Assembly (NCBI RefSeq): GCF_026340095.1
Contig: NZ_JAPEPO010000001.1
Coordinates: forward strand, 4,359,501-4,423,500
Direction of reading: 5' to 3'
From: Streptomyces sp. NBC_01446
Lineage (GTDB): Bacteria > Actinomycetota > Actinomycetes > Streptomycetales > Streptomycetaceae
Length of the DNA: 64,000 nt
In this document: positions 1 through 64,000 of the stretch, one piece after another
Position numbering within the stretch: the stretch's first letter is position 1
Layout of the letters: each line of letters starts with the position of its first letter
The notes under the pieces: generated by a model
Told to the model about the DNA's origin: nothing
Databases searched by the model: none
The model's input: the letters and a program-made list of their open reading frames with translations, nothing else
Position numbers and translations under genes: made by a program

Positions 1-529
1 GGCCGCCTGCGACCTGAACGGCTGGCCCAAGGACTCCTACCTGGACCCGGAGCACCCGCTCCAGAAGCTCATCCACGAGGTGGTGAAGGAGGCCGCGGGC
101 GAGCCCGTCGCCGCGGTCGGTACGGACGGCTGCGGGGCGCCCCTGATGGCGATCAGCCTCACCGGCCTCGCCCGCGCGTTCCGCCACTTCGTGCTCGCCC
201 CCGAGGGCTCGGCGGAGCGCCGCGTCGCCGACGCGATGCGTGCGCACCCCGAGTACGTCGCCGGTACGCGCCGCCCCGACACCTGGCTGATGCGCGAGGT
301 GCCCGGCGTCCTGTCGAAGATGGGCGCGGAGGCGGTCCAGGCCGTGGCGCTCCCGGACGGACGTGCGCTCGCCTTCAAGATCGACGACGGCGCGACGCGG
401 GCGCTCGGCCCGGTCCTGGCCCGCGCGCTGCGGATGCTGGGCGTGGACGGCGAGGTCGTGGCCCGCATCGGCGAGGCGCCGCTGCACGGCGGCGGGGGCG
501 TCGTGGGGGAGATCCGCGCGGTCTTCTAG
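1..529 (+). CDS. L-asparaginase II-type protein, C-terminal part (cut by window edge)
   Basis: The frame is open to the left edge and gives the last 175 residues before a TAG stop. The GTDGCGAPL segment and the C-terminal glycine-rich GGGGVVGEIRAVF tail are typical of the asparaginase II family (PF06089), which hydrolyses L-asparagine to aspartate and ammonia and is distinct from the type I/II E. coli fold. The N-terminus and start lie outside the window. Only a 75-bp gap separates it from the next gene on the same strand. Confidence 0.8.
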   Translation, partial: AACDLNGWPKDSYLDPEHPLQKLIHEVVKEAAGEPVAAVGTDGCGAPLMAISLTGLARAFRHFVLAPEGSAERRVADAMRAHPEYVAGTRRPDTWLMREVPGVLSKMGAEAVQAVALPDGRALAFKIDDGATRALGPVLARALRMLGVDGEVVARIGEAPLHGGGGVVGEIRAVF

Positions 530-604
530 GCCCTGCTGCCGCCGGGGCGGGGCCGCGCGGTAATCGGGTGGCCTCACCCCGCGCTCCCCGCTTAGCGTGA
601 CGGG

Positions 605-1858
605 ATGACCCGCGACGACATCGACGTACGGCCGATCACCGATGACGAGTTTGCCGACTGGTCCCGCGCGCTGAACACCGGCTTCCTGCGGAGCACCCCC
701 GACTCGCGCGAAACCCTCGACAAGCGCAGGGAACAGGCGCGCGACTCACGGATCCTGGGCGCGTTCGACGGCGGGCGCTGCGTCGCCACCTTCCGCTCGT
801 TCCCGCAGGAGCTCACCGTGCCGGGCGGCGCGGCCGTCCCCGCCGACGCGATCTCGAACGTCACGGTCAGCGCCACGCATCGCCGGCGCGGGCTCCTGAG
901 CCGGATGATGGCGGGCGATCTCGCCGACGCGAAGGCCCGCGGTGACGTCGTCGCGACGCTCATCGCCGCCGAGTACCCGATCTACGGCCGGTTCGGCTTC
1001 GGGCCCGCCACGGCGCTCAGCGAGTGGGCGGTAGACGTGCCGCGCGCCGGGCTCGATCCGCGCCGGCCGGTCCCCGACGACGGGGGCCGTATCGATCTCG
1101 TCGACGGCGAGGACGTCCGCAAGACGGGCCCGGAGCTGCACGAGCGGCTGCGTGCGAGCCGGCCCGGCGTCATCGATCGCGACGGGTTCTGGTGGCGTCG
1201 CAACACCGGACTCCTCGAAACTCCGGAAGAGCCCTGGAAAGAGCCCTTCTACGCGGTCTACCGCGCTCCGAACGGCGAGGCCGAGGGCCTGATCGTCTAC
1301 TCCGTCGACGACAATTGGAGCGACACCAAGCAGCCGCACAACACGGCGACCGTGCGCGACCTGATCGCCGTCACCCCGGCCGCCGAGCGCGCGCTGTGGC
1401 ACTACGTCTGTTCCGTCGACTGGATCGCGACCGTCCGCACCGGCCACCGGGCCCCGGACGACCTGCTGCCGCATCTGCTGCCCGACCCGCGCGCGGCCCG
1501 CGTCGTCACGCACGCGGACTGGCTGTGGGTGCGGATCCTGGACGTCGTACGGGCTCTGGAGGCGCGTACGTACGCGGGGACGGGATCGCTGGTCCTCGAG
1601 GTCGGCGACGCGGCCGGCCTCTCCGGGGGCCGCTACCGGCTGGACGCGGAGCCCGGGGGTGCGGTGTGCGCACCGACCTCGGAGGAACCCGAACTCACGT
1701 TGGACGTGCGCGAGTTGGGGACGCTGTGGCTGGGCGACGAGTCCGCGGTGCGGCTCGCCGCGCTCGGCCGCGTCAGGGAGGAGAGGGCGGGCGCCGCCGC
1801 CATTGCCGACGCCCTGCTGCGTACGTCCAGGCGCCCGTGGTGCCCGGACATCTTCTGA
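605..1858 (+). CDS. Eis-like GNAT N-acetyltransferase (GNAT plus SCP2-like C-terminal domain)
   Basis: A 417-residue protein with the Eis layout: an N-terminal GNAT fold (acetyl-CoA loop around residues 88-101, [12 protein letters not shown]), a second GNAT-like half, and a C-terminal sterol-carrier-like domain. It ends in CPDIF; Eis proteins use the free C-terminal carboxylate as catalytic base. The family acetylates amines on aminoglycosides or proteins, but the substrate here cannot be told. A TAGCGT hexamer at 593-598 lies 6 nt before the ATG, so the mRNA is probably leaderless. Confidence 0.85.
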
Positions 1859-1944
1859 GGCGCACTGGCTGAGGTGTGCCGGCGTGCGTCTTCCGAACCG
1901 TGCTGACGTGCTGTGGTGCTCCGGCGCGCTGTGACGCCGTGGCG

Positions 1945-1985
1945 TGACCGGGCTCCCGGCTCCCCTCCGGAAGGGAGCCCGGTCA
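1945..1985. terminator. Bidirectional hairpin terminator between convergent genes
   Basis: TGACCGGGCTCCC (1945-1957) pairs perfectly with GGGAGCCCGGTCA (1973-1985) across a 15-nt loop. It lies between the acetyltransferase and the convergent small membrane-protein gene, whose stop codon sits inside the right arm. Confidence 0.75.
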
Positions 1986-2168
1986 GCCGCTCTGGGCCAG
2001 CAGCATCACGAGGATCACGGCCCCGATGCCGCTGATGAGGTTGTTCTTGGCCTTGAGGCCGATGGAGAGCGCGACGAACGCGATGATGCCCATCGGCCCG
2101 TACTTCCACTGGATCAGCTGCTCGAACCCGATGGCGAGGGCTGCTACGGCGATGGCGATGAACGGCAT
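1983..2168 (-). CDS. Small two-helix membrane protein (copy 1)
   Basis: A 61-residue, mostly hydrophobic protein with about two or three membrane segments and a central FEQLIQWKYGPMGI motif. A GGGGGA ribosome site lies 7 nt before the ATG. It closely resembles the gene at 3263-3451 (same FEQL-QW-YGP core and length), and each copy faces a GntR regulator gene across a palindrome. Function unknown. The conserved pairing suggests it is controlled by, or signals to, the adjacent GntR protein. Confidence 0.75.
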   Translation of the reverse strand: MPFIAIAVAALAIGFEQLIQWKYGPMGIIAFVALSIGLKAKNNLISGIGAVILVMLLAQSG

Positions 2169-2241
2169 GTCTGGTCCCCCTTCAGTTCGGGAGCGATGAC
2201 CAACCGGGCCAACCCTTGAGGGTCTCTGACCATGTGGCTCA

Positions 2242-2256
2242 AGTTGGCAACCAACT
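2242..2256. promoter_or_regulatory. Palindromic operator candidate, copy 1 (AGTTGG-CAA-CCAACT)
   Basis: Two perfect 6-bp arms around CAA in the divergent region between the small membrane-protein gene and the first GntR gene. The same arms recur at 3482-3496 in the equivalent position of the duplicated module, which makes them the likely binding site of the GntR proteins. Confidence 0.6.
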
Positions 2257-2303
2257 CCACTGGACTTATCTCCGCCTAACGCCGACTCATAACCACCTTT
2301 CCC

Positions 2304-2337
2304 TCAACTCCCCAAAGATGGCGGGAAGTTGTAGGGT
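2304..2337 (+). promoter_or_regulatory. Promoter/operator of first GntR gene
   Basis: TCAACT (2304-2309) and AGTTGT (2327-2332) form an inverted repeat 17 nt apart, overlapping a TAGGGT -10 hexamer (2332-2337) that lies 6 nt before the GTG. The second GntR gene has the same arrangement with identical spacing (3544-3577), consistent with autoregulation and leaderless transcription. Confidence 0.5.
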
Positions 2338-2343
2338 TCGTCT

Positions 2344-3234
2344 GTGGGTCCGGAACATGCCGAGGTCGACGGTCGCCGGGAGCCACCGGCGACGTACCGT
2401 CAGGTGGCTGACGAGCTGCGCGCCCGGATCAGGGCGGGCCGGCTGCGGCCGGGCGAACGCCTGCCGACCCAGGCCCGCCTCGCCGACGAGTTCGGCGTGG
2501 AGCGCGCCGCCGTGCGCCAGGCCCTGCGCATCCTGCGCTCGGAACGTCTGCTCGCCGATGTGTCCAAGGGGACCCCGGCCACCGTCGCGCAGCACACGGG
2601 CCCCGCCTTCGCCGGCCCCGGGGCGTCGCCCCAGCCCACGATGGTGGGGCTCGGCCCGCGGGTCACCGCCGCGTTCGGCGCCCGGCACGTCCAGATCGAC
2701 GCCCTGTGCCTGACCGCGGTCTCGCTGACGCTCGCGATGGGTGAGCCGCTCCGTCAGATCCACGCCGGCCGTTCGAATCCGGCCAAGGTCGACGTCCGCG
2801 TCCTGCTGCCGAGCCGCGACATCGACCTCGCGTTCCCGACGCGGGTGGGCGCGGCGGACGCCCGGCTCAAGCGGAACTGGCTGGCGCAGCGCAACGCGCA
2901 GGGGCAGGTCCTGCGCCACAACCTCCTCGCCCTGCGCTCCACGCACGGGATCGACGTCCACGTCACGTTCAGGGCGCTGCCGTTCACGCCACCGATCAAG
3001 CTCTATCTGCTCAACGGCGGCGAGGCGCTGTTCGCGTACTACACACTGACCAGGCGGGGCGAGCAGATCGACCAGGAGTACCTGGAGACGTACGGGGTGC
3101 AGGGCACGCGGTCGGTGCTCTTCCCGTTCGAACAGGGGTGGGGGCTGCGGGAGACGACGTTCGTCGAGCAGTCCCATCTGTGGTTCGACAGCCTCTGGAA
3201 CACGATCAGTTCGGACCTGACGCTCACGCCGTGA
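2344..3234 (+). CDS. GntR-family transcriptional regulator with unusual C-terminal domain (copy 1)
   Basis: A 296-residue protein. Residues about 17-85 form a GntR winged helix (YRQVADELRARIRAGRLRPG, then LADEFGVERAAVRQALR). The C-terminal 200 residues do not look like the usual FCD or UTRA domains; they contain a FRALPFTPPIKLYLLNGGEA motif shared with the second copy. A GTG start fits the -10 spacing of a leaderless message. It is a clear paralogue of the gene at 3584, lying in a tandemly duplicated module. Confidence 0.85.
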   Translation: MGPEHAEVDGRREPPATYRQVADELRARIRAGRLRPGERLPTQARLADEFGVERAAVRQALRILRSERLLADVSKGTPATVAQHTGPAFAGPGASPQPTMVGLGPRVTAAFGARHVQIDALCLTAVSLTLAMGEPLRQIHAGRSNPAKVDVRVLLPSRDIDLAFPTRVGAADARLKRNWLAQRNAQGQVLRHNLLALRSTHGIDVHVTFRALPFTPPIKLYLLNGGEALFAYYTLTRRGEQIDQEYLETYGVQGTRSVLFPFEQGWGLRETTFVEQSHLWFDSLWNTISSDLTLTP

Positions 3235-3262
3235 GGGCGCGCGGACCCGCGGGCCGACGGCG

Positions 3263-3451
3263 TCAGAGCGCGGGTCCGGCGAGCATCAGGGCCAGGAGTA
3301 CGGCCCCGATGGAGCTGCAGGTGGGGCTCTTCGTCTTGACGCCGATCGTGAGGAGCAGCAGCCCGGTGATCCCGACAGGACCGTAGCGCCACTGGACCAG
3401 CTGCTCGAAAGTGATCACGAACACCGCGGAGAAGAAGGTGAGGACGGGCAT
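3263..3451 (-). CDS. Small two-helix membrane protein (copy 2)
   Basis: A 62-residue hydrophobic protein with the same FEQLVQWRYGPVGI core as the gene at 1983-2168. The ATG at 3451 is preceded by AAGGAGG at good spacing, so the longer frame starting upstream is unlikely. It is divergent from the second GntR gene. Function unknown. Confidence 0.75.
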   Translation of the reverse strand: MPVLTFFSAVFVITFEQLVQWRYGPVGITGLLLLTIGVKTKSPTCSSIGAVLLALMLAGPAL

Positions 3452-3481
3452 GGTGGTTCCTCCTTCGGCCATCTTGCTCCA

Positions 3482-3496
3482 AGTTGGTAACCAACT
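3482..3496. promoter_or_regulatory. Palindromic operator candidate, copy 2 (AGTTGG-TAA-CCAACT)
   Basis: Perfect 6-bp arms around TAA, about 30 bp upstream of the small membrane-protein start and about 90 bp upstream of the second GntR gene. It matches the site at 2242-2256 apart from the spacer. Confidence 0.6.
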
Positions 3497-3543
3497 ACTA
3501 TGAAGTTGTCCCCACTTGGTCGTGATGGATAAACAACTCTTCA

Positions 3544-3577
3544 ACAACTCCCGCCAAATGGTGGTTAGTTGTAGCGT
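3544..3577 (+). promoter_or_regulatory. Promoter/operator of second GntR gene
   Basis: ACAACT (3544-3549) and AGTTGT (3567-3572) form an inverted repeat with a 17-nt spacer, next to a TAGCGT -10 hexamer (3572-3577) that is 6 nt before the GTG at 3584. The layout is the same as at 2304-2337. Confidence 0.5.
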
Positions 3578-3583
3578 TTGGTT

Positions 3584-4456
3584 GTGACTCAGGAGAGCGT
3601 TGCAGTGAACGGCAGCAGAAGGTCCTCACCCCAGGAGATCGCCGACGTCCTGCGGGAGCGCATCAAGGCGGGTGAGCTCCGCGCGGGCGAGCGGCTGCCG
3701 ACGCAGGCGGAGCTGGCCGAGGAGTTCGGCGTGGAACGCGGCGCCGTACGGCAGGCCCTGCGCTCCCTCCAGGAGGACGGCCTGCTCAGCAACGTGAGCA
3801 AGGGCAGTCCGCCGAGGATCGCCGAGCAGACCCCGGCGCGCGACGAGCCGCAGCGCACGATGGTCGGCCTGGCCCCGCGCCTGTCCGAGGCGTTCGCGGC
3901 GCCGCAGGTGCGGATCGACGCCGTCTGCCTCACCGCGGAGACCCTGATGCTGGCGCTCGGCGAGCCGCTGCGCTTCATCCACGAGGGCCGCATACGCCCC
4001 GACTCGGTCGACGTGCGCATCCTGCTGCCGGGCAGGGACATCAATCTCGCCTTCCCGGTATCGGCCACGGAGGAGGGCGACGCCGCACTCGTCCACAAGC
4101 GCTGGCTCGACCAGCGCAACGCGCAGGGCCAGGTTCTGCGCCACAATCTGCGCTCGCTGAGGTCCTCGCACGGCATCGACGTACGGGTCACCTTCCGGGC
4201 GCTGCCCTTCACCCCGCCGGTCAAGCTCTACCTGCTCAACGGGAACGAGGCGCTCCTTTCGTACTACCTGGTCACGCGGCGCGAGGAGGAGATCGACAGC
4301 GGCACGCTCGACATGTACGACACGCTCGGCACGGAGTCGCTGCTGTTCTCGTTCGAGAAGCGGGCGGGGCAGCGGGACACGGCGTTCGTGGAGGAATCGC
4401 AGAAGTGGTTCGACGCCCTCTGGGAAACCATCACCACGGACCTGACACTCTCCTAG
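3584..4456 (+). CDS. GntR-family transcriptional regulator with unusual C-terminal domain (copy 2)
   Basis: About 290 residues: GntR winged helix near residues 14-80 (LAEEFGVERGAVRQALRSL) and the same unclassified C-terminal domain as the first copy (FRALPFTPPVKLYLLNGNEA). The start is uncertain. GTG 3584 fits a leaderless mRNA behind TAGCGT, while GTG 3605 has a GGAG ribosome site 9 nt upstream. The TAG stop overlaps the GTG start of the HAD gene, so the two are translationally coupled. Confidence 0.85.
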   Translation: MTQESVAVNGSRRSSPQEIADVLRERIKAGELRAGERLPTQAELAEEFGVERGAVRQALRSLQEDGLLSNVSKGSPPRIAEQTPARDEPQRTMVGLAPRLSEAFAAPQVRIDAVCLTAETLMLALGEPLRFIHEGRIRPDSVDVRILLPGRDINLAFPVSATEEGDAALVHKRWLDQRNAQGQVLRHNLRSLRSSHGIDVRVTFRALPFTPPVKLYLLNGNEALLSYYLVTRREEEIDSGTLDMYDTLGTESLLFSFEKRAGQRDTAFVEESQKWFDALWETITTDLTLS

Positions 4457-5205
4457 TGACTTCTGATGCAACGAAGCAGACTGTTCCGGTGGCTGAAGCG
4501 ACGGAATCACTTCGGGAACTGATCAAAAGGGCGCGGTTCGTGCTCTTCGACTTCGACGGGCCGATCTGCCGGCTCTTCGCGGGGCACTCGGCGGAGCGGG
4601 TGGCCGTCGAACAGGTGCGGTGGCTGGAGGAACGCGGCCTGCACGGTCTGCTCACCGAGGAGGAGCGCGCGGAACCGGACCCGCACGCCGTCCTGCGCGC
4701 CGTCGACCGCAGGCGCCCCGGCAGCGACCTGGTCGTCGAACTGGAGGAGCGCCTCACCCAGCAGGAGCTCACGGCGGTGGCCTCGGCATGGCCCACGCAG
4801 TACGCCGACCCGCTGATCAGGACGTGGTACGCGGTGGGCGCGCACCTGGCCGTCACGACGAACAATTCCCCGGCGGTGGCGTCCCGTTACCTGGCCACGC
4901 GCGGCCTCACGACCTGCTTCGCCCCGCACATCTACGGCCGGACCCAGGACCTCCACCTGCTCAAACCCCACCCGTACTGCGTGCAACGCGCCCTCGGCGC
5001 CCTGGGAGCGACCCCCGAAGCGTCCCTGATGATCGGCGACACCCCCTCGGACTTCGAGGCGGCAACCGCGGCCGGCATCGCGTTCCTCGGCTACGCGCGT
5101 AATGAACGCACGGCGAAGGTACTGAGGGAGGCGGGGGCGGAGGTGGTGGTGTCGTCGCTGGAGCCGCTTCTGGGAGTGCTGCGGGAGCGGGGGGAAAGTG
5201 ACTGA
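4456..5205 (+). CDS. HAD-superfamily hydrolase
   Basis: A 249-residue haloacid dehalogenase-type phosphatase. All four motifs are present: FDFDG (nucleophile Asp, near residue 31), TTNNS, LKPHP (Lys) and IGDTPSDFEAA (Mg-binding acidic residues). The GTG start overlaps the GntR stop (TAGTG), which indicates co-expression. The next gene encodes an APH-like kinase, so a phosphatase and a kinase stand side by side. The substrate is unknown. Confidence 0.85.
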   Translation: MTSDATKQTVPVAEATESLRELIKRARFVLFDFDGPICRLFAGHSAERVAVEQVRWLEERGLHGLLTEEERAEPDPHAVLRAVDRRRPGSDLVVELEERLTQQELTAVASAWPTQYADPLIRTWYAVGAHLAVTTNNSPAVASRYLATRGLTTCFAPHIYGRTQDLHLLKPHPYCVQRALGALGATPEASLMIGDTPSDFEAATAAGIAFLGYARNERTAKVLREAGAEVVVSSLEPLLGVLRERGESD

Positions 5206-5343
5206 CCGGGTGATCCCGGTCGTACGGCTCGCCCGGTCCTTGCGAGTCGTACCTGAGTGGGTTCTGGGATGCTGCCGCCCGGCGGAGTACCGTACGCCTC
5301 CTCTTCAATAACGCTGGCGCTACTCCTGGCGAAAGAATGGGCG

Positions 5344-6420
5344 ATGGCAACGGACCCGACCACGACAGCCCGGCGACGGGCTATCGCATTGAGTGGTGGC
5401 GAACAGTCGATCGAAGGGCCGATCAAGGGTCACCACCATGAAACGTATGTCCTCCCTTTTCTGCGTACGGATGACGTGTCCCGGACCGGTCGGTGGAAGT
5501 GCCGGGACCCTCGCAGTGGCCTCTTCTGGTTCGACCGCCGATGCTTCGAATCGGAAGAGGTACTGCTCAGCGCCCTGTCGGGGCGCATCTCGCGCATTCC
5601 TGAGGTGGTCGAGGTCGAAGGTGCCAAGCTGCAGCAGTTCATCGAGGGCAGCACGCTCGGATCGCTCGCGAAAAGGGGCGAGTCCGCTCCCTCCGACCTG
5701 ACCGCTCAGCTGGGCTCCCTGTTTCGCGAAATGGCCGAGGTGCGACCCGATTCGCTCTCCATTGCCAGAAAATGCACAAAGGAGGACCGGGCGCCGGAGG
5801 GGGACTCCGCGGAATTTCTGGAGCGGTTGATCAGGTTCACCGAAAAACAGGTATACGAAAAGAACCTGGAGCGGTTCGGCGGGCTCTTCGGCCACCTGGG
5901 TCTGGACGGTGAAGCTTTCACGCGCCTGCGGAAGCACGTTCTGGGGCTGGTGGAGCGGCCCTTCTGCCTTCTGCACGCGGATCTCCACCGAGAGAACCTG
6001 ATCGTGGACGAGTCGTCCCGGCTCTGGGCGATCGACTGGGAACTGGCGATGTTCGGTGACCCCCTGTACGACCTGGCAACGCATCTGTATCTCATGCGAT
6101 ACCCGGAAGCGCAGGCGTCCGGGGTCATCACCTCCTGGCGCAGCAGTGTCGAGGAGGTCAGGGAGGGAAGTTCCCAGGGCTGGGAGAAGGACCTTCCGCT
6201 CCTGATCGACTTCAAGAGGGCGCAGTCGGTGTACACGGATGTGATCAGGTCCGCGACGAAGCTCAGCGCCTCTCCGGCCCGGCACGGCTCGCTGCTCTGG
6301 CTGACTGCCGCCAAGCTGCGGGGCATCGTGTCCGCGGCGGCCGTCCCTCTGGGGCTGGAGACTGTCCCCTCCGTCCCCCGGATCGCCGAAAGGCTGGCTC
6401 GCTGGCTGGCCGGCCGCTGA
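5344..6420 (+). CDS. APH-family (aminoglycoside/choline kinase-like) phosphotransferase
   Basis: About 358 residues with the kinase core LLHADLHRENLIVD (catalytic HxDxxxxN) followed by AIDWELAMFGDPLYDLATH, the metal-binding Asp of the APH fold. N-terminal ATP-lobe features are weak. The ATG at 5344 is chosen because the upstream in-frame starts would add a stretch without similarity or ribosome site. Family members phosphorylate aminoglycosides, macrolides or small metabolites; nothing here shows which. Confidence 0.75.
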   Translation: MATDPTTTARRRAIALSGGEQSIEGPIKGHHHETYVLPFLRTDDVSRTGRWKCRDPRSGLFWFDRRCFESEEVLLSALSGRISRIPEVVEVEGAKLQQFIEGSTLGSLAKRGESAPSDLTAQLGSLFREMAEVRPDSLSIARKCTKEDRAPEGDSAEFLERLIRFTEKQVYEKNLERFGGLFGHLGLDGEAFTRLRKHVLGLVERPFCLLHADLHRENLIVDESSRLWAIDWELAMFGDPLYDLATHLYLMRYPEAQASGVITSWRSSVEEVREGSSQGWEKDLPLLIDFKRAQSVYTDVIRSATKLSASPARHGSLLWLTAAKLRGIVSAAAVPLGLETVPSVPRIAERLARWLAGR

Positions 6421-6461
6421 CGGGCGAAGAGGGCGGCGCTGTCCTGCGTACGCTTTCGCCC

Positions 6462-7100
6462 ATGAGTGGCGACACCGGTGAGATGGGCCTCCGTGAGCGG
6501 AAGAAGCGGCGGATGTATCAGGCGATCTCCGAGGCGGCCATCGGGCTGTTTCTGGAGAAGGGGTTCGACAAGGTGTCCGTCGCCGAGGTGGCGGCGGCCG
6601 TCGAGATCTCCAAGCCGACCCTGTTCCGGTACTTCCCCACCAAGGAGGACCTGGTCCTGCACCGGTTCGCCGATCACGAGGACGAGCCCGCACGCGTCGT
6701 CGCCGGGCGGGGCGAGGGCGTGACGCCGCTCGCCGCGCTGCGGGCGCATTTCCTCGCCGGGCTCGAGCGGCGCGACCCGGTGACCGGGCTGAACGACCAC
6801 CCCGCGGTGCTCGCCTTTCACCGGCTGCTCTACGGCACCCCTTCGCTGGTCGCGCGGGCCTACGGCTATCAGGAGCGGTCGGAGAAGATCCTGGCCGGCG
6901 CGCTCGGCGAGGGGGCCGGGGCGCGGCTCGCGGCCGGGCAGATCGTGGCCGTACAGCGGGTTCTCGCCATGGAGAACTGGCGGCGGATCGCGGCGGGGGA
7001 GAGTGCCGACGAGGTGTGGCCGGATGCCGTGGAGGCTGCTGAGCTGGGGTTCCGGCAGTTGGAGGGCGGGCTCGGGGCGCTCAGGCATGGTGAGGGTTAG
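6462..7100 (+). CDS. TetR/AcrR-family transcriptional regulator
   Basis: A 212-residue protein with a TetR helix-turn-helix at residues about 12-58 (VSVAEVAAAVEISKPTLFRYFPTKEDL) and a divergent ligand-binding C-terminus. TACGCT lies 7 nt before the ATG, so the message is probably leaderless. It is 35 bp upstream of the HelD-like gene on the same strand and may control it. Confidence 0.85.
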   Translation: MSGDTGEMGLRERKKRRMYQAISEAAIGLFLEKGFDKVSVAEVAAAVEISKPTLFRYFPTKEDLVLHRFADHEDEPARVVAGRGEGVTPLAALRAHFLAGLERRDPVTGLNDHPAVLAFHRLLYGTPSLVARAYGYQERSEKILAGALGEGAGARLAAGQIVAVQRVLAMENWRRIAAGESADEVWPDAVEAAELGFRQLEGGLGALRHGEG

Positions 7101-7135
7101 TCAAAAATGTTACTCGGTTACGTTATTCTCGTTCG

Positions 7136-9229
7136 GTGACCGCTTCCGCCGATCTCCGCGCCCTCGTCCAGGAACGCCACCACCACGACCTCTGCCGCGC
7201 CGCCCTCGCCGCGATGATCGAGGGCGCCGACGAACAGGTCGTCATCGGCGAGAACGCCTCCGCCTCCGGGGCCGACGCCGAAGTGCTCGGGTACCAGCTG
7301 CGCAGCAAGGCCAAGGAGCTGCACGAACTGCCCGAGGTCCCGCTCTTCTTCGGGCGCCTCGACTTCGCCGACGGTGTCGGCGACCACGCCGGGCAGAGCT
7401 ACCACGTAGGACGGCGACGCGTGGTCGAGCACCCGGCCGCCCCGCCCCTCGTCGTCGACTGGCGCGCCCCCGTCTCGCGCGCCTTCTACCAGGCCGGACC
7501 CCAGGAACCGCAAGGCGTCGCGGTCCGGCGCCGCTTCGGATGGGCCCCCGCGAGCAAGGGCGACTCCGCCGATCTGACCGGTCTGGAGGACGAGTGGCTC
7601 ACGGTGGAGGACGGTGCCGTCCCCGCTGCCGCTGCCGCCTCCGGTGAGGGCAGCCGTATCGTCGCCCGCGAGATCGAGCGCCCCCGCGTCGGCCCCATGC
7701 GCGACATCGCCGCCACCATCCAGCCCGACCAGGACGACCTCGTCCGCGCCGATCTCGTCACCTCCGTCTGTGTGCAGGGTGCCCCCGGCACCGGCAAGAC
7801 CGCGGTCGGCCTGCACCGGGCCGCGTACCTCCTCTACACCCACCCCCAGCGCGTCCAGCGCGGCGGACTCCTCATCCTCGGGCCCAACCGCACCTTCCTC
7901 ACCTACATCTCCGAGGTGCTGCCCGCGCTCGGCGAGAGCGGCGTGCGGCAGTCCACCATCGAGGAGATCCTCGTGGAGGAGAGCAGCACGGCGGTGGCCA
8001 GGGCGCGGACGTACGAGGACGCCGAGGCCGCGGCCGCCGTGAAGCACGACGCCCGCATGGCCGATGTCCTGCACCGCGCCCTCTACTCCCGCGTGCGCCC
8101 CGAGGCCGCCACCGACTCCCTCGCCATCCCCGACGGTTCGTACCGCTGGCGCGTGCCGGCCGGTGTGCTCGGGCGGATCGTGGCGGGCGTACGGGAGGAG
8201 GAGCCGCCGTACGCGGTCGGGCGGGAGCGCGTACGCAGCCGGGCCGTGCGGCATCTCCAGGAGCAGGCCGAACGCAGGTCGGGGCCAGTGAACAACCTCT
8301 GGCTGCAGAAGGTCGGCAGGTCCCGGCCGATGAGCGCGTACGTCGACGCGGTGTGGCCCACGGTGCGGCCGGAGGAGGTCGTGGCCGGGCTCCTCGGCGA
8401 CGCGGACGCGCTCGCCGCCGCGGCGGACGGGATCCTCGACACCGACGAGCAGCGGGCGATCCTGTGGGCGAAGCTCCCGCGTTCCGTCCGCTCGGCCTCC
8501 TGGTCGGCGGCCGATCTCGTCCTCCTCGACGAGGTCTCCGGGCTCCTCGAACACCCCGCCGGCTACGGGCACATCGTCATCGACGAGGCCCAGGACCTCT
8601 CCCCGATGCAGGCCCGGTCGATCGCGCGCCGCGCCGCGTACGGTTCGCTCACCGTCCTCGGCGACCTCGCGCAGGGCACCACCCCGTGGGCGGCCCGCAC
8701 CTGGGGCGAGCTGCTCGGTCACCTGGGCAAGCCCGACGCCCTGATCGCGCCCCTGACGACGGGGTTCCGCGTCCCCGGCACGGTCGTCGCCCTCACCAAC
8801 CGCCTCCTCGGTCTCCTCGACGTGGACGTGCCGCCCGCCCGTTCCCTGCGCCACGACGGCGAGGTGAGGATCCGCCCGGCGCGGGACGTCATCGCGGAGA
8901 CCGTCGACGCCGTGCGCGAGGCGTTGGCGCACGAGGGGTCCGTGGGCGTCGTCGCGGCCGATGACGAGACGGTGCGGCTGCTGCGAACCGCCTTGGCGGA
9001 TACGGGGATCGAGGTGGGCGGACCGGATGATCCACGGGCCCGCGTGACCGTCCTCGGGGCGTCCGTCGCCAAGGGCCTCGAGTACGACCATGTCGTCGCC
9101 GTCGAGCCGGCCGCCGTGGCCGAGGCCGAGCGCCGTGGCCTGCACCGGCTGTACGTCGTCCTGACCCGTGCCGTGTCCCGCCTCGACGTCGTGCACAGCC
9201 GGCCGCTGCCGTTCGCCGCGGCGTCCTGA
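7136..9229 (+). CDS. HelD-like RNA polymerase-recycling ATPase (UvrD/Rep fold)
   Basis: A 697-residue SF1-type ATPase. Walker A is GAPGTGKTAVGLHRAAYLL (near residue 220), Walker B is HIVIDEAQDLSPMQ, and the C-terminal motif is LHRLYVVLTRAVSRLDVVH. The N-terminal region before the first ATPase half and the VVDWRAPVSRAFYQA segment are typical of HelD/HelR proteins, which dislodge stalled RNA polymerase; HelR members protect from rifamycins. I cannot assign it to HelR specifically, and no rifamycin-associated element is obvious upstream. GTG start with TATTCT 6 nt ahead (7124-7129). Confidence 0.75.
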   Translation: MTASADLRALVQERHHHDLCRAALAAMIEGADEQVVIGENASASGADAEVLGYQLRSKAKELHELPEVPLFFGRLDFADGVGDHAGQSYHVGRRRVVEHPAAPPLVVDWRAPVSRAFYQAGPQEPQGVAVRRRFGWAPASKGDSADLTGLEDEWLTVEDGAVPAAAAASGEGSRIVAREIERPRVGPMRDIAATIQPDQDDLVRADLVTSVCVQGAPGTGKTAVGLHRAAYLLYTHPQRVQRGGLLILGPNRTFLTYISEVLPALGESGVRQSTIEEILVEESSTAVARARTYEDAEAAAAVKHDARMADVLHRALYSRVRPEAATDSLAIPDGSYRWRVPAGVLGRIVAGVREEEPPYAVGRERVRSRAVRHLQEQAERRSGPVNNLWLQKVGRSRPMSAYVDAVWPTVRPEEVVAGLLGDADALAAAADGILDTDEQRAILWAKLPRSVRSASWSAADLVLLDEVSGLLEHPAGYGHIVIDEAQDLSPMQARSIARRAAYGSLTVLGDLAQGTTPWAARTWGELLGHLGKPDALIAPLTTGFRVPGTVVALTNRLLGLLDVDVPPARSLRHDGEVRIRPARDVIAETVDAVREALAHEGSVGVVAADDETVRLLRTALADTGIEVGGPDDPRARVTVLGASVAKGLEYDHVVAVEPAAVAEAERRGLHRLYVVLTRAVSRLDVVHSRPLPFAAAS

Positions 9230-9238
9230 GCCGTCCGC

Positions 9239-9703
9239 TCACTTCGGGATGTCGAGCGCCGTCCCGTAGAGCCGGGTCACCCGGAGCCTGATCACCACGC
9301 GGCTCTCCTCGACCTGCCGGCCGAGGAACTCCGCCTCCTGCGCGGGGTCGTCGAACCCCGGCGTCATGGCGAGCAGTTCGCGCCCGACGGTGTCCCCGGG
9401 CGCGGCCGTCACGTCCGACACCTCCGCCTCGCCCTCGGCGACGGCGAACGACCACATGTCGGGGCCGGTGACGTGCAGCGCGGCATGCGGGTCGCTCCGC
9501 AGCTGACGGGCCTTGAGGCGGTCGGCCGTGGTGGAGACGCGCAGGACGCGCTCGCCGGGACTCCAGTGGTAGAGCACGGTGGCCAGGTGCGGGTGCCCGG
9601 TGCGCCGGACACTCGCCAGCGTCCCGAACCGGCCCCGGGCAAGCAGCAGTTGGAGCTCTTCGTCGGTGAGGACCCGGGGCGCGGGACCGCTCTTCGCTGC
9701 CAT
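9239..9703 (-). CDS. PPOX-class (split-barrel) flavin/F420-binding protein
   Basis: A 154-residue pyridoxamine-5'-phosphate-oxidase-like protein: LLARGRFGTLASVRRTGHPHL at the N-terminus is the typical strand and loop of the family, followed by VLYHWSPGERVLRVST. Actinobacterial members often use F420 or FMN. ATG start with GGAG 6 nt upstream. It shares orientation with the MFS gene but has its own gap. Confidence 0.8.
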   Translation of the reverse strand: MAAKSGPAPRVLTDEELQLLLARGRFGTLASVRRTGHPHLATVLYHWSPGERVLRVSTTADRLKARQLRSDPHAALHVTGPDMWSFAVAEGEAEVSDVTAAPGDTVGRELLAMTPGFDDPAQEAEFLGRQVEESRVVIRLRVTRLYGTALDIPK

Positions 9704-9777
9704 GACAACTCCATCGGGATCTAGTTCGAGCTGGTGTGTGATGCGGCTGGTGTGGGACGCGGGAGCGGGGATGCGGG

Positions 9778-11226
9778 TCAGGCCGTAGTCGTACGGGGGC
9801 CGCGCAGCACCCCGTACGCGATCACGAACGCGGCGACGAGCAGACCCGTGCCGACCGTGAAAGCCAGGTGGTAGCCGCTGGTGAGGGCCTCGGCGCGGGT
9901 GCCGCCCTGTGCGGTGAGCGAGCGGGTGCGAGACGCGGCGAGCGTGGAGAGCACGGCGACGCCGACGGCCATGCCGATCTGCTGGGTGGTGTTGAAGAGA
10001 CCGGACGCGAGCCCGGCGTCGGCCTCGCTCGCCCCGGACATGCCGAGCGAGGTCAGCGCGGGCAGGGCGAGGCCGAAACCGGCCGCGAGGAGCATCACCG
10101 GGAGGATGTCGGTGGCGTAGTGCGCGTGCACGGGGACCCGGGCGAGGAGTCCGAGTACGCCGATGAGGAGCGCGATCCCGGTGAGCAGCACGTTCCGTTC
10201 GCCGAACCGGGTGTTGAGGCGGGCCGAGACGCCGAGGGAGACCGCGCCGATGACGGCGGCCGCGGGGAGCATGGCGAGGCCGGTCTCCGCGGCGCCGTAG
10301 CCGAGAACTTGCTGGAGGTAGAGAGCGACCAGGATCTGGAAGGAGAACAGCGCGGCCACCATCAGCATCTGGACCAGGTTCGCCCCGGCGACGCTGCGTG
10401 AGCGCAGGATCCGCAGCGGCATGAGCGGCGTACGGGCCCTTGCCTGCCGGACGAAGAACCCGGCGAGCAGGAGCGCGGCGACGGCCCCGGTCCCGAGCGT
10501 GCGCGCCGAAGTCCAGCCGTACTCCTCGACCTTGACGACGGAGTAGATCCCGAGCATCAGGCCGCCGGTGACGAGCAGCGCGCCGGCCGTGTCGGCACCC
10601 GCCCTGAGCCCGAGGCCTCGGTCGCGGGGCAGGGCGGGAACGGCGACCGCGAGGGCCGCGAGCCCGATGGGCAGGTTGATGAAGAAGATCCAGTGCCAGC
10701 TGAGGCCGTCGGTGAGCAGGCCACCGAGGACCTGTCCTGTCGAGGCTCCGGCGGCGCCGGTGAAGCTGAACACGGCGATGGCCCTGGCGCGTTCGCGGGG
10801 TTCGGTGAACAGCGTGACGAGGATGCCGAGGCTGACGGCGGACGCCAGCGCGCTGCCGACGCCCTGGAGAAACCGCGCGGCGATCAGGATCGCGGGGCTC
10901 GTGGCCACGCCCGCCAGGACCGAGGCCGCGGTGAAGACCGCCGTGCCCACGAGGAACAGCCGCTTGCGTCCGATGAGGTCGCCGAGCCGCCCGGCGAGCA
11001 GCAGCAGGCTGCCGAACGCGATCAGGTAGGCGTTGACGACCCAGCTGAGGCCGGCCGGGGTGAACCCCAGATCGCTCTGGATGGCCGGCATCGCCACGGT
11101 CACGATGCTGCCGTCGAGGATCGTCATCAGCATCCCCGTGGCCAGGACGCCGAGGGCCGGCCACCTGGAGCGCCGGGGGGCGAGGAGAGCCGGAAGGGCG
11201 CGGAGCGGTGCGGAAACGGCAGACAT
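9778..11226 (-). CDS. MFS drug transporter, DHA2 (EmrB/QacA) family
   Basis: A 482-residue, strongly hydrophobic protein. LDGSIVTVAMPAIQ in the first helix and GRLGDLIGRKR (motif A) in the loop between helices 2 and 3 are diagnostic of DHA2 multidrug:H+ antiporters. A MarR gene lies downstream on the same strand and a shared DNA motif stands before both genes, so this is probably a MarR-repressed efflux system. Confidence 0.85.
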   Translation of the reverse strand: MSAVSAPLRALPALLAPRRSRWPALGVLATGMLMTILDGSIVTVAMPAIQSDLGFTPAGLSWVVNAYLIAFGSLLLLAGRLGDLIGRKRLFLVGTAVFTAASVLAGVATSPAILIAARFLQGVGSALASAVSLGILVTLFTEPRERARAIAVFSFTGAAGASTGQVLGGLLTDGLSWHWIFFINLPIGLAALAVAVPALPRDRGLGLRAGADTAGALLVTGGLMLGIYSVVKVEEYGWTSARTLGTGAVAALLLAGFFVRQARARTPLMPLRILRSRSVAGANLVQMLMVAALFSFQILVALYLQQVLGYGAAETGLAMLPAAAVIGAVSLGVSARLNTRFGERNVLLTGIALLIGVLGLLARVPVHAHYATDILPVMLLAAGFGLALPALTSLGMSGASEADAGLASGLFNTTQQIGMAVGVAVLSTLAASRTRSLTAQGGTRAEALTSGYHLAFTVGTGLLVAAFVIAYGVLRGPRTTTA

Positions 11227-11292
11227 GTGCGGTCATCTCCTGTCAAAGGGCCACTGTGGGAGCCGCTGTGAGCCAACAGGAATGACCGTAGC

Positions 11293-11316
11293 AGATAGTT
11301 TTGTTGCAGACTATCT
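11293..11316. promoter_or_regulatory. Inverted repeat before the MFS gene, candidate MarR operator
   Basis: AGATAGT (11293-11299) and ACTATCT (11310-11316) are perfect 7-bp arms 10 nt apart. The right half, GTTGCAGACTATC, recurs as GTTGCAGATAATCC on the minus strand at 11879-11892 ahead of the MarR gene. Confidence 0.6.
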
Positions 11317-11361
11317 TTTACGGGCGCATGTGCGGGTGGGCAGGTGGGCGGGGGCGGGTGG

Positions 11362-11847
11362 CTAGTGCCGGCGTGCCCTCCGGGGTGCCGGGTGCCGGCT
11401 CTCGGGAGGGGTGGCCAGGTGGCCGTCGACCAGGCGGTTCAGCGCGCGCAGCAGAACCTCGCGCTCTGTCTCGGGGAGCGAGCCGAGCGCCTCTTCGTGT
11501 ACGCGGTCGGCGATCGCCTGGCTCTCCACGGCGACCTGCGCACCCTTCTCCGTGACCGCGATGATCCGCGCCCGCCGGTCCCGCGCGGACGGGCGCCGCT
11601 CGGCGAGGCCCGCCTTCTCCAGGGCGTCGACCGTCACCACCATCGTGGTCTTGTCCATGTCGCCGATCTCCGCGAGCTGCGCCTGGGTGCGCTCCTCCTC
11701 CAGGGCGTGCACCAGTACGCAGTGCATCCGGGCCGTGAGGCCGATCTCGGAGAGGGCCGCCGCCATCTGCGTACGCAGCACATGACTGGTGCGGTCGAGC
11801 AGGAAGGAGAGGTCCGGTTCGGTGCGGGTGGGCGCCATGGAGGTCAT
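11362..11847 (-). CDS. MarR-family transcriptional regulator
   Basis: About 161 residues from the ATG at 11847; a TTG at 11865 is an alternative. The MarR winged helix covers residues about 48-105 (TQAQLAEIGDMDKTTMVVTVDALEKAGL, then the wing RRPSARDRRARIIAVTEKG). It follows the DHA2 exporter gene's promoter region and both share an operator-like motif, so it probably represses the exporter and itself. Confidence 0.85.
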   Translation of the reverse strand: MTSMAPTRTEPDLSFLLDRTSHVLRTQMAAALSEIGLTARMHCVLVHALEEERTQAQLAEIGDMDKTTMVVTVDALEKAGLAERRPSARDRRARIIAVTEKGAQVAVESQAIADRVHEEALGSLPETEREVLLRALNRLVDGHLATPPESRHPAPRRARRH

Positions 11848-11869
11848 GGGTGCCAGGGTAGCCAATTTG

Positions 11870-11892
11870 ATCCGTTACGGATTATCTGCAAC
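11870..11892. promoter_or_regulatory. Candidate MarR operator before the MarR gene
   Basis: ATCCG-TTA-CGGAT is a palindrome at 11870-11882, overlapped by ATCTGCAAC, which reads GTTGCAGAT on the minus strand and matches the site before the MFS gene. Confidence 0.5.
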
Positions 11893-11927
11893 GTGGCGCA
11901 CCCTGGGCACACGTCCGGTGCACCCGG

Positions 11928-12698
11928 TCACCCGCCGACCCGCTCGCCGAGGAACGCCTCCCACGTCCGCTCGCCCCTGGCCGCACCCTCGCGCGCCAGG
12001 TTCTCCCCGGCCCGGTACGCGCGGCCCGCCTTCCCGGGGATGCGGACCGGCAGCTTCGGCCTGCGCCTGCCCTTGGCCCGGAGGTAGCCGGCGCTCAGTT
12101 CGGCCATCCCGTACACCTTGGGCCCGGCCAGGTCCGGTACCAGGCCGGCCGGCTCGCCGAGTGCCAGCTCCACCAGGCGGGCGGCGACGTCGCGCGCGTC
12201 GACCGGTTCGAAGCGGAGCCCGCCCGGGACCGGGAGCACCGGCAGCTTCGTCATCTTCTCGACCACGCCGAGGACGAGGTCGTTGAACTGGGCGGCCCGT
12301 AGCGTCGTGAACGGTATGCCGGACTCGGCGACGGCCCGCTCGGCGGCCAGCTTGTTCTTGAGCCAGGCCACCGGGACCATGTCCGCGCCGGTCACCGAGA
12401 TGTGGACGAGGTGCTTCACCCCGGCCTGCCGCGCCTCCCGCACCAGGTTCCGGGTCGCCACGTCGTCGCCCTTGGGGCCGCCCGCGAGGTGGAGGACGAT
12501 CTCGGTCCCCGTCAGTGCCGTCCGCAGTCCGGGGTCTTCTTCGTCGAGCAGGTCGGCGGTCACGTACTCGACGCCGTCGGCGGACTCGCGGCCGTGCCGG
12601 CTGAGCACGCGGACCGGGTGGCCGGCCTTGCGCAGCAGGGGCACGACGTGGCCGCCCAGCGTGCCCGTGCCGCCGGTGACCAGGATCGGTGCGGTCAT
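11928..12698 (-). CDS. NmrA-like NAD(P)-binding SDR-family protein
   Basis: A 256-residue atypical short-chain dehydrogenase. TGGTGTLGG at the N-terminus is the dinucleotide-binding loop and AGGPKGD follows the fourth strand. No classical YxxxK is evident, so it may be a sensor or an atypical reductase. The ATG at 12698 has GGGAG 6 nt upstream; a longer frame upstream lacks similarity. It is divergent from an ECF41-type sigma gene, a usual setting for ECF41 target genes. Confidence 0.8.
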   Translation of the reverse strand: MTAPILVTGGTGTLGGHVVPLLRKAGHPVRVLSRHGRESADGVEYVTADLLDEEDPGLRTALTGTEIVLHLAGGPKGDDVATRNLVREARQAGVKHLVHISVTGADMVPVAWLKNKLAAERAVAESGIPFTTLRAAQFNDLVLGVVEKMTKLPVLPVPGGLRFEPVDARDVAARLVELALGEPAGLVPDLAGPKVYGMAELSAGYLRAKGRRRPKLPVRIPGKAGRAYRAGENLAREGAARGERTWEAFLGERVGG

Positions 12699-12802
12699 GG
12701 CTACTCCCGTTGGTTGCGCGGACCGGGGCTTCGCGCCCGGTCCGGGTCGGTAGGTTCTCGACGTCTGCTTCTTTGACCCGCGCCGAGCGAGGAATGTGAC
12801 CG

Positions 12803-13762
12803 ATGGACGAGAACGCATCGCTGTCCGAGCGCTTCGAGAAGGACAGGATCCGGCTGCGCGCGGTGGCCTACCGGATGCTCGGCTCGGTGACCGAGGCGGA
12901 CGACGCCGTGCAGGAGACCTGGCTGCGCCTCAGCCGCACGGCCGACGCGCACGCGCATCACGAGGACGGGGAGGGGCGGGGAGACGGGGACGCGCCGGCC
13001 GGCATCGAGAACCTCACCGGCTGGCTGACCACGGTCGTGTCGCGCGTCTGCCTCAACATGCTGCGCGCCCGCGAGAACCGCCGCGAGGACCCCCTCGACG
13101 CGTACGTCCCCGACCCGGACGCCGCCCCCGAGGACGGGCGTGACCCCGAGGAGGAGGCGCTGCTCGCCGATTCGGTCGGCGTCGCCCTCCTCGTCGTACT
13201 CGACACCCTGACCCCCGCCGAGCGGCTCGCCTTCGTGCTGCACGACATGTTCGCCGTGCCGTTCGACGAGATCGGGCCGCTGATCGAGCGGACCCCGGCC
13301 GCGACCAGGCAGCTCGCCAGCCGTGCCCGCCGCCGGGTCAGGGGCGTCGCCCCGGTGCCCGGCGCCGACCTGCCGCGCAGGCGCCAGGTCGTCGAGGCGT
13401 TCCTGGCCGCCACGCGCGGCGGGAACTTCGACGCGCTGGTCGCCCTGCTCCACCCGGACGTGGTGCTCCACGCGGACCGTACGGTCGTCCCGACCCCCGA
13501 GCCCGTCCTGGTACGCGGCGCCGCCACGGTGGCCCGCGGCGCGATGGCCGCCACGGGCCGCGCCCTGTTCACCGGTCCCGCGCTGATCGACGGCTCGGCC
13601 GGTCTCGTGATGGCCCCCGGCGGCCGGCTGTTCCTGGTGCTCGTCTTCACGGTCACCGGCGACCTGATCACGGGCATCGACGTGATCGCGGAACCGGAGC
13701 GCCTGCGCCACCTGGACATCGCCGTCCTCGACGGTGATCCGAGCGATCCGTACGGGGAATAG
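12803..13762 (+). CDS. ECF41-type (SigJ-like) RNA polymerase sigma factor with SnoaL-like C-terminus
   Basis: A 319-residue protein. Sigma region 2 is near residues 10-90 (RLRAVAYRMLGSVTEADDAVQETWLRL), region 4 near 130-185 (LTPAERLAFVLHDMFAVPFDEI), followed by a SnoaL/NTF2-like domain of about 125 residues ending in EPERLRHLDIAVL. In ECF41 factors this domain replaces the anti-sigma factor and tunes activity. The divergent SDR gene is the likely target. A stretch of charged residues (about 50-70) in region 2 is longer than usual. Confidence 0.85.
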   Translation: MDENASLSERFEKDRIRLRAVAYRMLGSVTEADDAVQETWLRLSRTADAHAHHEDGEGRGDGDAPAGIENLTGWLTTVVSRVCLNMLRARENRREDPLDAYVPDPDAAPEDGRDPEEEALLADSVGVALLVVLDTLTPAERLAFVLHDMFAVPFDEIGPLIERTPAATRQLASRARRRVRGVAPVPGADLPRRRQVVEAFLAATRGGNFDALVALLHPDVVLHADRTVVPTPEPVLVRGAATVARGAMAATGRALFTGPALIDGSAGLVMAPGGRLFLVLVFTVTGDLITGIDVIAEPERLRHLDIAVLDGDPSDPYGE

Positions 13763-13842
13763 GGCTGTCATGGATGTACGAGGAATGGAGGCCTGCGGCG
13801 AGTGGCCGGACGCGGGCACGGGCCCGGCCGTACGCTGGCAGC

Positions 13843-14307
13843 GTGACGCTCGATGACCTCGTGAGGCTGCGCCGGGCCCGGGACATGATGGACCGCGACT
13901 ACGCGCAGCCCCTCGACGTCCCGGCCCTGGCGCGTGCCGCGCACATGTCGCCCGGGCACTTCTCCCGCAGCTTCCGGGCGGCCTTCGGCGAAACCCCGTA
14001 CAGCTATCTGATGACCCGCCGTGTCGAGCGGGCCAAGGCGCTGCTGCGGCGGGGCGATCTGAGCGTGACGGAGGTCTGCTTCGAGGTCGGCTGTACGTCG
14101 CTGGGGTCGTTCAGTTCGCGTTTCACCGAGCTGGTCGGCGAGACCCCGAGCGCGTACCGGGCCCGCAGTCACGAGCCGGGCGCGGTCATACCCGCGTGCG
14201 TGGCCAAGATCCTCACCCGCCCGGTCCGTAACGGACCGGCCGGGGGCGGGCGCCTCATCGACGCCCAAGTCCTCGACGGAGAACCGGAAACGGGCCCTCG
14301 CGCGTAG
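13843..14307 (+). CDS. AraC-family transcriptional regulator (DNA-binding domain near N-terminus)
   Basis: About 154 residues consisting mainly of the two AraC helix-turn-helix units (LARAAHMSPGHFSRSFRAAF and VCFEVGCTSLGSFSSRFTEL). TACGCT at 13831-13836 lies 6 nt before GTG 13843, which argues for this start over the upstream ATG at 13774. The short C-terminal extension may be a small sensing region. Its target is not clear. Confidence 0.8.
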   Translation: MTLDDLVRLRRARDMMDRDYAQPLDVPALARAAHMSPGHFSRSFRAAFGETPYSYLMTRRVERAKALLRRGDLSVTEVCFEVGCTSLGSFSSRFTELVGETPSAYRARSHEPGAVIPACVAKILTRPVRNGPAGGGRLIDAQVLDGEPETGPRA

Positions 14308-14338
14308 GCCTCACGCCGCCTTCCGGGTGGCATGGCGC

Positions 14339-14366
14339 ACTTTTGCAAGCAGTCGCTTGCAAAAGT
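14339..14366. promoter_or_regulatory. Perfect 12-bp-arm palindrome before the XRE gene
   Basis: ACTTTTGCAAGC (14339-14350) and GCTTGCAAAAGT (14355-14366) are exact inverted copies around AGTC. The site is strikingly AT-rich for this genome and lies 27 bp before the XRE start codon, so it is probably an autoregulatory operator. Confidence 0.75.
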
Positions 14367-14392
14367 TAGCAATGGCGAGGCACTATCGGAGC

Positions 14393-14821
14393 ATGGCATC
14401 GCTCAACGTCGGCAATCTCGGTGAGTACCTGCGCGAGCAGCGCCGCAGTGCGCAGCTCTCGCTCAGGCAGCTCGCCGATGCCGCCGGGGTGTCCAATCCG
14501 TATCTGAGCCAGATCGAGCGCGGTCTTCGCAAGCCGAGCGCGGAGGTCCTCCAGCAGGTGGCCAAGGCCCTGCGGATCTCCGCGGAGACGCTGTACGTGC
14601 GGGCCGGGATCCTCGATGCGGAGCGGGAGCGGGAAGAGGTGGAGACGCGCGCCGTCATCCTCGCCGACCCCTCGCTCAACGGGCGCCAGAAACAAGTGCT
14701 GTTGCAGATCTACGAGTCCTTCAGGAAAGAGAACGGGACCGAGGTACAGCACGACAGTCAGGAACACCCCGCCGACGGCCCCCGCACGGCCGGGAGCAGC
14801 GGTGCCGAACCCTCAAGCTGA
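14393..14821 (+). CDS. XRE-family regulator (Rv0474-like)
   Basis: A 142-residue protein with a Cro/C1-type helix-turn-helix at residues about 8-62 (LREQRRSAQLSLRQLADAAGVSNPYLSQIE) and a C-terminal helical part. The ATG at 14393 is chosen because similarity begins there. It is followed by an HBHA-like gene and a DUF2516 gene, the same order as Rv0474-hbhA-Rv0476 in M. tuberculosis, so it probably controls that set through the palindrome just upstream. Confidence 0.85.
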   Translation: MASLNVGNLGEYLREQRRSAQLSLRQLADAAGVSNPYLSQIERGLRKPSAEVLQQVAKALRISAETLYVRAGILDAEREREEVETRAVILADPSLNGRQKQVLLQIYESFRKENGTEVQHDSQEHPADGPRTAGSSGAEPSS

Positions 14822-14849
14822 AGCCGATGTGATCCGGGAGGACCACGCC

Positions 14850-15446
14850 ATGGCCATCACCGACGACCTGCGTAAGACCCTCAGCAACCCGACCCCCCTC
14901 TACTTCGCCGCCGGCACGGCCGAGCTCGCCTATCAGCAGGCGAAGAAGGTGCCCGGCATCGTGGAGCAGCTGCGCGCCGAGGCCCCGGCCCGGTTCGAGG
15001 CCGTGCGCAACACCGACCCGAAGGACGTCCAGGAGAAGGCGGCCGGCCGCGCCAAGGAGGCCCAGGCGGCCATCCAGGCCAAGGTCACCGAGGTGCTCGG
15101 CACCCTCGACACCGACCTGAAGAAGATCGGCGAGTCCGCCCAGGACCTCGCGCTGCGCGGTGTCGGCGTCGCCGCCGAGTACGCCGTCAAGGCCCGCGAG
15201 ACGTACGAGAAGGTCGCCGAGCACGGCGAGGAGACCGTGCGGGCCTGGCGCGGTGAGGCGGCCGACGACATCCTCGAGGTCGCCGAAGCCGTCGAGCCCG
15301 ACGCGGAGCCCGTGACCGTGGCCGGCGGCCCGGCCGCCGCGAAGTCCGGGCCGGCCGACGCGGCCGCCAAGAAGCCGGAGGCCGTGAAGAAGGCCCCGGT
15401 CAAGAAGACGACGACCGCGAAGAAGACCGCGCCCTCCGGCAAGTAG
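14850..15446 (+). CDS. Heparin-binding haemagglutinin-like (HBHA-like) protein
   Basis: A 198-residue protein. Residues 1-130 are helical and probably coiled-coil (AELAYQQAKKVPGIVEQLR, then AAGRAKEAQAAIQAKVTEVL). The C-terminal 45 residues are an Ala/Lys/Pro tail with repeated KK pairs, like the heparin-binding tail of mycobacterial HBHA. GGGAGGA lies 7 nt before the ATG. There is no signal peptide. In a soil actinomycete a role in cell-surface or lipid-inclusion binding is more plausible than host adhesion. Confidence 0.75.
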   Translation: MAITDDLRKTLSNPTPLYFAAGTAELAYQQAKKVPGIVEQLRAEAPARFEAVRNTDPKDVQEKAAGRAKEAQAAIQAKVTEVLGTLDTDLKKIGESAQDLALRGVGVAAEYAVKARETYEKVAEHGEETVRAWRGEAADDILEVAEAVEPDAEPVTVAGGPAAAKSGPADAAAKKPEAVKKAPVKKTTTAKKTAPSGK

Positions 15447-15490
15447 CGGCACGGCGGGGTGAACAAAACGGTACGGAGCGTACCGAGGGG

Positions 15491-15521
15491 CGGGCCGGGC
15501 ACTTACCGAGTGTCCGGCCCG
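15491..15521 (+). terminator. Hairpin after the HBHA-like gene
   Basis: CGGGCCGGGCACT and AGTGTCCGGCCCG form a 13-bp stem with one mismatch and a 5-nt loop, without a clear T-run. Confidence 0.55.
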
Positions 15522-15562
15522 TTCACCGGGTACGGTGACCGCGTAGGACTGACCTGACTCGG

Positions 15563-15916
15563 GTGGTGGGCGTTGTGCTGATGTCGGCTTTCGGCGGCTT
15601 GATGTGGCTGCTCTACACCGCCATGCTCGTGCTCGCGGTGGTTGCTCTGGTGATGGCCGCGTTCTCGCGCGAGGACGCGTTCCGCGCGGCGGACAAGCAG
15701 AACAAGATGTTCTGGCTGATCATCCTCGGCATCGCGGTCGCGGTGAATCTGCTCGTCCCGATGCTGTTCCTCCAGCTCGCGGGGCTCGTCGCGACGATCG
15801 TCTTCTTCGTGGACGTGCGGCCCGCGCTCCAGCAGGTGTCGGGCGGCGGCCGGGGCCGCCGTGGCGGCGGCTCCAGCAGTGACGGCCCGTACGGGCCGTA
15901 CAACGGCGGGCGCTGA
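15563..15916 (+). CDS. DUF2516-family small membrane protein (Rv0476-like)
   Basis: A 117-residue protein with about three hydrophobic segments (residues 8-33, 50-67, 68-85) around a conserved polar loop, AFRAADKQNKMFW, and a Gly/Arg/Ser-rich soluble tail. Its position after the XRE and HBHA-like genes matches mycobacterial synteny. The start could be GTG 15563, GTG 15566 or ATG 15581; no strong ribosome site decides. Function unknown. Confidence 0.75.
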   Translation: MVGVVLMSAFGGLMWLLYTAMLVLAVVALVMAAFSREDAFRAADKQNKMFWLIILGIAVAVNLLVPMLFLQLAGLVATIVFFVDVRPALQQVSGGGRGRRGGGSSSDGPYGPYNGGR

Positions 15917-15957
15917 GCCCTCCGGGTCCCGGGGCGCGGTCGCCCCCGGATCAGGGG

Positions 15958-17256
15958 CTAGTTCCCCCGGTCCAGGAGGACGACTGCCACGTCGTCCGTG
16001 AGGTCGCCGCCGTTGAGGTCGCGGGCCTCGTTCACCGTCGCGTCGATGAGTTCCTCGCCGCGCAGCCCCTCAGTGAGCCTGCGGCGCACCATGTCCACCA
16101 TGCCGTCCTGGCCCAGGCGCTGCTTGCCGTCGCCGACCCGTCCCTCGATCAGGCCGTCCGTGTAGAGCATCAGGCTCCACGTCGGGCCGAGCTCGACCTG
16201 GCGGCGCGGCCAGCGGGCGCGCGGCAGCAGACCGAGCGCCGGGCCGTTGTCCTCGTACGGGAGCAGCTCGGCGCGCCGCCCCGGGCGCGCTATCAGCGGC
16301 GACGGGTGGCCCGCCAGGCACAGGCCCGCGCGGCGGCCGTCGGGGGAGATGTCGACCGTGCACAGCGTCGCGAAGATCTCGTCGTCAGCCCGCTCGTGTT
16401 CGAGGACCTGCTGGAGCGTGGAGAGCAGTTCGTCGCCGCACAGGCCGGCGAACGTCAGCGCCCGCCAGGCGATGCGCAGCTCGACACCGAGCGCCGCCTC
16501 GTCGGGGCCGTGCCCGCAGACATCGCCGATCATGGCGTGCACCGTGCCGTCGGGCGTGCGGACGGCGTCGTAGAAGTCGCCGCCGAGCAGCGCGCGGGAG
16601 CGGCCGGGGCGGTAGCGGGCCGCGAAACGCAGCGGGGAGCCGTCCAGGAGCGGCGTCGGGAGGAGGCCGCGCTCCAGGCGGGCGTTCTCCTGGGCGCGCA
16701 GCCGGGACTCGGCGAGCTTGCGCTGGGCGACGTCGGCGCGCCTGCGCTCGACGGCGTAGCGCACGGCGCGGCCCAGCAGGCGGCCGTCCAGCTCGTCGCG
16801 GAACAGATAGTCCTGGGCGCCGACGCGCACGGCCTCGGCGCCGCGCTCCGCGTCGCCGGACGCGGTGAGGGCGAGGACGGCGTGCCGCGGCGCGAGGCGC
16901 AGGACGTGCCGGAGCGTCTCCAGCTCGTCGGCGTCCGTGGCCGCGCCGGGCGCGGGCAGGGCGAGGTCGAGCAGGATGCAGTGGACGTCGTCGGTGAGGA
17001 GCCGCTCGGCCTCGGTGAGGTTGCGGGCGGTACGGACGCGGATCGGCTTGCCGGCCGAGTCGGTCAGTTCGGGCACGCCGAGGGAGGCGGTGGGGTCGTC
17101 CTCGATGACGAGGAGCGTCAGAGGGCCACCTCCGCCGCTCTGGGCGCCGGAGGCCGTGGGCTGCCGGGGCAGCGTGACGGGCGGCGTCGGCACTGTCGGA
17201 GCCTGACCACCTTCCACGGCCGGGATAGCTCTCTGCCGCGGTACGGGTACGGGCAT
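15958..17256 (-). CDS. Response regulator with PP2C (SpoIIE/RsbU-type) phosphatase output domain
   Basis: A 432-residue protein. The receiver domain covers residues about 50-170 (LLVIEDDPTAS, phospho-acceptor Asp in CILLDLALP, Lys replaced near RDELD). A coiled linker follows, then the PP2C domain at about 205-430 (LLGGDFYDAV, GDVCGHGPDEAALG, GGDLTDDVAVVLLDR). Such proteins dephosphorylate anti-anti-sigma factors in partner-switching stress pathways. The ATG at 17256 has AAGGA 8 nt upstream. No kinase or anti-sigma gene is adjacent. Confidence 0.85.
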   Translation of the reverse strand: MPVPVPRQRAIPAVEGGQAPTVPTPPVTLPRQPTASGAQSGGGGPLTLLVIEDDPTASLGVPELTDSAGKPIRVRTARNLTEAERLLTDDVHCILLDLALPAPGAATDADELETLRHVLRLAPRHAVLALTASGDAERGAEAVRVGAQDYLFRDELDGRLLGRAVRYAVERRRADVAQRKLAESRLRAQENARLERGLLPTPLLDGSPLRFAARYRPGRSRALLGGDFYDAVRTPDGTVHAMIGDVCGHGPDEAALGVELRIAWRALTFAGLCGDELLSTLQQVLEHERADDEIFATLCTVDISPDGRRAGLCLAGHPSPLIARPGRRAELLPYEDNGPALGLLPRARWPRRQVELGPTWSLMLYTDGLIEGRVGDGKQRLGQDGMVDMVRRRLTEGLRGEELIDATVNEARDLNGGDLTDDVAVVLLDRGN

Positions 17257-17531
17257 CGCTCGGTTCCTTCCCTCCCCCCGAGGGCGTGGTGGGGCGAAGG
17301 ATCGTCGCACCACCGACGGTGGACCTTAGCGGTAGGCGGCGTCGCAACGGAATGGTGAGAGGCAAACCGCCACTGTCATATGCCGCCTCAGTCAACGGAA
17401 TTGGGCACGCCAAAGGGCCCATCGGCGGATTTGGGGATGACGAAGGTCACGTCGGTTCACTGCAACCGGAGGCGTAGGAGTGCGGTGGGTCACGTGGCCC
17501 AGCTCACGACGACGACGCCCCCCGCGGCCCT

Positions 17532-18593
17532 TTACGCGTCCGGCCGGACGACCCCGAGGATCGTCATCGAGCCCGCGCCCGCGATCGTGACGTTCCGCCC
17601 GGGGCGCGGCGCGTGCACGATGGCGCCGTCCCCTACGTACATCCCGACGTGGCTGGCGTCGTCGTGGTAGATGATCAGGTCGCCGGGGCGCATGTCCTTG
17701 ATGTCGATGTGCTTGAGCTGCTTCCACTGCTCCTGCGAGGTCCGCGGGATCGGCCGTCCGGCCGCCGACCACGCCTGGGAGGTCAGGCCCGAGCAGTCGT
17801 AGGAGCCGGGACCCTCGGCGCCCCACACGTACGGCTTGCCGAGCTGGCCGGTGGCGAACGCGACCGCCTTCTTGCCCCGCGCCGACGCGCTGCCCTTGAT
17901 GTCCTTCAGGACCCCCGAGCTGAGCCAGGCCGTCTGCTGCTTGTACTCGGCCTGCTGCTCCAGCTCCTTCAGCCGCTCCCGCTCCTTCTTCTCGAGCTGC
18001 GACTCGAGCTTCTCGGCGGCCGCGATCTTGCTCTTGATCTTCTTCTGCGCCCGGGCCTTCTCCTTGCGGCCGGCCTCGAGCTCCTTCCAGTTCCGCGTGG
18101 CGTCCTGGGCGTATGTCTGCAGGTCCTCCTGCGTCCGGGCCATCTCGCCCAGGAGTCCCTTGGTGGCGTGCTGCCCCTGCCGCATCCGGTCCGCACCGTC
18201 CAGGAACCGCGAGGGGTCGTCCGAGAGCATCAGCTGCGCCTCCGGCGGCATCCCGCCGTCGCGGTACTGCTGGCGGGCCGCGGCGCCCGCGCGGGACTTC
18301 AGCCGGTCCAGCTTCTTCTGGCCGGCGACGATGTCCTTGGCCAGCCGGACGATCTGTCCCGACTGCTTCTCGGCCTTCTCCTCGGCCGCGTTGTACGCCT
18401 CCGTGGCGACGGCCGCGTCGTGGTAGAGCCCGTCGAGCTCGGCGCGGACCTGCTCAAGGTCCCTGCTCCTGTCGGACGTTGACGGCGGCGCGGGCCGCGC
18501 GGGACTCGCGTACGCGGCGCCTGGCGCCGTCAGTACGGTCAACGCGCTGACCAGTGCCACGGCCGCCATGACTGTCGTGCTCCGCCTGCTCAT
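17532..18593 (-). CDS. Secreted NlpC/P60 peptidoglycan endopeptidase with coiled-coil domain
   Basis: A 353-residue protein: signal peptide (residues 1-29, cut near AYAS), a long coiled coil (about 40-225), then an NlpC/P60 domain. The catalytic Cys is in YDCSGL, with His in DASHVGMYVG and a third polar residue in VHAPRPG. It probably cleaves peptide stems in the cell wall, with the coiled coil restraining the active site as in RipA-like proteins. GGAG lies about 5 nt before the ATG. A GTAACTTACG element lies about 50 bp upstream. Confidence 0.9.
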   Translation of the reverse strand: MSRRSTTVMAAVALVSALTVLTAPGAAYASPARPAPPSTSDRSRDLEQVRAELDGLYHDAAVATEAYNAAEEKAEKQSGQIVRLAKDIVAGQKKLDRLKSRAGAAARQQYRDGGMPPEAQLMLSDDPSRFLDGADRMRQGQHATKGLLGEMARTQEDLQTYAQDATRNWKELEAGRKEKARAQKKIKSKIAAAEKLESQLEKKERERLKELEQQAEYKQQTAWLSSGVLKDIKGSASARGKKAVAFATGQLGKPYVWGAEGPGSYDCSGLTSQAWSAAGRPIPRTSQEQWKQLKHIDIKDMRPGDLIIYHDDASHVGMYVGDGAIVHAPRPGRNVTIAGAGSMTILGVVRPDA

Positions 18594-18634
18594 CGCGCTC
18601 CGCCCCCAAGCCGTGAAGACTCACCAAAACTGAT

Positions 18635-18653
18635 TTACCGTCAGTAACTTACG
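18635..18653 (-). promoter_or_regulatory. Candidate regulatory element upstream of the NlpC/P60 gene
   Basis: TTACCGTCAGTAA has 4-bp inverted arms (TTAC/GTAA) and overlaps GTAACTTACG at 18644-18653. The same 10-mer occurs at 24820-24829 upstream of the MFS gene at 23470-24744, in the same relation to the gene. Confidence 0.3.
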
Positions 18654-18816
18654 GATGCCCTGGGGATGGTGCCACGCCGGCGCCGAATGTGACAGAGCCG
18701 GGCAACAACTCCCTATCCGCTCCCGGCCCGCCCCATCGGTCCCGCACGCCCCTGCCCCGCACCGTCTGACGTACGACCCCCGGAGATCGTTCCCTCGGGC
18801 TCCGGACACGCCTTCG

Positions 18817-19611
18817 TCAGCCCTGGGGAGCCAACGCCCCCCAGGCGACCGTCACTTCCCCCTGCCGCCAGCGCGCGGGCCGGTCGAGCACCGGCCAGTC
18901 CGCGCTCAGCGCCCGTGCCGTCCGGATCCACCGCTGCCGCGCCCCGTACGAGGCATAGGGGGCGGCCGCCGCCCAGGCGCGGTCGAAGTCGCGCAGGAAC
19001 GCGTGGACCGGCTCGCCCGGCACGTTGCGGTGGATCAGCGCCTTGGGGAGGCGCTCGGCGAGGTCGGAGGGGCGGTCGAGGGAGCCGAGGCGGGTCGCGA
19101 AGGTGACCGTGCGGGGGCCCTCGGGTCCGAGCGCCACCCACACGTGGCGGCGGCCGATCTCGTCGCAGGTCCCCTCGACCAGGAGCCCGCCGGGCGCGAG
19201 CCGTGCGGTCAGCCGCCGCCATACGCCGGCGACCTGGTCCTCGTCGTACTGGCGCAGCACGTTCGCGGCCCTGATCAGGAGCGGGTCGTGGGGGAGGGGC
19301 ACCTCGAAGCCGCCGTGGCGGAAGGTGAGGCCGTCCTCTTCGTAGGGGAGGGCGGCGGCGACCCGCGCGGGCTCGATCTCGATGCCCACCACGCGCGCGC
19401 GTGGCGCCACGGTGCGCAGTCGGTGCAGCAGCTCGACCGCGGTCCAGGGCGCGGCTCCGTAGCCGAGGTCGACGGCGACGGGGTGGTCGGCGCGGCGCAG
19501 GGCGGCGCCGTGCGTGGCCGCGATCCAGCGGTCCATGCGACGCAGGCGATTGGGGTTGGTGGTCCCACGGGTGACCGTTCCCACGGGGCGGGACGGGGGG
19601 CGCGGGCTCAT
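18817..19611 (-). CDS. SAM-dependent methyltransferase-like protein
   Basis: A 264-residue class I methyltransferase fold: AVDLGYGAAPWTAVELLHRL is the SAM-binding loop (near residue 45), VGIEIEPARV the second strand, and LAPGGLLVEGTCDEIGRR the fourth-strand region. TACCCT lies 7 nt before the ATG (leaderless). It is divergent from mshA. The substrate is unknown. Confidence 0.75.
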   Translation of the reverse strand: MSPRPPSRPVGTVTRGTTNPNRLRRMDRWIAATHGAALRRADHPVAVDLGYGAAPWTAVELLHRLRTVAPRARVVGIEIEPARVAAALPYEEDGLTFRHGGFEVPLPHDPLLIRAANVLRQYDEDQVAGVWRRLTARLAPGGLLVEGTCDEIGRRHVWVALGPEGPRTVTFATRLGSLDRPSDLAERLPKALIHRNVPGEPVHAFLRDFDRAWAAAAPYASYGARQRWIRTARALSADWPVLDRPARWRQGEVTVAWGALAPQG

Positions 19612-19800
19612 GGGTACGAGGGTATGCGCCCGCCCCGGGCGCCCCAGGGTTGAGTCCCCGCCGGTAATGATTCGGCAAAACGGAAATGGAGCGGAGACCT
19701 CCGGTGTTGGAGGGGCTGAAGGAGGGTTCGTGCCCGGGCTCCGTGCCCGCGGTTCCGCGCCCCCCGACGGAGTCGTGCCCGCAACAAGGAGGACCGCCAC

Positions 19801-21150
19801 GTGAGCCAGTACGTGTCCAGGCTCCGCCGTTCCGGGGCCTCGTCCCCGCGGCTCAGGTTCCCCGGCGCGCACCGCAGACCGCGTCGCGTGGCCATGCTGA
19901 GCGTGCACACGTCACCGCTCCACCAGCCCGGCACGGGCGACGCGGGCGGCATGAACGTCTACATCGTCGAACTCGCCAAGCGCCTCGCCGCGATCAACAT
20001 CGAGGTCGAGATCTTCACGCGCGCCACGACCGGCGCGCTGCCCCCCTCCGTCGAGCTGGCGCCCGGCGTCCTGGTCCGGCACGTGGACGCGGGTCCGTAC
20101 GAAGGTCTCGCCAAGGAGGACCTGCCGGCCCAGCTGTGCGCCTTCACGCACGGCGTGATGCAGGCCTGGGCGGGCCACCGGCCGGGCTACTACGACCTCG
20201 TCCACTCGCACTACTGGCTCTCCGGTCACGTCGGCTGGCTGGCCGCCGAGCGCTGGGGCGTCCCCCTCGTGCATGCCATGCACACCATGGCCAAGGTCAA
20301 GAACGCCGCGCTCGCCGCGGGAGACACCCCCGAACCCGCCGCGCGCGTCATCGGCGAGACCCAGATCGTCCGCGCCGCCGACCGCCTCATCGCGAACACC
20401 GCGGAGGAGGCCGACGAGCTCGTACGCCACTACGAGGCGGACGCCGCCAAGGTCGCTGTCGTCCACCCCGGCGTGAACCTGGACCGCTTCCGTCCTGCCG
20501 ACGGCCGCGCCGCCGCCCGGCAGCGTCTCGGCCTGCCCCAGGACGCCCTCATCCCGCTCTTCGCGGGCCGCATCCAGCCTCTCAAGGCGCCGGACATCCT
20601 GCTCAGGGCCGTCGCCGTCCTCCTCGACGAGCGGCCCGAGCTGCGCTCGCGGATGGTCGTGCCCGTGGTGGGCGGCCCCAGCGGCAGCGGTCTGGCCAAG
20701 CCGGAGGGGCTGCAGAAGCTCGCCGCCAAGCTCGGCATCGGGGACGTCGTCCGCTTCCGCCCGCCGGTCGGGCAGGACCAGCTCGCGGACTGGTTCCGTG
20801 CGGCCTCCGTCCTCGTCATGCCGTCGTACAGCGAGTCCTTCGGGCTCGTCGCCATAGAGGCGCAGGCGGCCGGTACGCCGGTGATCGCGGCCGCGGTCGG
20901 CGGTCTGCCCGTCGCCGTGCGCGACGAGACGACCGGCTTCCTTGTCCCGGGTCACGACCCGGCGTCGTACGCGCGCAGGCTGGGCGAGTTCGCCGACCGT
21001 CCACAGCTTGTGGACAGCATGGGCGCCGCGGCCGCGGCGCACGCGCAGGGCTTCGGGTGGGACACCGCGGCCTCCGCGACGGCCGATGTGTACACGGCGG
21101 CCACCTACGAGCACCGCCACCCCCGTCACGTACCCTCGCTGCATGGCTGA
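19801..21150 (+). CDS. mshA: D-inositol-3-phosphate glycosyltransferase MshA (mycothiol biosynthesis)
   Basis: A 449-residue GT4 glycosyltransferase that transfers GlcNAc from UDP-GlcNAc to 1L-myo-inositol 1-phosphate, the first step of mycothiol synthesis. Diagnostic segments are [20 protein letters not shown] near the N-terminus, [20 protein letters not shown] and the C-terminal EX7E motif [14 protein letters not shown] start with AAGGAGG 8 nt upstream. Its stop overlaps the start of the YbjN gene. Confidence 0.95.
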
Positions 21151-21652
21151 CAGCACCATGGCCGGCGCGGCGGCGGTCATCGAGCAGGTCCTCACCGAGG
21201 CCGAGCTCGAGTGGGAGAGCCCCGAGCCCGGCTCGTCGTACGTCGTGAAGCTGCCCGGGACGCGCAAGCTGTCGACGACGCTCTCGCTGCTCGTCGGCAA
21301 GCACTCGCTCTCGCTGAACGCGTTCGTGATCCGGCACCCGGACGAGAACGAGCAGGGTGTCCACCGCTGGCTCCTGGAGCGCAATCTCCGTCTGTACGGC
21401 GTGAGTTACGCGGTCGACCAGCTCGGCGACGTCTACCTCACGGGCAAGCTGCCCCTCGCGGCCGTCACTCCGGACGAGGTCGACCGCCTCCTCGGCTCGG
21501 TCCTGGAGGCCGCGGACGGCGCGTTCAACACGCTCCTTGAGCTCGGTTTCGCGAGCGCGATCCGCCGCGAGTACGCCTGGCGGGTGTCGCGCGGGGAGTC
21601 CACGCGCAACCTCGACGCGTTCACGAATCTGACCCAGCGCCCCGCCAAGTAG
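21143..21652 (+). CDS. YbjN-domain protein
   Basis: A 169-residue soluble protein with the YbjN fold (related to type III secretion chaperone-like folds): [20 protein letters not shown], then [21 protein letters not shown]. It overlaps the end of mshA by 8 nt, with TACCCT 6 nt before the ATG, so it has its own leaderless promoter inside mshA. Function unknown; the neighbourhood next to mshA is conserved in actinomycetes, as I recall. Confidence 0.8.
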
Positions 21653-21792
21653 CGCCTCTCTCCTGCCGGTTGACTGTTGCGCGACCCCTTCCGCCGCAGG
21701 GGTCGCCGTGGCATGCTCGCGGCCGACGCGGACATGAACGACGTTCACATCTTTGAACGTCCTCGAACTGAATCGTGCGGAGGGTGGCGACG

Positions 21793-23466
21793 GTGGAGAA
21801 CCTCAGTCGACGCGGGTTGTTGGGCGGCGCGATAGCGGTGGCGGCCGTGACGGTGACGGGAACCGGCGCGCGGGCCGCCACGGCACCGTCCGGTGAAGTC
21901 CCGCCCATCTGGCGTGAGTTCACCCGCACCCCCTACACGCACCCGCAGATCCCGTACGTCGGACGGGCCGGATACCGCGGGGGCCGGCGAGGCTTCGCCC
22001 GCCCCCGCGTCGTCGCCGACGTCGTACGCGACTACGGCGCGCGCCCCGACGGCTCGGCCGACGCCGCCCCCGCGATCAACCGGGCCCTCGCCGACGCCGG
22101 ACGGGCCGGCGGGGGCACGGTCCACCTGCCCCCGGGCACGTACCGCATCGACGACCTCATCCACATCGGCCACTCCGGCGTCGTCCTGCGCGGCGCGGGC
22201 AGCACCCGCACCAAGCTGTACGCGACCCGCAGCCTCACCGAACTCGTCGGCGTCTACGGCTCCCGCTACGGCGGCGACAAGTCCAGCTGGTCCTGGGCGG
22301 GCGGCCTGATCTGGCTCTGCCCCGAGGACCGCTTCCGCACCCTCACCGACGCGATCAGGGCCAAGGCCTGGCCCTTCGAGGGCTGGACGGGCAACAAGCG
22401 CGACGAGTGGGACACGCTGACGGCGGTCGAGCCCGCCGCCCGCGGCTCCTGGTCGGTGACCGTCGCGGACGCGTCCCGCCTGTCCCGCGGCGACCTGGTC
22501 CTCCTGCGCCTCGCCGACGACCCCGGCCACACCCTCCTCGAACACATGGCGGGCGGCGGCGCGGGCCCCGAGGCGTACTTCTGGGACGACAAGACCAAGC
22601 TGACCTCGTACGTGCCCTATGAATGGCCCGTACGGATCGCCTCCGTGCACGACCGTCGCGTCACGCTCGAACGCCCGCTCCCCCTCGACGTACGCCCCGA
22701 GTGGGACCCCCGGCTGACCACGCACGTCGGCGCCCTGACCGGCTCGGGCGTCGAGGCGCTGACCCTCGAAGCCGTCGAGACCCCGCAGTCGCAGCACCTC
22801 CTCGACAAGGGCTACAACGGTGTCGCGTTCCAGTGCGCGTACGACTGCTGGGCCGACGACGTCACCGTGCGCCACGTCGACAACGGCTTCGGCCTGGTCG
22901 CCGCGTCCGCGTGCACGCTGCGCCGCACGCGCGTCGCGGGCCGCGGCTCGCACCACCCCTACTTCTGCCGCGAGGGCTCCCACGACAACCTCGTCGAGTC
23001 GTTCACGATCGAGCAGCGCACCGTCCCCGCCCCCGCCGGCACGCAACTGCACGGCATCAACGTCGAGGGCCTGTCGTCGTACAACGTGTGGTCGCGCGGC
23101 GAGATGGAGATGGGCACGTTCGACTCGCACCGCGGCATGCCCTTCGCGAACGTGCGCACGGACATCACGGTGAACAACAACGGCCGCCACGGAGGGGACT
23201 CCTCGGCGGGACCGCTCTTCGGGGCGCGCTTCACGCACTGGAACATCCGCGTCACGAACCAGCGCGCCGGTCTGATGCGCCTCGACGGACTCGCGCCGTA
23301 CAGCGCGACCGTCGCCGTCAACACGGTCCGCGAGTTCGACCAGACCGACGTCCCGGACTTCACCGGGGATCTGCATGCGCGGCTGGAGCTCTACGGCGAC
23401 GGGGTGTCGGACAGGGTCCGGCCGCGGAACCTGTACGACGCGCAGCGGTCGTCGGTCAGGCGGTGA
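21793..23466 (+). CDS. Tat-exported right-handed beta-helix (pectate-lyase-like) protein
   Basis: About 557 residues. It starts with a twin-arginine signal (SRRGLLGG, then a hydrophobic stretch and ARAATA). DVVRDYGARPDGSADAAPAI is the usual opening of the pectate lyase 3 superfamily, and GGGTVHLPPGTYRI marks the first helix turns. GTG 21793 has GGAGGG 8 nt upstream and gives the normal short Tat n-region; GTG 21775 is an alternative. It is probably an extracellular polysaccharide-active enzyme, substrate unknown. It is convergent with the MFS gene, 3 bp apart. Confidence 0.75.
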   Translation: MENLSRRGLLGGAIAVAAVTVTGTGARAATAPSGEVPPIWREFTRTPYTHPQIPYVGRAGYRGGRRGFARPRVVADVVRDYGARPDGSADAAPAINRALADAGRAGGGTVHLPPGTYRIDDLIHIGHSGVVLRGAGSTRTKLYATRSLTELVGVYGSRYGGDKSSWSWAGGLIWLCPEDRFRTLTDAIRAKAWPFEGWTGNKRDEWDTLTAVEPAARGSWSVTVADASRLSRGDLVLLRLADDPGHTLLEHMAGGGAGPEAYFWDDKTKLTSYVPYEWPVRIASVHDRRVTLERPLPLDVRPEWDPRLTTHVGALTGSGVEALTLEAVETPQSQHLLDKGYNGVAFQCAYDCWADDVTVRHVDNGFGLVAASACTLRRTRVAGRGSHHPYFCREGSHDNLVESFTIEQRTVPAPAGTQLHGINVEGLSSYNVWSRGEMEMGTFDSHRGMPFANVRTDITVNNNGRHGGDSSAGPLFGARFTHWNIRVTNQRAGLMRLDGLAPYSATVAVNTVREFDQTDVPDFTGDLHARLELYGDGVSDRVRPRNLYDAQRSSVRR

Positions 23467-23469
23467 GCG

Positions 23470-24744
23470 TCAGGCGGTGAGCTCGGGCTCGGCCCCGGTC
23501 TTCTCGGGGGTGGGGACGGGAGTGACGGGCTGGTCGTCCGCGGGCAGCCCCCGCATCAGGATCCAGTACCCGGCCGCCGCCACCGTCCCGATCACCGCGC
23601 AGCCCGCCCACAGCCACCCCGCGCCGAACCGGTCGATCGTCACGCCCGACGCGAGCGGCGCGACCAGGGCCGCCACCGACCACGACATGGAGTACATGCC
23701 CTGGTAGCGGCCGCGCCCATGGGTCGGGGCGAGCCGCGCCACCAGGCCGGACTGCGTGGGCGCGTTGACCATCTCGCCGAGCGTCCACACGACGACGATC
23801 AGGGCGTACGCGGCCATCGACCCGGCGAACGCGGTGAGCGCGAAGCCGTAGCCGATGAGGAGGGAGGAGACCGTCAGGAGCCGGCCCGCGTCGCGCTTCT
23901 CGATGAAACGGGTCAGCGGGATCTGCAGCGCCACGATGACGATGCCGTTGACGGCGGCGACGAGCCCGACGTCCGAACTGCTCAGCCCCGCCTGCCCCAT
24001 GACGATGGGCAGCCCGGACGAGGACTGCGTGAAGACGACGGAGATGAGGAACGACAGCCCCACCATCAGCATGTACCGGCCGTCGCGCAGGACGGTCAGC
24101 ATGGTCACGTCGGCGACGGGCGCCGCGTCGGGCCTCGGCTCGGCCCGCTCGGGCCGCGACTCGGGCACCTTCACGAACACCAGGACCGCGCAGGCCAGCG
24201 TCATCGCGGCCTCCAGGAGGAAGCCGGCGGTGTAGCTGGCGGCGACGAGGAAACCGGCGTAGACGGAGGAGACGGCGAAGCCGAGGTTGATGGCCCAGTA
24301 GTTGAGGGAGAAGGCCCGCACACGGTCCTTCGGCGCGACGAGGTCGGCCATCATCGCCTGCACGGCGGGACGCGACGCGTTCGACGCGACGCCGAGCAGG
24401 AAGCCGGTCACCGCGATCCCGGCGGGGTCGCGCACGAAGGCGAGGACGGCGACGGTCGCGGCGGTCGCGAGCTGCGCGCCGAGGAGCGTGGGGCGCCGCC
24501 CGATCCGGTCCGCGAGCACCCCGCCGAGCAGCGACGCGATCATGCCGCCGAGCCCGATGAGCGCGGCGACCAGACCCGCGTACGACGCGGAGAAGTGGCG
24601 CTCGGTGGTCAGGTACAGCGCCATGAACGTGAGGACGAAGCCGCCCAGGCGGTTGATCAGGGTGCTGGTCCACAGCCACCAGAACTGGCGCGGCAGACCG
24701 GACACACTCTCGTGTGCGGCCCGTCTGAGTGCGGTGACGGACAT
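23470..24744 (-). CDS. MFS transporter (DHA1-like)
   Basis: A 424-residue membrane protein of about 12 helices. LGGVLADRIGRRPTLLGAQ is motif A between helices 2 and 3. The ATG at 24744 follows a GGGGGGA ribosome site. It resembles MdtH/YfcJ-type exporters; the substrate is unknown. A GTAACTTACG element stands about 75 bp upstream. Confidence 0.8.
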   Translation of the reverse strand: MSVTALRRAAHESVSGLPRQFWWLWTSTLINRLGGFVLTFMALYLTTERHFSASYAGLVAALIGLGGMIASLLGGVLADRIGRRPTLLGAQLATAATVAVLAFVRDPAGIAVTGFLLGVASNASRPAVQAMMADLVAPKDRVRAFSLNYWAINLGFAVSSVYAGFLVAASYTAGFLLEAAMTLACAVLVFVKVPESRPERAEPRPDAAPVADVTMLTVLRDGRYMLMVGLSFLISVVFTQSSSGLPIVMGQAGLSSSDVGLVAAVNGIVIVALQIPLTRFIEKRDAGRLLTVSSLLIGYGFALTAFAGSMAAYALIVVVWTLGEMVNAPTQSGLVARLAPTHGRGRYQGMYSMSWSVAALVAPLASGVTIDRFGAGWLWAGCAVIGTVAAAGYWILMRGLPADDQPVTPVPTPEKTGAEPELTA

Positions 24745-24970
24745 CGGGACGGATCCCCCCTGGGGCGCGTGCGGCGTGGGTGCGGCCTGAGGGGCCTGTA
24801 AGCGGCGCCGGCCAAGTCCGTAACTTACGTGGGGGAGGGCGGCCGCAGCCACTCAATTGACGATGGCCGTCAATCGTCGGCGGGACCCGCCTCCGTACCG
24901 TCCGGGCCCGTACCGTCCGGCCCGTGGCCGGGCGCGCAGGGCGCCGGAGGCTTGGATTAGGCTCAGAGCC

Positions 24971-25732
24971 ATGGCCGACGCACCGTACAAGCTGATCCTC
25001 CTCCGCCACGGCGAGAGCGAATGGAACGCGAAGAACCTGTTCACCGGTTGGGTGGACGTCAATCTCAACGAGAAGGGCGAGAAGGAGGCAGTCCGCGGCG
25101 GTGAGCTGCTCAAGGACGCAGGCCTGCTCCCCGACGTCGTCCACACCTCGCTCCAGAAGCGCGCGATCCGCACGGCCCAGCTGTCGCTGGAGGCCGCGGA
25201 CCGCCACTGGATCCCCGTCCACCGCTCCTGGCGCCTGAACGAGCGGCACTACGGTGCGCTCCAGGGCAAGGACAAGGCGCAGACCCTGGCCGAGTTCGGC
25301 GAGGAGCAGTTCATGCTCTGGCGCCGCTCGTACGACACCCCGCCGCCGCCGCTGGCCCGCGACGCGGAGTACTCCCAGTTCGACGACGCGCGCTACGCGA
25401 CCCTCCCGCCGGAGCTGCGCCCGCAGACGGAGTGCCTCAAGGACGTCGTCGTCCGCATGCTCCCGTACTGGTTCGACGGCATCGTCCCGGACCTCCTGGA
25501 CGGCAAGACGGTCCTGGTCGCGGCCCACGGCAACAGCCTGCGCGCCCTGGTCAAGCACCTCGACGGCATCTCCGACGCCGACATCGCGGGCCTGAACATC
25601 CCGACGGGCATCCCGCTGTCCTACGAGCTCGACGCGGACTTCAAGCCCCTGAACCCGGGCGGCACGTACCTGGACCCGGACGCGGCCGCGGCCGCGATCG
25701 AGGCGGTCAAGAACCAGGGCAAGAAGAAGTAG
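24971..25732 (+). CDS. gpmA: 2,3-bisphosphoglycerate-dependent phosphoglycerate mutase
   Basis: A 253-residue cofactor-dependent mutase interconverting 3- and 2-phosphoglycerate in glycolysis. The phosphohistidine motif is [10 protein letters not shown] (residues about 10-19), with [12 protein letters not shown] and the second catalytic His in [15 protein letters not shown]. It ends in a Lys tail. TAGGCT lies 7 nt before the ATG (leaderless). Confidence 0.95.
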
Positions 25733-25745
25733 CCTTCCCGATCGT

Positions 25746-25780
25746 GCCCCTGAGCTGCGCATACGGCGCGGCTCAGGGGC
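25746..25780 (+). terminator. Terminator of gpmA
   Basis: GCCCCTGAGC (25746-25755) pairs with GCTCAGGGGC (25771-25780) and is followed by GTTTTC. Confidence 0.7.
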
Positions 25781-25975
25781 GTTTTCGTGTCCTGGCCCTC
25801 GCTGGGTCCTCGCTGGGCCCTCAGCCCTTGGGACCTTGACGCCGGAGCGCCCTGCCGACTCTCCTGCGAGTGATCTCGTCACCCGTGCGGTCCGCGCGGT
25901 GCCGCACATGACTGTGTCCGAGTGCGGAGATACCGGACCGCACTCACGCTGGGACCGTCGGAGTCGTAACCAACG

Positions 25976-26959
25976 GTGAGGGCCATGATCGTAACGATGG
26001 TGTCAATGCCGGACGCGACCGTGACCCGTACGAACATGTCCGAGGCACGTGAGCGGCTCGCCGCGGCCCGCTTTCTGATCGTGGACATCGAGCTGCCGGA
26101 GGAAGCGCCGGCGGATGGCGAGGCCGTGGCCCGTCAGCTCGGCCTGGAGGCTGACGACCTGGACTGGTTCGGCAGGAAGGACGAGCCCGCGCGGGCCGAT
26201 TTCCTGGGGGAGAAGGCCGGTTTCGTCGTGCCCGTGGTCCACGACGCCCAGATCGCCTACATCCACGCGCTGGTGACCGAGCAGTTCCTGGTCACCGTTC
26301 ACCGGGGCCAGGTGGGCCTGGCGTCGGACATCTCCGCGCAGCTCCGGCACGAGAGGCCCCCCGACGTCGTGGCTGTGCTCTTCCTGCTGCTCCAGGAGGC
26401 GCTGGCGACCTTCCGCCGGGCCGCCGTGCAGGACCTGCTGCTGACGGAGGAACTCGAGGACGACATGTTCCAGAAACGGCGCCCCGAGCAGGTCTACCGC
26501 CTGTCGAAGCTGCGACGGCGCTCCGCGCTCCTGCACCACTCGCTGCTTCCCTACCTCCAGGTGGTGGACGAGGTCTTCACCCGCCGGATGCTGAACCCCA
26601 ACTTCCCGGAGGAGCGGCAAAGACTCGCCCAGGAGTTCCAGCACGCGGCGAGGCTGGTCCTGGCGAACATCGAGACCCTCCAGGATGCCGCCCGTCGTGC
26701 TTTCGCCAGCTACTCCTCCCTTGCCGCGGGCGAGCAGAACGGCGTGATCAACCGGCTGGCCATCGTGTCGACGATCTTCCTGCCGCTGACGTTCCTGAGC
26801 GGATTCTTCGGCATGAACTTCACCTACCTGACCGACGAACTGGAGAGCAAGGTCGTCTTCTGGCTGCTCGCCGTGGGGCTTCAGGTGGCCGTCCTGTTCG
26901 TGGCCTTCTACGTCCTGCACCGCACCCGCATCTGGCGGCGGCTGCGGGACGAGGACTAG
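25976..26959 (+). CDS. CorA-family divalent metal ion transporter
   Basis: A 327-residue protein with a cytoplasmic N-terminal domain, a long helical region (about 140-250) and two C-terminal membrane helices (about 262-282 and 292-315). The signature GMN is present in FFGMNF after the first helix. CorA proteins form pentameric Mg2+ (or Co2+/Ni2+) channels. The start is uncertain: GTG 25976, ATG 25985, ATG 25997 and ATG 26009 are all in frame, and none has a strong ribosome site. Confidence 0.85.
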   Translation: MRAMIVTMVSMPDATVTRTNMSEARERLAAARFLIVDIELPEEAPADGEAVARQLGLEADDLDWFGRKDEPARADFLGEKAGFVVPVVHDAQIAYIHALVTEQFLVTVHRGQVGLASDISAQLRHERPPDVVAVLFLLLQEALATFRRAAVQDLLLTEELEDDMFQKRRPEQVYRLSKLRRRSALLHHSLLPYLQVVDEVFTRRMLNPNFPEERQRLAQEFQHAARLVLANIETLQDAARRAFASYSSLAAGEQNGVINRLAIVSTIFLPLTFLSGFFGMNFTYLTDELESKVVFWLLAVGLQVAVLFVAFYVLHRTRIWRRLRDED

Positions 26960-27035
26960 GACTGGGACTGGTACTGCGACTGCGACTGGGACCGTCCGGC
27001 CGATCACATGAGCCGGGCCGGGGATTGCCGGTTCG

Positions 27036-28316
27036 TCACCTCGCCGCAGGCTGGGCCGGCAGGTCGAAGACGTTGTCCGGAGAGATGATCTTGGTGATCG
27101 CCTGGCCGAAGAGGGTGCTCGGCTCCGAGTTGTCGTGGTTGATGTCCGTGTTCAGGACCACCACGAGCGTCGCCTTGGCCGACGGCAGGTAGATCGTCAG
27201 GGACTCGTAGCCCGGCAGGGAGCCGTTGTGGCCTATCCAGCCCTGGACGTTGAAGATGCCGAGGCCGTAGCCCGCACCCGGGATCGTGGTCTTCGGGGTG
27301 ATGAGGCGCTGCTTCTGCGCGGCGGGGCTGATCATCGCGTCACCGTTGGGGAACGTGCCCGTGGCGACCGTGGGTGCCCAGATGCGCAGGTCGTTCAGCG
27401 TGGAGATCATCGCGCCCGCCGCCCAGCCCCAGGACGGGTTCCAGTCGACCGTGTCCTCGACCTTCCCGCTCGCGGTCTGGTTCGTGTAGCCCTGCGAGCG
27501 CGGCTCCGGGAACTCGTTGCCGGTCGGAAACAGCGTCTGCTTCATGCCGGCCGGGGTGAGGATGTTGTCCTGGATGTAGTCGTGGAGCGGCCGGCCGCTC
27601 TCCTTCTCGACCACGAGGCCGAGCAGGATGAGGTTGGTGTTGGAGTAGTAGAACTGCTTGCCCGGCTCGAACAGCACGGGGTGCTTGAACGAGTAGTCGA
27701 GGAGCTGCCGCGGGGTGAACGGCCGCTCCGGATTCGACGTCAGCGCCTTGTAGAAGTCGTCGTCCTCCGAGTAGTTGAAGAGTCCGCTGCGCATTTCGGC
27801 GAGCTGACGGATCGTGATCTTGTCCCCGTTGGGGACGCCGTCGATGTACTTCCCGATCGGATCGTCGAGGCCGACCTTCTTCTCGTCGACCAGTTGCAGT
27901 ATCGACGTGACGGTGAAGGTCTTGGTCTCGCTGCCGATACGCATGTGCAGGTCGGGCGACATCTTCTGGCCGGTGCTCTTGTCGGCGACGCCGAAGGACT
28001 TCACGTACTCGCTGTCCGGCGTCCACACCCCGACGGTCACACCCGGAACGTTCGCCTCGTCCATGACCTTCTGCACGGCGGTGTCCAGCTCCTTCTCCAC
28101 GGCGGGAGTGAGCTTTTGAACCTGGCCCGGGGTGGCCGATCCGGAATCGGACGGCGAGGGCGGGTCGGCGGCGCGGATGACGGAGGCGGAGCTGGAGCCG
28201 GCGGACACGGAGGCCGGCGTGGCAAATGCGGACCCACCCGCTATCGGCACCGCGAGCGTTCCCACCGCCACGGCGGTCACAGCCCCCCTGCGCAGTCCCC
28301 GGGTCGAATGCGTCAT
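27036..28316 (-). CDS. Secreted serine beta-lactamase-like hydrolase / D-alanyl-D-alanine carboxypeptidase
   Basis: A 426-residue protein with a signal peptide (residues 1-33, with AFA before the mature part). The active-site triad is visible: SxxK as SETK, YxN as YSNTN, and the third motif as HNGSLPGY. It falls in the class C beta-lactamase / R61 DD-peptidase group (PF00144) and probably acts on cell-wall peptides or an ester. The ATG at 28316 has GGAG 7 nt upstream. Confidence 0.9.
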   Translation of the reverse strand: MTHSTRGLRRGAVTAVAVGTLAVPIAGGSAFATPASVSAGSSSASVIRAADPPSPSDSGSATPGQVQKLTPAVEKELDTAVQKVMDEANVPGVTVGVWTPDSEYVKSFGVADKSTGQKMSPDLHMRIGSETKTFTVTSILQLVDEKKVGLDDPIGKYIDGVPNGDKITIRQLAEMRSGLFNYSEDDDFYKALTSNPERPFTPRQLLDYSFKHPVLFEPGKQFYYSNTNLILLGLVVEKESGRPLHDYIQDNILTPAGMKQTLFPTGNEFPEPRSQGYTNQTASGKVEDTVDWNPSWGWAAGAMISTLNDLRIWAPTVATGTFPNGDAMISPAAQKQRLITPKTTIPGAGYGLGIFNVQGWIGHNGSLPGYESLTIYLPSAKATLVVVLNTDINHDNSEPSTLFGQAITKIISPDNVFDLPAQPAAR

Positions 28317-28857
28317 GAGCTGACTCCAACCGTGTGAGGAAGAACCCACAGGAAGAACCCAGACCCATCGTAGGGCGGGGCCCCACGCACCGCCTCTCCA
28401 GCCACCACAGCCCCTGCGACCACTGGGGTCAGCGCGGTCACCGCCTCTCCAGAGGCCCCCCGTTCATCGCCACCACCACTGCCGCGCGGCCCGAAATGCC
28501 GCTCGGCGGACCCGGCCCCGTCAGTCGACCCCACGCAGATAGACCTGGCTGGTCTGCGCATCAAGGGGATGCACCGTCACCTCAAGGGAGTTCAGCTCGC
28601 CGGCGCAGGGCGCGCACACGGGTCCGCTGCGGACGTCGGAAAGCGTCTCCGGCTCCTCCAGACACTGTCCGGGGCGACAGCGGTTGCGTGAAGGGGCATG
28701 GTCCCGGACAAACGGGTGGGCCCCGTCATTCGACAGGGCCCATCCAACTAACTGATCGCTACGCGAAGTTGCTGCGCCTCCGGGCGCCGTGCGTCGTCGA
28801 GTTGAGGCTGTCGCCCGACGACGTTGTTTTCGTGGTTGGCCGCCAGGCAGGCCGTGG
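28317..28857. other. Intergenic region with no supported gene
   Basis: About 540 bp between the serine hydrolase and the permease remnant. A GGAAGAACCCA direct repeat lies near 28338-28365. A minus-strand open frame ending at 28521 contains two CxxC-like pairs but has no usable start codon. A hairpin is at 28715-28746. Otherwise I see nothing convincing here. Confidence 0.5.
28715..28746 (-). terminator. Hairpin downstream of the permease remnant
   Basis: GGTGGGCCCCGTC and GACAGGGCCCATCC form a stem of about 12 bp with one mismatch and a 4-nt loop, placed as the 3' terminator of the minus-strand NCS1 remnant. Confidence 0.45.
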
Positions 28858-29187
28858 TCACGCCGTCGCGGAGGCGGACTCCGCCGGCGCCCCTGTCTCG
28901 GCCTCCGCCACCGCGGTCCCGCCCCGCATCGCCACCCGGCGCGCCCACACGTAGTACACGGGTGCCGTCACCGACAGGCCCACGAGCCATGACAGGTCCG
29001 CGCCGCCGAGCGGGGCGACCAGTGGGCCCGTGTACAGCGACGTGGCGACGAAGGGGAGCTGGACCGCGATGCCGATCGCGTACGAGGTCAGGGCCACCGG
29101 GTTGAAGCGGCCGTAGCGCCCGCCGTCGGGCGCGAAGAGGTCGCCGAGCGCGTAGCGCCCGCGGTGGACGAGGTAGAAGCGGCCGGG
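28858..29187 (-). pseudogene. NCS1 (nucleobase/allantoin) permease, C-terminal remnant
   Basis: The minus-strand frame from about 29187 reads FYLVHRGRYALGDLFAPDGG, the loop before the last two helices of nucleobase:cation symporter-1 permeases (usual ADYxLVRRGRY), then two membrane segments (ALTSYAIGIAVQLPFVA and LSWLVGLSVTAPVYYVW) and a normal stop. The preceding roughly 380 residues of a normal permease are missing: upstream DNA in this frame has no permease features and soon runs into the LysR promoter. Probably a deletion relic of a transporter that served the neighbouring catabolic operon. Confidence 0.75.
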
Positions 29188-29380
29188 GCCGCCTCGGGTA
29201 TGGCGGGCATGCGGACTCCCTGTCCGGAAAACGAGGGGGCGGGCGGGGGGTGTTCGGGCGTGCGGGTTGGTTGGGGAGTCTCGCCACCCTCGCAATCCCC
29301 GGTCAAACATCGATTTCCCGGGAGTTACATCTGTTTTCGAGATGCAGACAGCTCGCAGGCGCCCGGGGCACAATCCCGCC

Positions 29381-30289
29381 ATGGCCAAGGACGCGAACTT
29401 CACCCTCGTGCAGCTGAGGTACTTCCTCGCCGCCGCCGAGCTCGGCAGCATGACCGCCGCCGCGCACCGCATCAACGTCTCGCAGTCCGCGGTCTCCACC
29501 GCCGTGCACCATCTGGAGCGCGAGCTCGGCGTGCAGCTCCTGATCCGCCGGCACGCGAAGGGCCTGGAGCTGACGGCCGCGGGGGAGCGGTTCCTGCACG
29601 AGCTGCGCGGCTTCCTCACCCACGCCGACGAACTCGCCGAATCGGCCAGGAGCCTGGGCGCCGACCTCGTGGGCGAGCTGGCGGTGGGCTGTTTCCAGAC
29701 GCTCGCCCCGTTCTATCTGCCGCGCCTGCTGCGGGAGTTCGGCGAGCGCCAGCCCGCCGTGCGCGTCGAGGTCGTCGAGGGCGACATCCCGGCCGTGCAG
29801 GAGAGCCTGCGCACGGGCGCCTGCGAACTGGCACTGCTCTACGACATGGATCTCGACGCCGACATCGAGTGCGAGGTCCTCGCGATGGCCCCGCCCTACG
29901 CCCTGGTCCCCGAGGGGCACCGGCTCGCGGGCGGCGGCCGGGCCCGCCTCGCGGACCTCGCGGACGAGCCGATGATCCTGCTCGACCTGCCCGCCAGCCG
30001 TGACTACTTCCGCTCGGTCGCCGCCAAGGCCGGCGTCGAGCCGCGCATCAGCCACCGCACGAGGAGCTACGAGACCGTGCGCGCCCTGGTCGCCGCCGGA
30101 TACGGCTGGTCGCTGCTCAACCAGCGGCCCGCGCACGACCGCACGTACGACGGTTCGAGCGTCGTCGCCCTGCCGCTCGCCGACCCGCTGCCCGCGCTCC
30201 CCGTCGTCCTGGCGAAGCTGCGCGGGGTCCGGCTGACGGGCCGCGCGCAGGCGTTCGCGACGGCGTGCCGCGAGGCGCTCAGATCCTGA
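29381..30289 (+). CDS. LysR-family transcriptional regulator
   Basis: A 302-residue LTTR. The N-terminal winged helix is VQLRYFLAAAELGSMTAAAH through SQSAVSTAVHHLERELG, followed by a periplasmic-binding-like effector domain. CACAAT lies 6 nt before ATG 29381 (leaderless), so the longer frame from 29267 is unlikely. It sits upstream of and parallel to the flavin oxygenase operon and is divergent from the permease remnant, so a catabolic pathway control role is probable. Confidence 0.85.
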   Translation: MAKDANFTLVQLRYFLAAAELGSMTAAAHRINVSQSAVSTAVHHLERELGVQLLIRRHAKGLELTAAGERFLHELRGFLTHADELAESARSLGADLVGELAVGCFQTLAPFYLPRLLREFGERQPAVRVEVVEGDIPAVQESLRTGACELALLYDMDLDADIECEVLAMAPPYALVPEGHRLAGGGRARLADLADEPMILLDLPASRDYFRSVAAKAGVEPRISHRTRSYETVRALVAAGYGWSLLNQRPAHDRTYDGSSVVALPLADPLPALPVVLAKLRGVRLTGRAQAFATACREALRS

Positions 30290-30331
30290 GAGCCCAGCTC
30301 AGGACGGCACAGCGGAGAGCATCTAAAAACC

Positions 30332-30343
30332 AGATTCAATAAG
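30332..30343. promoter_or_regulatory. Candidate operator AGATTCAATAAG before the oxygenase operon
   Basis: It lies in an AT-rich stretch (30320-30360) 84 bp before the flavin reductase start. It resembles CGGTTCAAATAAA at 35291 and, on the minus strand, GGATTCAAACAAT at 35357-35345, which flank the TetR/aldehyde dehydrogenase promoters. Confidence 0.4.
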
Positions 30344-30426
30344 ACGAAAAGATCTGTTGTACGGATGCAGGCTTCCCCTCGCATAGTGGTCGCACCACAG
30401 CCCACTCGCTCCGAGGGAGGCCGCTC

Positions 30427-30963
30427 ATGAGCATTGCTCCGGACCAACTCCTCACATTCCGCCAGGACTTCGTGGCCGCGATGGGGAACGCCGCGACGGG
30501 CGTGACCGTTGTCTCCACAGAAGGGCCGGCCGGTCGCTTCGCCCAGACCGTCTCCGCCATGTGCTCCGTCTCCGCCGACCCGCCCTCGCTGCTGGTCTGT
30601 GTGAACGAGCGGAGCCCCCTCGCCGCGGCCGCCGCGCGCAACGGCGTCATCGCCGTGAGCGTCCTCGCCGCCGGCCAGGCCCACGTCTCGGACGTGTTCG
30701 CGGGCCGCCCCGCCCACGGCAGCGGTCCGTACGACTTCGACTGCGCCGAGTGGGACGTACTCGCCACCGGCGCGCCCGTCCTGCGCGGCGCGGCCGCCGC
30801 CTTCGACTGCCGGCTCGCCGACTCCGTCACGCAGGGCACCCACCAGGTCCTGTTCGGCGCCGTCGTCGCCTCCGCCGTGTCCGGCGCCCGCCCGCTCGTC
30901 CACCACGCCCGTACGTACGCCACCCCGAGTCCCCTCAACTCCCTCAAGGAGCACGGCGCATGA
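30427..30963 (+). CDS. Flavin reductase component (HpaC-like)
   Basis: A 178-residue split-barrel NAD(P)H:flavin oxidoreductase: AAMGNAATGVTVVST is the usual N-terminal segment and SVSADPPSLLVCVNERSP the FMN/FAD loop. It supplies reduced flavin to the oxygenase encoded by the next gene, whose ATG overlaps its stop (ATGA). GGGAGG lies upstream of the ATG. Confidence 0.85.
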   Translation: MSIAPDQLLTFRQDFVAAMGNAATGVTVVSTEGPAGRFAQTVSAMCSVSADPPSLLVCVNERSPLAAAAARNGVIAVSVLAAGQAHVSDVFAGRPAHGSGPYDFDCAEWDVLATGAPVLRGAAAAFDCRLADSVTQGTHQVLFGAVVASAVSGARPLVHHARTYATPSPLNSLKEHGA

Positions 30964-32432
30964 TCCGCACCGGAGACCAGTACCGCGAGTCGATCCGCGA
31001 CGGCCGCGACGTATGGATGAACGGCGAGAAGGTCACCGACGTGACCACGCACCCCGCGTTCAAGCCGCTGGTCGACATACGCGCCCGGATCTACGACATG
31101 GCGCACGACCCGGCGACCCGGGACTCGATGACGTACCGGGACGAGTCGACCGGCGAGGTCAACGCGATCCAGCAGAAGCCGCCGCGCACCCGCGAGGACT
31201 GGGACGCGAAGCGGGCGGCGACGGACGCCGTGCTGAGCGACGTCGGCGGTGTCGTCACGCGCGTCGGGGACGAGACGATCGGCGAGGTCTGGTCGCTCAT
31301 CGACGGCCAGGACGTCCTCAACGCGATCAACCCGACGTACGCGGAGAACGTCAAGCGGCACATCGACCACGCGCTGTACGCCGACCCGTTCCACGTCTCG
31401 GCGAACACCGACCCGAAGGGTGACCGCTCCAAGCGCCCCCAGGACCAGGACCCGGACATGCTCCTGCACGTCGTGCGGGAGACGGACAGCGGCATCGTCG
31501 TGCGCGGCGCCAAGTACGAGACGGCCGCCGCCTACTCGAACCAGGCGTTCACGAAGCCGACGATCGCGAACTGGGGCGACTCCGAACTCTCCGACTACGC
31601 CCTCGGTTTCGTCGCCGACATGGGATCGCCGGGCCTGAAGTACATCTGCCGTACGGGCTTCGCCGGCACGAAGCCGCCCGCCGACTACCCGGTCTCCAGC
31701 CGCTTCGACGAGGTCGACACCCTGGTCGTCTTCGACGACGTCGAGATCCCCTGGGAGAACGTCCTCTTCTACCGGGACACCAAGGCCGCGACCTTCATCC
31801 GCGCCACGCTCCACCGCTACAGCGCGTTCGCGTTCACGCAGCGCAACCTGCGGCTCGCGGACCTGATGATCGGCGCCGCGCTGTGGAACGTGAAGCAGAC
31901 CGGCCTGGAGAAGCAGCAGGCCGTACAGGAGAAGCTCGCGACGCTGGCCTGCTACCGCGAGGGCATCAACGCGCACCTGACCGCGTCGATCGCGATGGCC
32001 GAGCCCAGCCCCGGCGGGCTCCTCATGCCGAACCAGTCGCTGCTGTACACCGGCCGCGTCCTGGCCTGCTCGCAGCTGCACGAGATGATGCACATCGCGC
32101 GCGAGCTGTGCGGCGGGCAGATCTGCATCACGCCCGACAAGGCGTCCTTCGACCACCCGGACACCAAGCCCTGGCTCGACAAGTTCTACTCGATCAACGA
32201 GCACTGGGTCGCCGAGGACCGCCGCAAGCTCCTCGCGTACGCCCGTGACCTGCTCAACTCGGACTACGCGGGCCACCGCCTCACCTTCCAGCTCTTCGCG
32301 CAGTCCCCGCCGTTCGCGCACCTCGGCGCGGTGTACCGCAACTTCGACTGGGAGGGCCCGCTCGACCTGGTGAAGGACGCGGCCGGCCTCAGCGACAACG
32401 TCCTCGGCACCCTCGGGAGGAAGGCCAAGTGA
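30960..32432 (+). CDS. HpaB-family flavin-dependent monooxygenase (4-hydroxyphenylacetate 3-hydroxylase-like)
   Basis: A 490-residue member of the HpaB / acyl-CoA-dehydrogenase-fold oxygenases, which use reduced FAD and O2 from a separate reductase. Recognisable parts are MTYRDESTGEVNAIQQ, the central FDEVDTLVVFDDVEIPWENV and the C-terminal LCGGQICITPDKASF. ATGA overlaps with the reductase gene and with RidA. The family hydroxylates phenols and also opens N-heterocycles; the RidA and amidohydrolase neighbours favour a nitrogen-containing substrate, but this is inference. Confidence 0.85.
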   Translation: MIRTGDQYRESIRDGRDVWMNGEKVTDVTTHPAFKPLVDIRARIYDMAHDPATRDSMTYRDESTGEVNAIQQKPPRTREDWDAKRAATDAVLSDVGGVVTRVGDETIGEVWSLIDGQDVLNAINPTYAENVKRHIDHALYADPFHVSANTDPKGDRSKRPQDQDPDMLLHVVRETDSGIVVRGAKYETAAAYSNQAFTKPTIANWGDSELSDYALGFVADMGSPGLKYICRTGFAGTKPPADYPVSSRFDEVDTLVVFDDVEIPWENVLFYRDTKAATFIRATLHRYSAFAFTQRNLRLADLMIGAALWNVKQTGLEKQQAVQEKLATLACYREGINAHLTASIAMAEPSPGGLLMPNQSLLYTGRVLACSQLHEMMHIARELCGGQICITPDKASFDHPDTKPWLDKFYSINEHWVAEDRRKLLAYARDLLNSDYAGHRLTFQLFAQSPPFAHLGAVYRNFDWEGPLDLVKDAAGLSDNVLGTLGRKAK

Positions 32433-32851
32433 CGACCCACCGGCGCGTCCGCCCCTTCAACACGGCGGACACCTATCCCGAGCAGGACCTGTCCAACGAC
32501 CTCGCGCAGGCGGTCGTCGCCGACGGCACGGTCTATCTGCGCGGCCAGATCGGCCAGGATCTCGACACCCGCGAGAACGTCGGCGTCGGGGACGTCTCCG
32601 CCCAGGCCGAGAAGGCCATGGCGAACATCGCGATGCTCCTGGAGGAGTCCGGCAGCCGCCTCGACGACATCGTCAAGATCACCGTCTATCTGACGGACAT
32701 CCGCTTCCGCGAGCCCGTCTACCGCGTCATGGGCCGCCGGCTGAAGGGCGTCCACTACGTCTCCACGGGCCTGGTCGTCTCGGCGCTCGCCCGCCCGGAG
32801 TGGCTGGTCGAGATCGACGCGACGGCCGTCATCCCGAAGGAGCGCCGATGA
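32429..32851 (+). CDS. RidA-family (YjgF/UK114) enamine/imine deaminase
   Basis: A 140-residue RidA-fold protein: VADGTVYLRGQIGQDLDTRE and SRLDDIVKITVYLTDIRFRE are the family's core strands, with Arg in the PEWLVEIDATAV C-terminus. RidA proteins hydrolyse reactive enamines/imines and often act as dedicated deaminases in catabolic operons. The GTG start overlaps the oxygenase stop by 4 nt. Confidence 0.85.
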   Translation: MTTHRRVRPFNTADTYPEQDLSNDLAQAVVADGTVYLRGQIGQDLDTRENVGVGDVSAQAEKAMANIAMLLEESGSRLDDIVKITVYLTDIRFREPVYRVMGRRLKGVHYVSTGLVVSALARPEWLVEIDATAVIPKERR

Positions 32852-33525
32852 CGTTCTCGATCGCCGCGCGGTGCCCGCGCACGGGTCGGTTCGGGGTGGC
32901 CGTCACCTCGTCCTCGCCGGCCGTCGCCGCGCGCTGCGCGCACGTACGGCCCGGAGTGGGCGCGGTCTGCTCCCAGAACGTCACCGACCCGCGCCTGGGC
33001 ACCCGCCTGCTCGACCTCCTGGAATCCGGGGTGCCCGCGAAGACGGCCGTACGCGAGGTGGCCGCCCAACCCCACGCCGAATGGCGGCAGTTGACAGCCG
33101 TCGGCGCCTCCGGTCCCGGCGCCGTCTTCTCGGGCGCCCGGACCCTCGGCACGTACGCGGAGGCGGTCGGCCCCGACGCCGTGGCCGCGGGGAACCTCCT
33201 GTCGGGCCTCGGGGTCCCCCAGGCGGTACTCGACGCGTTCACGGCCGCGGACCCTCAGGTTCCGCTCGCCCGCCGCCTCGTCGACGCGCTGACCGCGGGT
33301 GCGGCGGCGGGCGGCGAGGCGGGCCCCGTCCACTCGGCCGGGCTCCTCGTCGTCGACGCACAACGGTGGCCGGTGACGGACCTGCGTGTCGACTGGACCG
33401 AGGGCGACCCGATCGCGGAGCTCGCGGACCTGTGGAAACGGTGGGAGCCACAGCAGGAGGCGTACGTACAACGGGCGCTCGCCCCGGACGCGGCGCCGAA
33501 CTACGGCGTGCCGGGGGACGAGTGA
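32848..33525 (+). CDS. DUF1028-family putative Ntn-hydrolase
   Basis: A 225-residue protein beginning TFSIAARCPRTGRFGVAVTS, the signature of DUF1028, whose fold is related to N-terminal nucleophile hydrolases; the residue after Met is Thr. AAGGAG lies 7 nt upstream and ATGA overlaps RidA. Members often sit beside M20 peptidases and RidA. Amide hydrolysis is plausible but unproven. Confidence 0.8.
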   Translation: MTFSIAARCPRTGRFGVAVTSSSPAVAARCAHVRPGVGAVCSQNVTDPRLGTRLLDLLESGVPAKTAVREVAAQPHAEWRQLTAVGASGPGAVFSGARTLGTYAEAVGPDAVAAGNLLSGLGVPQAVLDAFTAADPQVPLARRLVDALTAGAAAGGEAGPVHSAGLLVVDAQRWPVTDLRVDWTEGDPIAELADLWKRWEPQQEAYVQRALAPDAAPNYGVPGDE

Positions 33526-34679
33526 GGCCCGTGCGCGAGGCGGTCGCGAAGGCGGCGCCCGAACTCCTCGCCCTGAGCCATCGCATCCACGCGAACCCCG
33601 AGGTGGCGTGGGAGGAGGAGAAGGCAGCGCGCTGGACCGCGTACGCCCTGAGCGGCCTCGGCTACGACGTCGTGACCGGGACCGCGGGCCTGCCCACCGC
33701 CTTCACCGCCACCGTCGGCAGCGGCCCGCTCCATCTCGCGATCTGCGCCGAGTACGACGCGCTGCCCGGCCTCGGCCACGCCTGCGGGCACAACGTCATC
33801 GCGGCGGCCGCGGTGGGCGCCGCGGCCGGACTGGCGCCGGTGGCGGACGAGTTGGGCCTCAAGGTCACCGTCTTCGGCACCCCGGCCGAGGAGGGCGGCG
33901 GCGGCAAGATCCTCATGCTGGAGCGCGGTGCCTTCGACGGGGTGCACGCGGCGATGATGGTGCACCCCGGTCCCGCGGACGTCGCCGAGGCCGACCCGTA
34001 CGCGGTCGCGCACCTCAAGGTCCGCTACCACGGCAAGGCGGCGCACGCGGCGGCCTACCCGGAGCAGGGCCGCAACGCGGCGGACGCCTTCACGGTCGCC
34101 CAGGTCGCCATCGGTCTGCTGCGCCAGCAGCTCCCGTCCACCACGCGCGTGCACGGCATGGTGACGCGCGGCGGGGAGGCACCGAACGCGATCCCGGAGC
34201 TGACCGAGGGCCGCTGGTACGTGCGCGCGGGAAGTCTTGAGGAGCTGTCCGCGCTCCAGCCGCGCGTCGAGAAATGCTTCGAGGCCGGCGCCCTGGCCTC
34301 GGCCTGCGACCTCGAGATAGAGCCGGAGTCCCGCCCGTACTCGGAGTTCCGCAACGACGCCGCGATGCTGGCCGTCTACCGGCAGGCGGCCGAATCCCTC
34401 GGCCGCACCTTCGACAGCTGCGGATCGCCGGCGGCCCGGATGAACCGCGCCTCCACGGACATGGGCAACGTCTCCCGCGTCCTGCCCGCCATCCACCCCT
34501 ACCTGGGCATCAACTCGCTGCCCGCGGTGAACCACCAGAAGGAGTTCGCGGCGGCGTGCGTCACCCCGGACGCGGACCGGGCGGTCCTCGACGGCGCGCT
34601 GGGCATGGCGCTCACCGCGGTGGCCCTCGCGGGCGACGACCGGGAGCGGGCCCGGCTCACAGCACCGGGCAGCCGGTGA
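33522..34679 (+). CDS. M20-family amidohydrolase (AbgA/AbgB-like)
   Basis: A 385-residue metallo-amidohydrolase. HIICAEYDALPGLGHACGHN-type metal ligands are visible as CAEYDALPGLGHACGHN (near residue 85), followed by the catalytic region GTPAEEGGGGK and the lid/dimer domain. It closely resembles p-aminobenzoyl-glutamate hydrolase and other M20D enzymes that cleave amides. The GTG start overlaps DUF1028. Its last 23 nt overlap the convergent TetR gene. Confidence 0.85.
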   Translation: MRPVREAVAKAAPELLALSHRIHANPEVAWEEEKAARWTAYALSGLGYDVVTGTAGLPTAFTATVGSGPLHLAICAEYDALPGLGHACGHNVIAAAAVGAAAGLAPVADELGLKVTVFGTPAEEGGGGKILMLERGAFDGVHAAMMVHPGPADVAEADPYAVAHLKVRYHGKAAHAAAYPEQGRNAADAFTVAQVAIGLLRQQLPSTTRVHGMVTRGGEAPNAIPELTEGRWYVRAGSLEELSALQPRVEKCFEAGALASACDLEIEPESRPYSEFRNDAAMLAVYRQAAESLGRTFDSCGSPAARMNRASTDMGNVSRVLPAIHPYLGINSLPAVNHQKEFAAACVTPDADRAVLDGALGMALTAVALAGDDRERARLTAPGSR

Positions 34680-35271
34680 CCGTCCGCGCGTAGCCGAGGA
34701 GCAGGCGCCGGGCGACGTCCGGCGTCAGCTCGGCGTTGCGGCTGACGATGTGCAGCCCGTAGCCGTCCTCCAGCGCGACGAGGTTGCGCGCGACGTCGGC
34801 GACGGGCTCGGTGAGCGTGAACTCCCCTACGGCCGCGCCGACTTCGAGCACCGTCGCGTACAGGGCGACCTCGCGCGCGAAGAGTGATGCCATCAGCGTC
34901 GCGTGCCCGGAGCTGCGGTCGGCGCGCCGGTGCAGCTCGAAGAGCAGTCCGTGCACGGCGTCCCCTGAGCCGCCCGGCAGCCCGCTCCCCACGAGGGCCC
35001 GCAGCCGCGCGGCGGCCCCGGTCGCCCCGTCCACGGCACCCTGCCGGGCGGCCAGATAGCGCTCCACGGCGCCTCGGTGCACCTCCAGGACCAGCTCGCC
35101 CATCTCCGGGTAGTAGTACAGAACCGACCCCGCCGACATCCCCGCCTCGGCGGCGATGTCCTTGATGCGCAGCCCCTCCAGGCCCCGCTCGGCGATGGCG
35201 CGCCCCGCCGCGTCGACGAGGGCCTCGCGGCGCGCCGTCTGGTTCTTCGGTCTCCCAGGCTTGTTCCCCAT
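34657..35271 (-). CDS. TetR-family transcriptional regulator
   Basis: A 204-residue protein with a TetR helix-turn-helix at residues about 14-60 (LRIKDIAAEAGMSAGSVLYYYPEMGELV), of the BetI-like C-terminal type. It is divergent from the aldehyde dehydrogenase gene; the shared 115-bp gap holds two copies of a GRTTCAA motif. It overlaps the convergent amidohydrolase gene, physically linking the two catabolic blocks. Confidence 0.85.
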   Translation of the reverse strand: MGNKPGRPKNQTARREALVDAAGRAIAERGLEGLRIKDIAAEAGMSAGSVLYYYPEMGELVLEVHRGAVERYLAARQGAVDGATGAAARLRALVGSGLPGGSGDAVHGLLFELHRRADRSSGHATLMASLFAREVALYATVLEVGAAVGEFTLTEPVADVARNLVALEDGYGLHIVSRNAELTPDVARRLLLGYARTVTGCPVL

Positions 35272-35290
35272 GGGTTAATTCTCTGTTACT

Positions 35291-35357
35291 CGGTTCAAAT
35301 AAATCAAGTTCCTTGCGTCCAGGGCATTGACGACCCGGCACCCCATTGTTTGAATCC
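35291..35357. promoter_or_regulatory. TetR operator region between the TetR and aldehyde dehydrogenase genes
   Basis: CGGTTCAAATAAA (35291-35303) and ATTGTTTGAATCC (35345-35357) are imperfect inverted copies on opposite sides of the promoter region. A third related copy is at 30332, before the oxygenase operon. Confidence 0.45.
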
Positions 35358-35386
35358 GATCTCAAAGAAGTAGAGGGAGCCGCCGC

Positions 35387-36850
35387 ATGAACACCTACGC
35401 AGACTGGCAGCGCCGAGCAGCCGAACTGACGCCACGCACCCGGGCGTTCATCAACGGCACATGGACCGAGGCGCAGTCCCAGGCCACCTTCCCCACCGTC
35501 AACCCGGCCACCGGCAAGGTCACGGCACACGTCGCCCGGGGCGAAGCGCCCGAGATCGACGCGGCGGTCCGCGCGGCCCGCACGTCGTTCGACGACGGCC
35601 GCTGGTCCCGCACCGACCCCGCGGCCCGTAAGCGCGTCCTGCTCAGGCTCGCCGACCTGATCACCGCCGACGCGCAGGAGCTGGCCCTCCTCGACACCCT
35701 CGACATGGGCAAGCCGATCGCCGAGTCGTACGGCACGGACGTGCCCGGTGCGGCCGGCGTCTTCGCCTGGTACGCGGAGGCCGCGGACAAGCTGTACGAC
35801 GAGATCGCGCCGACGCCCCCGGGCAACCTGGCGACGGTCCGCCGGACACCGCTGGGCGTGGTGGGCGCCGTGGTCCCGTGGAACTTCCCCCTCGACCTGG
35901 CGAGCTGGAAGCTGGCGCCGGCCCTCGCGGCGGGCAACAGCGTCGTACTCAAACCGGCGGAGCAGTCCCCGCTCTCGGCCCTGCGCCTGGCCGAACTGGC
36001 AGCGGAGGCGGGTCTCCCCGACGGCGTACTGAACGTCGTCCCCGGCATGGGTGACACCGCGGGCCGGGCCCTCGGCCTGCACAAGGACGTCGACACCCTG
36101 GTCTTCACGGGCTCGACGAAGGTCGCCCGCCTCTTCCTGTCCTACGCCGCCGAGTCGAACATGAAGCAGGTCTGGCCGGAGGCGGGCGGCAAGAGCCCGA
36201 ACGTGGTCTTCGCCGACGCGGACCTGGACGCGGCGGCAGAGCGCGCGGCCTGGGGATTCGCGTACAACGCCGGCCAGGTCTGCTCGGCCAACACCCGCCT
36301 CCTGGTGGAGAGTCCGATCGCCGAGGAGTTCACCGCCCGCGTCGCGGAACACGCGGCACGCTTCGTGCCGGGCGACCCCCTGGACCCCGACACGAACCTC
36401 GGCCCGCTGGTGGACGAAGCCCAGGCCGTCCGGGTCCTCGGCGCGATCGAGGCATCGGACGGCAAGGTGATCACGGGCGGCACGCGCGAGGGCGCGTACC
36501 TCACCCCCACGATCGTCACCGGCCTGCGCCCCGACGCACCCCTCGCGAGCGAGGAACTCTTCGGCCCGGTCCTGACGGTCCACGCCTTCACCACGGAGGA
36601 AGAGGCGATACGGACCGCCAACGACTCCCCGTACGGCCTGGCGGCCTCGCTGTGGACGAGGGACCTGGCCCGCGCCCACCGCGTGGCGGAAGCCCTGCAC
36701 GCCGGGACGGTCTCGGTGAACACGGTCGACGCGCTGAGCCCGCTCACGCCGTTCGGCGGCTTCAAGCAGTCGGGCCACGGCAGGGACCTGTCGCTCCACT
36801 CCCTCGACAAGTACACGGGCCTGAAGACGACGTGGATCACGTACGGGTGA
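35387..36850 (+). CDS. NAD(P)-dependent aldehyde dehydrogenase (PuuC-like)
   Basis: A 487-residue ALDH with the catalytic Cys in NAGQVCSANTR (near residue 299), the general-base Glu in WPEAGGKSPN, and the nucleotide loop FTGSTKVARL. It resembles gamma-glutamyl-gamma-aminobutyraldehyde dehydrogenases. With the downstream aminotransferase and permease it fits amine or omega-amino acid oxidation to a carboxylic acid. Confidence 0.85.
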   Translation: MNTYADWQRRAAELTPRTRAFINGTWTEAQSQATFPTVNPATGKVTAHVARGEAPEIDAAVRAARTSFDDGRWSRTDPAARKRVLLRLADLITADAQELALLDTLDMGKPIAESYGTDVPGAAGVFAWYAEAADKLYDEIAPTPPGNLATVRRTPLGVVGAVVPWNFPLDLASWKLAPALAAGNSVVLKPAEQSPLSALRLAELAAEAGLPDGVLNVVPGMGDTAGRALGLHKDVDTLVFTGSTKVARLFLSYAAESNMKQVWPEAGGKSPNVVFADADLDAAAERAAWGFAYNAGQVCSANTRLLVESPIAEEFTARVAEHAARFVPGDPLDPDTNLGPLVDEAQAVRVLGAIEASDGKVITGGTREGAYLTPTIVTGLRPDAPLASEELFGPVLTVHAFTTEEEAIRTANDSPYGLAASLWTRDLARAHRVAEALHAGTVSVNTVDALSPLTPFGGFKQSGHGRDLSLHSLDKYTGLKTTWITYG

Positions 36851-36933
36851 ACCCGGACGCGCAACCGGGCCCGACGGCGACCGCCCGGACGGCTCCCCGA
36901 CCCTCCACACGACCTCCCGAAGGGACGAACACC

Positions 36934-38286
36934 ATGACCCTCACCCCCGCACAGCAGCTCGCCGCCACGGACCGGGCGCACATCATCCACCCCTACCTCC
37001 CCGGCACCGCCGAGGAACGCGTGGTGATGACGGAGGGCAAGGGCTGCCGCCTCACCGACGCGGAAGGCCGCAGCTACCTCGACGCGACCGGCGGGCTCTG
37101 GCTCGCCCAGGTCGGCCACGGCCGCAAGGAGATCGCCGACGTCGCGCACGCTCAGATGCAGCAGCTCGAATACTTCACGAGCTTCTGGGAGTTCTCGAAC
37201 GACAAGGCGATCCAACTGGCCGAACGCCTCGCCACGCTGGCCCCCGACAACCTCAACCACGTCTACTTCACGTCCGGCGGCTCGGAGGGCAACGAGGCGG
37301 CCATCAAGATGGCCCGCTACTACCACCACCGCCGGGGCGAGGGCTCCCGCACCTGGATCCTGGCCCGCGACAAGGCGTACCACGGCATCGGCTACGGCGG
37401 CGGCTCGGCGACCGGCTTCCCCGTCTACCACGAGGGCTTCGCCCCGATGATGCCGCACGTCAGCCACCTGACGCCCCCGTGGCTGTACCGCACGGAGCTC
37501 TACGGCGACGCCGACCCCACCGACTTCCTGATCGCCGAACTGGAGGGCCGCATCGCGGAGATCGGCGCCTCCAACATCGCGGCGATGATCGGCGAGCCCA
37601 TCATGGGCGTGGGCGGCATGCTGGTCCCGCCGGCGGACTACTGGCCGCGCGTACGCGAGGTCCTCGACCGCCACGGCATCCTCCTCATCTTCGACGAGGT
37701 GGTGACGGCGTACGGCCGCGTGGGCGAATGGTTCGCGGCCCAGCACTTCGACGTGAAGCCGGACATCATCACGACGGCCAAGGGCATCACGTCGGGCTAC
37801 ACACCGCTCGGCGCACTCCTGGTCTCCGACGAGGTGACCGAGGCGCTGCTCCAGGACCACGGCTTCCCGATGGGCTACACGTACAACGGGCACCCGGTGG
37901 CGGCGGCGGTGGCGCTCGCGAACCTCGACATCATCGAGCGGGAGAACCTCCTGTCGCGCGCCGTCACGATGGGCGAGTACCTCCACAACCAGCTCACCGA
38001 CGCCCTGGGCGACCTGCCGATCGTCGGCGAGATCCGCTCGGTCGGCATGATGCTGGCGGTGGAGCTGGTCGCGGACCGCGAGACCCGCACCCCCCTCCCC
38101 ATGAACCCGGCCCGCATGCCGCACGACGTGATCCGCAGGGAGACGGGCGTCATCGTCCGCGACTCGGCCCACAGCCTGGTCCTGTCCCCGCCGCTGATCA
38201 TGACGGAGCAGGAGGCGAAGGAGGCGGCGACGGCGATGCGCTCGGTCCTCGAACGCACGACACCGGCGGGCGACATCACCAAGTAG
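36934..38286 (+). CDS. Class III pyridoxal-phosphate aminotransferase (omega-amine/GABA-type)
   Basis: A 450-residue enzyme. The PLP Lys is in TTAKGITSGYTPLGA, the cofactor Asp in LLIFDEVVTAYGRVG, and phosphate contacts in TSGGSEGNEAAIK. It probably transfers an omega-amino group to pyruvate or 2-oxoglutarate, giving an aldehyde for the upstream ALDH. GAAGGGA precedes the ATG. The 83-bp gap after the ALDH is consistent with one operon. Confidence 0.85.
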   Translation: MTLTPAQQLAATDRAHIIHPYLPGTAEERVVMTEGKGCRLTDAEGRSYLDATGGLWLAQVGHGRKEIADVAHAQMQQLEYFTSFWEFSNDKAIQLAERLATLAPDNLNHVYFTSGGSEGNEAAIKMARYYHHRRGEGSRTWILARDKAYHGIGYGGGSATGFPVYHEGFAPMMPHVSHLTPPWLYRTELYGDADPTDFLIAELEGRIAEIGASNIAAMIGEPIMGVGGMLVPPADYWPRVREVLDRHGILLIFDEVVTAYGRVGEWFAAQHFDVKPDIITTAKGITSGYTPLGALLVSDEVTEALLQDHGFPMGYTYNGHPVAAAVALANLDIIERENLLSRAVTMGEYLHNQLTDALGDLPIVGEIRSVGMMLAVELVADRETRTPLPMNPARMPHDVIRRETGVIVRDSAHSLVLSPPLIMTEQEAKEAATAMRSVLERTTPAGDITK

Positions 38287-38370
38287 CCCCGGGCCCTGCC
38301 CCACGAACCACCGAGCGCCACCAAGCCACCCGCACCGTCCCACCCGTCCCCAGCTCACGAGGACACAGAC

Positions 38371-39939
38371 GTGCCCGACTACAAAGAACAAGCAGCACCT
38401 CCACCCAGCACGACCACCCCCGCGGACGCAGCAAGCACCCTCACCCCCGCGGACGCAGAAAGCACCCCCACCTCCACCCCCAACCTCCACAGAAGCCTCC
38501 GCCGGTTCGACATCACGGCCATGGCGGTGGCCGCGGTGATCTCCTTCGACACGGTGGGCCAGATCGCGACGGGCGGCGGAGAGGCGGTGACGTGGACGGC
38601 GGTCATCGCGGTCGCGTTCCTCATCCCGTACGCGCTGCTCTTCGCGGAGACCGGCGCTGCCTTCCCCCAGGAGGGCGGCCCCTACGTCTGGGTGAAGCTG
38701 GCGTTCGGCCGGCTGACGGCGGCGATCACGACGCTCTTCTACTGGGTGACGAACCCGATCTGGCTGGGCGGCTCGCTCGTGTTCATCGCGGCCCAGACCT
38801 GGGACGGCTTCGTGTTCCGCCTGGGCCAGGGCACGTTCGCGGACTACGCGTTCAAGACGGTGTTCATCTGGACCGCGATCCTCACGGCGGTGGTCTCGCT
38901 GCGCAAAGGCAAATGGATCACCACGGCGGGCGCGGCGGCCAAGGTCCTCGCGCTCACCGTGTTCACGGCGACGGCAGTGGCGTACGGACTGGAGCACGGC
39001 TTCCAGGGCCTGACGGGAACGGCGGACAGCACCACCGCCACCTTCACCCCCACGACAGCCGGCTTCCTGGCGCTCGTCCCGGTACTCCTCTTCGCGTACG
39101 TGGGCTTCGAGGCCCCGAACGCGGCGGGCGAGGAGATGCACAACCCGCAACGCGACGTCCCCACAGCCCTCGGACGCTCCGCGGCGATCGCGGCGGCCTG
39201 CTACCTGCTCCCGGTCCTGGCGATCCTCTCCGTGGTCCCGCCCGGCAAGGTGACCGGCATCGGCGGCTTCATGGAGGGCGCCCAGACCATCTTCACGATC
39301 TACGGAGGCGCAAGCGGCGCACTCCTGAAGGCGACCGCGCTCCTCTTCGTCTTCGCGCTCCTCACCCAGGGCAGTGCCTGGATGATCGTCAGCGACCGGA
39401 TGCAGGCGATGGCGGCGGCGGACGGCGGCTTCTTCAGCCGCAAGCTGGGCGCGTTCCACCCGACGCTGGGCACACCAGTGCGCACGAACCTGCTGTCGGG
39501 GGCGATCGCGACGGTGTTCATGGTGGCGGCGATGCGGCTCGCGGACGGCGACGCGGCGGCGGTGTTCTCGGTTGTCCTGACCGTCGCGGTGACGACGCTG
39601 CTGCTCTCGTACCTGACGGTGATCCCGGCCCTGGCGGTCCTGCGCCTGCGCCACAGGGACGTACCGCGCCCGTACCAAGTCCCGTTCGGGACAAAGGGGT
39701 TCATGATCTGCGCGGCGCTGGTCTACGCGTGGATCCTGACCGGCTCATGGGCGGCCCTGTTCCCTGGCACGCTGGAGGGGCTGCTCGGCATCACGTACGA
39801 CTTCCACGACACGTGGGGGGTGTCGCGGACGGCGTTCGAGGCATTCACGCTGGGCACGGTGGTCGCCCTGCTGCTCATCGGCACCATCGGTCACACAGTG
39901 GCCGGAAAGATGAACGCCCGCGCGCGTGTGCGCCGTTGA
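38371..39939 (+). CDS. APC-family amino acid/amine permease
   Basis: A 522-residue membrane protein of about 12 helices after a 40-residue Pro/Thr/Ser-rich cytoplasmic N-terminus containing a near-repeat (TTPADAAST / LTPADAEST). TVGQIATGGGEAVTW and FAYVGFEAPNAAGEEMHNPQRDVP are typical APC segments (helices 1 and 6 with the following loop). GTG start with GAGGA 7 nt upstream. It is the likely importer of the amine used by the two upstream enzymes. Confidence 0.85.
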   Translation: MPDYKEQAAPPPSTTTPADAASTLTPADAESTPTSTPNLHRSLRRFDITAMAVAAVISFDTVGQIATGGGEAVTWTAVIAVAFLIPYALLFAETGAAFPQEGGPYVWVKLAFGRLTAAITTLFYWVTNPIWLGGSLVFIAAQTWDGFVFRLGQGTFADYAFKTVFIWTAILTAVVSLRKGKWITTAGAAAKVLALTVFTATAVAYGLEHGFQGLTGTADSTTATFTPTTAGFLALVPVLLFAYVGFEAPNAAGEEMHNPQRDVPTALGRSAAIAAACYLLPVLAILSVVPPGKVTGIGGFMEGAQTIFTIYGGASGALLKATALLFVFALLTQGSAWMIVSDRMQAMAAADGGFFSRKLGAFHPTLGTPVRTNLLSGAIATVFMVAAMRLADGDAAAVFSVVLTVAVTTLLLSYLTVIPALAVLRLRHRDVPRPYQVPFGTKGFMICAALVYAWILTGSWAALFPGTLEGLLGITYDFHDTWGVSRTAFEAFTLGTVVALLLIGTIGHTVAGKMNARARVRR

Positions 39940-40000
39940 CGCGCCCGCCGGGCTGGGCATGAACTGAGGGACAGGCAGTTCGCCCCGAGGAGGGAACACC

Positions 40001-40159
40001 ATGGCCGAGTCCCCCACCCCAGAAGCCGTCGCAGAGCAGCCCACGGAAGTCGCGCAGCCGCACCGGCTGGTCCTGCTAGGCGCCTGCGGCTGCGGCTCGG
40101 GCTGCGGCTGCGGCTGCCAGTCGGGCGCGCCGTGCCAGTGCGGCGGCTGCTCGGGCTGA
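40001..40159 (+). CDS. 52-residue Cys/Gly-rich peptide
   Basis: ATG with GAGGAGGGAA 5-8 nt upstream, then an acidic/Pro-rich leader of about 25 residues and a C-terminal part with eight Cys in 22 residues (spaced C-G-C, C-G-C-G-C, C-Q-C, C), ending GGCSG and a TGA stop. A strong terminator hairpin follows at once. The Cys-x-Cys pattern is metallothionein-like or could carry modified thiols. It is not an obvious known family. Confidence 0.75.
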   Translation: MAESPTPEAVAEQPTEVAQPHRLVLLGACGCGSGCGCGCQSGAPCQCGGCSG

Positions 40160-40173
40160 CACGACGGAACGTG

Positions 40174-40210
40174 ACGGGGGCCCCGCACCACACAGGTGCG
40201 GGGCCCCCGT
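40174..40210. terminator. Bidirectional terminator between the Cys-rich peptide and phoU
   Basis: ACGGGGGCCCCGCACC and GGTGCGGGGCCCCCGT form a perfect 16-bp stem with an ACACA loop, between convergent genes. Confidence 0.85.
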
Positions 40211-40239
40211 CCGACAGGTCACCCCGAGAGGGGACCGGC

Positions 40240-40923
40240 TCAGCTGCCGTCGACAGGCTGCGGCTGCGGCGCCTGGATCTCGTCGGCGTGCTCACCGGTC
40301 ACGAGATACACCACACGCTTGGCCACGGAGACCGCGTGATCGGCGAAGCGCTCGTAGTAACGGCCCAGCAGCGTCACGTCCACGGCGGTCTCGATGCCGT
40401 GCTTCCACCGGTCGTCCATCAGATGCTGGAACAGCGTCCGGTGCAGCTGGTCCATCTCGTCGTCGTCCTGCTCCAGCTGAAGCGCGAGGTCGACGTCCTT
40501 GGTGATGATGACCTCGGCGGACTTCGCCATGAGCCGCTGCGCGAGCTGCCCCATCTCCAGCACGGTCGCGTGCAGGTCGTGCGGAACGGCCTGGTCCGGG
40601 AACCGCAGCCGGGCGAGCTTGGCGACGTGCTGCGCCAGGTCACCGCTGCGCTCCAGGTCCGCGCTCATCCGCAGCGAGGTCACGACGATCCGCAGATCCG
40701 TGGCGACGGGCTGCTGGCGCGCGAGCAGGGCAATCGCCCTCGCCTCCAGGTCATGCTGCAGATCGTCGACCTTCTGGTCCGCCGCGATGACACTCTCGGC
40801 CAGCTTCAGGTCGGCGTCGAGCATGGCCGTGGTGGCGCGCCCGATCGCCGACCCGACAAGGCGGGCCATCTCGACCAGGCCCTCGCCGATCGAGTCAAGT
40901 TCCTCGTGGTACGCGTCACGCAT
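40240..40923 (-). CDS. phoU: Phosphate signalling regulator PhoU
   Basis: A 227-residue all-helical protein with the two PhoU repeats (SIGEGLVEMARLVGSAIGRA and the later GQLAQRLMAKSAEVI) and ALLARQQPVATDLRIVVTSLRMSADLERSGD. It links phosphate transport to PhoR kinase control. ATG 40923 has AGAGGGAC upstream. It is divergent from phoR-phoP over a 189-bp region with PHO boxes. Confidence 0.95.
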   Translation of the reverse strand: MRDAYHEELDSIGEGLVEMARLVGSAIGRATTAMLDADLKLAESVIAADQKVDDLQHDLEARAIALLARQQPVATDLRIVVTSLRMSADLERSGDLAQHVAKLARLRFPDQAVPHDLHATVLEMGQLAQRLMAKSAEVIITKDVDLALQLEQDDDEMDQLHRTLFQHLMDDRWKHGIETAVDVTLLGRYYERFADHAVSVAKRVVYLVTGEHADEIQAPQPQPVDGS

Positions 40924-40995
40924 ACAACTGTCCCTCTCACTCACTGCGTGGGGCTGTTGTGCCCCACGCTCCCACGTTCGGCCCTGTACGCGTCC

Positions 40996-41039
40996 GTTTC
41001 CGTCACCCCGAATGAATCACCCCTGTACCCAAGGTGAAC
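40996..41039 (-). promoter_or_regulatory. PHO boxes (four 11-nt direct repeats) between phoU and phoR
   Basis: On the minus strand the 11-mers GTTCACCTTGG (41039-41029), GTACAGGGGTG, ATTCATTCGGG and GTGACGGAAAC follow each other without gaps, fitting the Streptomyces PhoP-binding direct-repeat pattern (GTTCACC-type core). This implies autoregulation of phoRP and phoU by PhoP. Confidence 0.8.
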
Positions 41040-41112
41040 TCTGGGCGACGAGTGTTCGAGGTACCACTCGGACGGCTGTGGGCAGTGCTGACGAGGCGCA
41101 TAACCTGGGGGC

Positions 41113-42390
41113 ATGGACGTGAACGCGGCGGTCGCCGCAGCGGCAGCGATCGCCGGGGTGTGCACCGGCGTGATCGCCATGCTGGCGTTTCGCTGGAGCG
41201 AACGCGACCAGAAACGCCCCACCCGTACTTCCCTGCACACGGACCCGGTCCTTCCGCCCGGCGTCGACACCGTCCTCTCCGTACTGCGCTCCTCCGCCGT
41301 CGTCCTGGACGAGGCGGACAGCGTGGTCAAGGCCAGCTCGGCGGCGTACGCCCTCGGCCTGGTCAGAGGCGGCAAACTGGCCGTGGAGCCGATGCTCCTC
41401 ATGGCCAGGGACACCCGCCGTGACGGAGAGATACGGCAGGTCGAGCTCGACCTGCCCCGCCGCGGCACCGGCCGCGGGGACGCCCTCGCGGTCTCCGCAC
41501 GGGTGGCCCCCCTCGGCTCCCGCCTGGTCCTGCTCCTCGTGGAGGACCTGACGGAGGCCCGCCGCATCGAGGCGGTCCGCCGCGACTTCGTGGCGAACGT
41601 CAGCCACGAGCTGAAGACCCCGGTCGGCGCGCTCAGCCTCCTCTCCGAGGCGGTCATGGACGCGTCCGACGACCCGGAGGCGGTGGAGCGCTTCGCAGGC
41701 AGGATGCAGATCGAGGCGACCCGCCTGACGAACCTGGTCCAGGAGCTCATCGACCTGTCCCGGGTGCAGAACGACGACCCGCTGGAGGACGCCGAGCCGG
41801 TCCGCGTCGACGAACTCGTCGCCGAGGCGATCGACCGCTGCCGCCACCAGGCCGGCACGAAGCAGATCACCATGGCCGCGGGAGGCACCGCGGACCTCCA
41901 GATCTGGGGCAACCGCGGCCAGCTCGCCGCGGCTCTCGGCAACCTCGTCGAGAACGCCGTCAACTACAGCCCGGCCCGAACCCGCGTGGGCATAGCCGCG
42001 CGCCGGGTCAGCGCACCTGGCGGAGACCTCATAGAAGTGGCGGTCACCGACCAGGGCCTCGGCATCTCCGAAAAGGACAAGGAGCGCATCTTCGAGCGCT
42101 TCTACCGGGTCGACCCGGCCCGCTCCCGGGCCACCGGCGGCACCGGCCTCGGCCTTGCCATCGTCAAGCATGTGGCTGCCTCGCACGGCGGGGAAGTCAC
42201 CGTATGGAGCTCCGAAGGCCAGGGCTCCACGTTCACCCTGCGGCTGCCGGAGGCAGGCGCGACCCGCGACCGCGGCCCAGGACACGTAGGCGGCGACGCA
42301 TACGGACACCACGACGGCAATGACGCCGACGGGCCCGACGAGACAACCGCATACGATCCCATTCCTGCCGCCCCGGAGGTCCTTCCGTGA
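41113..42390 (+). CDS. phoR: Sensor histidine kinase PhoR
   Basis: A 425-residue kinase: one N-terminal membrane helix (residues 4-25), a PAS-like region, the phospho-acceptor H in FVANVSHELKTPVGAL, the N box (NLVENAVNYS), and G boxes (DQGLGISEKD, GTGLGLAIVKH). It ends in an acidic, His/Gly-rich tail. TAACCT at 41101-41106 lies 6 nt before the ATG, consistent with the leaderless phoRP mRNA known from S. coelicolor. The stop overlaps phoP (GTGA). Confidence 0.95.
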   Translation: MDVNAAVAAAAAIAGVCTGVIAMLAFRWSERDQKRPTRTSLHTDPVLPPGVDTVLSVLRSSAVVLDEADSVVKASSAAYALGLVRGGKLAVEPMLLMARDTRRDGEIRQVELDLPRRGTGRGDALAVSARVAPLGSRLVLLLVEDLTEARRIEAVRRDFVANVSHELKTPVGALSLLSEAVMDASDDPEAVERFAGRMQIEATRLTNLVQELIDLSRVQNDDPLEDAEPVRVDELVAEAIDRCRHQAGTKQITMAAGGTADLQIWGNRGQLAAALGNLVENAVNYSPARTRVGIAARRVSAPGGDLIEVAVTDQGLGISEKDKERIFERFYRVDPARSRATGGTGLGLAIVKHVAASHGGEVTVWSSEGQGSTFTLRLPEAGATRDRGPGHVGGDAYGHHDGNDADGPDETTAYDPIPAAPEVLP

Positions 42391-43067
42391 CCCGAGTGCT
42401 CGTCGTCGAGGACGAGGAATCCTTCTCCGACGCCCTGTCGTACATGCTCCGCAAGGAGGGTTTCGAGGTCGCCATCGCGGCCACCGGCCCCGACGGACTC
42501 GACGAGTTCGAGCGCAACGGCGCCGACCTCGTCCTGCTCGACCTGATGCTGCCGGGCCTGCCCGGCACCGAGGTCTGCCGCCAGCTGCGCGGCCGGTCCA
42601 ACGTCCCCGTCATCATGGTGACCGCCAAGGACAGCGAGATCGACAAGGTCGTGGGCCTCGAGATAGGAGCCGACGACTACGTCACCAAGCCCTTCTCGTC
42701 CCGCGAGCTGGTCGCCCGCATCCGCGCGGTCCTGCGCCGCCGGGGCGAGCCCGAGGAGGTCGCCCCGCAGGCCCTGGAGGCCGGCCCGGTCCGCATGGAC
42801 GTGGACCGCCACGTCGTCACGGTCTCCGGTTCCAAGGTCGACCTGCCCCTCAAGGAGTTCGACCTCCTGGAGATGCTCCTGCGCAACGCGGGCCGCGTCC
42901 TGACCCGCATGCAGCTGATCGACCGCGTGTGGGGCGCCGACTACGTGGGCGACACCAAGACCCTCGACGTCCACGTCAAGCGTCTGCGCGCCAAGATCGA
43001 GCCCGACCCGGGAGCCCCGCGCTACCTGGTGACGGTGCGCGGCCTTGGCTACAAGTTCGAGCCGTAG
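42387..43067 (+). CDS. phoP: Response regulator PhoP
   Basis: A 226-residue OmpR/PhoB-type regulator: receiver with acidic pocket VVEDEES, phospho-acceptor Asp in LLDLMLPG (near residue 52) and Lys in VTKPFSSREL; winged helix at about 130-226 (RVLTRMQLIDRVWG, HVKRLRAKIEPDPG). It controls phosphate starvation genes and, in Streptomyces, antibiotic production. Confidence 0.97.
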   Translation: MTRVLVVEDEESFSDALSYMLRKEGFEVAIAATGPDGLDEFERNGADLVLLDLMLPGLPGTEVCRQLRGRSNVPVIMVTAKDSEIDKVVGLEIGADDYVTKPFSSRELVARIRAVLRRRGEPEEVAPQALEAGPVRMDVDRHVVTVSGSKVDLPLKEFDLLEMLLRNAGRVLTRMQLIDRVWGADYVGDTKTLDVHVKRLRAKIEPDPGAPRYLVTVRGLGYKFEP

Positions 43068-43104
43068 AGCGCCGGGTCACGGCGGTGACCCAGCCACGGA
43101 ACGC

Positions 43105-43141
43105 CGAAGGGCGGGACCCCCACCGGGGGTCCCGCCCTTCG
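43105..43141. terminator. Bidirectional terminator after phoP
   Basis: CGAAGGGCGGGACCCCC and its exact complement form a 17-bp stem with an ACC loop, between phoP and the convergent lipoprotein gene. Confidence 0.85.
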
Positions 43142-43156
43142 CCATTGCGTACGTGA

Positions 43157-43801
43157 TCAGTGCCCGGCGGCCGGGCTGCCCGAGGCCGACTCGGACGGCG
43201 AGGCGGAGCCGGACGGGGTGGCCGACCCGGAGGGCGTCGCGGAGCCGGACGCGGACTCCGACGGCTCCGTGCTCGGCACGGCCGGGATCTCGCTCGGCCC
43301 CCACTTCTTGAAGTAGCTCTCGGCCGGCACGACGAACGACTGGATCTTGACGGCGCCCGTGGTGCTGAACGTGAAGGTCAGCGCCTTCACGTCACCGTCG
43401 AGGTCGGCGGTGCGGCTGTTGGGCAGCTGCGCGGACGCGTTGCCCTTCCCGCCGAGCACGAGGGAGCCACCGGCCGGGATCTTCACGGTCGACTTGCCGT
43501 CGGCGGCCGACAGCTCGGCCTTCTTGCCGACGCCGTCGAGCACGATCGAGTCGAGGGTCTGGGCCTTGGAGCCATTGTTGAAGAGCGTCGCGGTCACGAC
43601 GGCCGGACCCGTGGACTTCAGGTCGGGCTGCGTGATCACGGTGGCGTTCTGGATCCGGATGTCCCCGACGGAGGTCTCCGCGTTGTCCGGCTTGACCTCC
43701 AGCGTCTGGGCATTGTTTCCGGCGCCGCACGCGGCGAGCGAGGCGATCGAGAACGCGAGGGCGGCGGCGGCGAGGGCGCCGCGTCGAAGGCTGCTGCTCA
43801 C
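43157..43801 (-). CDS. Secreted lipoprotein, unknown function
   Basis: A 214-residue protein with a lipoprotein signal: a hydrophobic stretch ending in the lipobox LAAC (Cys near residue 25). The mature part is a beta-rich domain with DIRIQNATVITQPD, resembling the DUF461/copper-chaperone-like group, followed by about 35 residues of Ser/Ala/Pro/Gly low-complexity repeats (SGSATPSGSATPSGSASPS). It is convergent with phoP. Confidence 0.8.
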   Translation of the reverse strand: MSSSLRRGALAAAALAFSIASLAACGAGNNAQTLEVKPDNAETSVGDIRIQNATVITQPDLKSTGPAVVTATLFNNGSKAQTLDSIVLDGVGKKAELSAADGKSTVKIPAGGSLVLGGKGNASAQLPNSRTADLDGDVKALTFTFSTTGAVKIQSFVVPAESYFKKWGPSEIPAVPSTEPSESASGSATPSGSATPSGSASPSESASGSPAAGH

Positions 43802-44477
43802 GGCGGCGGCAACTCCTTGAACGTGGGCGGTAAGGGTCTGGACGCCCTGGACGGGTGTAAAGCCGCCCTAAGGGTCTGTCAGCGGGCTTAGGTTACCGAG
43901 CCGTTCGCGCGCCGCTGCACCCGACCCGCCCCTAGGGGGTTTCGGATGGATCTCGGCACCGGCCGATCCCCCGCTCCGACCGGGGCGCGCACGCCCCGCC
44001 CCACCCGCGATCACACCCCCGCCGACCCCCTCGGCCCCTCTCACCTCACCAAACGTGACAGGCCGCATTGGCCTCCCGTTCACCATTCACATAAGGGCCG
44101 CTGGACCGCTCCTGCGGATTTCCGGTAAGGAATGCATGGCGGTACGGAAAATTGATCACCCGCCACGGTGATCAATTCCGGATTCGGGTCGCACGCGTCT
44201 CCGAGTCACCGAACGGAGTAGCGGAAGCGTGGCGCTTCGAACCGCGCAAACCGGGACGTTCGACCCTCTGCGGGTCGTTCCAGGTAGGTGTAACGTGCGC
44301 GTTTCGGCTCTACCGAAGAGCCGCTCCCACCTGCGAATACCTCCTTCCACAGGCCCTCCGCAGCACGTTCCGGTTGTGGTTGTCAAGCCCCGAGATATGC
44401 CCTGACCTGCGAAAACGCCATTCAGAAGACGCCGTTTCCGTGTTACCCTGGATAGCCACGGAAGGGGTACCTGTCAC
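43802..44477. other. Long intergenic region upstream of carD
   Basis: About 675 bp with no supported gene. It holds an exact inverted repeat at 44150-44177. Close to carD, GTGTTACCCTGGATAGCC (44441-44458) and a GGAAGGGG ribosome site suggest a carD promoter with a short leader. The rest (43870-44130) is C-rich with no clear element. Confidence 0.5.
44150..44177. repeat. Perfect 11-bp inverted repeat AATTGATCACC
   Basis: AATTGATCACC (44150-44160) and GGTGATCAATT (44167-44177) flank CGCCAC. The AT-rich arms stand out in GC-rich DNA. The site lies about 300 bp before carD, so it is a possible operator or stem-loop in a long leader. Confidence 0.6.
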
Positions 44478-44960
44478 ATGACGTTCAAGGTTGGCGACAC
44501 CGTGGTCTATCCCCATCACGGGGCCGCGCTGATCGAGGCTATCGAAACTCGCCAGATCAAAGGCGTGGACAAGACCTACTTGGTGCTGAAGGTCGCGCAG
44601 GGTGACCTGACGGTGCGTGTGCCAGCGGACAATGCGGAGTTCGTCGGCGTACGTGATGTGGTCGGTCAGGACGGTCTCGACCGGGTCTTCGAGGTGCTTC
44701 GCGCGCCGTACGCCGAAGAGCCCACGAACTGGTCGCGCCGCTACAAGGCAAATCTCGAGAAGCTCGCCTCCGGCGATGTCATCAAGGTCGCGGAAGTCGT
44801 CCGTGACCTGTGGCGTCGGGAGCGTGAGCGCGGACTGTCCGCAGGTGAGAAGCGCATGCTCGCCAAGGCACGGCAGATCCTGGTGAGCGAGCTCGCGCTC
44901 GCTGAGAACACGAACGAGGACAAGGCCGAGGCCCTGCTCGACGAGGTTCTCGCGTCCTGA
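44478..44960 (+). CDS. carD: CarD-family RNA polymerase-binding transcription factor
   Basis: A 160-residue protein with an N-terminal RNA-polymerase-interacting domain ([20 protein letters not shown]) and a C-terminal helical DNA-contacting domain ([35 protein letters not shown]). It stabilises open complexes at rRNA and other promoters and is essential in mycobacteria. GGAAGGGG lies 9 nt before the ATG. Confidence 0.95.
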
Positions 44961-44997
44961 CGCGTGCCCTGACCGGCACGCGGCTGCGACAAGAAGT

Positions 44998-45015
44998 CCC
45001 GGGCGAGAGCCCGGG
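44998..45015 (+). terminator. Hairpin after carD
   Basis: CCCGGGC-GAGA-GCCCGGG, a perfect 7-bp stem with a GNRA-type loop, 38 bp after the carD stop. Confidence 0.5.
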
Positions 45016-45252
45016 CGCATGAATAATGCCGCGGTGCCCGCTGACCCTGATGGTGTCGCCGGGCGCTGCGGCATGTTCGTACCCGCACTCTGTGTCTACT
45101 CGTGGCGCCCTACCCGCTTGACTCAGTTGGTGTGCCGGGCCCGGGCAGCTGGCTCGACCGGTGTCACGGAAGGGGTCCGGTCAAGGCGTCGCGCCCGGCA
45201 CTGGTGTTGGCCATACCCACCTCGGTCGAGCACACAAACCTGAACGGAAGCG

Positions 45253-45996
45253 ATGTCTGACGAAACGCGGCCCTCGCGCACCGCGGCCGTGATTCCGGCC
45301 GCCGGCCGGGGCGTACGCCTCGGCCCGGGCGCCCCCAAAGCACTCCGCGCGCTCAACGGCACCCCGATGCTCATCCACGCCGTCCGGGCGATGGCCGCCT
45401 CGCGGTCCGTCTCCCTCGTCGTCGTGGTCGCCCCGCCCGACGAGGCGTCCGCCGCCGAGGTGAAGACCCTCCTCGCCGACCACGCGCTGCCCGAGCGGAC
45501 CGACTTCGTCGTCGTCCCCGGCGGCGAGACCCGCCAGGAGTCCGTGAAGCTCGGCCTCGACGCCCTGCCGCCCGGCATCGACGTCGTCCTCGTCCACGAC
45601 GCGGCCCGTCCCCTGGTGCCCGTCGACACGGTCGACGGCGTCATCGAAGCCGTACGCGAAGGGGCCCCCGCCGTCGTCCCCGCGCTGCCCCTCGCCGACA
45701 CCGTCAAGCAGGTCGAGGCCCGCACCGACGGCGGCCCCGAACTCGTCGTCGCGACGCCCGAACGGGCCCGGCTGCGTGCCGTGCAGACCCCACAGGGCTT
45801 CGACCGCGCGACGCTCGTGCGCGCCCACGAGACCGTCACCGACAACGTGACGGACGACGCCGGCATGGTCGAGCAGCTCGGTGAACCGGTCGTCGTCGTG
45901 CCCGGGCACGAGGAGGCCTTCAAGGTGACCCGCCCCCTCGACCTCGTGCTCGCCGAAGCCGTACTCGCCCGCAGGAGGGCCAACGATGGGTTCTGA
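45253..45996 (+). CDS. ispD: 2-C-methyl-D-erythritol 4-phosphate cytidylyltransferase
   Basis: A 247-residue IspD of the MEP isoprenoid pathway, forming CDP-ME from MEP and CTP. The N-terminal [19 protein letters not shown] is the CTP-binding loop, [11 protein letters not shown] the metal/substrate segment, and RAVQTPQGF the C-terminal signature. It overlaps ispF by 11 nt. Confidence 0.95.
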
Positions 45997-46480
45997 GCCG
46001 CCGGTCATCCCCCTCGTCGGCATCGGCACCGACATCCACGCCTTCGAAGAGGGCCGCGAGTTGTGGTGCGCCGGCCTGAAGTGGGAGGGCGAGGGCCCCG
46101 GTCTCGCCGGGCACTCCGACGCCGACGTCGTCGCGCACGCCGCGTGCAACGCGCTGTTCTCCGCCGCCGGGCTCGGTGACCTCGGCGCCCACTTCGGCAC
46201 CGGCCGTCCCGAGTGGTCCGGCGCGGCCGGGCTCACCCTGCTGACCGAGGCCGCCCGCATCGTGCGCGAGGCGGGCTTCACCATCGGCAACGTCGCCGTA
46301 CAGGTCATCGGTCCCCGGCCGAAGATCGGGAAGCGGCGCGAGGAAGCGCAGAAGGTGTTGTCGGACGCCGCCGGCGCCCCGGTCTCCGTCTCCGGCGCCA
46401 CCACCGACGGCCTGGGTTTCCCCGGCCGCGGCGACGGCCTCGCGGCGATCGCCACGGCACTGGTCGTCAGGACGGGCTGA
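45986..46480 (+). CDS. ispF: 2-C-methyl-D-erythritol 2,4-cyclodiphosphate synthase
   Basis: A 164-residue Isp[10 protein letters not shown] supplies the metal Asp/His, [13 protein letters not shown] the second metal site, and [21 protein letters not shown] the C-terminal loop. It converts CDP-ME 2-phosphate to MEcPP. Translationally coupled to ispD. Confidence 0.95.
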
Positions 46481-46554
46481 AATACCGCTCCGGGGGCGGA
46501 TGTTGCCGCAATATCGGGTACTCGTACAGGCATCCCCCCAAGGAGTGAGGCTCC

Positions 46555-46959
46555 ATGTCCGCCCAGCTGTCCGAAGAGCTCAAGGCGTTGCTCGACACCC
46601 CCGTCTTCATCACCGTCGCCACCATCCAGCCCGACGGGAGCCCGCAGGTGTCGCCTGTCTGGGTGAAACGGGACGGGGACGACGTGCTGTTCTCCACGAC
46701 CGTCGGCCGGCGCAAGGAGAAGAACCTGCGCCGCGACCCCCGCGTCTCCGTCGTCGTGCAGCCCACCGACAACCCCTACGCGTACGCCGAGATCCGCGGC
46801 ACGGCCGACCTCACCACCGAGGGCGGCCAGGAGCTCATCGACGAGCTGTCCCTCAAGTACACGGGCAAGAAGTACGCGGAGTTCAACCCCCGCTCCGCGG
46901 ACGACGCCGAGCGCGTCGTCGTGCGCATCACACCCCGCAAGGTCGTCGGCCGGATCTGA
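46555..46959 (+). CDS. PPOX-class F420-dependent oxidoreductase
   Basis: A 134-residue split-barrel protein: [20 protein letters not shown] is the hallmark of actinobacterial F420-binding PPOX proteins, with [18 protein letters not shown] for cofactor phosphate contacts. AAGGAG lies 9 nt before the ATG. It stands alone between ispF and cysS; the physiological substrate is unknown. Confidence 0.85.
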
Positions 46960-47051
46960 ACGGTGGCCTGACACACGTCACAACGTCACGGTTGCGCCCC
47001 GTGTCCCCAAGGGGTCGCGGGGCACTGCCTTGGGGCCACTACCCTGGAGGC

Positions 47052-48452
47052 GTGACTATTCGCCTGCACGACACCAGCGCCCGGAAGATCCGTGACTTCG
47101 TCCCGCTGACACCGGGTTGTGTCTCGATCTACCTCTGTGGCGCGACCGTGCAGGCCGCTCCGCACATCGGGCACATCCGGTCCGGCCTCAACTTCGACAT
47201 CATGCGCCGCTGGTTCACGTACCGCGGCTACGAAGTGACGTTCGTGCGGAACGTCACCGACATCGACGACAAGATCATCAAGAAGGCCGCCGAACAGGGC
47301 AGGCCCTGGTGGTCGATCGGGTACGAGAACGAGCGCGCGTTCAACGACGGCTACACCGCCCTCGGCTGCCTGCCGCCCACGTACGAGCCGCGCGCCACCG
47401 GTCATGTCACCGAGATGGTCGAGATGATGCGCGGCCTCATCGAGCGCGGCCACGCCTACGAGGCGGACGGGAACGTCTACTTCGACGTGCGTTCCTTCCC
47501 CGGCTACCTGGAGCTGTCGAACCAGGACCTCGACGAACTGCGCCAGCCGTCCGGCGACGGCGAGACCGGCAAGCGCGACCCGCGCGACTTCGCCATGTGG
47601 AAGGCCGTCAAGCCCGGGGAGCCCAGCTGGGAGACTCCGTGGGGCCGCGGCCGGCCCGGCTGGCACCTGGAGTGCTCGGCGATGGCCCACAAGTACCTGG
47701 GCACCGCCTTCGACATCCACGGCGGCGGCATCGACCTGATCTTCCCGCACCACGAGAACGAGATCGCCCAGGCCAAGGCCTTCGGCGACGAGTTCGCCAA
47801 GTACTGGGTGCACAACTCGTGGGTCACCATGAGCGGCGAGAAGATGTCGAAGTCCCTGGGCAACTCGGTCCTCGTGTCCGAGATGGTCAAGGACTGGCGC
47901 CCGATCGTGCTGCGCTACTACCTCGGCACCCCGCACTACCGCTCGACCATCGAGTACAGCGAGGAGGCCCTGCGCGACGCCGAGTCGGCGTTCGCGCGGA
48001 TCGAGGGCTTCGTGCAGCGCGTCGTGGAGAAGGCCGGGGGCGTCGTCGCCCCCGCCGACGAGGTGCCGCCCGGCTTCGCCGAGGCCATGGACGACGACCT
48101 CGGCGTGCCGCAGGCGCTCGCGATCATCCACACCACCGTCCGCCAGGGCAACAGCGCCCTCGCCGCCGACGACAAGGAAGCCGCCGTCGCCCGCCTCGCC
48201 GAGGTGCGCGCGATGCTCGGCGTCCTCGGCCTGGACCCGCTCGACCCGCACTGGGCCGGCGAGACCGACCGCGGCGAGGACCTGCACGGCGCCGTCGACA
48301 CCCTTGTACGGCTCGTCCTGGAGCAGCGCGAGTCCGCTCGCGCCCGCAAGGACTGGGCGACCGCCGACGCCATCCGCGACCAGCTCGGCCAGTCCGGGCT
48401 CGTCATCGAGGACAGCCCGACCGGGCCGCGCTGGACGCTCGGCCCGCGCTGA
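47052..48452 (+). CDS. cysS: Cysteinyl-tRNA synthetase
   Basis: A 466-residue class I synthetase. It has HIGHIRSG (the HIGH motif), [10 protein letters not shown] (KMSKS), and Zn ligands in YLCGATV, LECSAMA and FPHHENE. The length fits CysRS rather than the shorter MshC ligase. TACCCT at 47040-47045 lies 6 nt before GTG 47052 (leaderless). Confidence 0.95.
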
Positions 48453-48465
48453 CGACCTGCGCGAA

Positions 48466-48493
48466 TGTGCCGCTCGGGCCTCCGGGCGGCACA
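48466..48493 (+). terminator. Hairpin after cysS
   Basis: TGTGCCGC and GCGGCACA form an 8-bp stem with a 12-nt loop that can itself pair (CGG/CCG), followed by CTTCATAT. Confidence 0.5.
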
Positions 48494-48537
48494 CTTCATA
48501 TACGTACGCACATACGCATCACACAGACAGGTAGATC

Positions 48538-49488
48538 ATGGCCGCGAACAACCGCCGCATGTCCGGCAAGAAGGGCGCGCAGGTCGGCAGTGGCGGCCAG
48601 CGACGCCGGGGACTCGAAGGCAAGGGTCCGACGCCGCCCGCCGAGATGCGCAAGGGACACAAGAAGAACCGCATCGCGGGCGCCAAGGCGAAGCAGACCA
48701 CCGCCACCCGCCGCACCGCGACGCTGAAGGGCCGCGGCGGCAAGGGCACGTCCGAGATGGTCGTCGGCCGCAACTCCGTCGTGGAGGCGCTGCGCGAGGG
48801 CGTGCCCGCCTCGATGCTCTACGTCCAGCAGTTCATCGACAACGACGAGCGGGTGCGCGAGGCGCTCCAGCTCGCCGGTGAGCGCGGCGGCATCCACCTG
48901 ATGGAGGCCCCCCGCCCCGAGCTGGACCGCATGACGAACGGCCTCAACCACCAAGGCCTCGTCCTCCAGGTCCCGCCGTACGAGTACGCGCACCCGGAGG
49001 ACCTCGCCGCCGCCGCGTACGACCAGGGCCAGGACCCGCTGATCGTCGCCCTGGACGGCGTCACCGACCCGCGCAACCTGGGCGCCGTCGTGCGTTCCGT
49101 CTCCGCGTTCGGCGGCCACGGCGTCGTCGTGCCCGAGCGGCGCGCGGCCGGCATGACCGCCGGTGCCTGGAAGACGTCCGCGGGCGCCGCGGCCCGTACG
49201 CCCGTCGCCCGCGCCACGAACCTGACGCGCGCTCTCGAGGGGTACAAGAAGGCGGGCATCGCCATCGTCGGTCTCGCGGCCGACGGCGAGCACACCGTCG
49301 GTGACCTCGAAGCCCTCGGCGGGCCCGTCGTCATCGTCGTCGGCAGCGAGGGCAAGGGCCTGTCCCGCCTCGTCGGCGAGACCTGCGACTACCGCGTGCG
49401 GATCCCGATGCCGGGCGGCACCGAATCCCTCAACGCCGGTGTCGCGGCGGGCGTCGTCCTGTACGAGGCCGCGCGCCGCCGGTCCTGA
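48538..49488 (+). CDS. rlmB: 23S rRNA (guanosine-2'-O-)-methyltransferase, RlmB-type (SpoU family)
   Basis: A 316-residue protein. The first 75 residues are a basic Lys/Arg/Gly-rich extension, then the substrate-binding domain ([19 protein letters not shown]) and the SPOUT knot with motif 1 [20 protein letters not shown], motif 2 [14 protein letters not shown] and motif 3 [15 protein letters not shown]. It probably methylates Gm2251 in the peptidyl transferase loop. Confidence 0.88.
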
Positions 49489-49494
49489 GCCGGG

Positions 49495-49527
49495 TGTCCG
49501 GGCCGCGATCTTGACGCGGTCCGGACA
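49495..49527 (+). terminator. Terminator after rlmB
   Basis: TGTCCGGGCCGCG and CGCGGTCCGGACA form a 13-bp stem with one mismatch, a 7-nt loop and a following TTT. Confidence 0.65.
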
Positions 49528-49574
49528 TTTGCACGCGCTCAAGGCAGTGTCCTAAACACACATCACTCGGTTAG

Positions 49575-51251
49575 ATGAGTGTGGACACCAGAACACCCCG
49601 CACACCTACGGGGGACCGCTCGCCCGGATTCGGCCCCGGATTCGATTCCGGATTCGACGACGGTCCCGCGCTGAGCATGGTGAAGGTGCCGTGCGATCCC
49701 GCGCAGGTCGTCGTCAATCACGCGAGTTTCCGCGTGCAGCTGCCCAGGGCGCAGCAGACGCAGTCCCCCCGCATCGCCCGGCACCTGGGCTCGCTGGACC
49801 AGACCGCCCGCATCCCCGTCGTCGGCGCGGCCGCCGCGCGCCGCCGCGCCCCGGTCGTCTGGAGCGGCCGGTCCGCGCCCGGCGACCCCGGGGCGACCGG
49901 TCTCCTCCAGGCGGCCCGCAGAGCAGGCGAGAGCACGCTGCCCCGGCACGGCTTCGAGGGCGGGGAGGGCGGCGCCACCCAGGTCATCCCGCGCATCGAC
50001 CTCGACAGCGACCTCAGGGACGACGCCACCGGCGAACTGCCCACGGTCACCGCGCAGGGCACCCGCCTCCTCCCGAAGATGCGCCAGTCCGGCAGCGCCT
50101 TCGAAGAGCCGTCGTACGAGGAACCCCCGTATGACGGCGGCGAGTTCGTCGGCGACGAGTACGGCGACGAGTACGGTGACGGGGACGAGCGGAACGCCTC
50201 CCGGCGGCACGGCGCCGACCCGGTGCGGCACGCGTACTACCCCGGCCGCCGGATGAACCTCGGAGTCGTCCTCCTCCCGCTGCGCGTCTTCCTCGGCTTC
50301 ATCTCCATGTACGCGGGCATGGGCAAGCTCTGTGACCCCGTCTACTTCGACGGCGGCGACCGCGGCTCCATGGTCAAGTGGCTCAACTCGCTGCACCCGT
50401 GGGCCCTCGCCGAACCCCTGCGCGACTTCGCCCTCCAGCACCCCGTCGGCGCCGGGCTGTGCATCGCCTTCCTCCAGGTCGTCGTCGGCGTGCTCACCGT
50501 GCTCGGCCTCTGGCAGCGCGTCGCGGCCGTCTTCGGCGTACTGCTCTCGGCCGCCCTCATCGTCACCGTCAGCTGGAAGACGGTGCCCGCCTACGACGCG
50601 CCCGACATCATCTACCTGGCCGCCTGGTCCCCGCTGATCATCGCGGGCGCGCCCGTCTACTCCATCGACGGACGCCTCGCGGGCGGCGCCTGGCGCCGGC
50701 TCGGCCCGCGCGCCGAACTGTGGGAGCTGCGGCGGTACGTGCTGCGCCGCGGCACCGTCGTGACGACCGTCGTCGTCGGCCTGACCCTGCTCATCGGCTC
50801 GCTGCTCGGCGGCGCCGTGCGCGACGCGGGCCGCGTCACCGCCCCCGGTCCCGGTGAGGCCCCGCGCAACGAACTGCCCGGCTCCCCGCTCCCGTCGGAG
50901 CCCGGCCGCAAGCAGCACCGCTCGCAGAGCCCGTCGGCGTCCAACACGCCTACGCAGGGCGCCACTTCGGCGAAGCCGTCCGGCGCCGCGAGCTCACCGG
51001 GATCCGCCCCGGCGACGGGCACCGCCAGCGGCGCGGGCCAGCCCAGCCAGACGCAGGGCACCGGCCAGGCGCCCCCGCAGTCGGCCCCGCCGGCCCAGCA
51101 GCAGCCTCCGGCGTCCAGCAGCGGACCCGCCTCCAGCGGCGGTACGGGCACGGGCGGCGGCGCCGGTACCGGTGGCGGCACCGGCGGTTCCGGCGGTTCC
51201 GGCGGCGGGGACGAGCCGGGGGGCCTCCTCGGCGGAGTACTCGGCGGCTGA
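49575..51251 (+). CDS. DoxX-family membrane protein with long disordered ends
   Basis: A 558-residue protein. The N-terminal ~215 residues are cytosolic and variable, with acidic Gly/Tyr/Glu repeats (GDEYGDEYGDGDE). The DoxX domain follows at about 225-370 with four membrane helices (RVFLGFISMYAGMGKL, LCIAFLQVVVGVLTVLG). After a further helix (about 395-415) comes a Pro/Ser/Gly tail ending in GGTGGSGGSGGG-type repeats. DoxX proteins are thiol/redox-linked membrane subunits; the role here is unknown. The start has no clear ribosome site. Confidence 0.8.
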   Translation: MSVDTRTPRTPTGDRSPGFGPGFDSGFDDGPALSMVKVPCDPAQVVVNHASFRVQLPRAQQTQSPRIARHLGSLDQTARIPVVGAAAARRRAPVVWSGRSAPGDPGATGLLQAARRAGESTLPRHGFEGGEGGATQVIPRIDLDSDLRDDATGELPTVTAQGTRLLPKMRQSGSAFEEPSYEEPPYDGGEFVGDEYGDEYGDGDERNASRRHGADPVRHAYYPGRRMNLGVVLLPLRVFLGFISMYAGMGKLCDPVYFDGGDRGSMVKWLNSLHPWALAEPLRDFALQHPVGAGLCIAFLQVVVGVLTVLGLWQRVAAVFGVLLSAALIVTVSWKTVPAYDAPDIIYLAAWSPLIIAGAPVYSIDGRLAGGAWRRLGPRAELWELRRYVLRRGTVVTTVVVGLTLLIGSLLGGAVRDAGRVTAPGPGEAPRNELPGSPLPSEPGRKQHRSQSPSASNTPTQGATSAKPSGAASSPGSAPATGTASGAGQPSQTQGTGQAPPQSAPPAQQQPPASSSGPASSGGTGTGGGAGTGGGTGGSGGSGGGDEPGGLLGGVLGG

Positions 51252-51265
51252 CCACACCCCGTAGA

Positions 51266-51310
51266 AACCTGAAGGGCCCGCACACACCGTGTGTGCGGGC
51301 CCTTCAGGTT
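51266..51310. terminator. Very long bidirectional terminator hairpin
   Basis: A 22-nt arm (51266-51287) starting AACCTGAAGGG and its exact complement (51289-51310) meet across a single C, so the central bases must form the loop. It lies between the convergent DoxX and nucleotidyltransferase genes. Confidence 0.85.
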
Positions 51311-51325
51311 GCGGGGGCGACGGGC

Positions 51326-52078
51326 TCAACGCCCCGGCGCGGCCAGCTCCTTGGCGGCCTCGGTGAGGTCCTTCGCCGTGTCGATGGCCCTCCAGTACGC
51401 GCCCTGCGGGATCGGGAACCCGGCGAGACGCTTGGCGCGGGCCAGGCGCGGGAACGTGGTGCGCTCGTGGTCACCGCGGTCCGGGAGCAGGCCCGTGAAG
51501 TCGGGGGAGAAGACGTAGACGCCCGCGTTGATCAGATACGGGGACGGCGGGGCCTCGACGAAGTCCGTGATGTGGCCGAACGCGTCGGTCTCCACAGCGC
51601 CCCACGGGATGCGGGGGCGGGCCAGGGCGAGGGTGGCGGTGGCGTCGCGCTCGGCGTGGAAGTCCGCCATCTCGCGCAGCGAGAACCGGGTCCAGATGTC
51701 GCCGTTCGTCGCGTACCAGGGCCGGTCGGGGTGCGGCAGGTGCGCGGCGGCGTACTTGAGGCCGCCGCCACGGCCGAGGGGTTCCTTCTCGACCACCGTG
51801 GTGACGCGCAGGGGGAGTTCGGCGCCGTCGAGCCACTCCTGGAGCACCTCGGCGAGATGCCCGCAGGAGACGACCGCGTCCGTCACGCCCTCTTGGGCGA
51901 GCCAGGCAAGCTGATGGCCGATGATCGGGGTCCCCGTGCCGGGGATCTCGACCATCGGCTTGGGCCGGTCGTCGGTGTAGGGCCGCAGGCGCGAGCCCTG
52001 GCCGCCGGCCAGGACGACGGCCTGTGTGGGGTGGTGCTGGCTGTGCGTGTGCGGGTCCTGGGCCTGGGCGCTCGTCAT
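51326..52078 (-). CDS. Sugar-phosphate nucleotidyltransferase-like protein
   Basis: A 250-residue NTP-transferase (PF00483): AVVLAGGQGSRLRPYTDDRPKP is shortened here to its core GGQGSRLRPYT, the NTP-binding loop; YATNGDIWTRF carries the metal Asp, and VEAPPSPYLINAGVYVFSP the sugar-binding strand. It probably makes an NDP-sugar, precise donor unknown. TACAGT lies 6 nt before the ATG (leaderless). Confidence 0.85.
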   Translation of the reverse strand: MTSAQAQDPHTHSQHHPTQAVVLAGGQGSRLRPYTDDRPKPMVEIPGTGTPIIGHQLAWLAQEGVTDAVVSCGHLAEVLQEWLDGAELPLRVTTVVEKEPLGRGGGLKYAAAHLPHPDRPWYATNGDIWTRFSLREMADFHAERDATATLALARPRIPWGAVETDAFGHITDFVEAPPSPYLINAGVYVFSPDFTGLLPDRGDHERTTFPRLARAKRLAGFPIPQGAYWRAIDTAKDLTEAAKELAAPGR

Positions 52079-52122
52079 GCCCGCACTGTACGTCGGCCCC
52101 TTCCCGGCCGGCCGTGAGGGCG

Positions 52123-52578
52123 TCAGCCGCGCGCCGCCGTGGCGACGCCCGTGGCGAACGCGGTGTCGCAGACAGGGCGGGCGAAGGACTGGGCGCGGGA
52201 GGGACCGTAGGCCTGCACGGCGGCGCGGCCCAGGGCGCGGGCGATGGAGACGCAGTGCTTGGCGAGGGACGGCCGCTCGTGCATCTCCTGCTGGAGGTGG
52301 GTGAGGGCGATACCGGGGTCCTTGTCCTGGAGCTCGAGCAGCAGCTTGTCGCGCAGGACGTCCTGGGGGGCACGCGACTTGGCGCGCGCCGAGACGTTCT
52401 GCGAGGAAGCGGTGAGGATCGAGTCCGCTGAACTGCCGGACCAGTTCACTCGGGTGACCGCGAGTGTGCCGGAGAGCACCAGCATCACCGGCAGGACGAG
52501 AGCGAGGGTGCGGCCGACGCGGCGGGCGGGGCCCCGGCCTCGGCGCGGCTTCTGGGTGTAGTTGGCGGAGTGCGTCAC
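52123..52578 (-). CDS. Conserved hypothetical membrane-anchored protein
   Basis: A 151-residue protein: a basic N-terminus (residues 1-22), one membrane helix (about 24-43, LALVLPVMLVLSGTLAV) and an exported helical domain with two Cys (in KHCVSI and RPVCDT) that could form a disulfide. No family recognised. It shares orientation with the nucleotidyltransferase gene and lies 45 bp upstream of it. Confidence 0.7.
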   Translation of the reverse strand: MTHSANYTQKPRRGRGPARRVGRTLALVLPVMLVLSGTLAVTRVNWSGSSADSILTASSQNVSARAKSRAPQDVLRDKLLLELQDKDPGIALTHLQQEMHERPSLAKHCVSIARALGRAAVQAYGPSRAQSFARPVCDTAFATGVATAARG

Positions 52579-52753
52579 GCGAGTGAGCGTAGCGGTCGGT
52601 GATGATTTGGCGACATTTAGTCACTCGGTCGAGGGATGGGTAATCCGGTTTTGATTCACGCGTGTTGACGCGCGGGGGTCGAAATGGCGGGCGTGCCGGG
52701 GCATTTGTCGACAACGCGGCGTGCGCGGGGGGCGGGGGAGCGGCCGGAACGCG

Positions 52754-52785
52754 GTGGAGCCCCGCACCGAAGTGCGGGGCTCCAC
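52754..52785 (-). terminator. Terminator of msiK
   Basis: GTGGAGCCCCGCAC-CGAA-GTGCGGGGCTCCAC, a perfect 14-bp stem with a tetraloop, just downstream of the msiK stop. Confidence 0.85.
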
Positions 52786-52803
52786 GGCGGAACAGGCGGG
52801 ATG

Positions 52804-53943
<1,140 letters not shown>

Positions 53944-54022
53944 GGCTGTGAAGCCCCCTTCACCGGCAGGAACGTGCCGGACGATCCGAGTAAAGGTGGT
54001 GATCCGCTACGGCTGATGCCGC

Positions 54023-54038
54023 AGTGGTTTAGTCCACA
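54023..54038. promoter_or_regulatory. DasR-responsive element (dre)-like site upstream of msiK
   Basis: AGTGGTTTAGTCCACA matches 12 of 16 positions of the dre consensus ACTGGTCTAGACCACT, with inverted GTGG/CCAC arms. It would link msiK to N-acetylglucosamine sensing by DasR. Confidence 0.5.
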
Positions 54039-54301
54039 CGGGTGAACTGTGTCTGGACGGTACCTGTCGGGTGTCGGGTCTGTCAGTAGTCGGAGCGAAG
54101 TGACCTTCGACGAAATTTTTTCGAGAAGTTCGAGGGTTCGGACTGGCTGGCAGGCAGAGCAACGCACTTTTGACCTCGCCCTCAGGCTTCCTGCTTCACT
54201 GCCCGTCGCCGACGGACGGACGGGATATCCCCGCCGTCGCTTACGGACTCACACGAGCTCCACAGGCGTTCCGGCCGACGGCCCGTCGGTCCGTGTGGCG
54301 C

Positions 54302-55167
54302 CTACCGCATGACTGGCAGAGGCCCCTGTGGTCGAGGCAACGCCGACGCCCTGATCACTGTCGGCGCCCTGCCGTCGGGTGGGAGTGCGGATGTCGCCAG
54401 CCGGCACAGCCGCATTCCCTCGTCCCGCAGATTCACCGCCGCGTTCACGTCGCGGTCGTGTGTCGCGCCGCACCCGTCGCATGTCCACTCCCGCACCGCG
54501 AGATCCAGCTTCGGGCCCTTGACGTGGCAGGCCGAGCAGCGGCGGGTGGAGGGGAAGAACCGGTCCACGATCACCAGCGTCCGCCCGTACCACTCGCACT
54601 TGTAACGCAGCTGCCGCAACAGCTCTCCCCAGGCCGCGTTCCGGATCCCACGGTTCAGCGACGCCTTTCGTCTTCTGCCTTTGCCACGAGTTCTGCCTTT
54701 GCCACGAGCCGGCCGCAACAGGGACGCGATGGACAGGTCCTCCACCACGAGCACTTGGCTCTCGCGCACGAGGCGGGTCGTGAACTGGTCCAGCATGTCC
54801 CCGCGTACATCACCAATGAGCGCGTACAGGCGAGCGATCTGCCGCCTGACCTTCTCCCTTCCGCGAACCCCACATTCACCCGATGCCGCTCCCAGGCGCC
54901 CGAACGCAGCGCCAGGCCTTCGTTGTAGACCCACCGGCAGGCGCCGAACGTCTTCTCCAGCTGCTCGGCCTGCGCCGCGGTCGGGTAGAAGCGGAAGCGG
55001 TAGACGCGCTGCTGAGTGCCGGGCTCCTTGGTGCGGCTCCCCATGTGGGTCGCCGGACGGCCCTGATCCTCGACCCGGTCGCTAATGGCGAGTGCCTCGC
55101 GCTTGACGCGCTTGGCGTCGGTGCCGGTCAGCGCCACCGACTGCCCATGCGCCGCCGAATCCCCCAT
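54302..55167 (-). pseudogene. TnpB (IS200/IS605-family OrfB) remnant with internal deletion and frameshift
   Basis: The N-terminal part (from about 55010) reads YRFRFYPTAAQAEQLEKTF and CRWVYNEGLALR, the standard TnpB start. After ERHR the frame changes near 54865 and resumes at EKVRRQIARLYALIGD, followed by VLVVEDLSIASLL (RuvC-II Glu), a zinc finger (CSAC ... CDGC) and THDRDVNAAVNL (RuvC-III Asp). About 150 or more residues carrying RuvC-I are missing, so it is inactive. No TnpA partner. It extends to near the tRNA-Thr gene. Confidence 0.85.
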
Positions 55168-55348
55168 GAGTCCCCCGGGTCTCGTAGTCCGATAGTCGGA
55201 ACAGTGAGTCTGTTCGTTAAACGAACGAGTGCGTGGGTGGTTACGCGGGGATCGCGATCTCGGGCGTGGTGGGCGACTTCGTGGCTGGGGCAAACGGGGG
55301 CTGTGTAAGGTGGAGCAGCCTTCGCGTACGGTCGTTGTCGCACGCGAT

Positions 55349-55424
55349 GCCCCCTTAGCTCAGTTCGGTTTAGAGCGCGTGATTTGTAATCTCGAGGTCG
55401 TCGGTTCGAATCCGACAGGGGGCT
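55349..55424 (+). tRNA. tRNA-Thr, anticodon TGT
   Basis: A full 76-nt cloverleaf: acceptor GCCCCCT/AGGGGGC, D arm GCTC/GAGC, anticodon loop TTTGTAA (TGT, reads ACA), T arm GTCGG-TTCGAAT-CCGAC, discriminator T, CCA not encoded. The anticodon stem CGTGA/TCTCG has one T-T mismatch in the middle. Its 3' part (55395 onward) is the left attachment core of the island, so the 3' half may derive from the element. Confidence 0.9.
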
Positions 55425-55425
55425 C
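55395..55425 (+). repeat. attL core (31 nt, within tRNA-Thr)
   Basis: Identical to 63126-63156. It covers the variable loop end, T arm and acceptor 3' strand of the tRNA plus the next C. Partial similarity (TTGTAAT) continues upstream in both copies. Confidence 0.85.
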
Positions 55426-55427
55426 TG

Positions 55428-55470
55428 CAGGAAACCCCAGCTCAGACGTCGTCTGAGCTGGGGTTTCCTG
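55428..55470 (+). terminator. Terminator after tRNA-Thr
   Basis: CAGGAAACCCCAGCTCAGAC and its exact complement form a 20-bp stem with a GTC loop immediately 3' of the tRNA. Confidence 0.8.
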
Positions 55471-55517
55471 GTTCACCGGACGTGGCGGCGACGCCAGGCA
55501 CGAGCCGCGCCGAGTCG

Positions 55518-55538
55518 GTGGTCTCAGTTGTGGTCTCA
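55518..55538 (+). repeat. Left arm-type repeats (two copies of GTGGTCTCA, 12-nt period)
   Basis: GTGGTCTCA at 55518-55526 and 55530-55538. A matching pair stands near the other end at 62975-62995. The position, about 95 nt inside attL, fits tyrosine-recombinase arm sites. Confidence 0.55.
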
Positions 55539-55712
55539 GACGGACGTTTCGGAGCAGGCGTGCAAGCTGCTCGTTGACTTCTGCCCAGTCTGCAGGGGGT
55601 CCAGTGGTCGGCCGTCCGGGCACGCGATCACGGTCTTGTGCTCCTGCCTCGTGTGCCCGGTCGCGGCTCGCACACGTTCATCCCCTAGCTGCACTTCAGG
55701 GCCCGCGAGAGG

Positions 55713-56113
55713 ATGCGGTGCACCTTGAATACGTGTGACGGGCACGTCGAGCGCTTGAGGCGCCTCGGCATCGCGCACGAGCAGACGCGGTTGGTCAGCC
55801 GCCTCGTGGCACTGCGGATCGGCGCCACGACGCTCGGGCTGCCCGCGGGGGCAGAGGTCTACGCGCGGGCTCGGCCAGTGATGGGGGACCGCCCCACGCA
55901 CACTCACCAGCTGCTACCGCCCCGAGCGTGGACGAAGTGAAGGGCCTGCAACTCCCGCCGGGAGAGCGGGTAGTCGAGCTGCATCGCACGACCTACACGG
56001 CGGACAACACGGTTGTGGAGTTCGCCATCGGCGTTCATGCGGCTACGCGCTTCGCGTGGTCCTACGACTTCAAGGTGCCCGACTCGGCGCAGGAAGGGGG
56101 CGACAAGGCGTGA
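55713..56113 (+). pseudogene. GntR-family regulator (UTRA domain) remnant
   Basis: Two frames joined near 55925. The first has LGLPAGAEVYARARPVMGDR then PTHTH, the middle of the UTRA ligand domain. The second has LQLPPGERVVELHRTTYTAD and FAIGVHAATRFAWSYDF, its C-terminus. The winged-helix domain and part of UTRA are missing. Intact relatives of this type are common regulators in Streptomyces integrative elements. Its stop overlaps the YdcF fragment (GTGA). Confidence 0.7.
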
Positions 56114-56406
56114 TCTCCACACAGGCATGGGCCGACGCGCAGGAACTGTGGGCCGTCCAGCAGATGGGCCAAGAACTCCGGCCATGCTCGGTAGCCATCG
56201 GGCTCGGCAGCCATGACCTCGGCGTAGCTGACGTGACGGCCGACCTGTACCACTGTGGCCTGGCGCCCCTGATCGTGTTCACCGGGGCGACCAGCCGAAC
56301 GACGCGTGAGGCGATGCCGAAGGGCGACAGGGTGTTTCGGAGCCACTCGGGCAGCGAGATCGGGAGCCGCCGTTTGGACACCGGGATTGAGAGCCACGTC
56401 TCCTGA
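56110..56406 (+). pseudogene. YdcF/SanA-like (DUF218) protein, N-terminal fragment
   Basis: From GTG 56110 the frame reads ELWAVQQMGQELRPCSVAIG, LGSHDLGVADVTADLY and PLIVFTGATSRTTREAMPKG, the N-terminal ~67 residues of actinobacterial YdcF-family proteins (normally about 200). After that the sequence diverges and stops, so the rest of the domain is lost. Coupled to the GntR remnant. Confidence 0.65.
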
Positions 56407-56555
56407 CCTGGTGTGACATGCCGCCCTTAGCGTAATCGGCTCGTTGGGTCGGTTGGCCGTGTCAGGCTGTGCGGATTGACGGTCGTACCAGGAGCCCGTG
56501 TGTACCGATCACGTGATGGGGGCTTCGAGCGGATCCGTCAAGGGCGGGTGGGGCT

Positions 56556-57796
56556 GTGACGGCAGGAGAGTCGCAGCCCGAAAGGGGCGCGGTGGACCGG
56601 TCGGAAGGATTCGGTGAGCTGCTGCTGGGGGTGCTGCTGGACCGGGCCCACGAGATGCCACCGCATCTGATCGCCCCGCTGATCGTGGAAGTGGTGGGTC
56701 GGGTCGGGGGCCGTGACGTCTCGGTTCTCCTGCAGGACTACGAACAGCTGATGCTGGTGCCGCTGCCGGGTAGGCGGCTGACCGTTGGCGAGTGCGCGCC
56801 GATTGATGGCTCCCCCGCCGGCACGGCCTTCCGGAGCGGGACCCCCGTCGAGGTGCCGCAGGCAGACGGGGTGCGGATGTACCTGCCGTTGCTGGACGGC
56901 AGTGACCAGGTGGGGGTGCTGGCGCTCACCCTGGACACCGTCGACGTCGACGACCGGCGGCTGCTGCGCCGACTGGCTGGCCTGGCCGCCCACGTGCTGG
57001 TCACCAAGAACAGCTACACCGACCAGTTCTTCCAGACCCGACGGCGCGAGCCGATGAGCGTGGCCGCGGAGATCCAGTGGTCCCTGCTGCCCCCGCTGTC
57101 GATGTCCACCCCGCAGGTCGCGGTGGCCGGCATCCTCGAACCCGCCTACAAGGTCGCCGGCGACAGCTTCGACTACGCCCTCAACGACGACATCCTGCAC
57201 GTCGCCACAGTCGATGCGATGGGACACGGCCTGGACGCCGCCACCATGGCGACCGTCGCCATCGGCGCCTACCGGCACGCCCGCCGCACCGACGTCGGGC
57301 TGTCCGAGATCTACGCGTTCATGGACCGGGCCATCGCCGGGCAGTTCGGGCCCGAGCACTTCGTCACCGCACAGATGATGCGCCTGAACGTTGCGACAGG
57401 CCACCTGCAATGGGTCAACGCCGGCCACCCCGCGCCGCTGCTGATTCGCAACCACCAGGTCGTCCGGCAACTCCACAGCCCCACCACCTTGCCGGTCGGC
57501 TTCGGCGGCGACGAGCCCCAGCTCAGCGAGCAGACACTCCAGGTCGGCGACCGGGTGCTGTGCTTCACCGACGGCCTGATCGAGGAGCACGATGTCCGCG
57601 GCGAGCAGTTCGGCGAGGAGCAACTCATCGCCTGGGTCAACCGCATCGAGCACGCGAGGAAGGGGTTCGGGCCGTGGTGCGCTCCCTCTCCCACACCCTG
57701 ATCCGGGAGCGGGGCGGGATCACCAGCGATGACGCGACCCTCTTCCTGATCGAGTGGCGCGGGGGCGCCGCCGACCACCTTGCCACCCTGGAATGA
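56556..57796 (+). pseudogene. GAF-like plus SpoIIE-type PP2C phosphatase, frameshifted near the C-terminus
   Basis: The first frame (56556-57701, 381 residues) has a GAF-like N-terminal half (SVLLQDYEQLMLVPLPGRRL) and a PP2C domain: KVAGDSFDYAL, VDAMGHGLDAATMATVAIG, CFTDGLIEEHD. Near 57660 the conserved end shifts to the +1 frame: GVRAVVRSLSHTLIRERGG then SDDATLFLIEW, the last metal-binding motif, ending at 57796. A one-base indel in a G-rich run probably inactivated it, unless it is a sequencing error. GTG start. Confidence 0.75.
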
Positions 57797-57883
57797 GCCG
57801 ATACCGCCCGACGGAGGGGCGGCCGTGGGCGGTGAGATCGGGCATGTCACGCGAGAAAACCGCGAGGGATCTACCGTAAAGGT

Positions 57884-58132
57884 ATGAGCGTGTTCATCAA
57901 GCTGGTGGAGAACCGGCCCCCCAAGGAATACGCGGAGCTGGCGGCCGCAGATATCTCCTACGACGACATCACCGAAGGTGAGTCGCCCGCCACGTACGAG
58001 TACGACCTGCTTCCGAGCGGCGCATTGCGGATCCTCAGGATGACCAAAGGCGAAGCCGCTGTAGTCGAATCGATCTACGCTCCCGGACTCTGGTTCCGTG
58101 TCCGGGGGCAATGTCGCGGTAATGCGGAATAG
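57884..58132 (+). CDS. Small hypothetical protein
   Basis: An 82-residue acidic protein (VENRPPKEYAELAAADISYD, then EYDLLPSGALRILRMTKGEA) without a recognised domain. TACCGT at 57872-57877 lies 6 nt before the ATG, so the gene looks expressed from a leaderless promoter. No signal peptide. Confidence 0.6.
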   Translation: MSVFIKLVENRPPKEYAELAAADISYDDITEGESPATYEYDLLPSGALRILRMTKGEAAVVESIYAPGLWFRVRGQCRGNAE

Positions 58133-58579
58133 CAAGCACTTTGCCAGCAGCCGGGCGCTGCCGGCTACTGAGCCCGGTCGTCGGTACTTGAGGTCCGAGC
58201 AGATGTGCTCATGCTTCGCGTCAGGCTACGGAATCACGTCGGAAACTACGCAGGTGTACCGTGGATCGTGGGTTGCGCACTCTCACGTGTCGCGCCTGAA
58301 AGGACGGCCCCGGCGGTTTCACCGGGGCCGTTTCGGCGGTCACGCTGAGCGTGCTGGCGCGGTCACACGGGCGCCATGGCCGCCCTCGGAGTCCCAGACC
58401 GCTTCTCGGCCCAGGTCGGCTCTTGTCACGATCCGTTGGAATTCGGCCCTCTCCAGCAGATCACCCGCTGTGTGGCTGCGCAGCGGACCGGTAGCCGCAG
58501 TCATCAGCCAGGCAGCGATGGCCGGATCCGTCTGCGGCGGAATCACGAGCAGGTCCCAGCGGCCAACGGTGTAGGAGAG
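58133..58579. other. Region without an intact gene; possible minus-strand remnant
   Basis: The minus strand (58575-58340) reads SYTVGRWDLLVIPPQTDP and AAWLMTAATGPLRSHTAGDL, protein-like with normal actinomycete codon use, but it runs without a start into the IS remnant. It may be the C-terminus of a gene cut by the IS. At 58300-58335 lies a GGCCCCGGCGGTTTCACCGG-type hairpin. Confidence 0.35.
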
Positions 58580-59201
58580 CAGCAACAGCAGGCTGGTGGG
58601 GTGGCGAACATCGACGACGAGGCGGTGTTCGCCGCGACCGTCTACGTGCTGGTCAGTGGTTGTGCCTGGCGGGCGCTGCCGCCCTGTTTCGGGGCGTCGA
58701 AGTCGACTGTGCATCGCCGATTCGTGATCTGGTCGCGGGCCGGAGTGTGGGGCCGGATGCACCAGAAGGTGTTGCAACTCCTGCACGAACAAAGGTTGGT
58801 TGATCTCTCTCGCGCGGTCCTCGATTCCGCCCACGTCCGCGCTAAAAGAGGGGCGCACTTGCAGGTCCGAGCCCCGTGGACAGGGGTAAGCCTGGTTCCG
58901 AGACGCATGTCCTGTCCGACGCGGCCGGACTGCCCCTACGCGTCGGACTCTCCGCGGCCAACACCCACGACAGCCGGCACTGAAGCCGATGCTGTCTCAC
59001 TTCCACATGGGACACGAGTTCCACGCAGCCGACTCCAAGCCACAACGCCTCCACGCGGACAAGGCGTACGACATCCCTCATCTGCGGAAATGGCTATGGG
59101 GCAAACGCATCGGCGTCCGAATCGCCCGCAAGGGCATCGAGTCCAGCGAACGGTTAGGGCGCCGCAGGTGGGTCATCGAGCGCATGAGAGCACGAGGATA
59201 A
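58580..59201 (+). pseudogene. IS5-family transposase remnant
   Basis: Frame 1 starts ANIDDEAVFAATVYVLVSG, with CAWRALPPCFG and DSAHVRAKRG. After a frameshift near 58855 comes GPSPVDRGKPGSETHVLSDA and LSAANTHDSR. After another near 58980 comes HADKAYDIPHLRKWLWGKR, ending RRRWVIER before a premature stop. The N-terminal ~30 residues, the C-terminal ~50 residues and the inverted repeats are missing; at least two frameshifts. Confidence 0.85.
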
Positions 59202-59242
59202 ACAAGGCTGAACGGCAAAGATGATTCGCCACTACAGGACGA

Positions 59243-59281
59243 TGAGGCGCCCGGCCCATGGCCGGGCGCCTCACTATTTTT
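59243..59281 (+). terminator. Rho-independent terminator
   Basis: TGAGGCGCCCGGCC-CAT-GGCCGGGCGCCTCA, a perfect 14-bp stem followed by CTATTTTT, one of the few T-tract terminators in the window. Confidence 0.85.
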
Positions 59282-59580
59282 GCCCTGTTGGTCTAGCCAA
59301 TGTGAGCCAGGTTGCTGCGAATGCATTATTTTCATTGACCCCTGCGCCGACCTGGTCACGACGTCGTGGCCTCGCCCGTTCGAACCAAACAGGCACCTCT
59401 AGCCAGCCCGTTAATGATTTTTTGTGTACGCGATCGGCTCGTCAGGTCGGGCGAAACCGCCCGGCTGAATCGCAACACGGCCCATATTGATGAGTAACGT
59501 GTCAGCGGCAGAAAACAGGCGATTCTGCGTGACTGAGAACCGTCAAAAATCACCGTCCCCTCACAGGAGTTGGCCCCTCG
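59282..59580. other. AT-richer intergenic region before the DUF3494 gene
   Basis: About 300 bp, clearly less GC-rich than the surroundings (for example 59320-59345 and 59410-59430). It probably holds the promoter of the DUF3494 gene. No gene seen. Confidence 0.5.
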
Positions 59581-60894
59581 ATGACGCCACCCAATTTCCC
59601 TGTCGCGCCTCTACGGCGCACATTGTCGGTGTGGATCGCGGCGGTACTTGCCGTGGTGATCTCCGCCGTCGTAGTCGCTGTTAGTCCGACACAGGCGAGT
59701 GCTCTCGCCACGTTTGTAGATCTGGGTAGGGCAGACAGCTTCGCGGTACTGGCCGGTTCGGCAACCACCAACACCGGCCCTTCGGTGATCACTGGAGATG
59801 TCGGAGTGTCTCCGGGAACGTCCATCACGGGATACGAGTCCGCCGTGGTGAACGGGACCCAGCACTCTGCGGACACTGTGGCCCAGAATGCGCAGACCGA
59901 CCTGATTGCGGCGTACGACGACGCCGCCGGGGAGCCCTCCGACCCCGACGGGGCACTTCCCGCGGACGCTGGTGGCCAGACGCTGGTTCCGGGCGTCTAC
60001 ACCGCCTCGTCCACGCTGGGACTCACGGGCACCCTCACCCTTGATGCAAAGGGCGACCCCAACGCGGTCTGGGTGTTCCAGATTGGTTCGGGTCTCACGA
60101 CGGCATCCGGCAGCAGTGTGTCCCTCATCAACGGCGCCTCGCCGTGCAATGTTTTCTGGAAGGTCGGCAGTTCGGCCACCCTCGGCACCGACTCCGACTT
60201 CGTGGGCAACATCCTTGCCCTGACCTCGATCACCGCCACCACGGGCGCGAGCATCGAGGGGCGGGCGCTGGCCCGTAACGGTGCCGTGACGCTGGACACC
60301 AACACGATCACCCGGCCGCAGTGTGCCGCTGGCACCACGGGTGGCACCACCGGCGCGACGACTGCCGGCACCACCGGCGCGACGACTGCCGGGACCACCG
60401 GTGCGACGACTGCCGGGACCACCGGTGCGACGACTGCCGGGACCACCGGTGCGACGACTGCCGGGACCACCGGTGCGACGACTGCCGGCACCACCGGCAG
60501 CACCACCGCCGGTACGACGGGCAGCACGACCGGTGCGACGACTGCCGGTACGACGGGCAGCACGACTGCCGGCACGACCGGTGCGACGACCGCCGGTACG
60601 ACGGGCAGCACGACTGCCGGCACGACCGGTGCGACGACTGCCGGCACCACCGGCAGCACGACTGCCGGTACGACGGGCAGCACGACTGCCGGCACGACCG
60701 GTGCGACGACCGCCGGTACGACGGGCAGCACCACCGCCGGCACCACTGGTGGAGGCGGCCACGGCTGCAAGCCCCACAAGCCCGGCGGGTACGGCGACAA
60801 GCCCGGCGGGTACGGCGACAAGCCCGGCGGGTACGGCGACAAGCCCGGCGGATACGGCGACGAACCCGGCGGGTACGGCTGTGACCCCGCCTAG
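59581..60894 (+). CDS. Secreted DUF3494 (ice-binding-like) protein with two tandem-repeat tails
   Basis: A 437-residue protein: signal peptide (about 1-40, ending TQASA), a DUF3494 domain (about 44-245: DSFAVLAGSATTNTGPSVIT, GDVGVSPGTSITG, VWVFQIGSGLTT, GNILALTSITATTGASIEGR), then about 16 copies of an 8-residue Thr/Gly unit (ATTAGTTG/STTAGTTG), a GGGGHGCKPHK linker and five 7-residue PGGYGDK units. DUF3494 forms a beta-solenoid that binds ice in some microbes and serves as a surface adhesin in others. AGGAG lies about 12 nt upstream of the ATG. Confidence 0.85.
   Translation: MTPPNFPVAPLRRTLSVWIAAVLAVVISAVVVAVSPTQASALATFVDLGRADSFAVLAGSATTNTGPSVITGDVGVSPGTSITGYESAVVNGTQHSADTVAQNAQTDLIAAYDDAAGEPSDPDGALPADAGGQTLVPGVYTASSTLGLTGTLTLDAKGDPNAVWVFQIGSGLTTASGSSVSLINGASPCNVFWKVGSSATLGTDSDFVGNILALTSITATTGASIEGRALARNGAVTLDTNTITRPQCAAGTTGGTTGATTAGTTGATTAGTTGATTAGTTGATTAGTTGATTAGTTGATTAGTTGSTTAGTTGSTTGATTAGTTGSTTAGTTGATTAGTTGSTTAGTTGATTAGTTGSTTAGTTGSTTAGTTGATTAGTTGSTTAGTTGGGGHGCKPHKPGGYGDKPGGYGDKPGGYGDKPGGYGDEPGGYGCDPA
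60355..60750 (+). repeat. 24-bp coding tandem repeat (about 16 units plus one half unit)
   Basis: Units of the type GCGACGACTGCCGGCACCAC plus CGGT encode ATTAGTTG or STTAGTTG. The first six units are of the A type, later ones alternate with S types, and one half unit (STTG) interrupts the run, suggesting expansion by slippage or recombination. Confidence 0.9.
60781..60885 (+). repeat. 21-bp coding tandem repeat (five units)
   Basis: CCCGGCGGGTACGGCGACAA plus G encodes PGGYGDK. The last two units vary (GDE, GCD). Confidence 0.9.
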
Positions 60895-60960
60895 CATGCA
60901 CGGCCGACTCCGCAGGGATAAGCCCTCGGAGGCAGCCGCCCACATGCGCGCGTAGGTCAG

Positions 60961-61003
60961 GCGGCGTGCGGCGCGGATCGTCATCGATTCCGCCGCACGC
61001 CGC
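60961..61003 (+). terminator. Hairpin between the DUF3494 and DUF5819 genes
   Basis: GCGGCGTGCGGCG and CGCCGCACGCCGC form a perfect 13-bp stem with a 17-nt loop, 24 bp before the next start. It is a terminator or a read-through attenuator. Confidence 0.6.
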
Positions 61004-61026
61004 AGGCGCAAGCTCAGGAGAACCAG

Positions 61027-61794
61027 GTGAGAGAAGTCGGGACGGAAAGGCCGGATGTAGCCGTGCGGGGTGGCGTTGCATCCGCAGATGCTGACGAATC
61101 GGGCCGGGCTCATGCTGGGCCAACCGCACAGAAGGGAGACGGGAGACCGACTGCGTTGCAAGCGTCTTCAGAGCCGCCCGTCGTCCTGAAGGCCGCGGTA
61201 CACGTCGCCGTGATCCTGTGTCTGGCGACGGCCCTGGTCCACGTACTCCTGGTATTCCTGCAGGTGGCGCCGCCGAATCCCCTCTCTCGGCAGTACAGCC
61301 GGCAGGTCAACGCCTGGGTCTTCCCGTTGTTCGAGCAGAACTGGCGGCTCTTCGCCCCGGACCCGGAGTCGGTCAACCGGCAGATCTCGGCCAGGACCAT
61401 GCATACCGCCCCGGACGGTACCGTCCATGTCAGCGGCTGGTTCGACCTGGGCGCCGTCGATACAGCCGCGGTGAAACACGATCCCTTCCCGAGTCACACA
61501 TCACAGAACATGCTGCGCCGGGCCTGGACTTCCTACCTCGAAACACACGGCGGCGACGACCGTCCGCGCTCGCAACGCGCGCTGATGATCCAGCAGTACC
61601 TGGGCAACATCGCAGTGGATCGCGTCGCCGCCCATCGCACCGGCGCATTCGAGTCCATCCAACTGCGAGTGATCACCCTGCCCATCGCCGCACCGCCCGC
61701 AGCGAGCGGCCACAGTCCCGGCGCGGCCGCACCACGGCCCACCGACACCCGTTACCTGCCCTGGTGGAAGGTGGCCCGCCATGCAACAAGCTGA
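61027..61794 (+). CDS. DUF5819-family membrane-anchored protein
   Basis: A 255-residue protein with a hydrophilic N-terminus, one membrane helix (about 58-80, VAVILCLATALVHVLLVFLQV) and an exported domain with QVNAWVFPLFEQNWRLFAPD, the hallmark of DUF5819. Such genes are typically paired with HTTM genes, as here (14-nt overlap). GTG start with GGAG 6 nt upstream. Function unknown. Confidence 0.8.
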   Translation: MREVGTERPDVAVRGGVASADADESGRAHAGPTAQKGDGRPTALQASSEPPVVLKAAVHVAVILCLATALVHVLLVFLQVAPPNPLSRQYSRQVNAWVFPLFEQNWRLFAPDPESVNRQISARTMHTAPDGTVHVSGWFDLGAVDTAAVKHDPFPSHTSQNMLRRAWTSYLETHGGDDRPRSQRALMIQQYLGNIAVDRVAAHRTGAFESIQLRVITLPIAAPPAASGHSPGAAAPRPTDTRYLPWWKVARHATS

Positions 61795-62938
61795 GCAGAC
61801 ATCGGCCCCGGCAACCACGCCGTCGCGACCCGGACACGGCGCCGAGCGGGGGAGCGCACGTACGCCGCAGCGAATGCCCGACCGCATCGGTACGCTCCTC
61901 ACTCTCCTGCTGGAGCGGCCCATCTCCCTGTATGCTGCGGCGGTTCTACGCATCGGCTACGGGTTCCTCTACCTCGCCTTCCTGCTACGCGAGTTTCCCC
62001 ACCGCAACGAGATCTGGGGTCCCGGCTCACCGTGGACGCCGACACTGGCCAGGCAACTCTTCGACCAGACCGGCTGGGTCAGCATCCTCACCCTGTCCGA
62101 CAGCCGGGCCTACTTCGAGGTCTGCTACGCGGCAGCCCTCGTCACCTCCGCACTGTTCATGCTGGGCTGGCGGACCAGAGCGGTGTCCGTGCTGTTCGCG
62201 GTCGTAGTGACGTCCTTCCACGCCAGGGCGATCTACATGACGGACGGAGGGGACACCCTCATCCTCCTCATGGTCCTCTACCTCGTCGTCACCGCATGCG
62301 GCCGACGCTGGTCCCTCGACGCGCGCAGGACCCGGCTCCGAGCATCCGCCGTCAAGACGGACCGGCTTCCGCTGGACCAGGCATCCGGCGAGCTGCGACG
62401 CCACCTCCGCGACGCGCGCCTGACAGTGATCACCGTGCTGCACAACTGCGGCATGCTCGTCATCGCCGCCCAGGTCTGCTTCCTCTACGGATCCGCAGGC
62501 CTGTACAAGGTGCAGGGCGCCGCCTGGGGCAACGGCACCGCTCTCCACTACGCCCTGAACCTCGACGTGTTCCAGCCCTGGCCTGAGCTCTCCGCCATGG
62601 CGGACGAACACGACGTACTGATCGCCATCGCCTGCTACCTGACCGTGCTGTTGCAGGTGGCCTTCCCGTTCGTCCTGTTCGGCAGGCTCAAGTACCCCGT
62701 CCTGACGATGCTGTTGGGCATGCACCTGGGTATCGCGCTGTTCCTGGGCCTGCCGCTCTTCTCCGGCGCGATGATCGTCGCGGACGCCGCGTTCCTTCCA
62801 GACCGCTTCTACCGGTATCTCGGACAGCTGTGGCGGCTCACTACCCAGCGCGATGTGCCGCGGCATCACCCACCTCAGCACCTCGGCCACCAGCCGCTCC
62901 CTCCCACCCGCGCGCTCCCCGTGCCCCGCGGACGTTAG
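61781..62938 (+). CDS. HTTM-domain membrane protein (vitamin K-dependent carboxylase-like)
   Basis: A 385-residue multi-helix protein: ISLYAAAVLRIGYGFLYLAF near residue 48, SFHARAIYMTDGGDTLILLM in the middle, and FLYGSAGLYKVQGAAWGNGT. This is the HTTM (horizontally transferred transmembrane) domain shared with gamma-glutamyl carboxylase. Bacterial members have no proven activity in general. Overlap with DUF5819 implies one functional unit. The C-terminal 35 residues are soluble and His/Pro-rich. Confidence 0.85.
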   Translation: MQQAEQTSAPATTPSRPGHGAERGSARTPQRMPDRIGTLLTLLLERPISLYAAAVLRIGYGFLYLAFLLREFPHRNEIWGPGSPWTPTLARQLFDQTGWVSILTLSDSRAYFEVCYAAALVTSALFMLGWRTRAVSVLFAVVVTSFHARAIYMTDGGDTLILLMVLYLVVTACGRRWSLDARRTRLRASAVKTDRLPLDQASGELRRHLRDARLTVITVLHNCGMLVIAAQVCFLYGSAGLYKVQGAAWGNGTALHYALNLDVFQPWPELSAMADEHDVLIAIACYLTVLLQVAFPFVLFGRLKYPVLTMLLGMHLGIALFLGLPLFSGAMIVADAAFLPDRFYRYLGQLWRLTTQRDVPRHHPPQHLGHQPLPPTRALPVPRGR

Positions 62939-62974
62939 GCGCCGGCGCACCCACGGAAGTATGGGACGGCAGTC

Positions 62975-62995
62975 TTGGTCTCAGTCGTGGTCTCG
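62975..62995 (+). repeat. Right arm-type repeats (TTGGTCTCA and GTGGTCTCG, 12-nt period)
   Basis: The pair (62975-62983 and 62987-62995) matches the left pair at 55518-55538 in sequence, order and period, and lies about 130 nt inside attR. Confidence 0.55.
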
Positions 62996-63066
62996 ATTGC
63001 CGCTCGGTTCGTTGGCGTCCACTTTGGTCCTGTGAGGTCCAGGACCCTTCATGACCAGGGGTGAAG

Positions 63067-63104
63067 CTTGTTCCGTGGATGAACGTGGACGTCCACGGAA
63101 CAAG
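63067..63104. repeat. 13-bp inverted repeat next to attR
   Basis: CTTGTTCCGTGGA and TCCACGGAACAAG flank TGAACGTGGACG, 21 nt before the attR core. It may be a recombinase/excisionase site or a terminator of lost element genes. Confidence 0.6.
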
Positions 63105-63125
63105 ATCGCACAACTTGTAATGCGT

Positions 63126-63156
63126 AGGTCGTCGGTTCGAATCCGACAGGGGGCTC
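63126..63156 (+). repeat. attR core (31 nt copy of tRNA-Thr 3' end)
   Basis: Exact copy of 55395-55425. The preceding bases (CTTGTAATGCGT) resemble but do not match the anticodon arm, and no 5' tRNA half exists here, so this is an attachment site and not a gene. Confidence 0.85.
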
Positions 63157-63162
63157 CCACGG

Positions 63163-63202
63163 GACGAAGGCCCAGGTCACGGGTGTGACCTGGGCCTTCG
63201 TC
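63163..63202. terminator. Hairpin beyond attR, probable original tRNA-Thr terminator
   Basis: GACGAAGGCCCAGGTCAC and its exact complement form an 18-bp stem with a GGGT loop. It lies between attR and the convergent oxidoreductase gene, where a terminator for the pre-insertion tRNA would be expected. Confidence 0.75.
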
Positions 63203-63217
63203 GTGCGTGGGAGCTTG

Positions 63218-64000
63218 TCAGCCGCGGCCCGCCACCCGGTCCGCGGCTCGGGCCAGGCGGGAGGAGTCCGTCGTGTGGGTGGTGAGTTCGCGGTGGTCGG
63301 CCGCGTTGTAGGTGGCGTACATGCCGTGGACGCCCAGCCAGCGGAAGGGTTCCGGTTCCCACTTGCGGACCTTGTGGTTGACCCAGGGGAGGGTCGTGAG
63401 GTCGGTGGGGCCGGACTGGCCGGAGTCCTGCTGGACGAGGTCGCGCAGGGTGCGGGCGGCGAGGTTGGTGGTGGCGACGCCGGAGCCGACGTAGCCGCCC
63501 GCCCAGCCGAGGCCCGTCGCGCGGTCGAGGGTGACCGTGGCGCACCAGTCGCGGGGGACGCCGAGGACGCCGGACCAGGCGTGGGTCACGGCGATGCCCG
63601 CCAGCTGGGGGAAGAAGCGGGTCAGAAGCGCGGTGAGGGACTCGATGGTGGCGGGCTGGGTGCGGCCGTCGTTGTCGGTTTTCGAGCCGTAGCGGTACGG
63701 GACGCCCCGGCCGCCGAGCGCGATGCGGCCGTCGGCGGTGCGCTGGGCGTACATGTAGGCGTGCGCCATGTCGCCGAGGGTCTCGCGGCCCTCCCAGCCG
63801 ATGGACTCCCACTGCGCGTCGGTCAGCGGCTCAGTGGCGATCATGGACGAGTTCATGGGGAGCCAGGTGCGGCGCTGGCCCTTGAGAGAGGCCGTGAAGC
63901 CCTCGGTGCAGCGCAGGATGTAGGGCGCGCGGACCGTGCCGTACGGGGTGACGGCGTGCTTCGGCTTGATCTCCGTGACGGGCGTCGACTCGTGGATCGT
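63218..64000 (-). CDS. FAD-dependent oxidoreductase (DAO family), C-terminal part cut by window edge
   Basis: The minus-strand frame is open to the right edge. It includes TVRAPYILRCTEGFTASL, LPMNSSMIATEPLTDAQW, AYMYAQRTADGRIALGGRG, FFPQLAGIAVTHAWSGVLGV and the FAD-binding GLGWAGGYVGSGVATTNLAA. This matches D-amino-acid-oxidase/gamma-glutamylputrescine-oxidase-like enzymes. Start and N-terminal Rossmann motif lie outside. Confidence 0.85.
   Translation of the reverse strand, partial: TIHESTPVTEIKPKHAVTPYGTVRAPYILRCTEGFTASLKGQRRTWLPMNSSMIATEPLTDAQWESIGWEGRETLGDMAHAYMYAQRTADGRIALGGRGVPYRYGSKTDNDGRTQPATIESLTALLTRFFPQLAGIAVTHAWSGVLGVPRDWCATVTLDRATGLGWAGGYVGSGVATTNLAARTLRDLVQQDSGQSGPTDLTTLPWVNHKVRKWEPEPFRWLGVHGMYATYNAADHRELTTHTTDSSRLARAADRVAGRG

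Follow-up and report, generated by a model that had tools for sequence, protein, structure and literature searches.

A probable decayed AICE that retains both attachment sites and three open cargo frames at tRNA-Thr(TGT) of Streptomyces sp. NBC_01446

The window analyzed here is a stretch of 64,000 nt from Streptomyces sp. NBC_01446 (assembly GCF_026340095.1, contig NZ_JAPEPO010000001.1, positions 4,359,501-4,423,500, forward strand). It contains a single tRNA gene, a tRNA-Thr(TGT) identified with ARAGORN at 55349-55425 on the plus strand and taken to be a reconstituted integration target; no second copy was found in the host genome. A repeat search showed that the plus strand contains exactly two copies of the 31-mer AGGTCGTCGGTTCGAATCCGACAGGGGGCTC, at 55395 and 63126, confirming the initial annotation, which had reported an exact copy of the tRNA 3' end 7.73 kb downstream (spacing, 7,731 nt). 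The first copy (55395-55425) is the core of attL, whereas attR (63113-63156, plus strand) consists of the family-type anticodon-loop side ACTTGTAATGCGT and the second core copy (63126-63156). Both copies are embedded in a longer repeat (54 nt, 83%). Each end is accompanied by a terminator-like hairpin. The one next to attL (21 bp, 55428-55470) probably arrived with the element, judging from related sequences that carry a hairpin at the same place. The one beyond attR (63163-63202) is probably the original terminator of the tRNA gene, as had been proposed, and several empty sites, when read by eye, also display a hairpin-like sequence directly 3' of the tRNA.

Pairs of arm-type repeats are located at both ends, at 55519-55538 (TGGTCTCAGTTGTGGTCTCA) and 62976-62995 (TGGTCTCAGTCGTGGTCTCG), both on the plus strand. 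The two pairs have the same orientation and a period of 12 nt, and they are the only occurrences of GGTCTC-N6-GGTCTC on either strand of the window. The previously noted arrangement of two 9-mer-like units per end thus holds, with the exact 9-mer GTGGTCTCA restricted to its two occurrences at the left end; in the right pair each unit differs from it by one base.

Three collinear pieces of an integrase gene were detected on the minus strand by matching to a DNA model: a segment comprising the terminator, the arms and the 3'-terminal part of the gene (55431-55562; model positions 5-140, E 1.2e-20), a second piece at 55562-55675 (336-450, E 3.7e-12) and a third at 55694-55742, region PSHVFKVHRILSRALK (986-1034, E 1.8e-10). 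The catalytic boxes are missing, and no Phage_integrase or Resolvase domain scored over the Pfam cut-off inside the element. Thus, the earlier statement that no recombinase is present is correct for recognizable domains but overlooks this fossil. The regulator remnants mentioned in the initial annotation are those of a GntR/UTRA regulator (55779-56113, plus strand; matches at 55779-55904 and 55931-56095, with a stop read at 56111-56113) and of a DUF218 protein (56062-56403, plus strand; match at 56062-56328, 70% over 89 aa), both named after the Pfam domains of the intact relative. They are followed on the same strand by a gene for a GAF-SpoIIE phosphatase (56556-57796), which is probably frameshifted, since similarity to a homologue continues past a frame change near 57660, and by an open reading frame in which a domain scan recognized part of an IS4/5-type transposase (DUF4096; 58376-59224). 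Transfer genes and a replication initiator were absent among the window ORFs scanned.

The right part of the element is occupied by three cargo genes on the plus strand, encoding an Ice_binding (DUF3494) protein whose C-terminus bears TTAGTTG repeats (59581-60894), a DUF5819 protein (61027-61794) and an HTTM protein with a weak likeness to SdpB, below the family cut-off (61781-62938). All three reading frames are open. A relationship of DUF5819 to SdpA was considered and rejected: with NCBIfam searched up to E 10, nothing matched the protein of the window or the first of two homologues, and the second homologue had a single, unrelated match (E 0.11). The dN/dS ratio of the three genes is 0.26-0.64 in five comparisons and gives no sign of constraint since the decay, because the frameshifted SpoIIE gene also yields 0.56.

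To place the locus among its relatives, we compared the 19 other genomes in which the tRNA and the FAD gene, which follows attR in the window, were both present in one fetched locus. The empty tRNA-Thr site sought in relatives was found in eight of them (G006, G012, G030, G038, G042, G046, G071 and G313), with 49-110 nt between the tRNA and the FAD gene; in the window, attR is separated from the FAD open reading frame by 61 nt. Of the other 11 genomes, two have a complete element here, and in nine the place is taken by other DNA or a rearrangement. No evidence contradicts a former element at this site, with the short empty gap being present in only 8 of the 19 genomes compared.

The integrase family was searched over 295 genomes of the genus. 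A tRNA-Thr gene was present in 29 of the best 30 integrase loci returned, and the matches listed included 28 nearly full-length Thr-family integrases, counting the query itself. In 16 of 21 family loci, both att copies and the arms were inside the fetched stretch, yielding 16 complete elements of 12.9-18.3 kb with a related integrase at tRNA-Thr and arms at both ends; intact elements combining these arms with an integrase at the same tRNA, for which the initial annotation had suggested a search, thus exist. One of them, L054, encodes an integrase, TraB (E 5e-273), TraA, Prim-Pol, GntR and DUF218 proteins. Matches to its integrase, GntR and DUF218 genes follow one another in the window as expected, whereas tblastn with TraB, TraA, Prim-Pol and DUF3631 of L054 gave nothing at E 0.01 over 55300-63300. 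The window shares the layout of the family of L054 and L055, namely, the tRNA-Thr target, the terminator, the arms some 93 nt away from the end of the tRNA and an integrase gene, here a fossil, converging on the tRNA. The window also has the GntR-DUF218 pair lying toward the far end, which family members may or may not carry; close copies of it occur in 7 of the 21 loci examined.

The attL arm pair lies within the 3' end of the integrase frame in 27 of the 28 nearly full-length relatives. A second pair is nevertheless present at the end away from the integrase in all 16 complete elements (with up to 3 mismatches) and in the window, which rules out the arms being a chance or coding artefact. 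More broadly, 100 of 126 scanned sites with the motif were located at attL- or attR-like places by tRNA genes, mostly tRNA-Thr and tRNA-Ser, versus 83 of 3,150 random sites. A first count with too narrow a tRNA motif left 46 of 83 sites in the class 'none'; the recount, in which the motifs were widened after viewing those sequences and which was hence not blind, left 15 of 83. The same rule applied to the remaining 39 of the 119 stretches, previously unviewed, assigned 32 of 43 sites to att-like classes. Two arm matches in the host genome were left out of the traces, one reading as repeated coding sequence (C2:639188) and the other having two mismatches (C3:2666607). The pattern GGTCTCA-N4-TGGTCTCA can by itself flag attL and attR of elements at tRNA-Thr and tRNA-Ser and also reaches integrase-less elements that integrase-based screens overlook.

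Two further features of the att sites were analyzed. The anticodon stem of the tRNA, CGTGA/TCTCG, contains one T-T mismatch. Decay of the tRNA is disfavored as its cause, since the same stem was found in G164 and a near-identical one, CTTGA/TCTTG, in at least six more genomes among the matches listed; on this comparison, a native type is more likely than damage. The family-type ACTTGTAATGCGTAGG in attR versus TCTCGAGG in attL would place the strand exchange within the 31 nt. This stem difference conflicts with the crossover suggested by the 16 complete elements, in all of which the copies are identical from the anticodon loop onward, pointing to the loop. When the flanking genes were compared to see if the tRNA had been replaced later, msiK was nearest to that of G059 and the FAD gene to that of G285. 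The second feature is the 13-bp inverted repeat that had been described as abutting attR (63067-63079 and 63092-63104, with a 12-nt loop). It is present and roughly adjoins attR, ending about 8 nt short of the tRNA-like part and 21 nt short of the 31-mer, and when the 21 aligned attR segments were shuffled at constant composition, none of the 2,100 shuffles attained its length. However, the longest inverted repeat at the same stretch in the 20 aligned relatives is 6 bp. Thus, it is a property of this copy rather than of the family, and a role as a recombination signal is unsupported.

The att repeats, the two arm ends, the empty sites, the complete relatives and the collinear integrase, GntR and DUF218 fossils are all directly observed. 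Together, they lead us to conclude with confidence that the 7.7-kb stretch is a decayed AICE of the tRNA-Thr family, in current terms a CIME; the initial annotation's proposal of a degenerate integrative element bounded by attL and attR and bearing arm-type repeats is thus supported, in particular by the empty sites and the complete armed relatives. In place of the genes of an intact AICE there is an integrase fossil, with no match to the Prim-Pol or TraB of L054. As in a CIME, the integration gene is lost except for the fossil, the transfer genes are lost, and both attL and attR are retained. In the scenario we favor, attP of an AICE with a tyrosine integrase would have recombined into the 3' portion of the sole tRNA-Thr(TGT) gene, so that the tRNA was made whole again at attL and a partial copy was left behind at attR. 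Later deletions would then have removed most of the integrase gene and the genes for replication and transfer (Prim-Pol and TraA/TraB), abolishing self-excision, while the frames of the trio stayed open. The deletions themselves are unseen; only their result is visible. The element could presumably leave the site again only upon arrival of an integrase that reads these arms, or if a new AICE entered one of the att sites and carried it along in cis.

Tyrosine integrase insertion at a tRNA 3' end is common to phages, IMEs and AICEs, and the remains could in principle derive from a temperate phage or an IME. This origin appears very improbable, given that no phage or relaxase families were found among the window ORFs scanned and that the fossils keep the gene order of L054, a relative with TraB, TraA and Prim-Pol. 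The preference for an AICE over a smaller, integrase-only element rests on these relatives and on the integrase-GntR-DUF218 order, the replication and transfer genes being absent from the window rather than fossil. We also considered that the element is still mobile, being excised and integrated in trans by an integrase that recognizes GGTCTCA arms and is encoded elsewhere. The survival of both arm pairs and of a perfect 31-nt core fits such mobility, as do the sharing of the arm motif by tRNA-Thr and tRNA-Ser sites across many actinobacteria and the 28 nearly full-length integrases, which suggest that potential helpers are not rare. Nevertheless, we regard it as unlikely: no intact close integrase is encoded in the host genome, its sole close piece elsewhere being a truncated C-terminus, and a protein search gave no recent copy of the cargo, the closest HTTM protein elsewhere being 78% identical. 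Hence, the earlier assertion that the element must be mobilized in trans finds no support in this genome, though more distant integrases exist.

The cargo itself might have been native beside the tRNA before any element, with the att copy arising around it. In G020, the trio is flanked by tRNA-Thr(TGT) and the FAD gene and a second att copy was not found, which would suit such a history. We find it hardly credible, since insertion into the tRNA would leave older neighbors outside attR, not inside, the gap is empty in eight relatives, and the trio genes from the window, from G306 and from G020 belong to three separate parts of the tree. The gene order Ice_binding-DUF5819-HTTM is kept in all 53 other trio loci, and in 5 of these the trio is flanked by duplicated tRNA ends, a count from stretches that would miss elements longer than 20 kb. 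The window and these five genomes involve four different tRNA genes, Thr(TGT) and Ser(TGA) twice each and Ser(GGA) and Arg(TCT) once each, and no integrase or resolvase domain over the cut-off is present in any of the six elements. Trio loci lay near tRNA genes in 11 of 33 cases versus 2 of the 20 stretches used as controls (p = 0.10), and in 12 of 53 with 20 more loci; this enrichment is not significant and is not claimed, and the att-flanked cases are supported by their repeats independently of it. A travelling operon, gained several times by tRNA-targeting elements and outliving their integrases, is a tentative explanation, which we put forward as a possibility. Stranded elements of this kind could be moved by many helpers, because the arm motif is common to integrases with different tRNA targets. 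The role of an ice-binding protein beside an SdpB-like membrane protein is a testable question.

AICE decay has been treated in a Streptomyces population under the statement that 'AICEs are prone to decay' (section of PMC9513070); the decayed AICE of that section resides in a glycosyltransferase gene, whereas the element in the window occupies tRNA-Thr(TGT) and carries the Ice_binding-DUF5819-HTTM cargo. CIMEs, in the description given in PMC5704250, are decayed ICEs or IMEs in which attL and attR persist after loss of the genes for integration and transfer. The window element resembles them in gene loss and retained att sites but differs in its AICE derivation, and its cis capture is hypothetical. 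The tyrosine integrases of pSE211-type AICEs also target tRNA-Thr (AICE description in PMC3218068), a likeness that concerns the target. Similarly, pSAM2 is an AICE with a KorSA-type GntR regulator, as here (PMC3218068 for KorSA); it uses RepSA, in contrast to the Prim-Pol of L054. Decayed AICEs have thus already been described in Streptomyces, and the window element by itself is one more; its three-gene cargo, however, recurs at four tRNA genes in six genomes and is located at or next to tRNA-Thr(TGT) in three, and its frames are open here though the vehicle is dead.

The element under study lies at the single tRNA gene found in the window, tRNA-Thr(TGT) (55349-55425), the window being G000:C3:4359501-4423500 of a 10.86-Mb genome. 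The recurrence of an exact 31-nt copy of the tRNA 3′ end, reported in the initial annotation, was confirmed: the 31-mer starts at 55395 and 63126 and nowhere else in the window, and the downstream copy sits inside a 54-nt repeat of 83% identity (63103-63156). The arm pairs proposed for both ends (55519-55538 and 62976-62995) also hold, as neither strand of the 64 kb contains another GGTCTC-N6-GGTCTC pair. From arms to core, the window attR aligned with 20 other attR sequences without gaps of its own. A perfect 13-bp inverted repeat (63067-63104) was seen in this attR copy alone among the aligned relatives. Just upstream of the tRNA gene, a TnpB-like (IS200/IS605) gene is split into two frames (54302-55293); similar DNA occupies the same place in genomes G006 and G164.

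A right-flank search of 120 relatives yielded 116 matches, many of them weak or just via the tRNA end, and gaps were compared in 19 other genomes with the tRNA and the FAD-oxidoreductase gene in one fetched locus. The empty tRNA-Thr site expected in relatives was found in 8 of these 19, where 49-110 nt separate the tRNA from the FAD gene and the orientation is unchanged (G006, 57 nt; G012, 86; G030, 110; G038, 49; G042, 52; G046, 89; G071, 84; G313, 78); attR is 61 nt from the FAD ORF in the window. The site is occupied by a complete member of the element family in 2 of the 19 (G025 and G039) and by other DNA, 0.66 to about 10 kb, in 9, the FAD gene being inverted in 2 of the latter. Among the intervals scanned, G005 retains an attL-like stretch of the family (E 7.5e-11) and G041 carries two further att-like copies; thus, elements seem to have used the tRNA-Thr(TGT) site repeatedly.

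The complete relative in G039 (locus L054), an actinomycete integrative and conjugative element (AICE), encodes a tyrosine integrase, Prim-Pol, DUF3631, TraB, TraA, GntR and DUF218. With an E-value cut-off of 1e-60, its integrase found matches in 54 of 295 genus genomes, and at least 28 of the matches listed, the query's own included, are nearly full-length with at least 79% identity. tRNA-Thr (CGT or TGT) is present in 29 of the 30 returned integrase loci, L209 having no complete tRNA; the arms depart from the GGTCTC pattern by no more than one mismatch in 24, and the remaining 6 carry AGTCTCA-N4-TAGTCTCA at the arm position. Intact elements with arms adjoining an integrase gene, which the initial annotation had envisaged, do exist: attR was located at 12.9-18.3 kb in 16 of the 21 family loci examined (up to three mismatches being allowed in the far-end arms), was not found within the stretch in 4, one of which hits the contig end, and 1 lacks a tRNA.

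The initial annotation had also stated that no integrase is present. An intact one is indeed absent, but a DNA model built on 26 sequences of the family, which extend from the tRNA end across int, revealed three fossil pieces collinear with the model (55431-55562, E 1.2e-20; 55562-55675, E 3.7e-12; 55694-55742, E 1.8e-10). Mapped onto the L054 protein, the two gaps between them remove residues 151-329 and 368-433; roughly the first 130 residues are missing as well. The two gaps include the stretches GMGFRQGEALGLRW and SRHTAG...HTQISQTRRY, which carry the tyrosine-recombinase catalytic Arg, His-x-x-Arg, His and Tyr. In a tblastn of L054 proteins against 55300-63300, the integrase gave two short minus-strand matches (E 4e-5 and 0.009), whereas TraB, TraA, Prim-Pol and DUF3631 gave none at E 0.01; GntR (two matches, E 2e-26 and 2e-9) and DUF218 (one, E 1e-35) bore out the suggested regulator remnants. 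A closely similar GntR-DUF218 pair is present in 7 of 21 family loci and also at L050 of the host. In its arrangement, attL-int-(gap)-GntR-DUF218-cargo-attR, the window element follows L054.

The attL stem of the window reads TCTCGAGG and that of attR is the family-type TGCGTAGG; because the two differ in this way, exchange would have taken place within the 31-nt core, unless a later replacement of the tRNA is the cause. G164, with a syntenic upstream flank, has the attL-type stem and no arms. In the 16 complete elements the att copies are identical from the anticodon loop through the tRNA end, which suggests the loop as the exchange point. T-T mismatches in the anticodon stem mark tRNA-Thr(TGT) of the window, G164, G071, G123, G215, G235, G285 and G313; one such gene was found in the host.

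Four further traces of the tRNA-Thr family exist in the host. C3:671404-671695 is an attP-like remnant flanked by arms on each side and resembles an integrated attP or a tandem junction that lacks a tRNA; at C3:2755998 a right end that includes GntR and DUF218 is cut inside the core, and C3:860554 consists of lone arms (all three read by eye). No intact integrase was seen at these or at the fourth, C3:3731323-3731825, where a 137-aa C-terminus at tRNA-Thr(CGT) (C3:3731323-3731745) is the only close family-integrase piece elsewhere in the host; two more host matches, with E no higher than 0.001, share 29-31% identity. Phage_integrase matched the genome 12 times at E 1 or better, never inside the window element, and Resolvase had no match inside it. 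A mobilising helper encoded in the host genome therefore appears unlikely.

An exact scan of genome contigs with GGTCTCARTYBTGGTCTCA returned at least 119 stretches, by record titles mostly from Streptomyces, Kitasatospora and other actinobacteria, with a few that are clearly unrelated. Among the 126 motif sites in the 119 stretches listed, 53 are downstream of a same-strand tRNA 3′ end at a distance of 50-98 nt (79-98 nt for Thr, 50-74 for Ser and, from three sites, 50-75 for Phe), 35 are of attR type, with a 3′ fragment of tRNA-Ser or tRNA-Thr downstream, 12 have such a fragment upstream and 26 belong to no class. Random sites of the same stretches fell into the three att-like classes in 83 of 3,150 cases; in the 39 stretches unseen when the class rule was set, 32 of 43 motif sites did. 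From this geometry we infer that motif sites at tRNA genes are element ends, as demonstrated for the Thr family. No paper describing the motif was found in a search that covered mainly open-access papers; two of those listed contain GGTCTCA.

At E 1e-50, the HTTM protein of the cargo trio (Ice_binding-DUF5819-HTTM, 59581-62938) has matches in 60 of the 295 genus genomes, host included. Trio loci were fetched for 53 of the 59 other genomes (33 + 20; L273-L305 and L326-L345), and order and strand are conserved in all 53. The window HTTM is weakly like SdpB, and the layout is reminiscent of the Bacillus sdp operon, with the ice-binding protein in the substrate's place. Papers listed by the literature search mention neither 'HTTM domain' nor DUF5819. 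Within 60326-60880, 24-nt tandem repeats encode TTAGTTG-type units towards the C-terminus of the ice-binding protein and are followed by a 21-nt repeat coding GGYGDKP.

In five other loci the trio is flanked by a tRNA on one side and a duplicate of that tRNA's 3′ end on the other, in elements of 4.8-9.0 kb: L279 and L329 at tRNA-Ser(TGA), L281 at tRNA-Ser(GGA), L289 at tRNA-Arg(TCT) and L300 at tRNA-Thr(TGT). In L274 the trio is immediately outside a copy of this kind, whereas none was found for the trio of G020 (L273), which sits beside tRNA-Thr(TGT). Neither Phage_integrase nor Resolvase exceeded the cut-off inside these five or the window element. Below the cut-off, Phage_integrase matches weakly inside L281 (E 5e-4), L289 (0.47) and L279 (0.57); single ORFs show a truncated integrase end in L281 (E 6e-5), weak matches in L279 and L300 (E 0.003 and 0.004) and a RepSA end in L289 (E 5e-11). 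The integrase-less state may be a bias of short stretches, because elements over about 17-20 kb would escape those used. L300 (G306) is a 6.0-kb element in which TGCGTGAGCG, near both ends (5150-5200 and 10890-10920), stands where GGTCTCA arms would be expected; its trio is followed by a DCC1-like gene.

On the trio tree, the att-flanked label changes at least four times, some changes maybe being losses or missed att sites, and the window, L300 and G020 fall in different parts. The L281 and L289 trios are very close sisters in different genomes at different tRNA genes, and thus cargo was probably exchanged recently between element types. Trio dN/dS is 0.26-0.64, but the probably frameshifted SpoIIE gene has 0.56 as well.

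The window element is almost certainly a cis-mobilizable element (CIME) derived from an AICE, in the sense of the definition in PMC5704250. Decay of the same kind in Streptomyces is described in PMC9513070, and AICE integrases targeting tRNA-Thr are named in PMC3218068.
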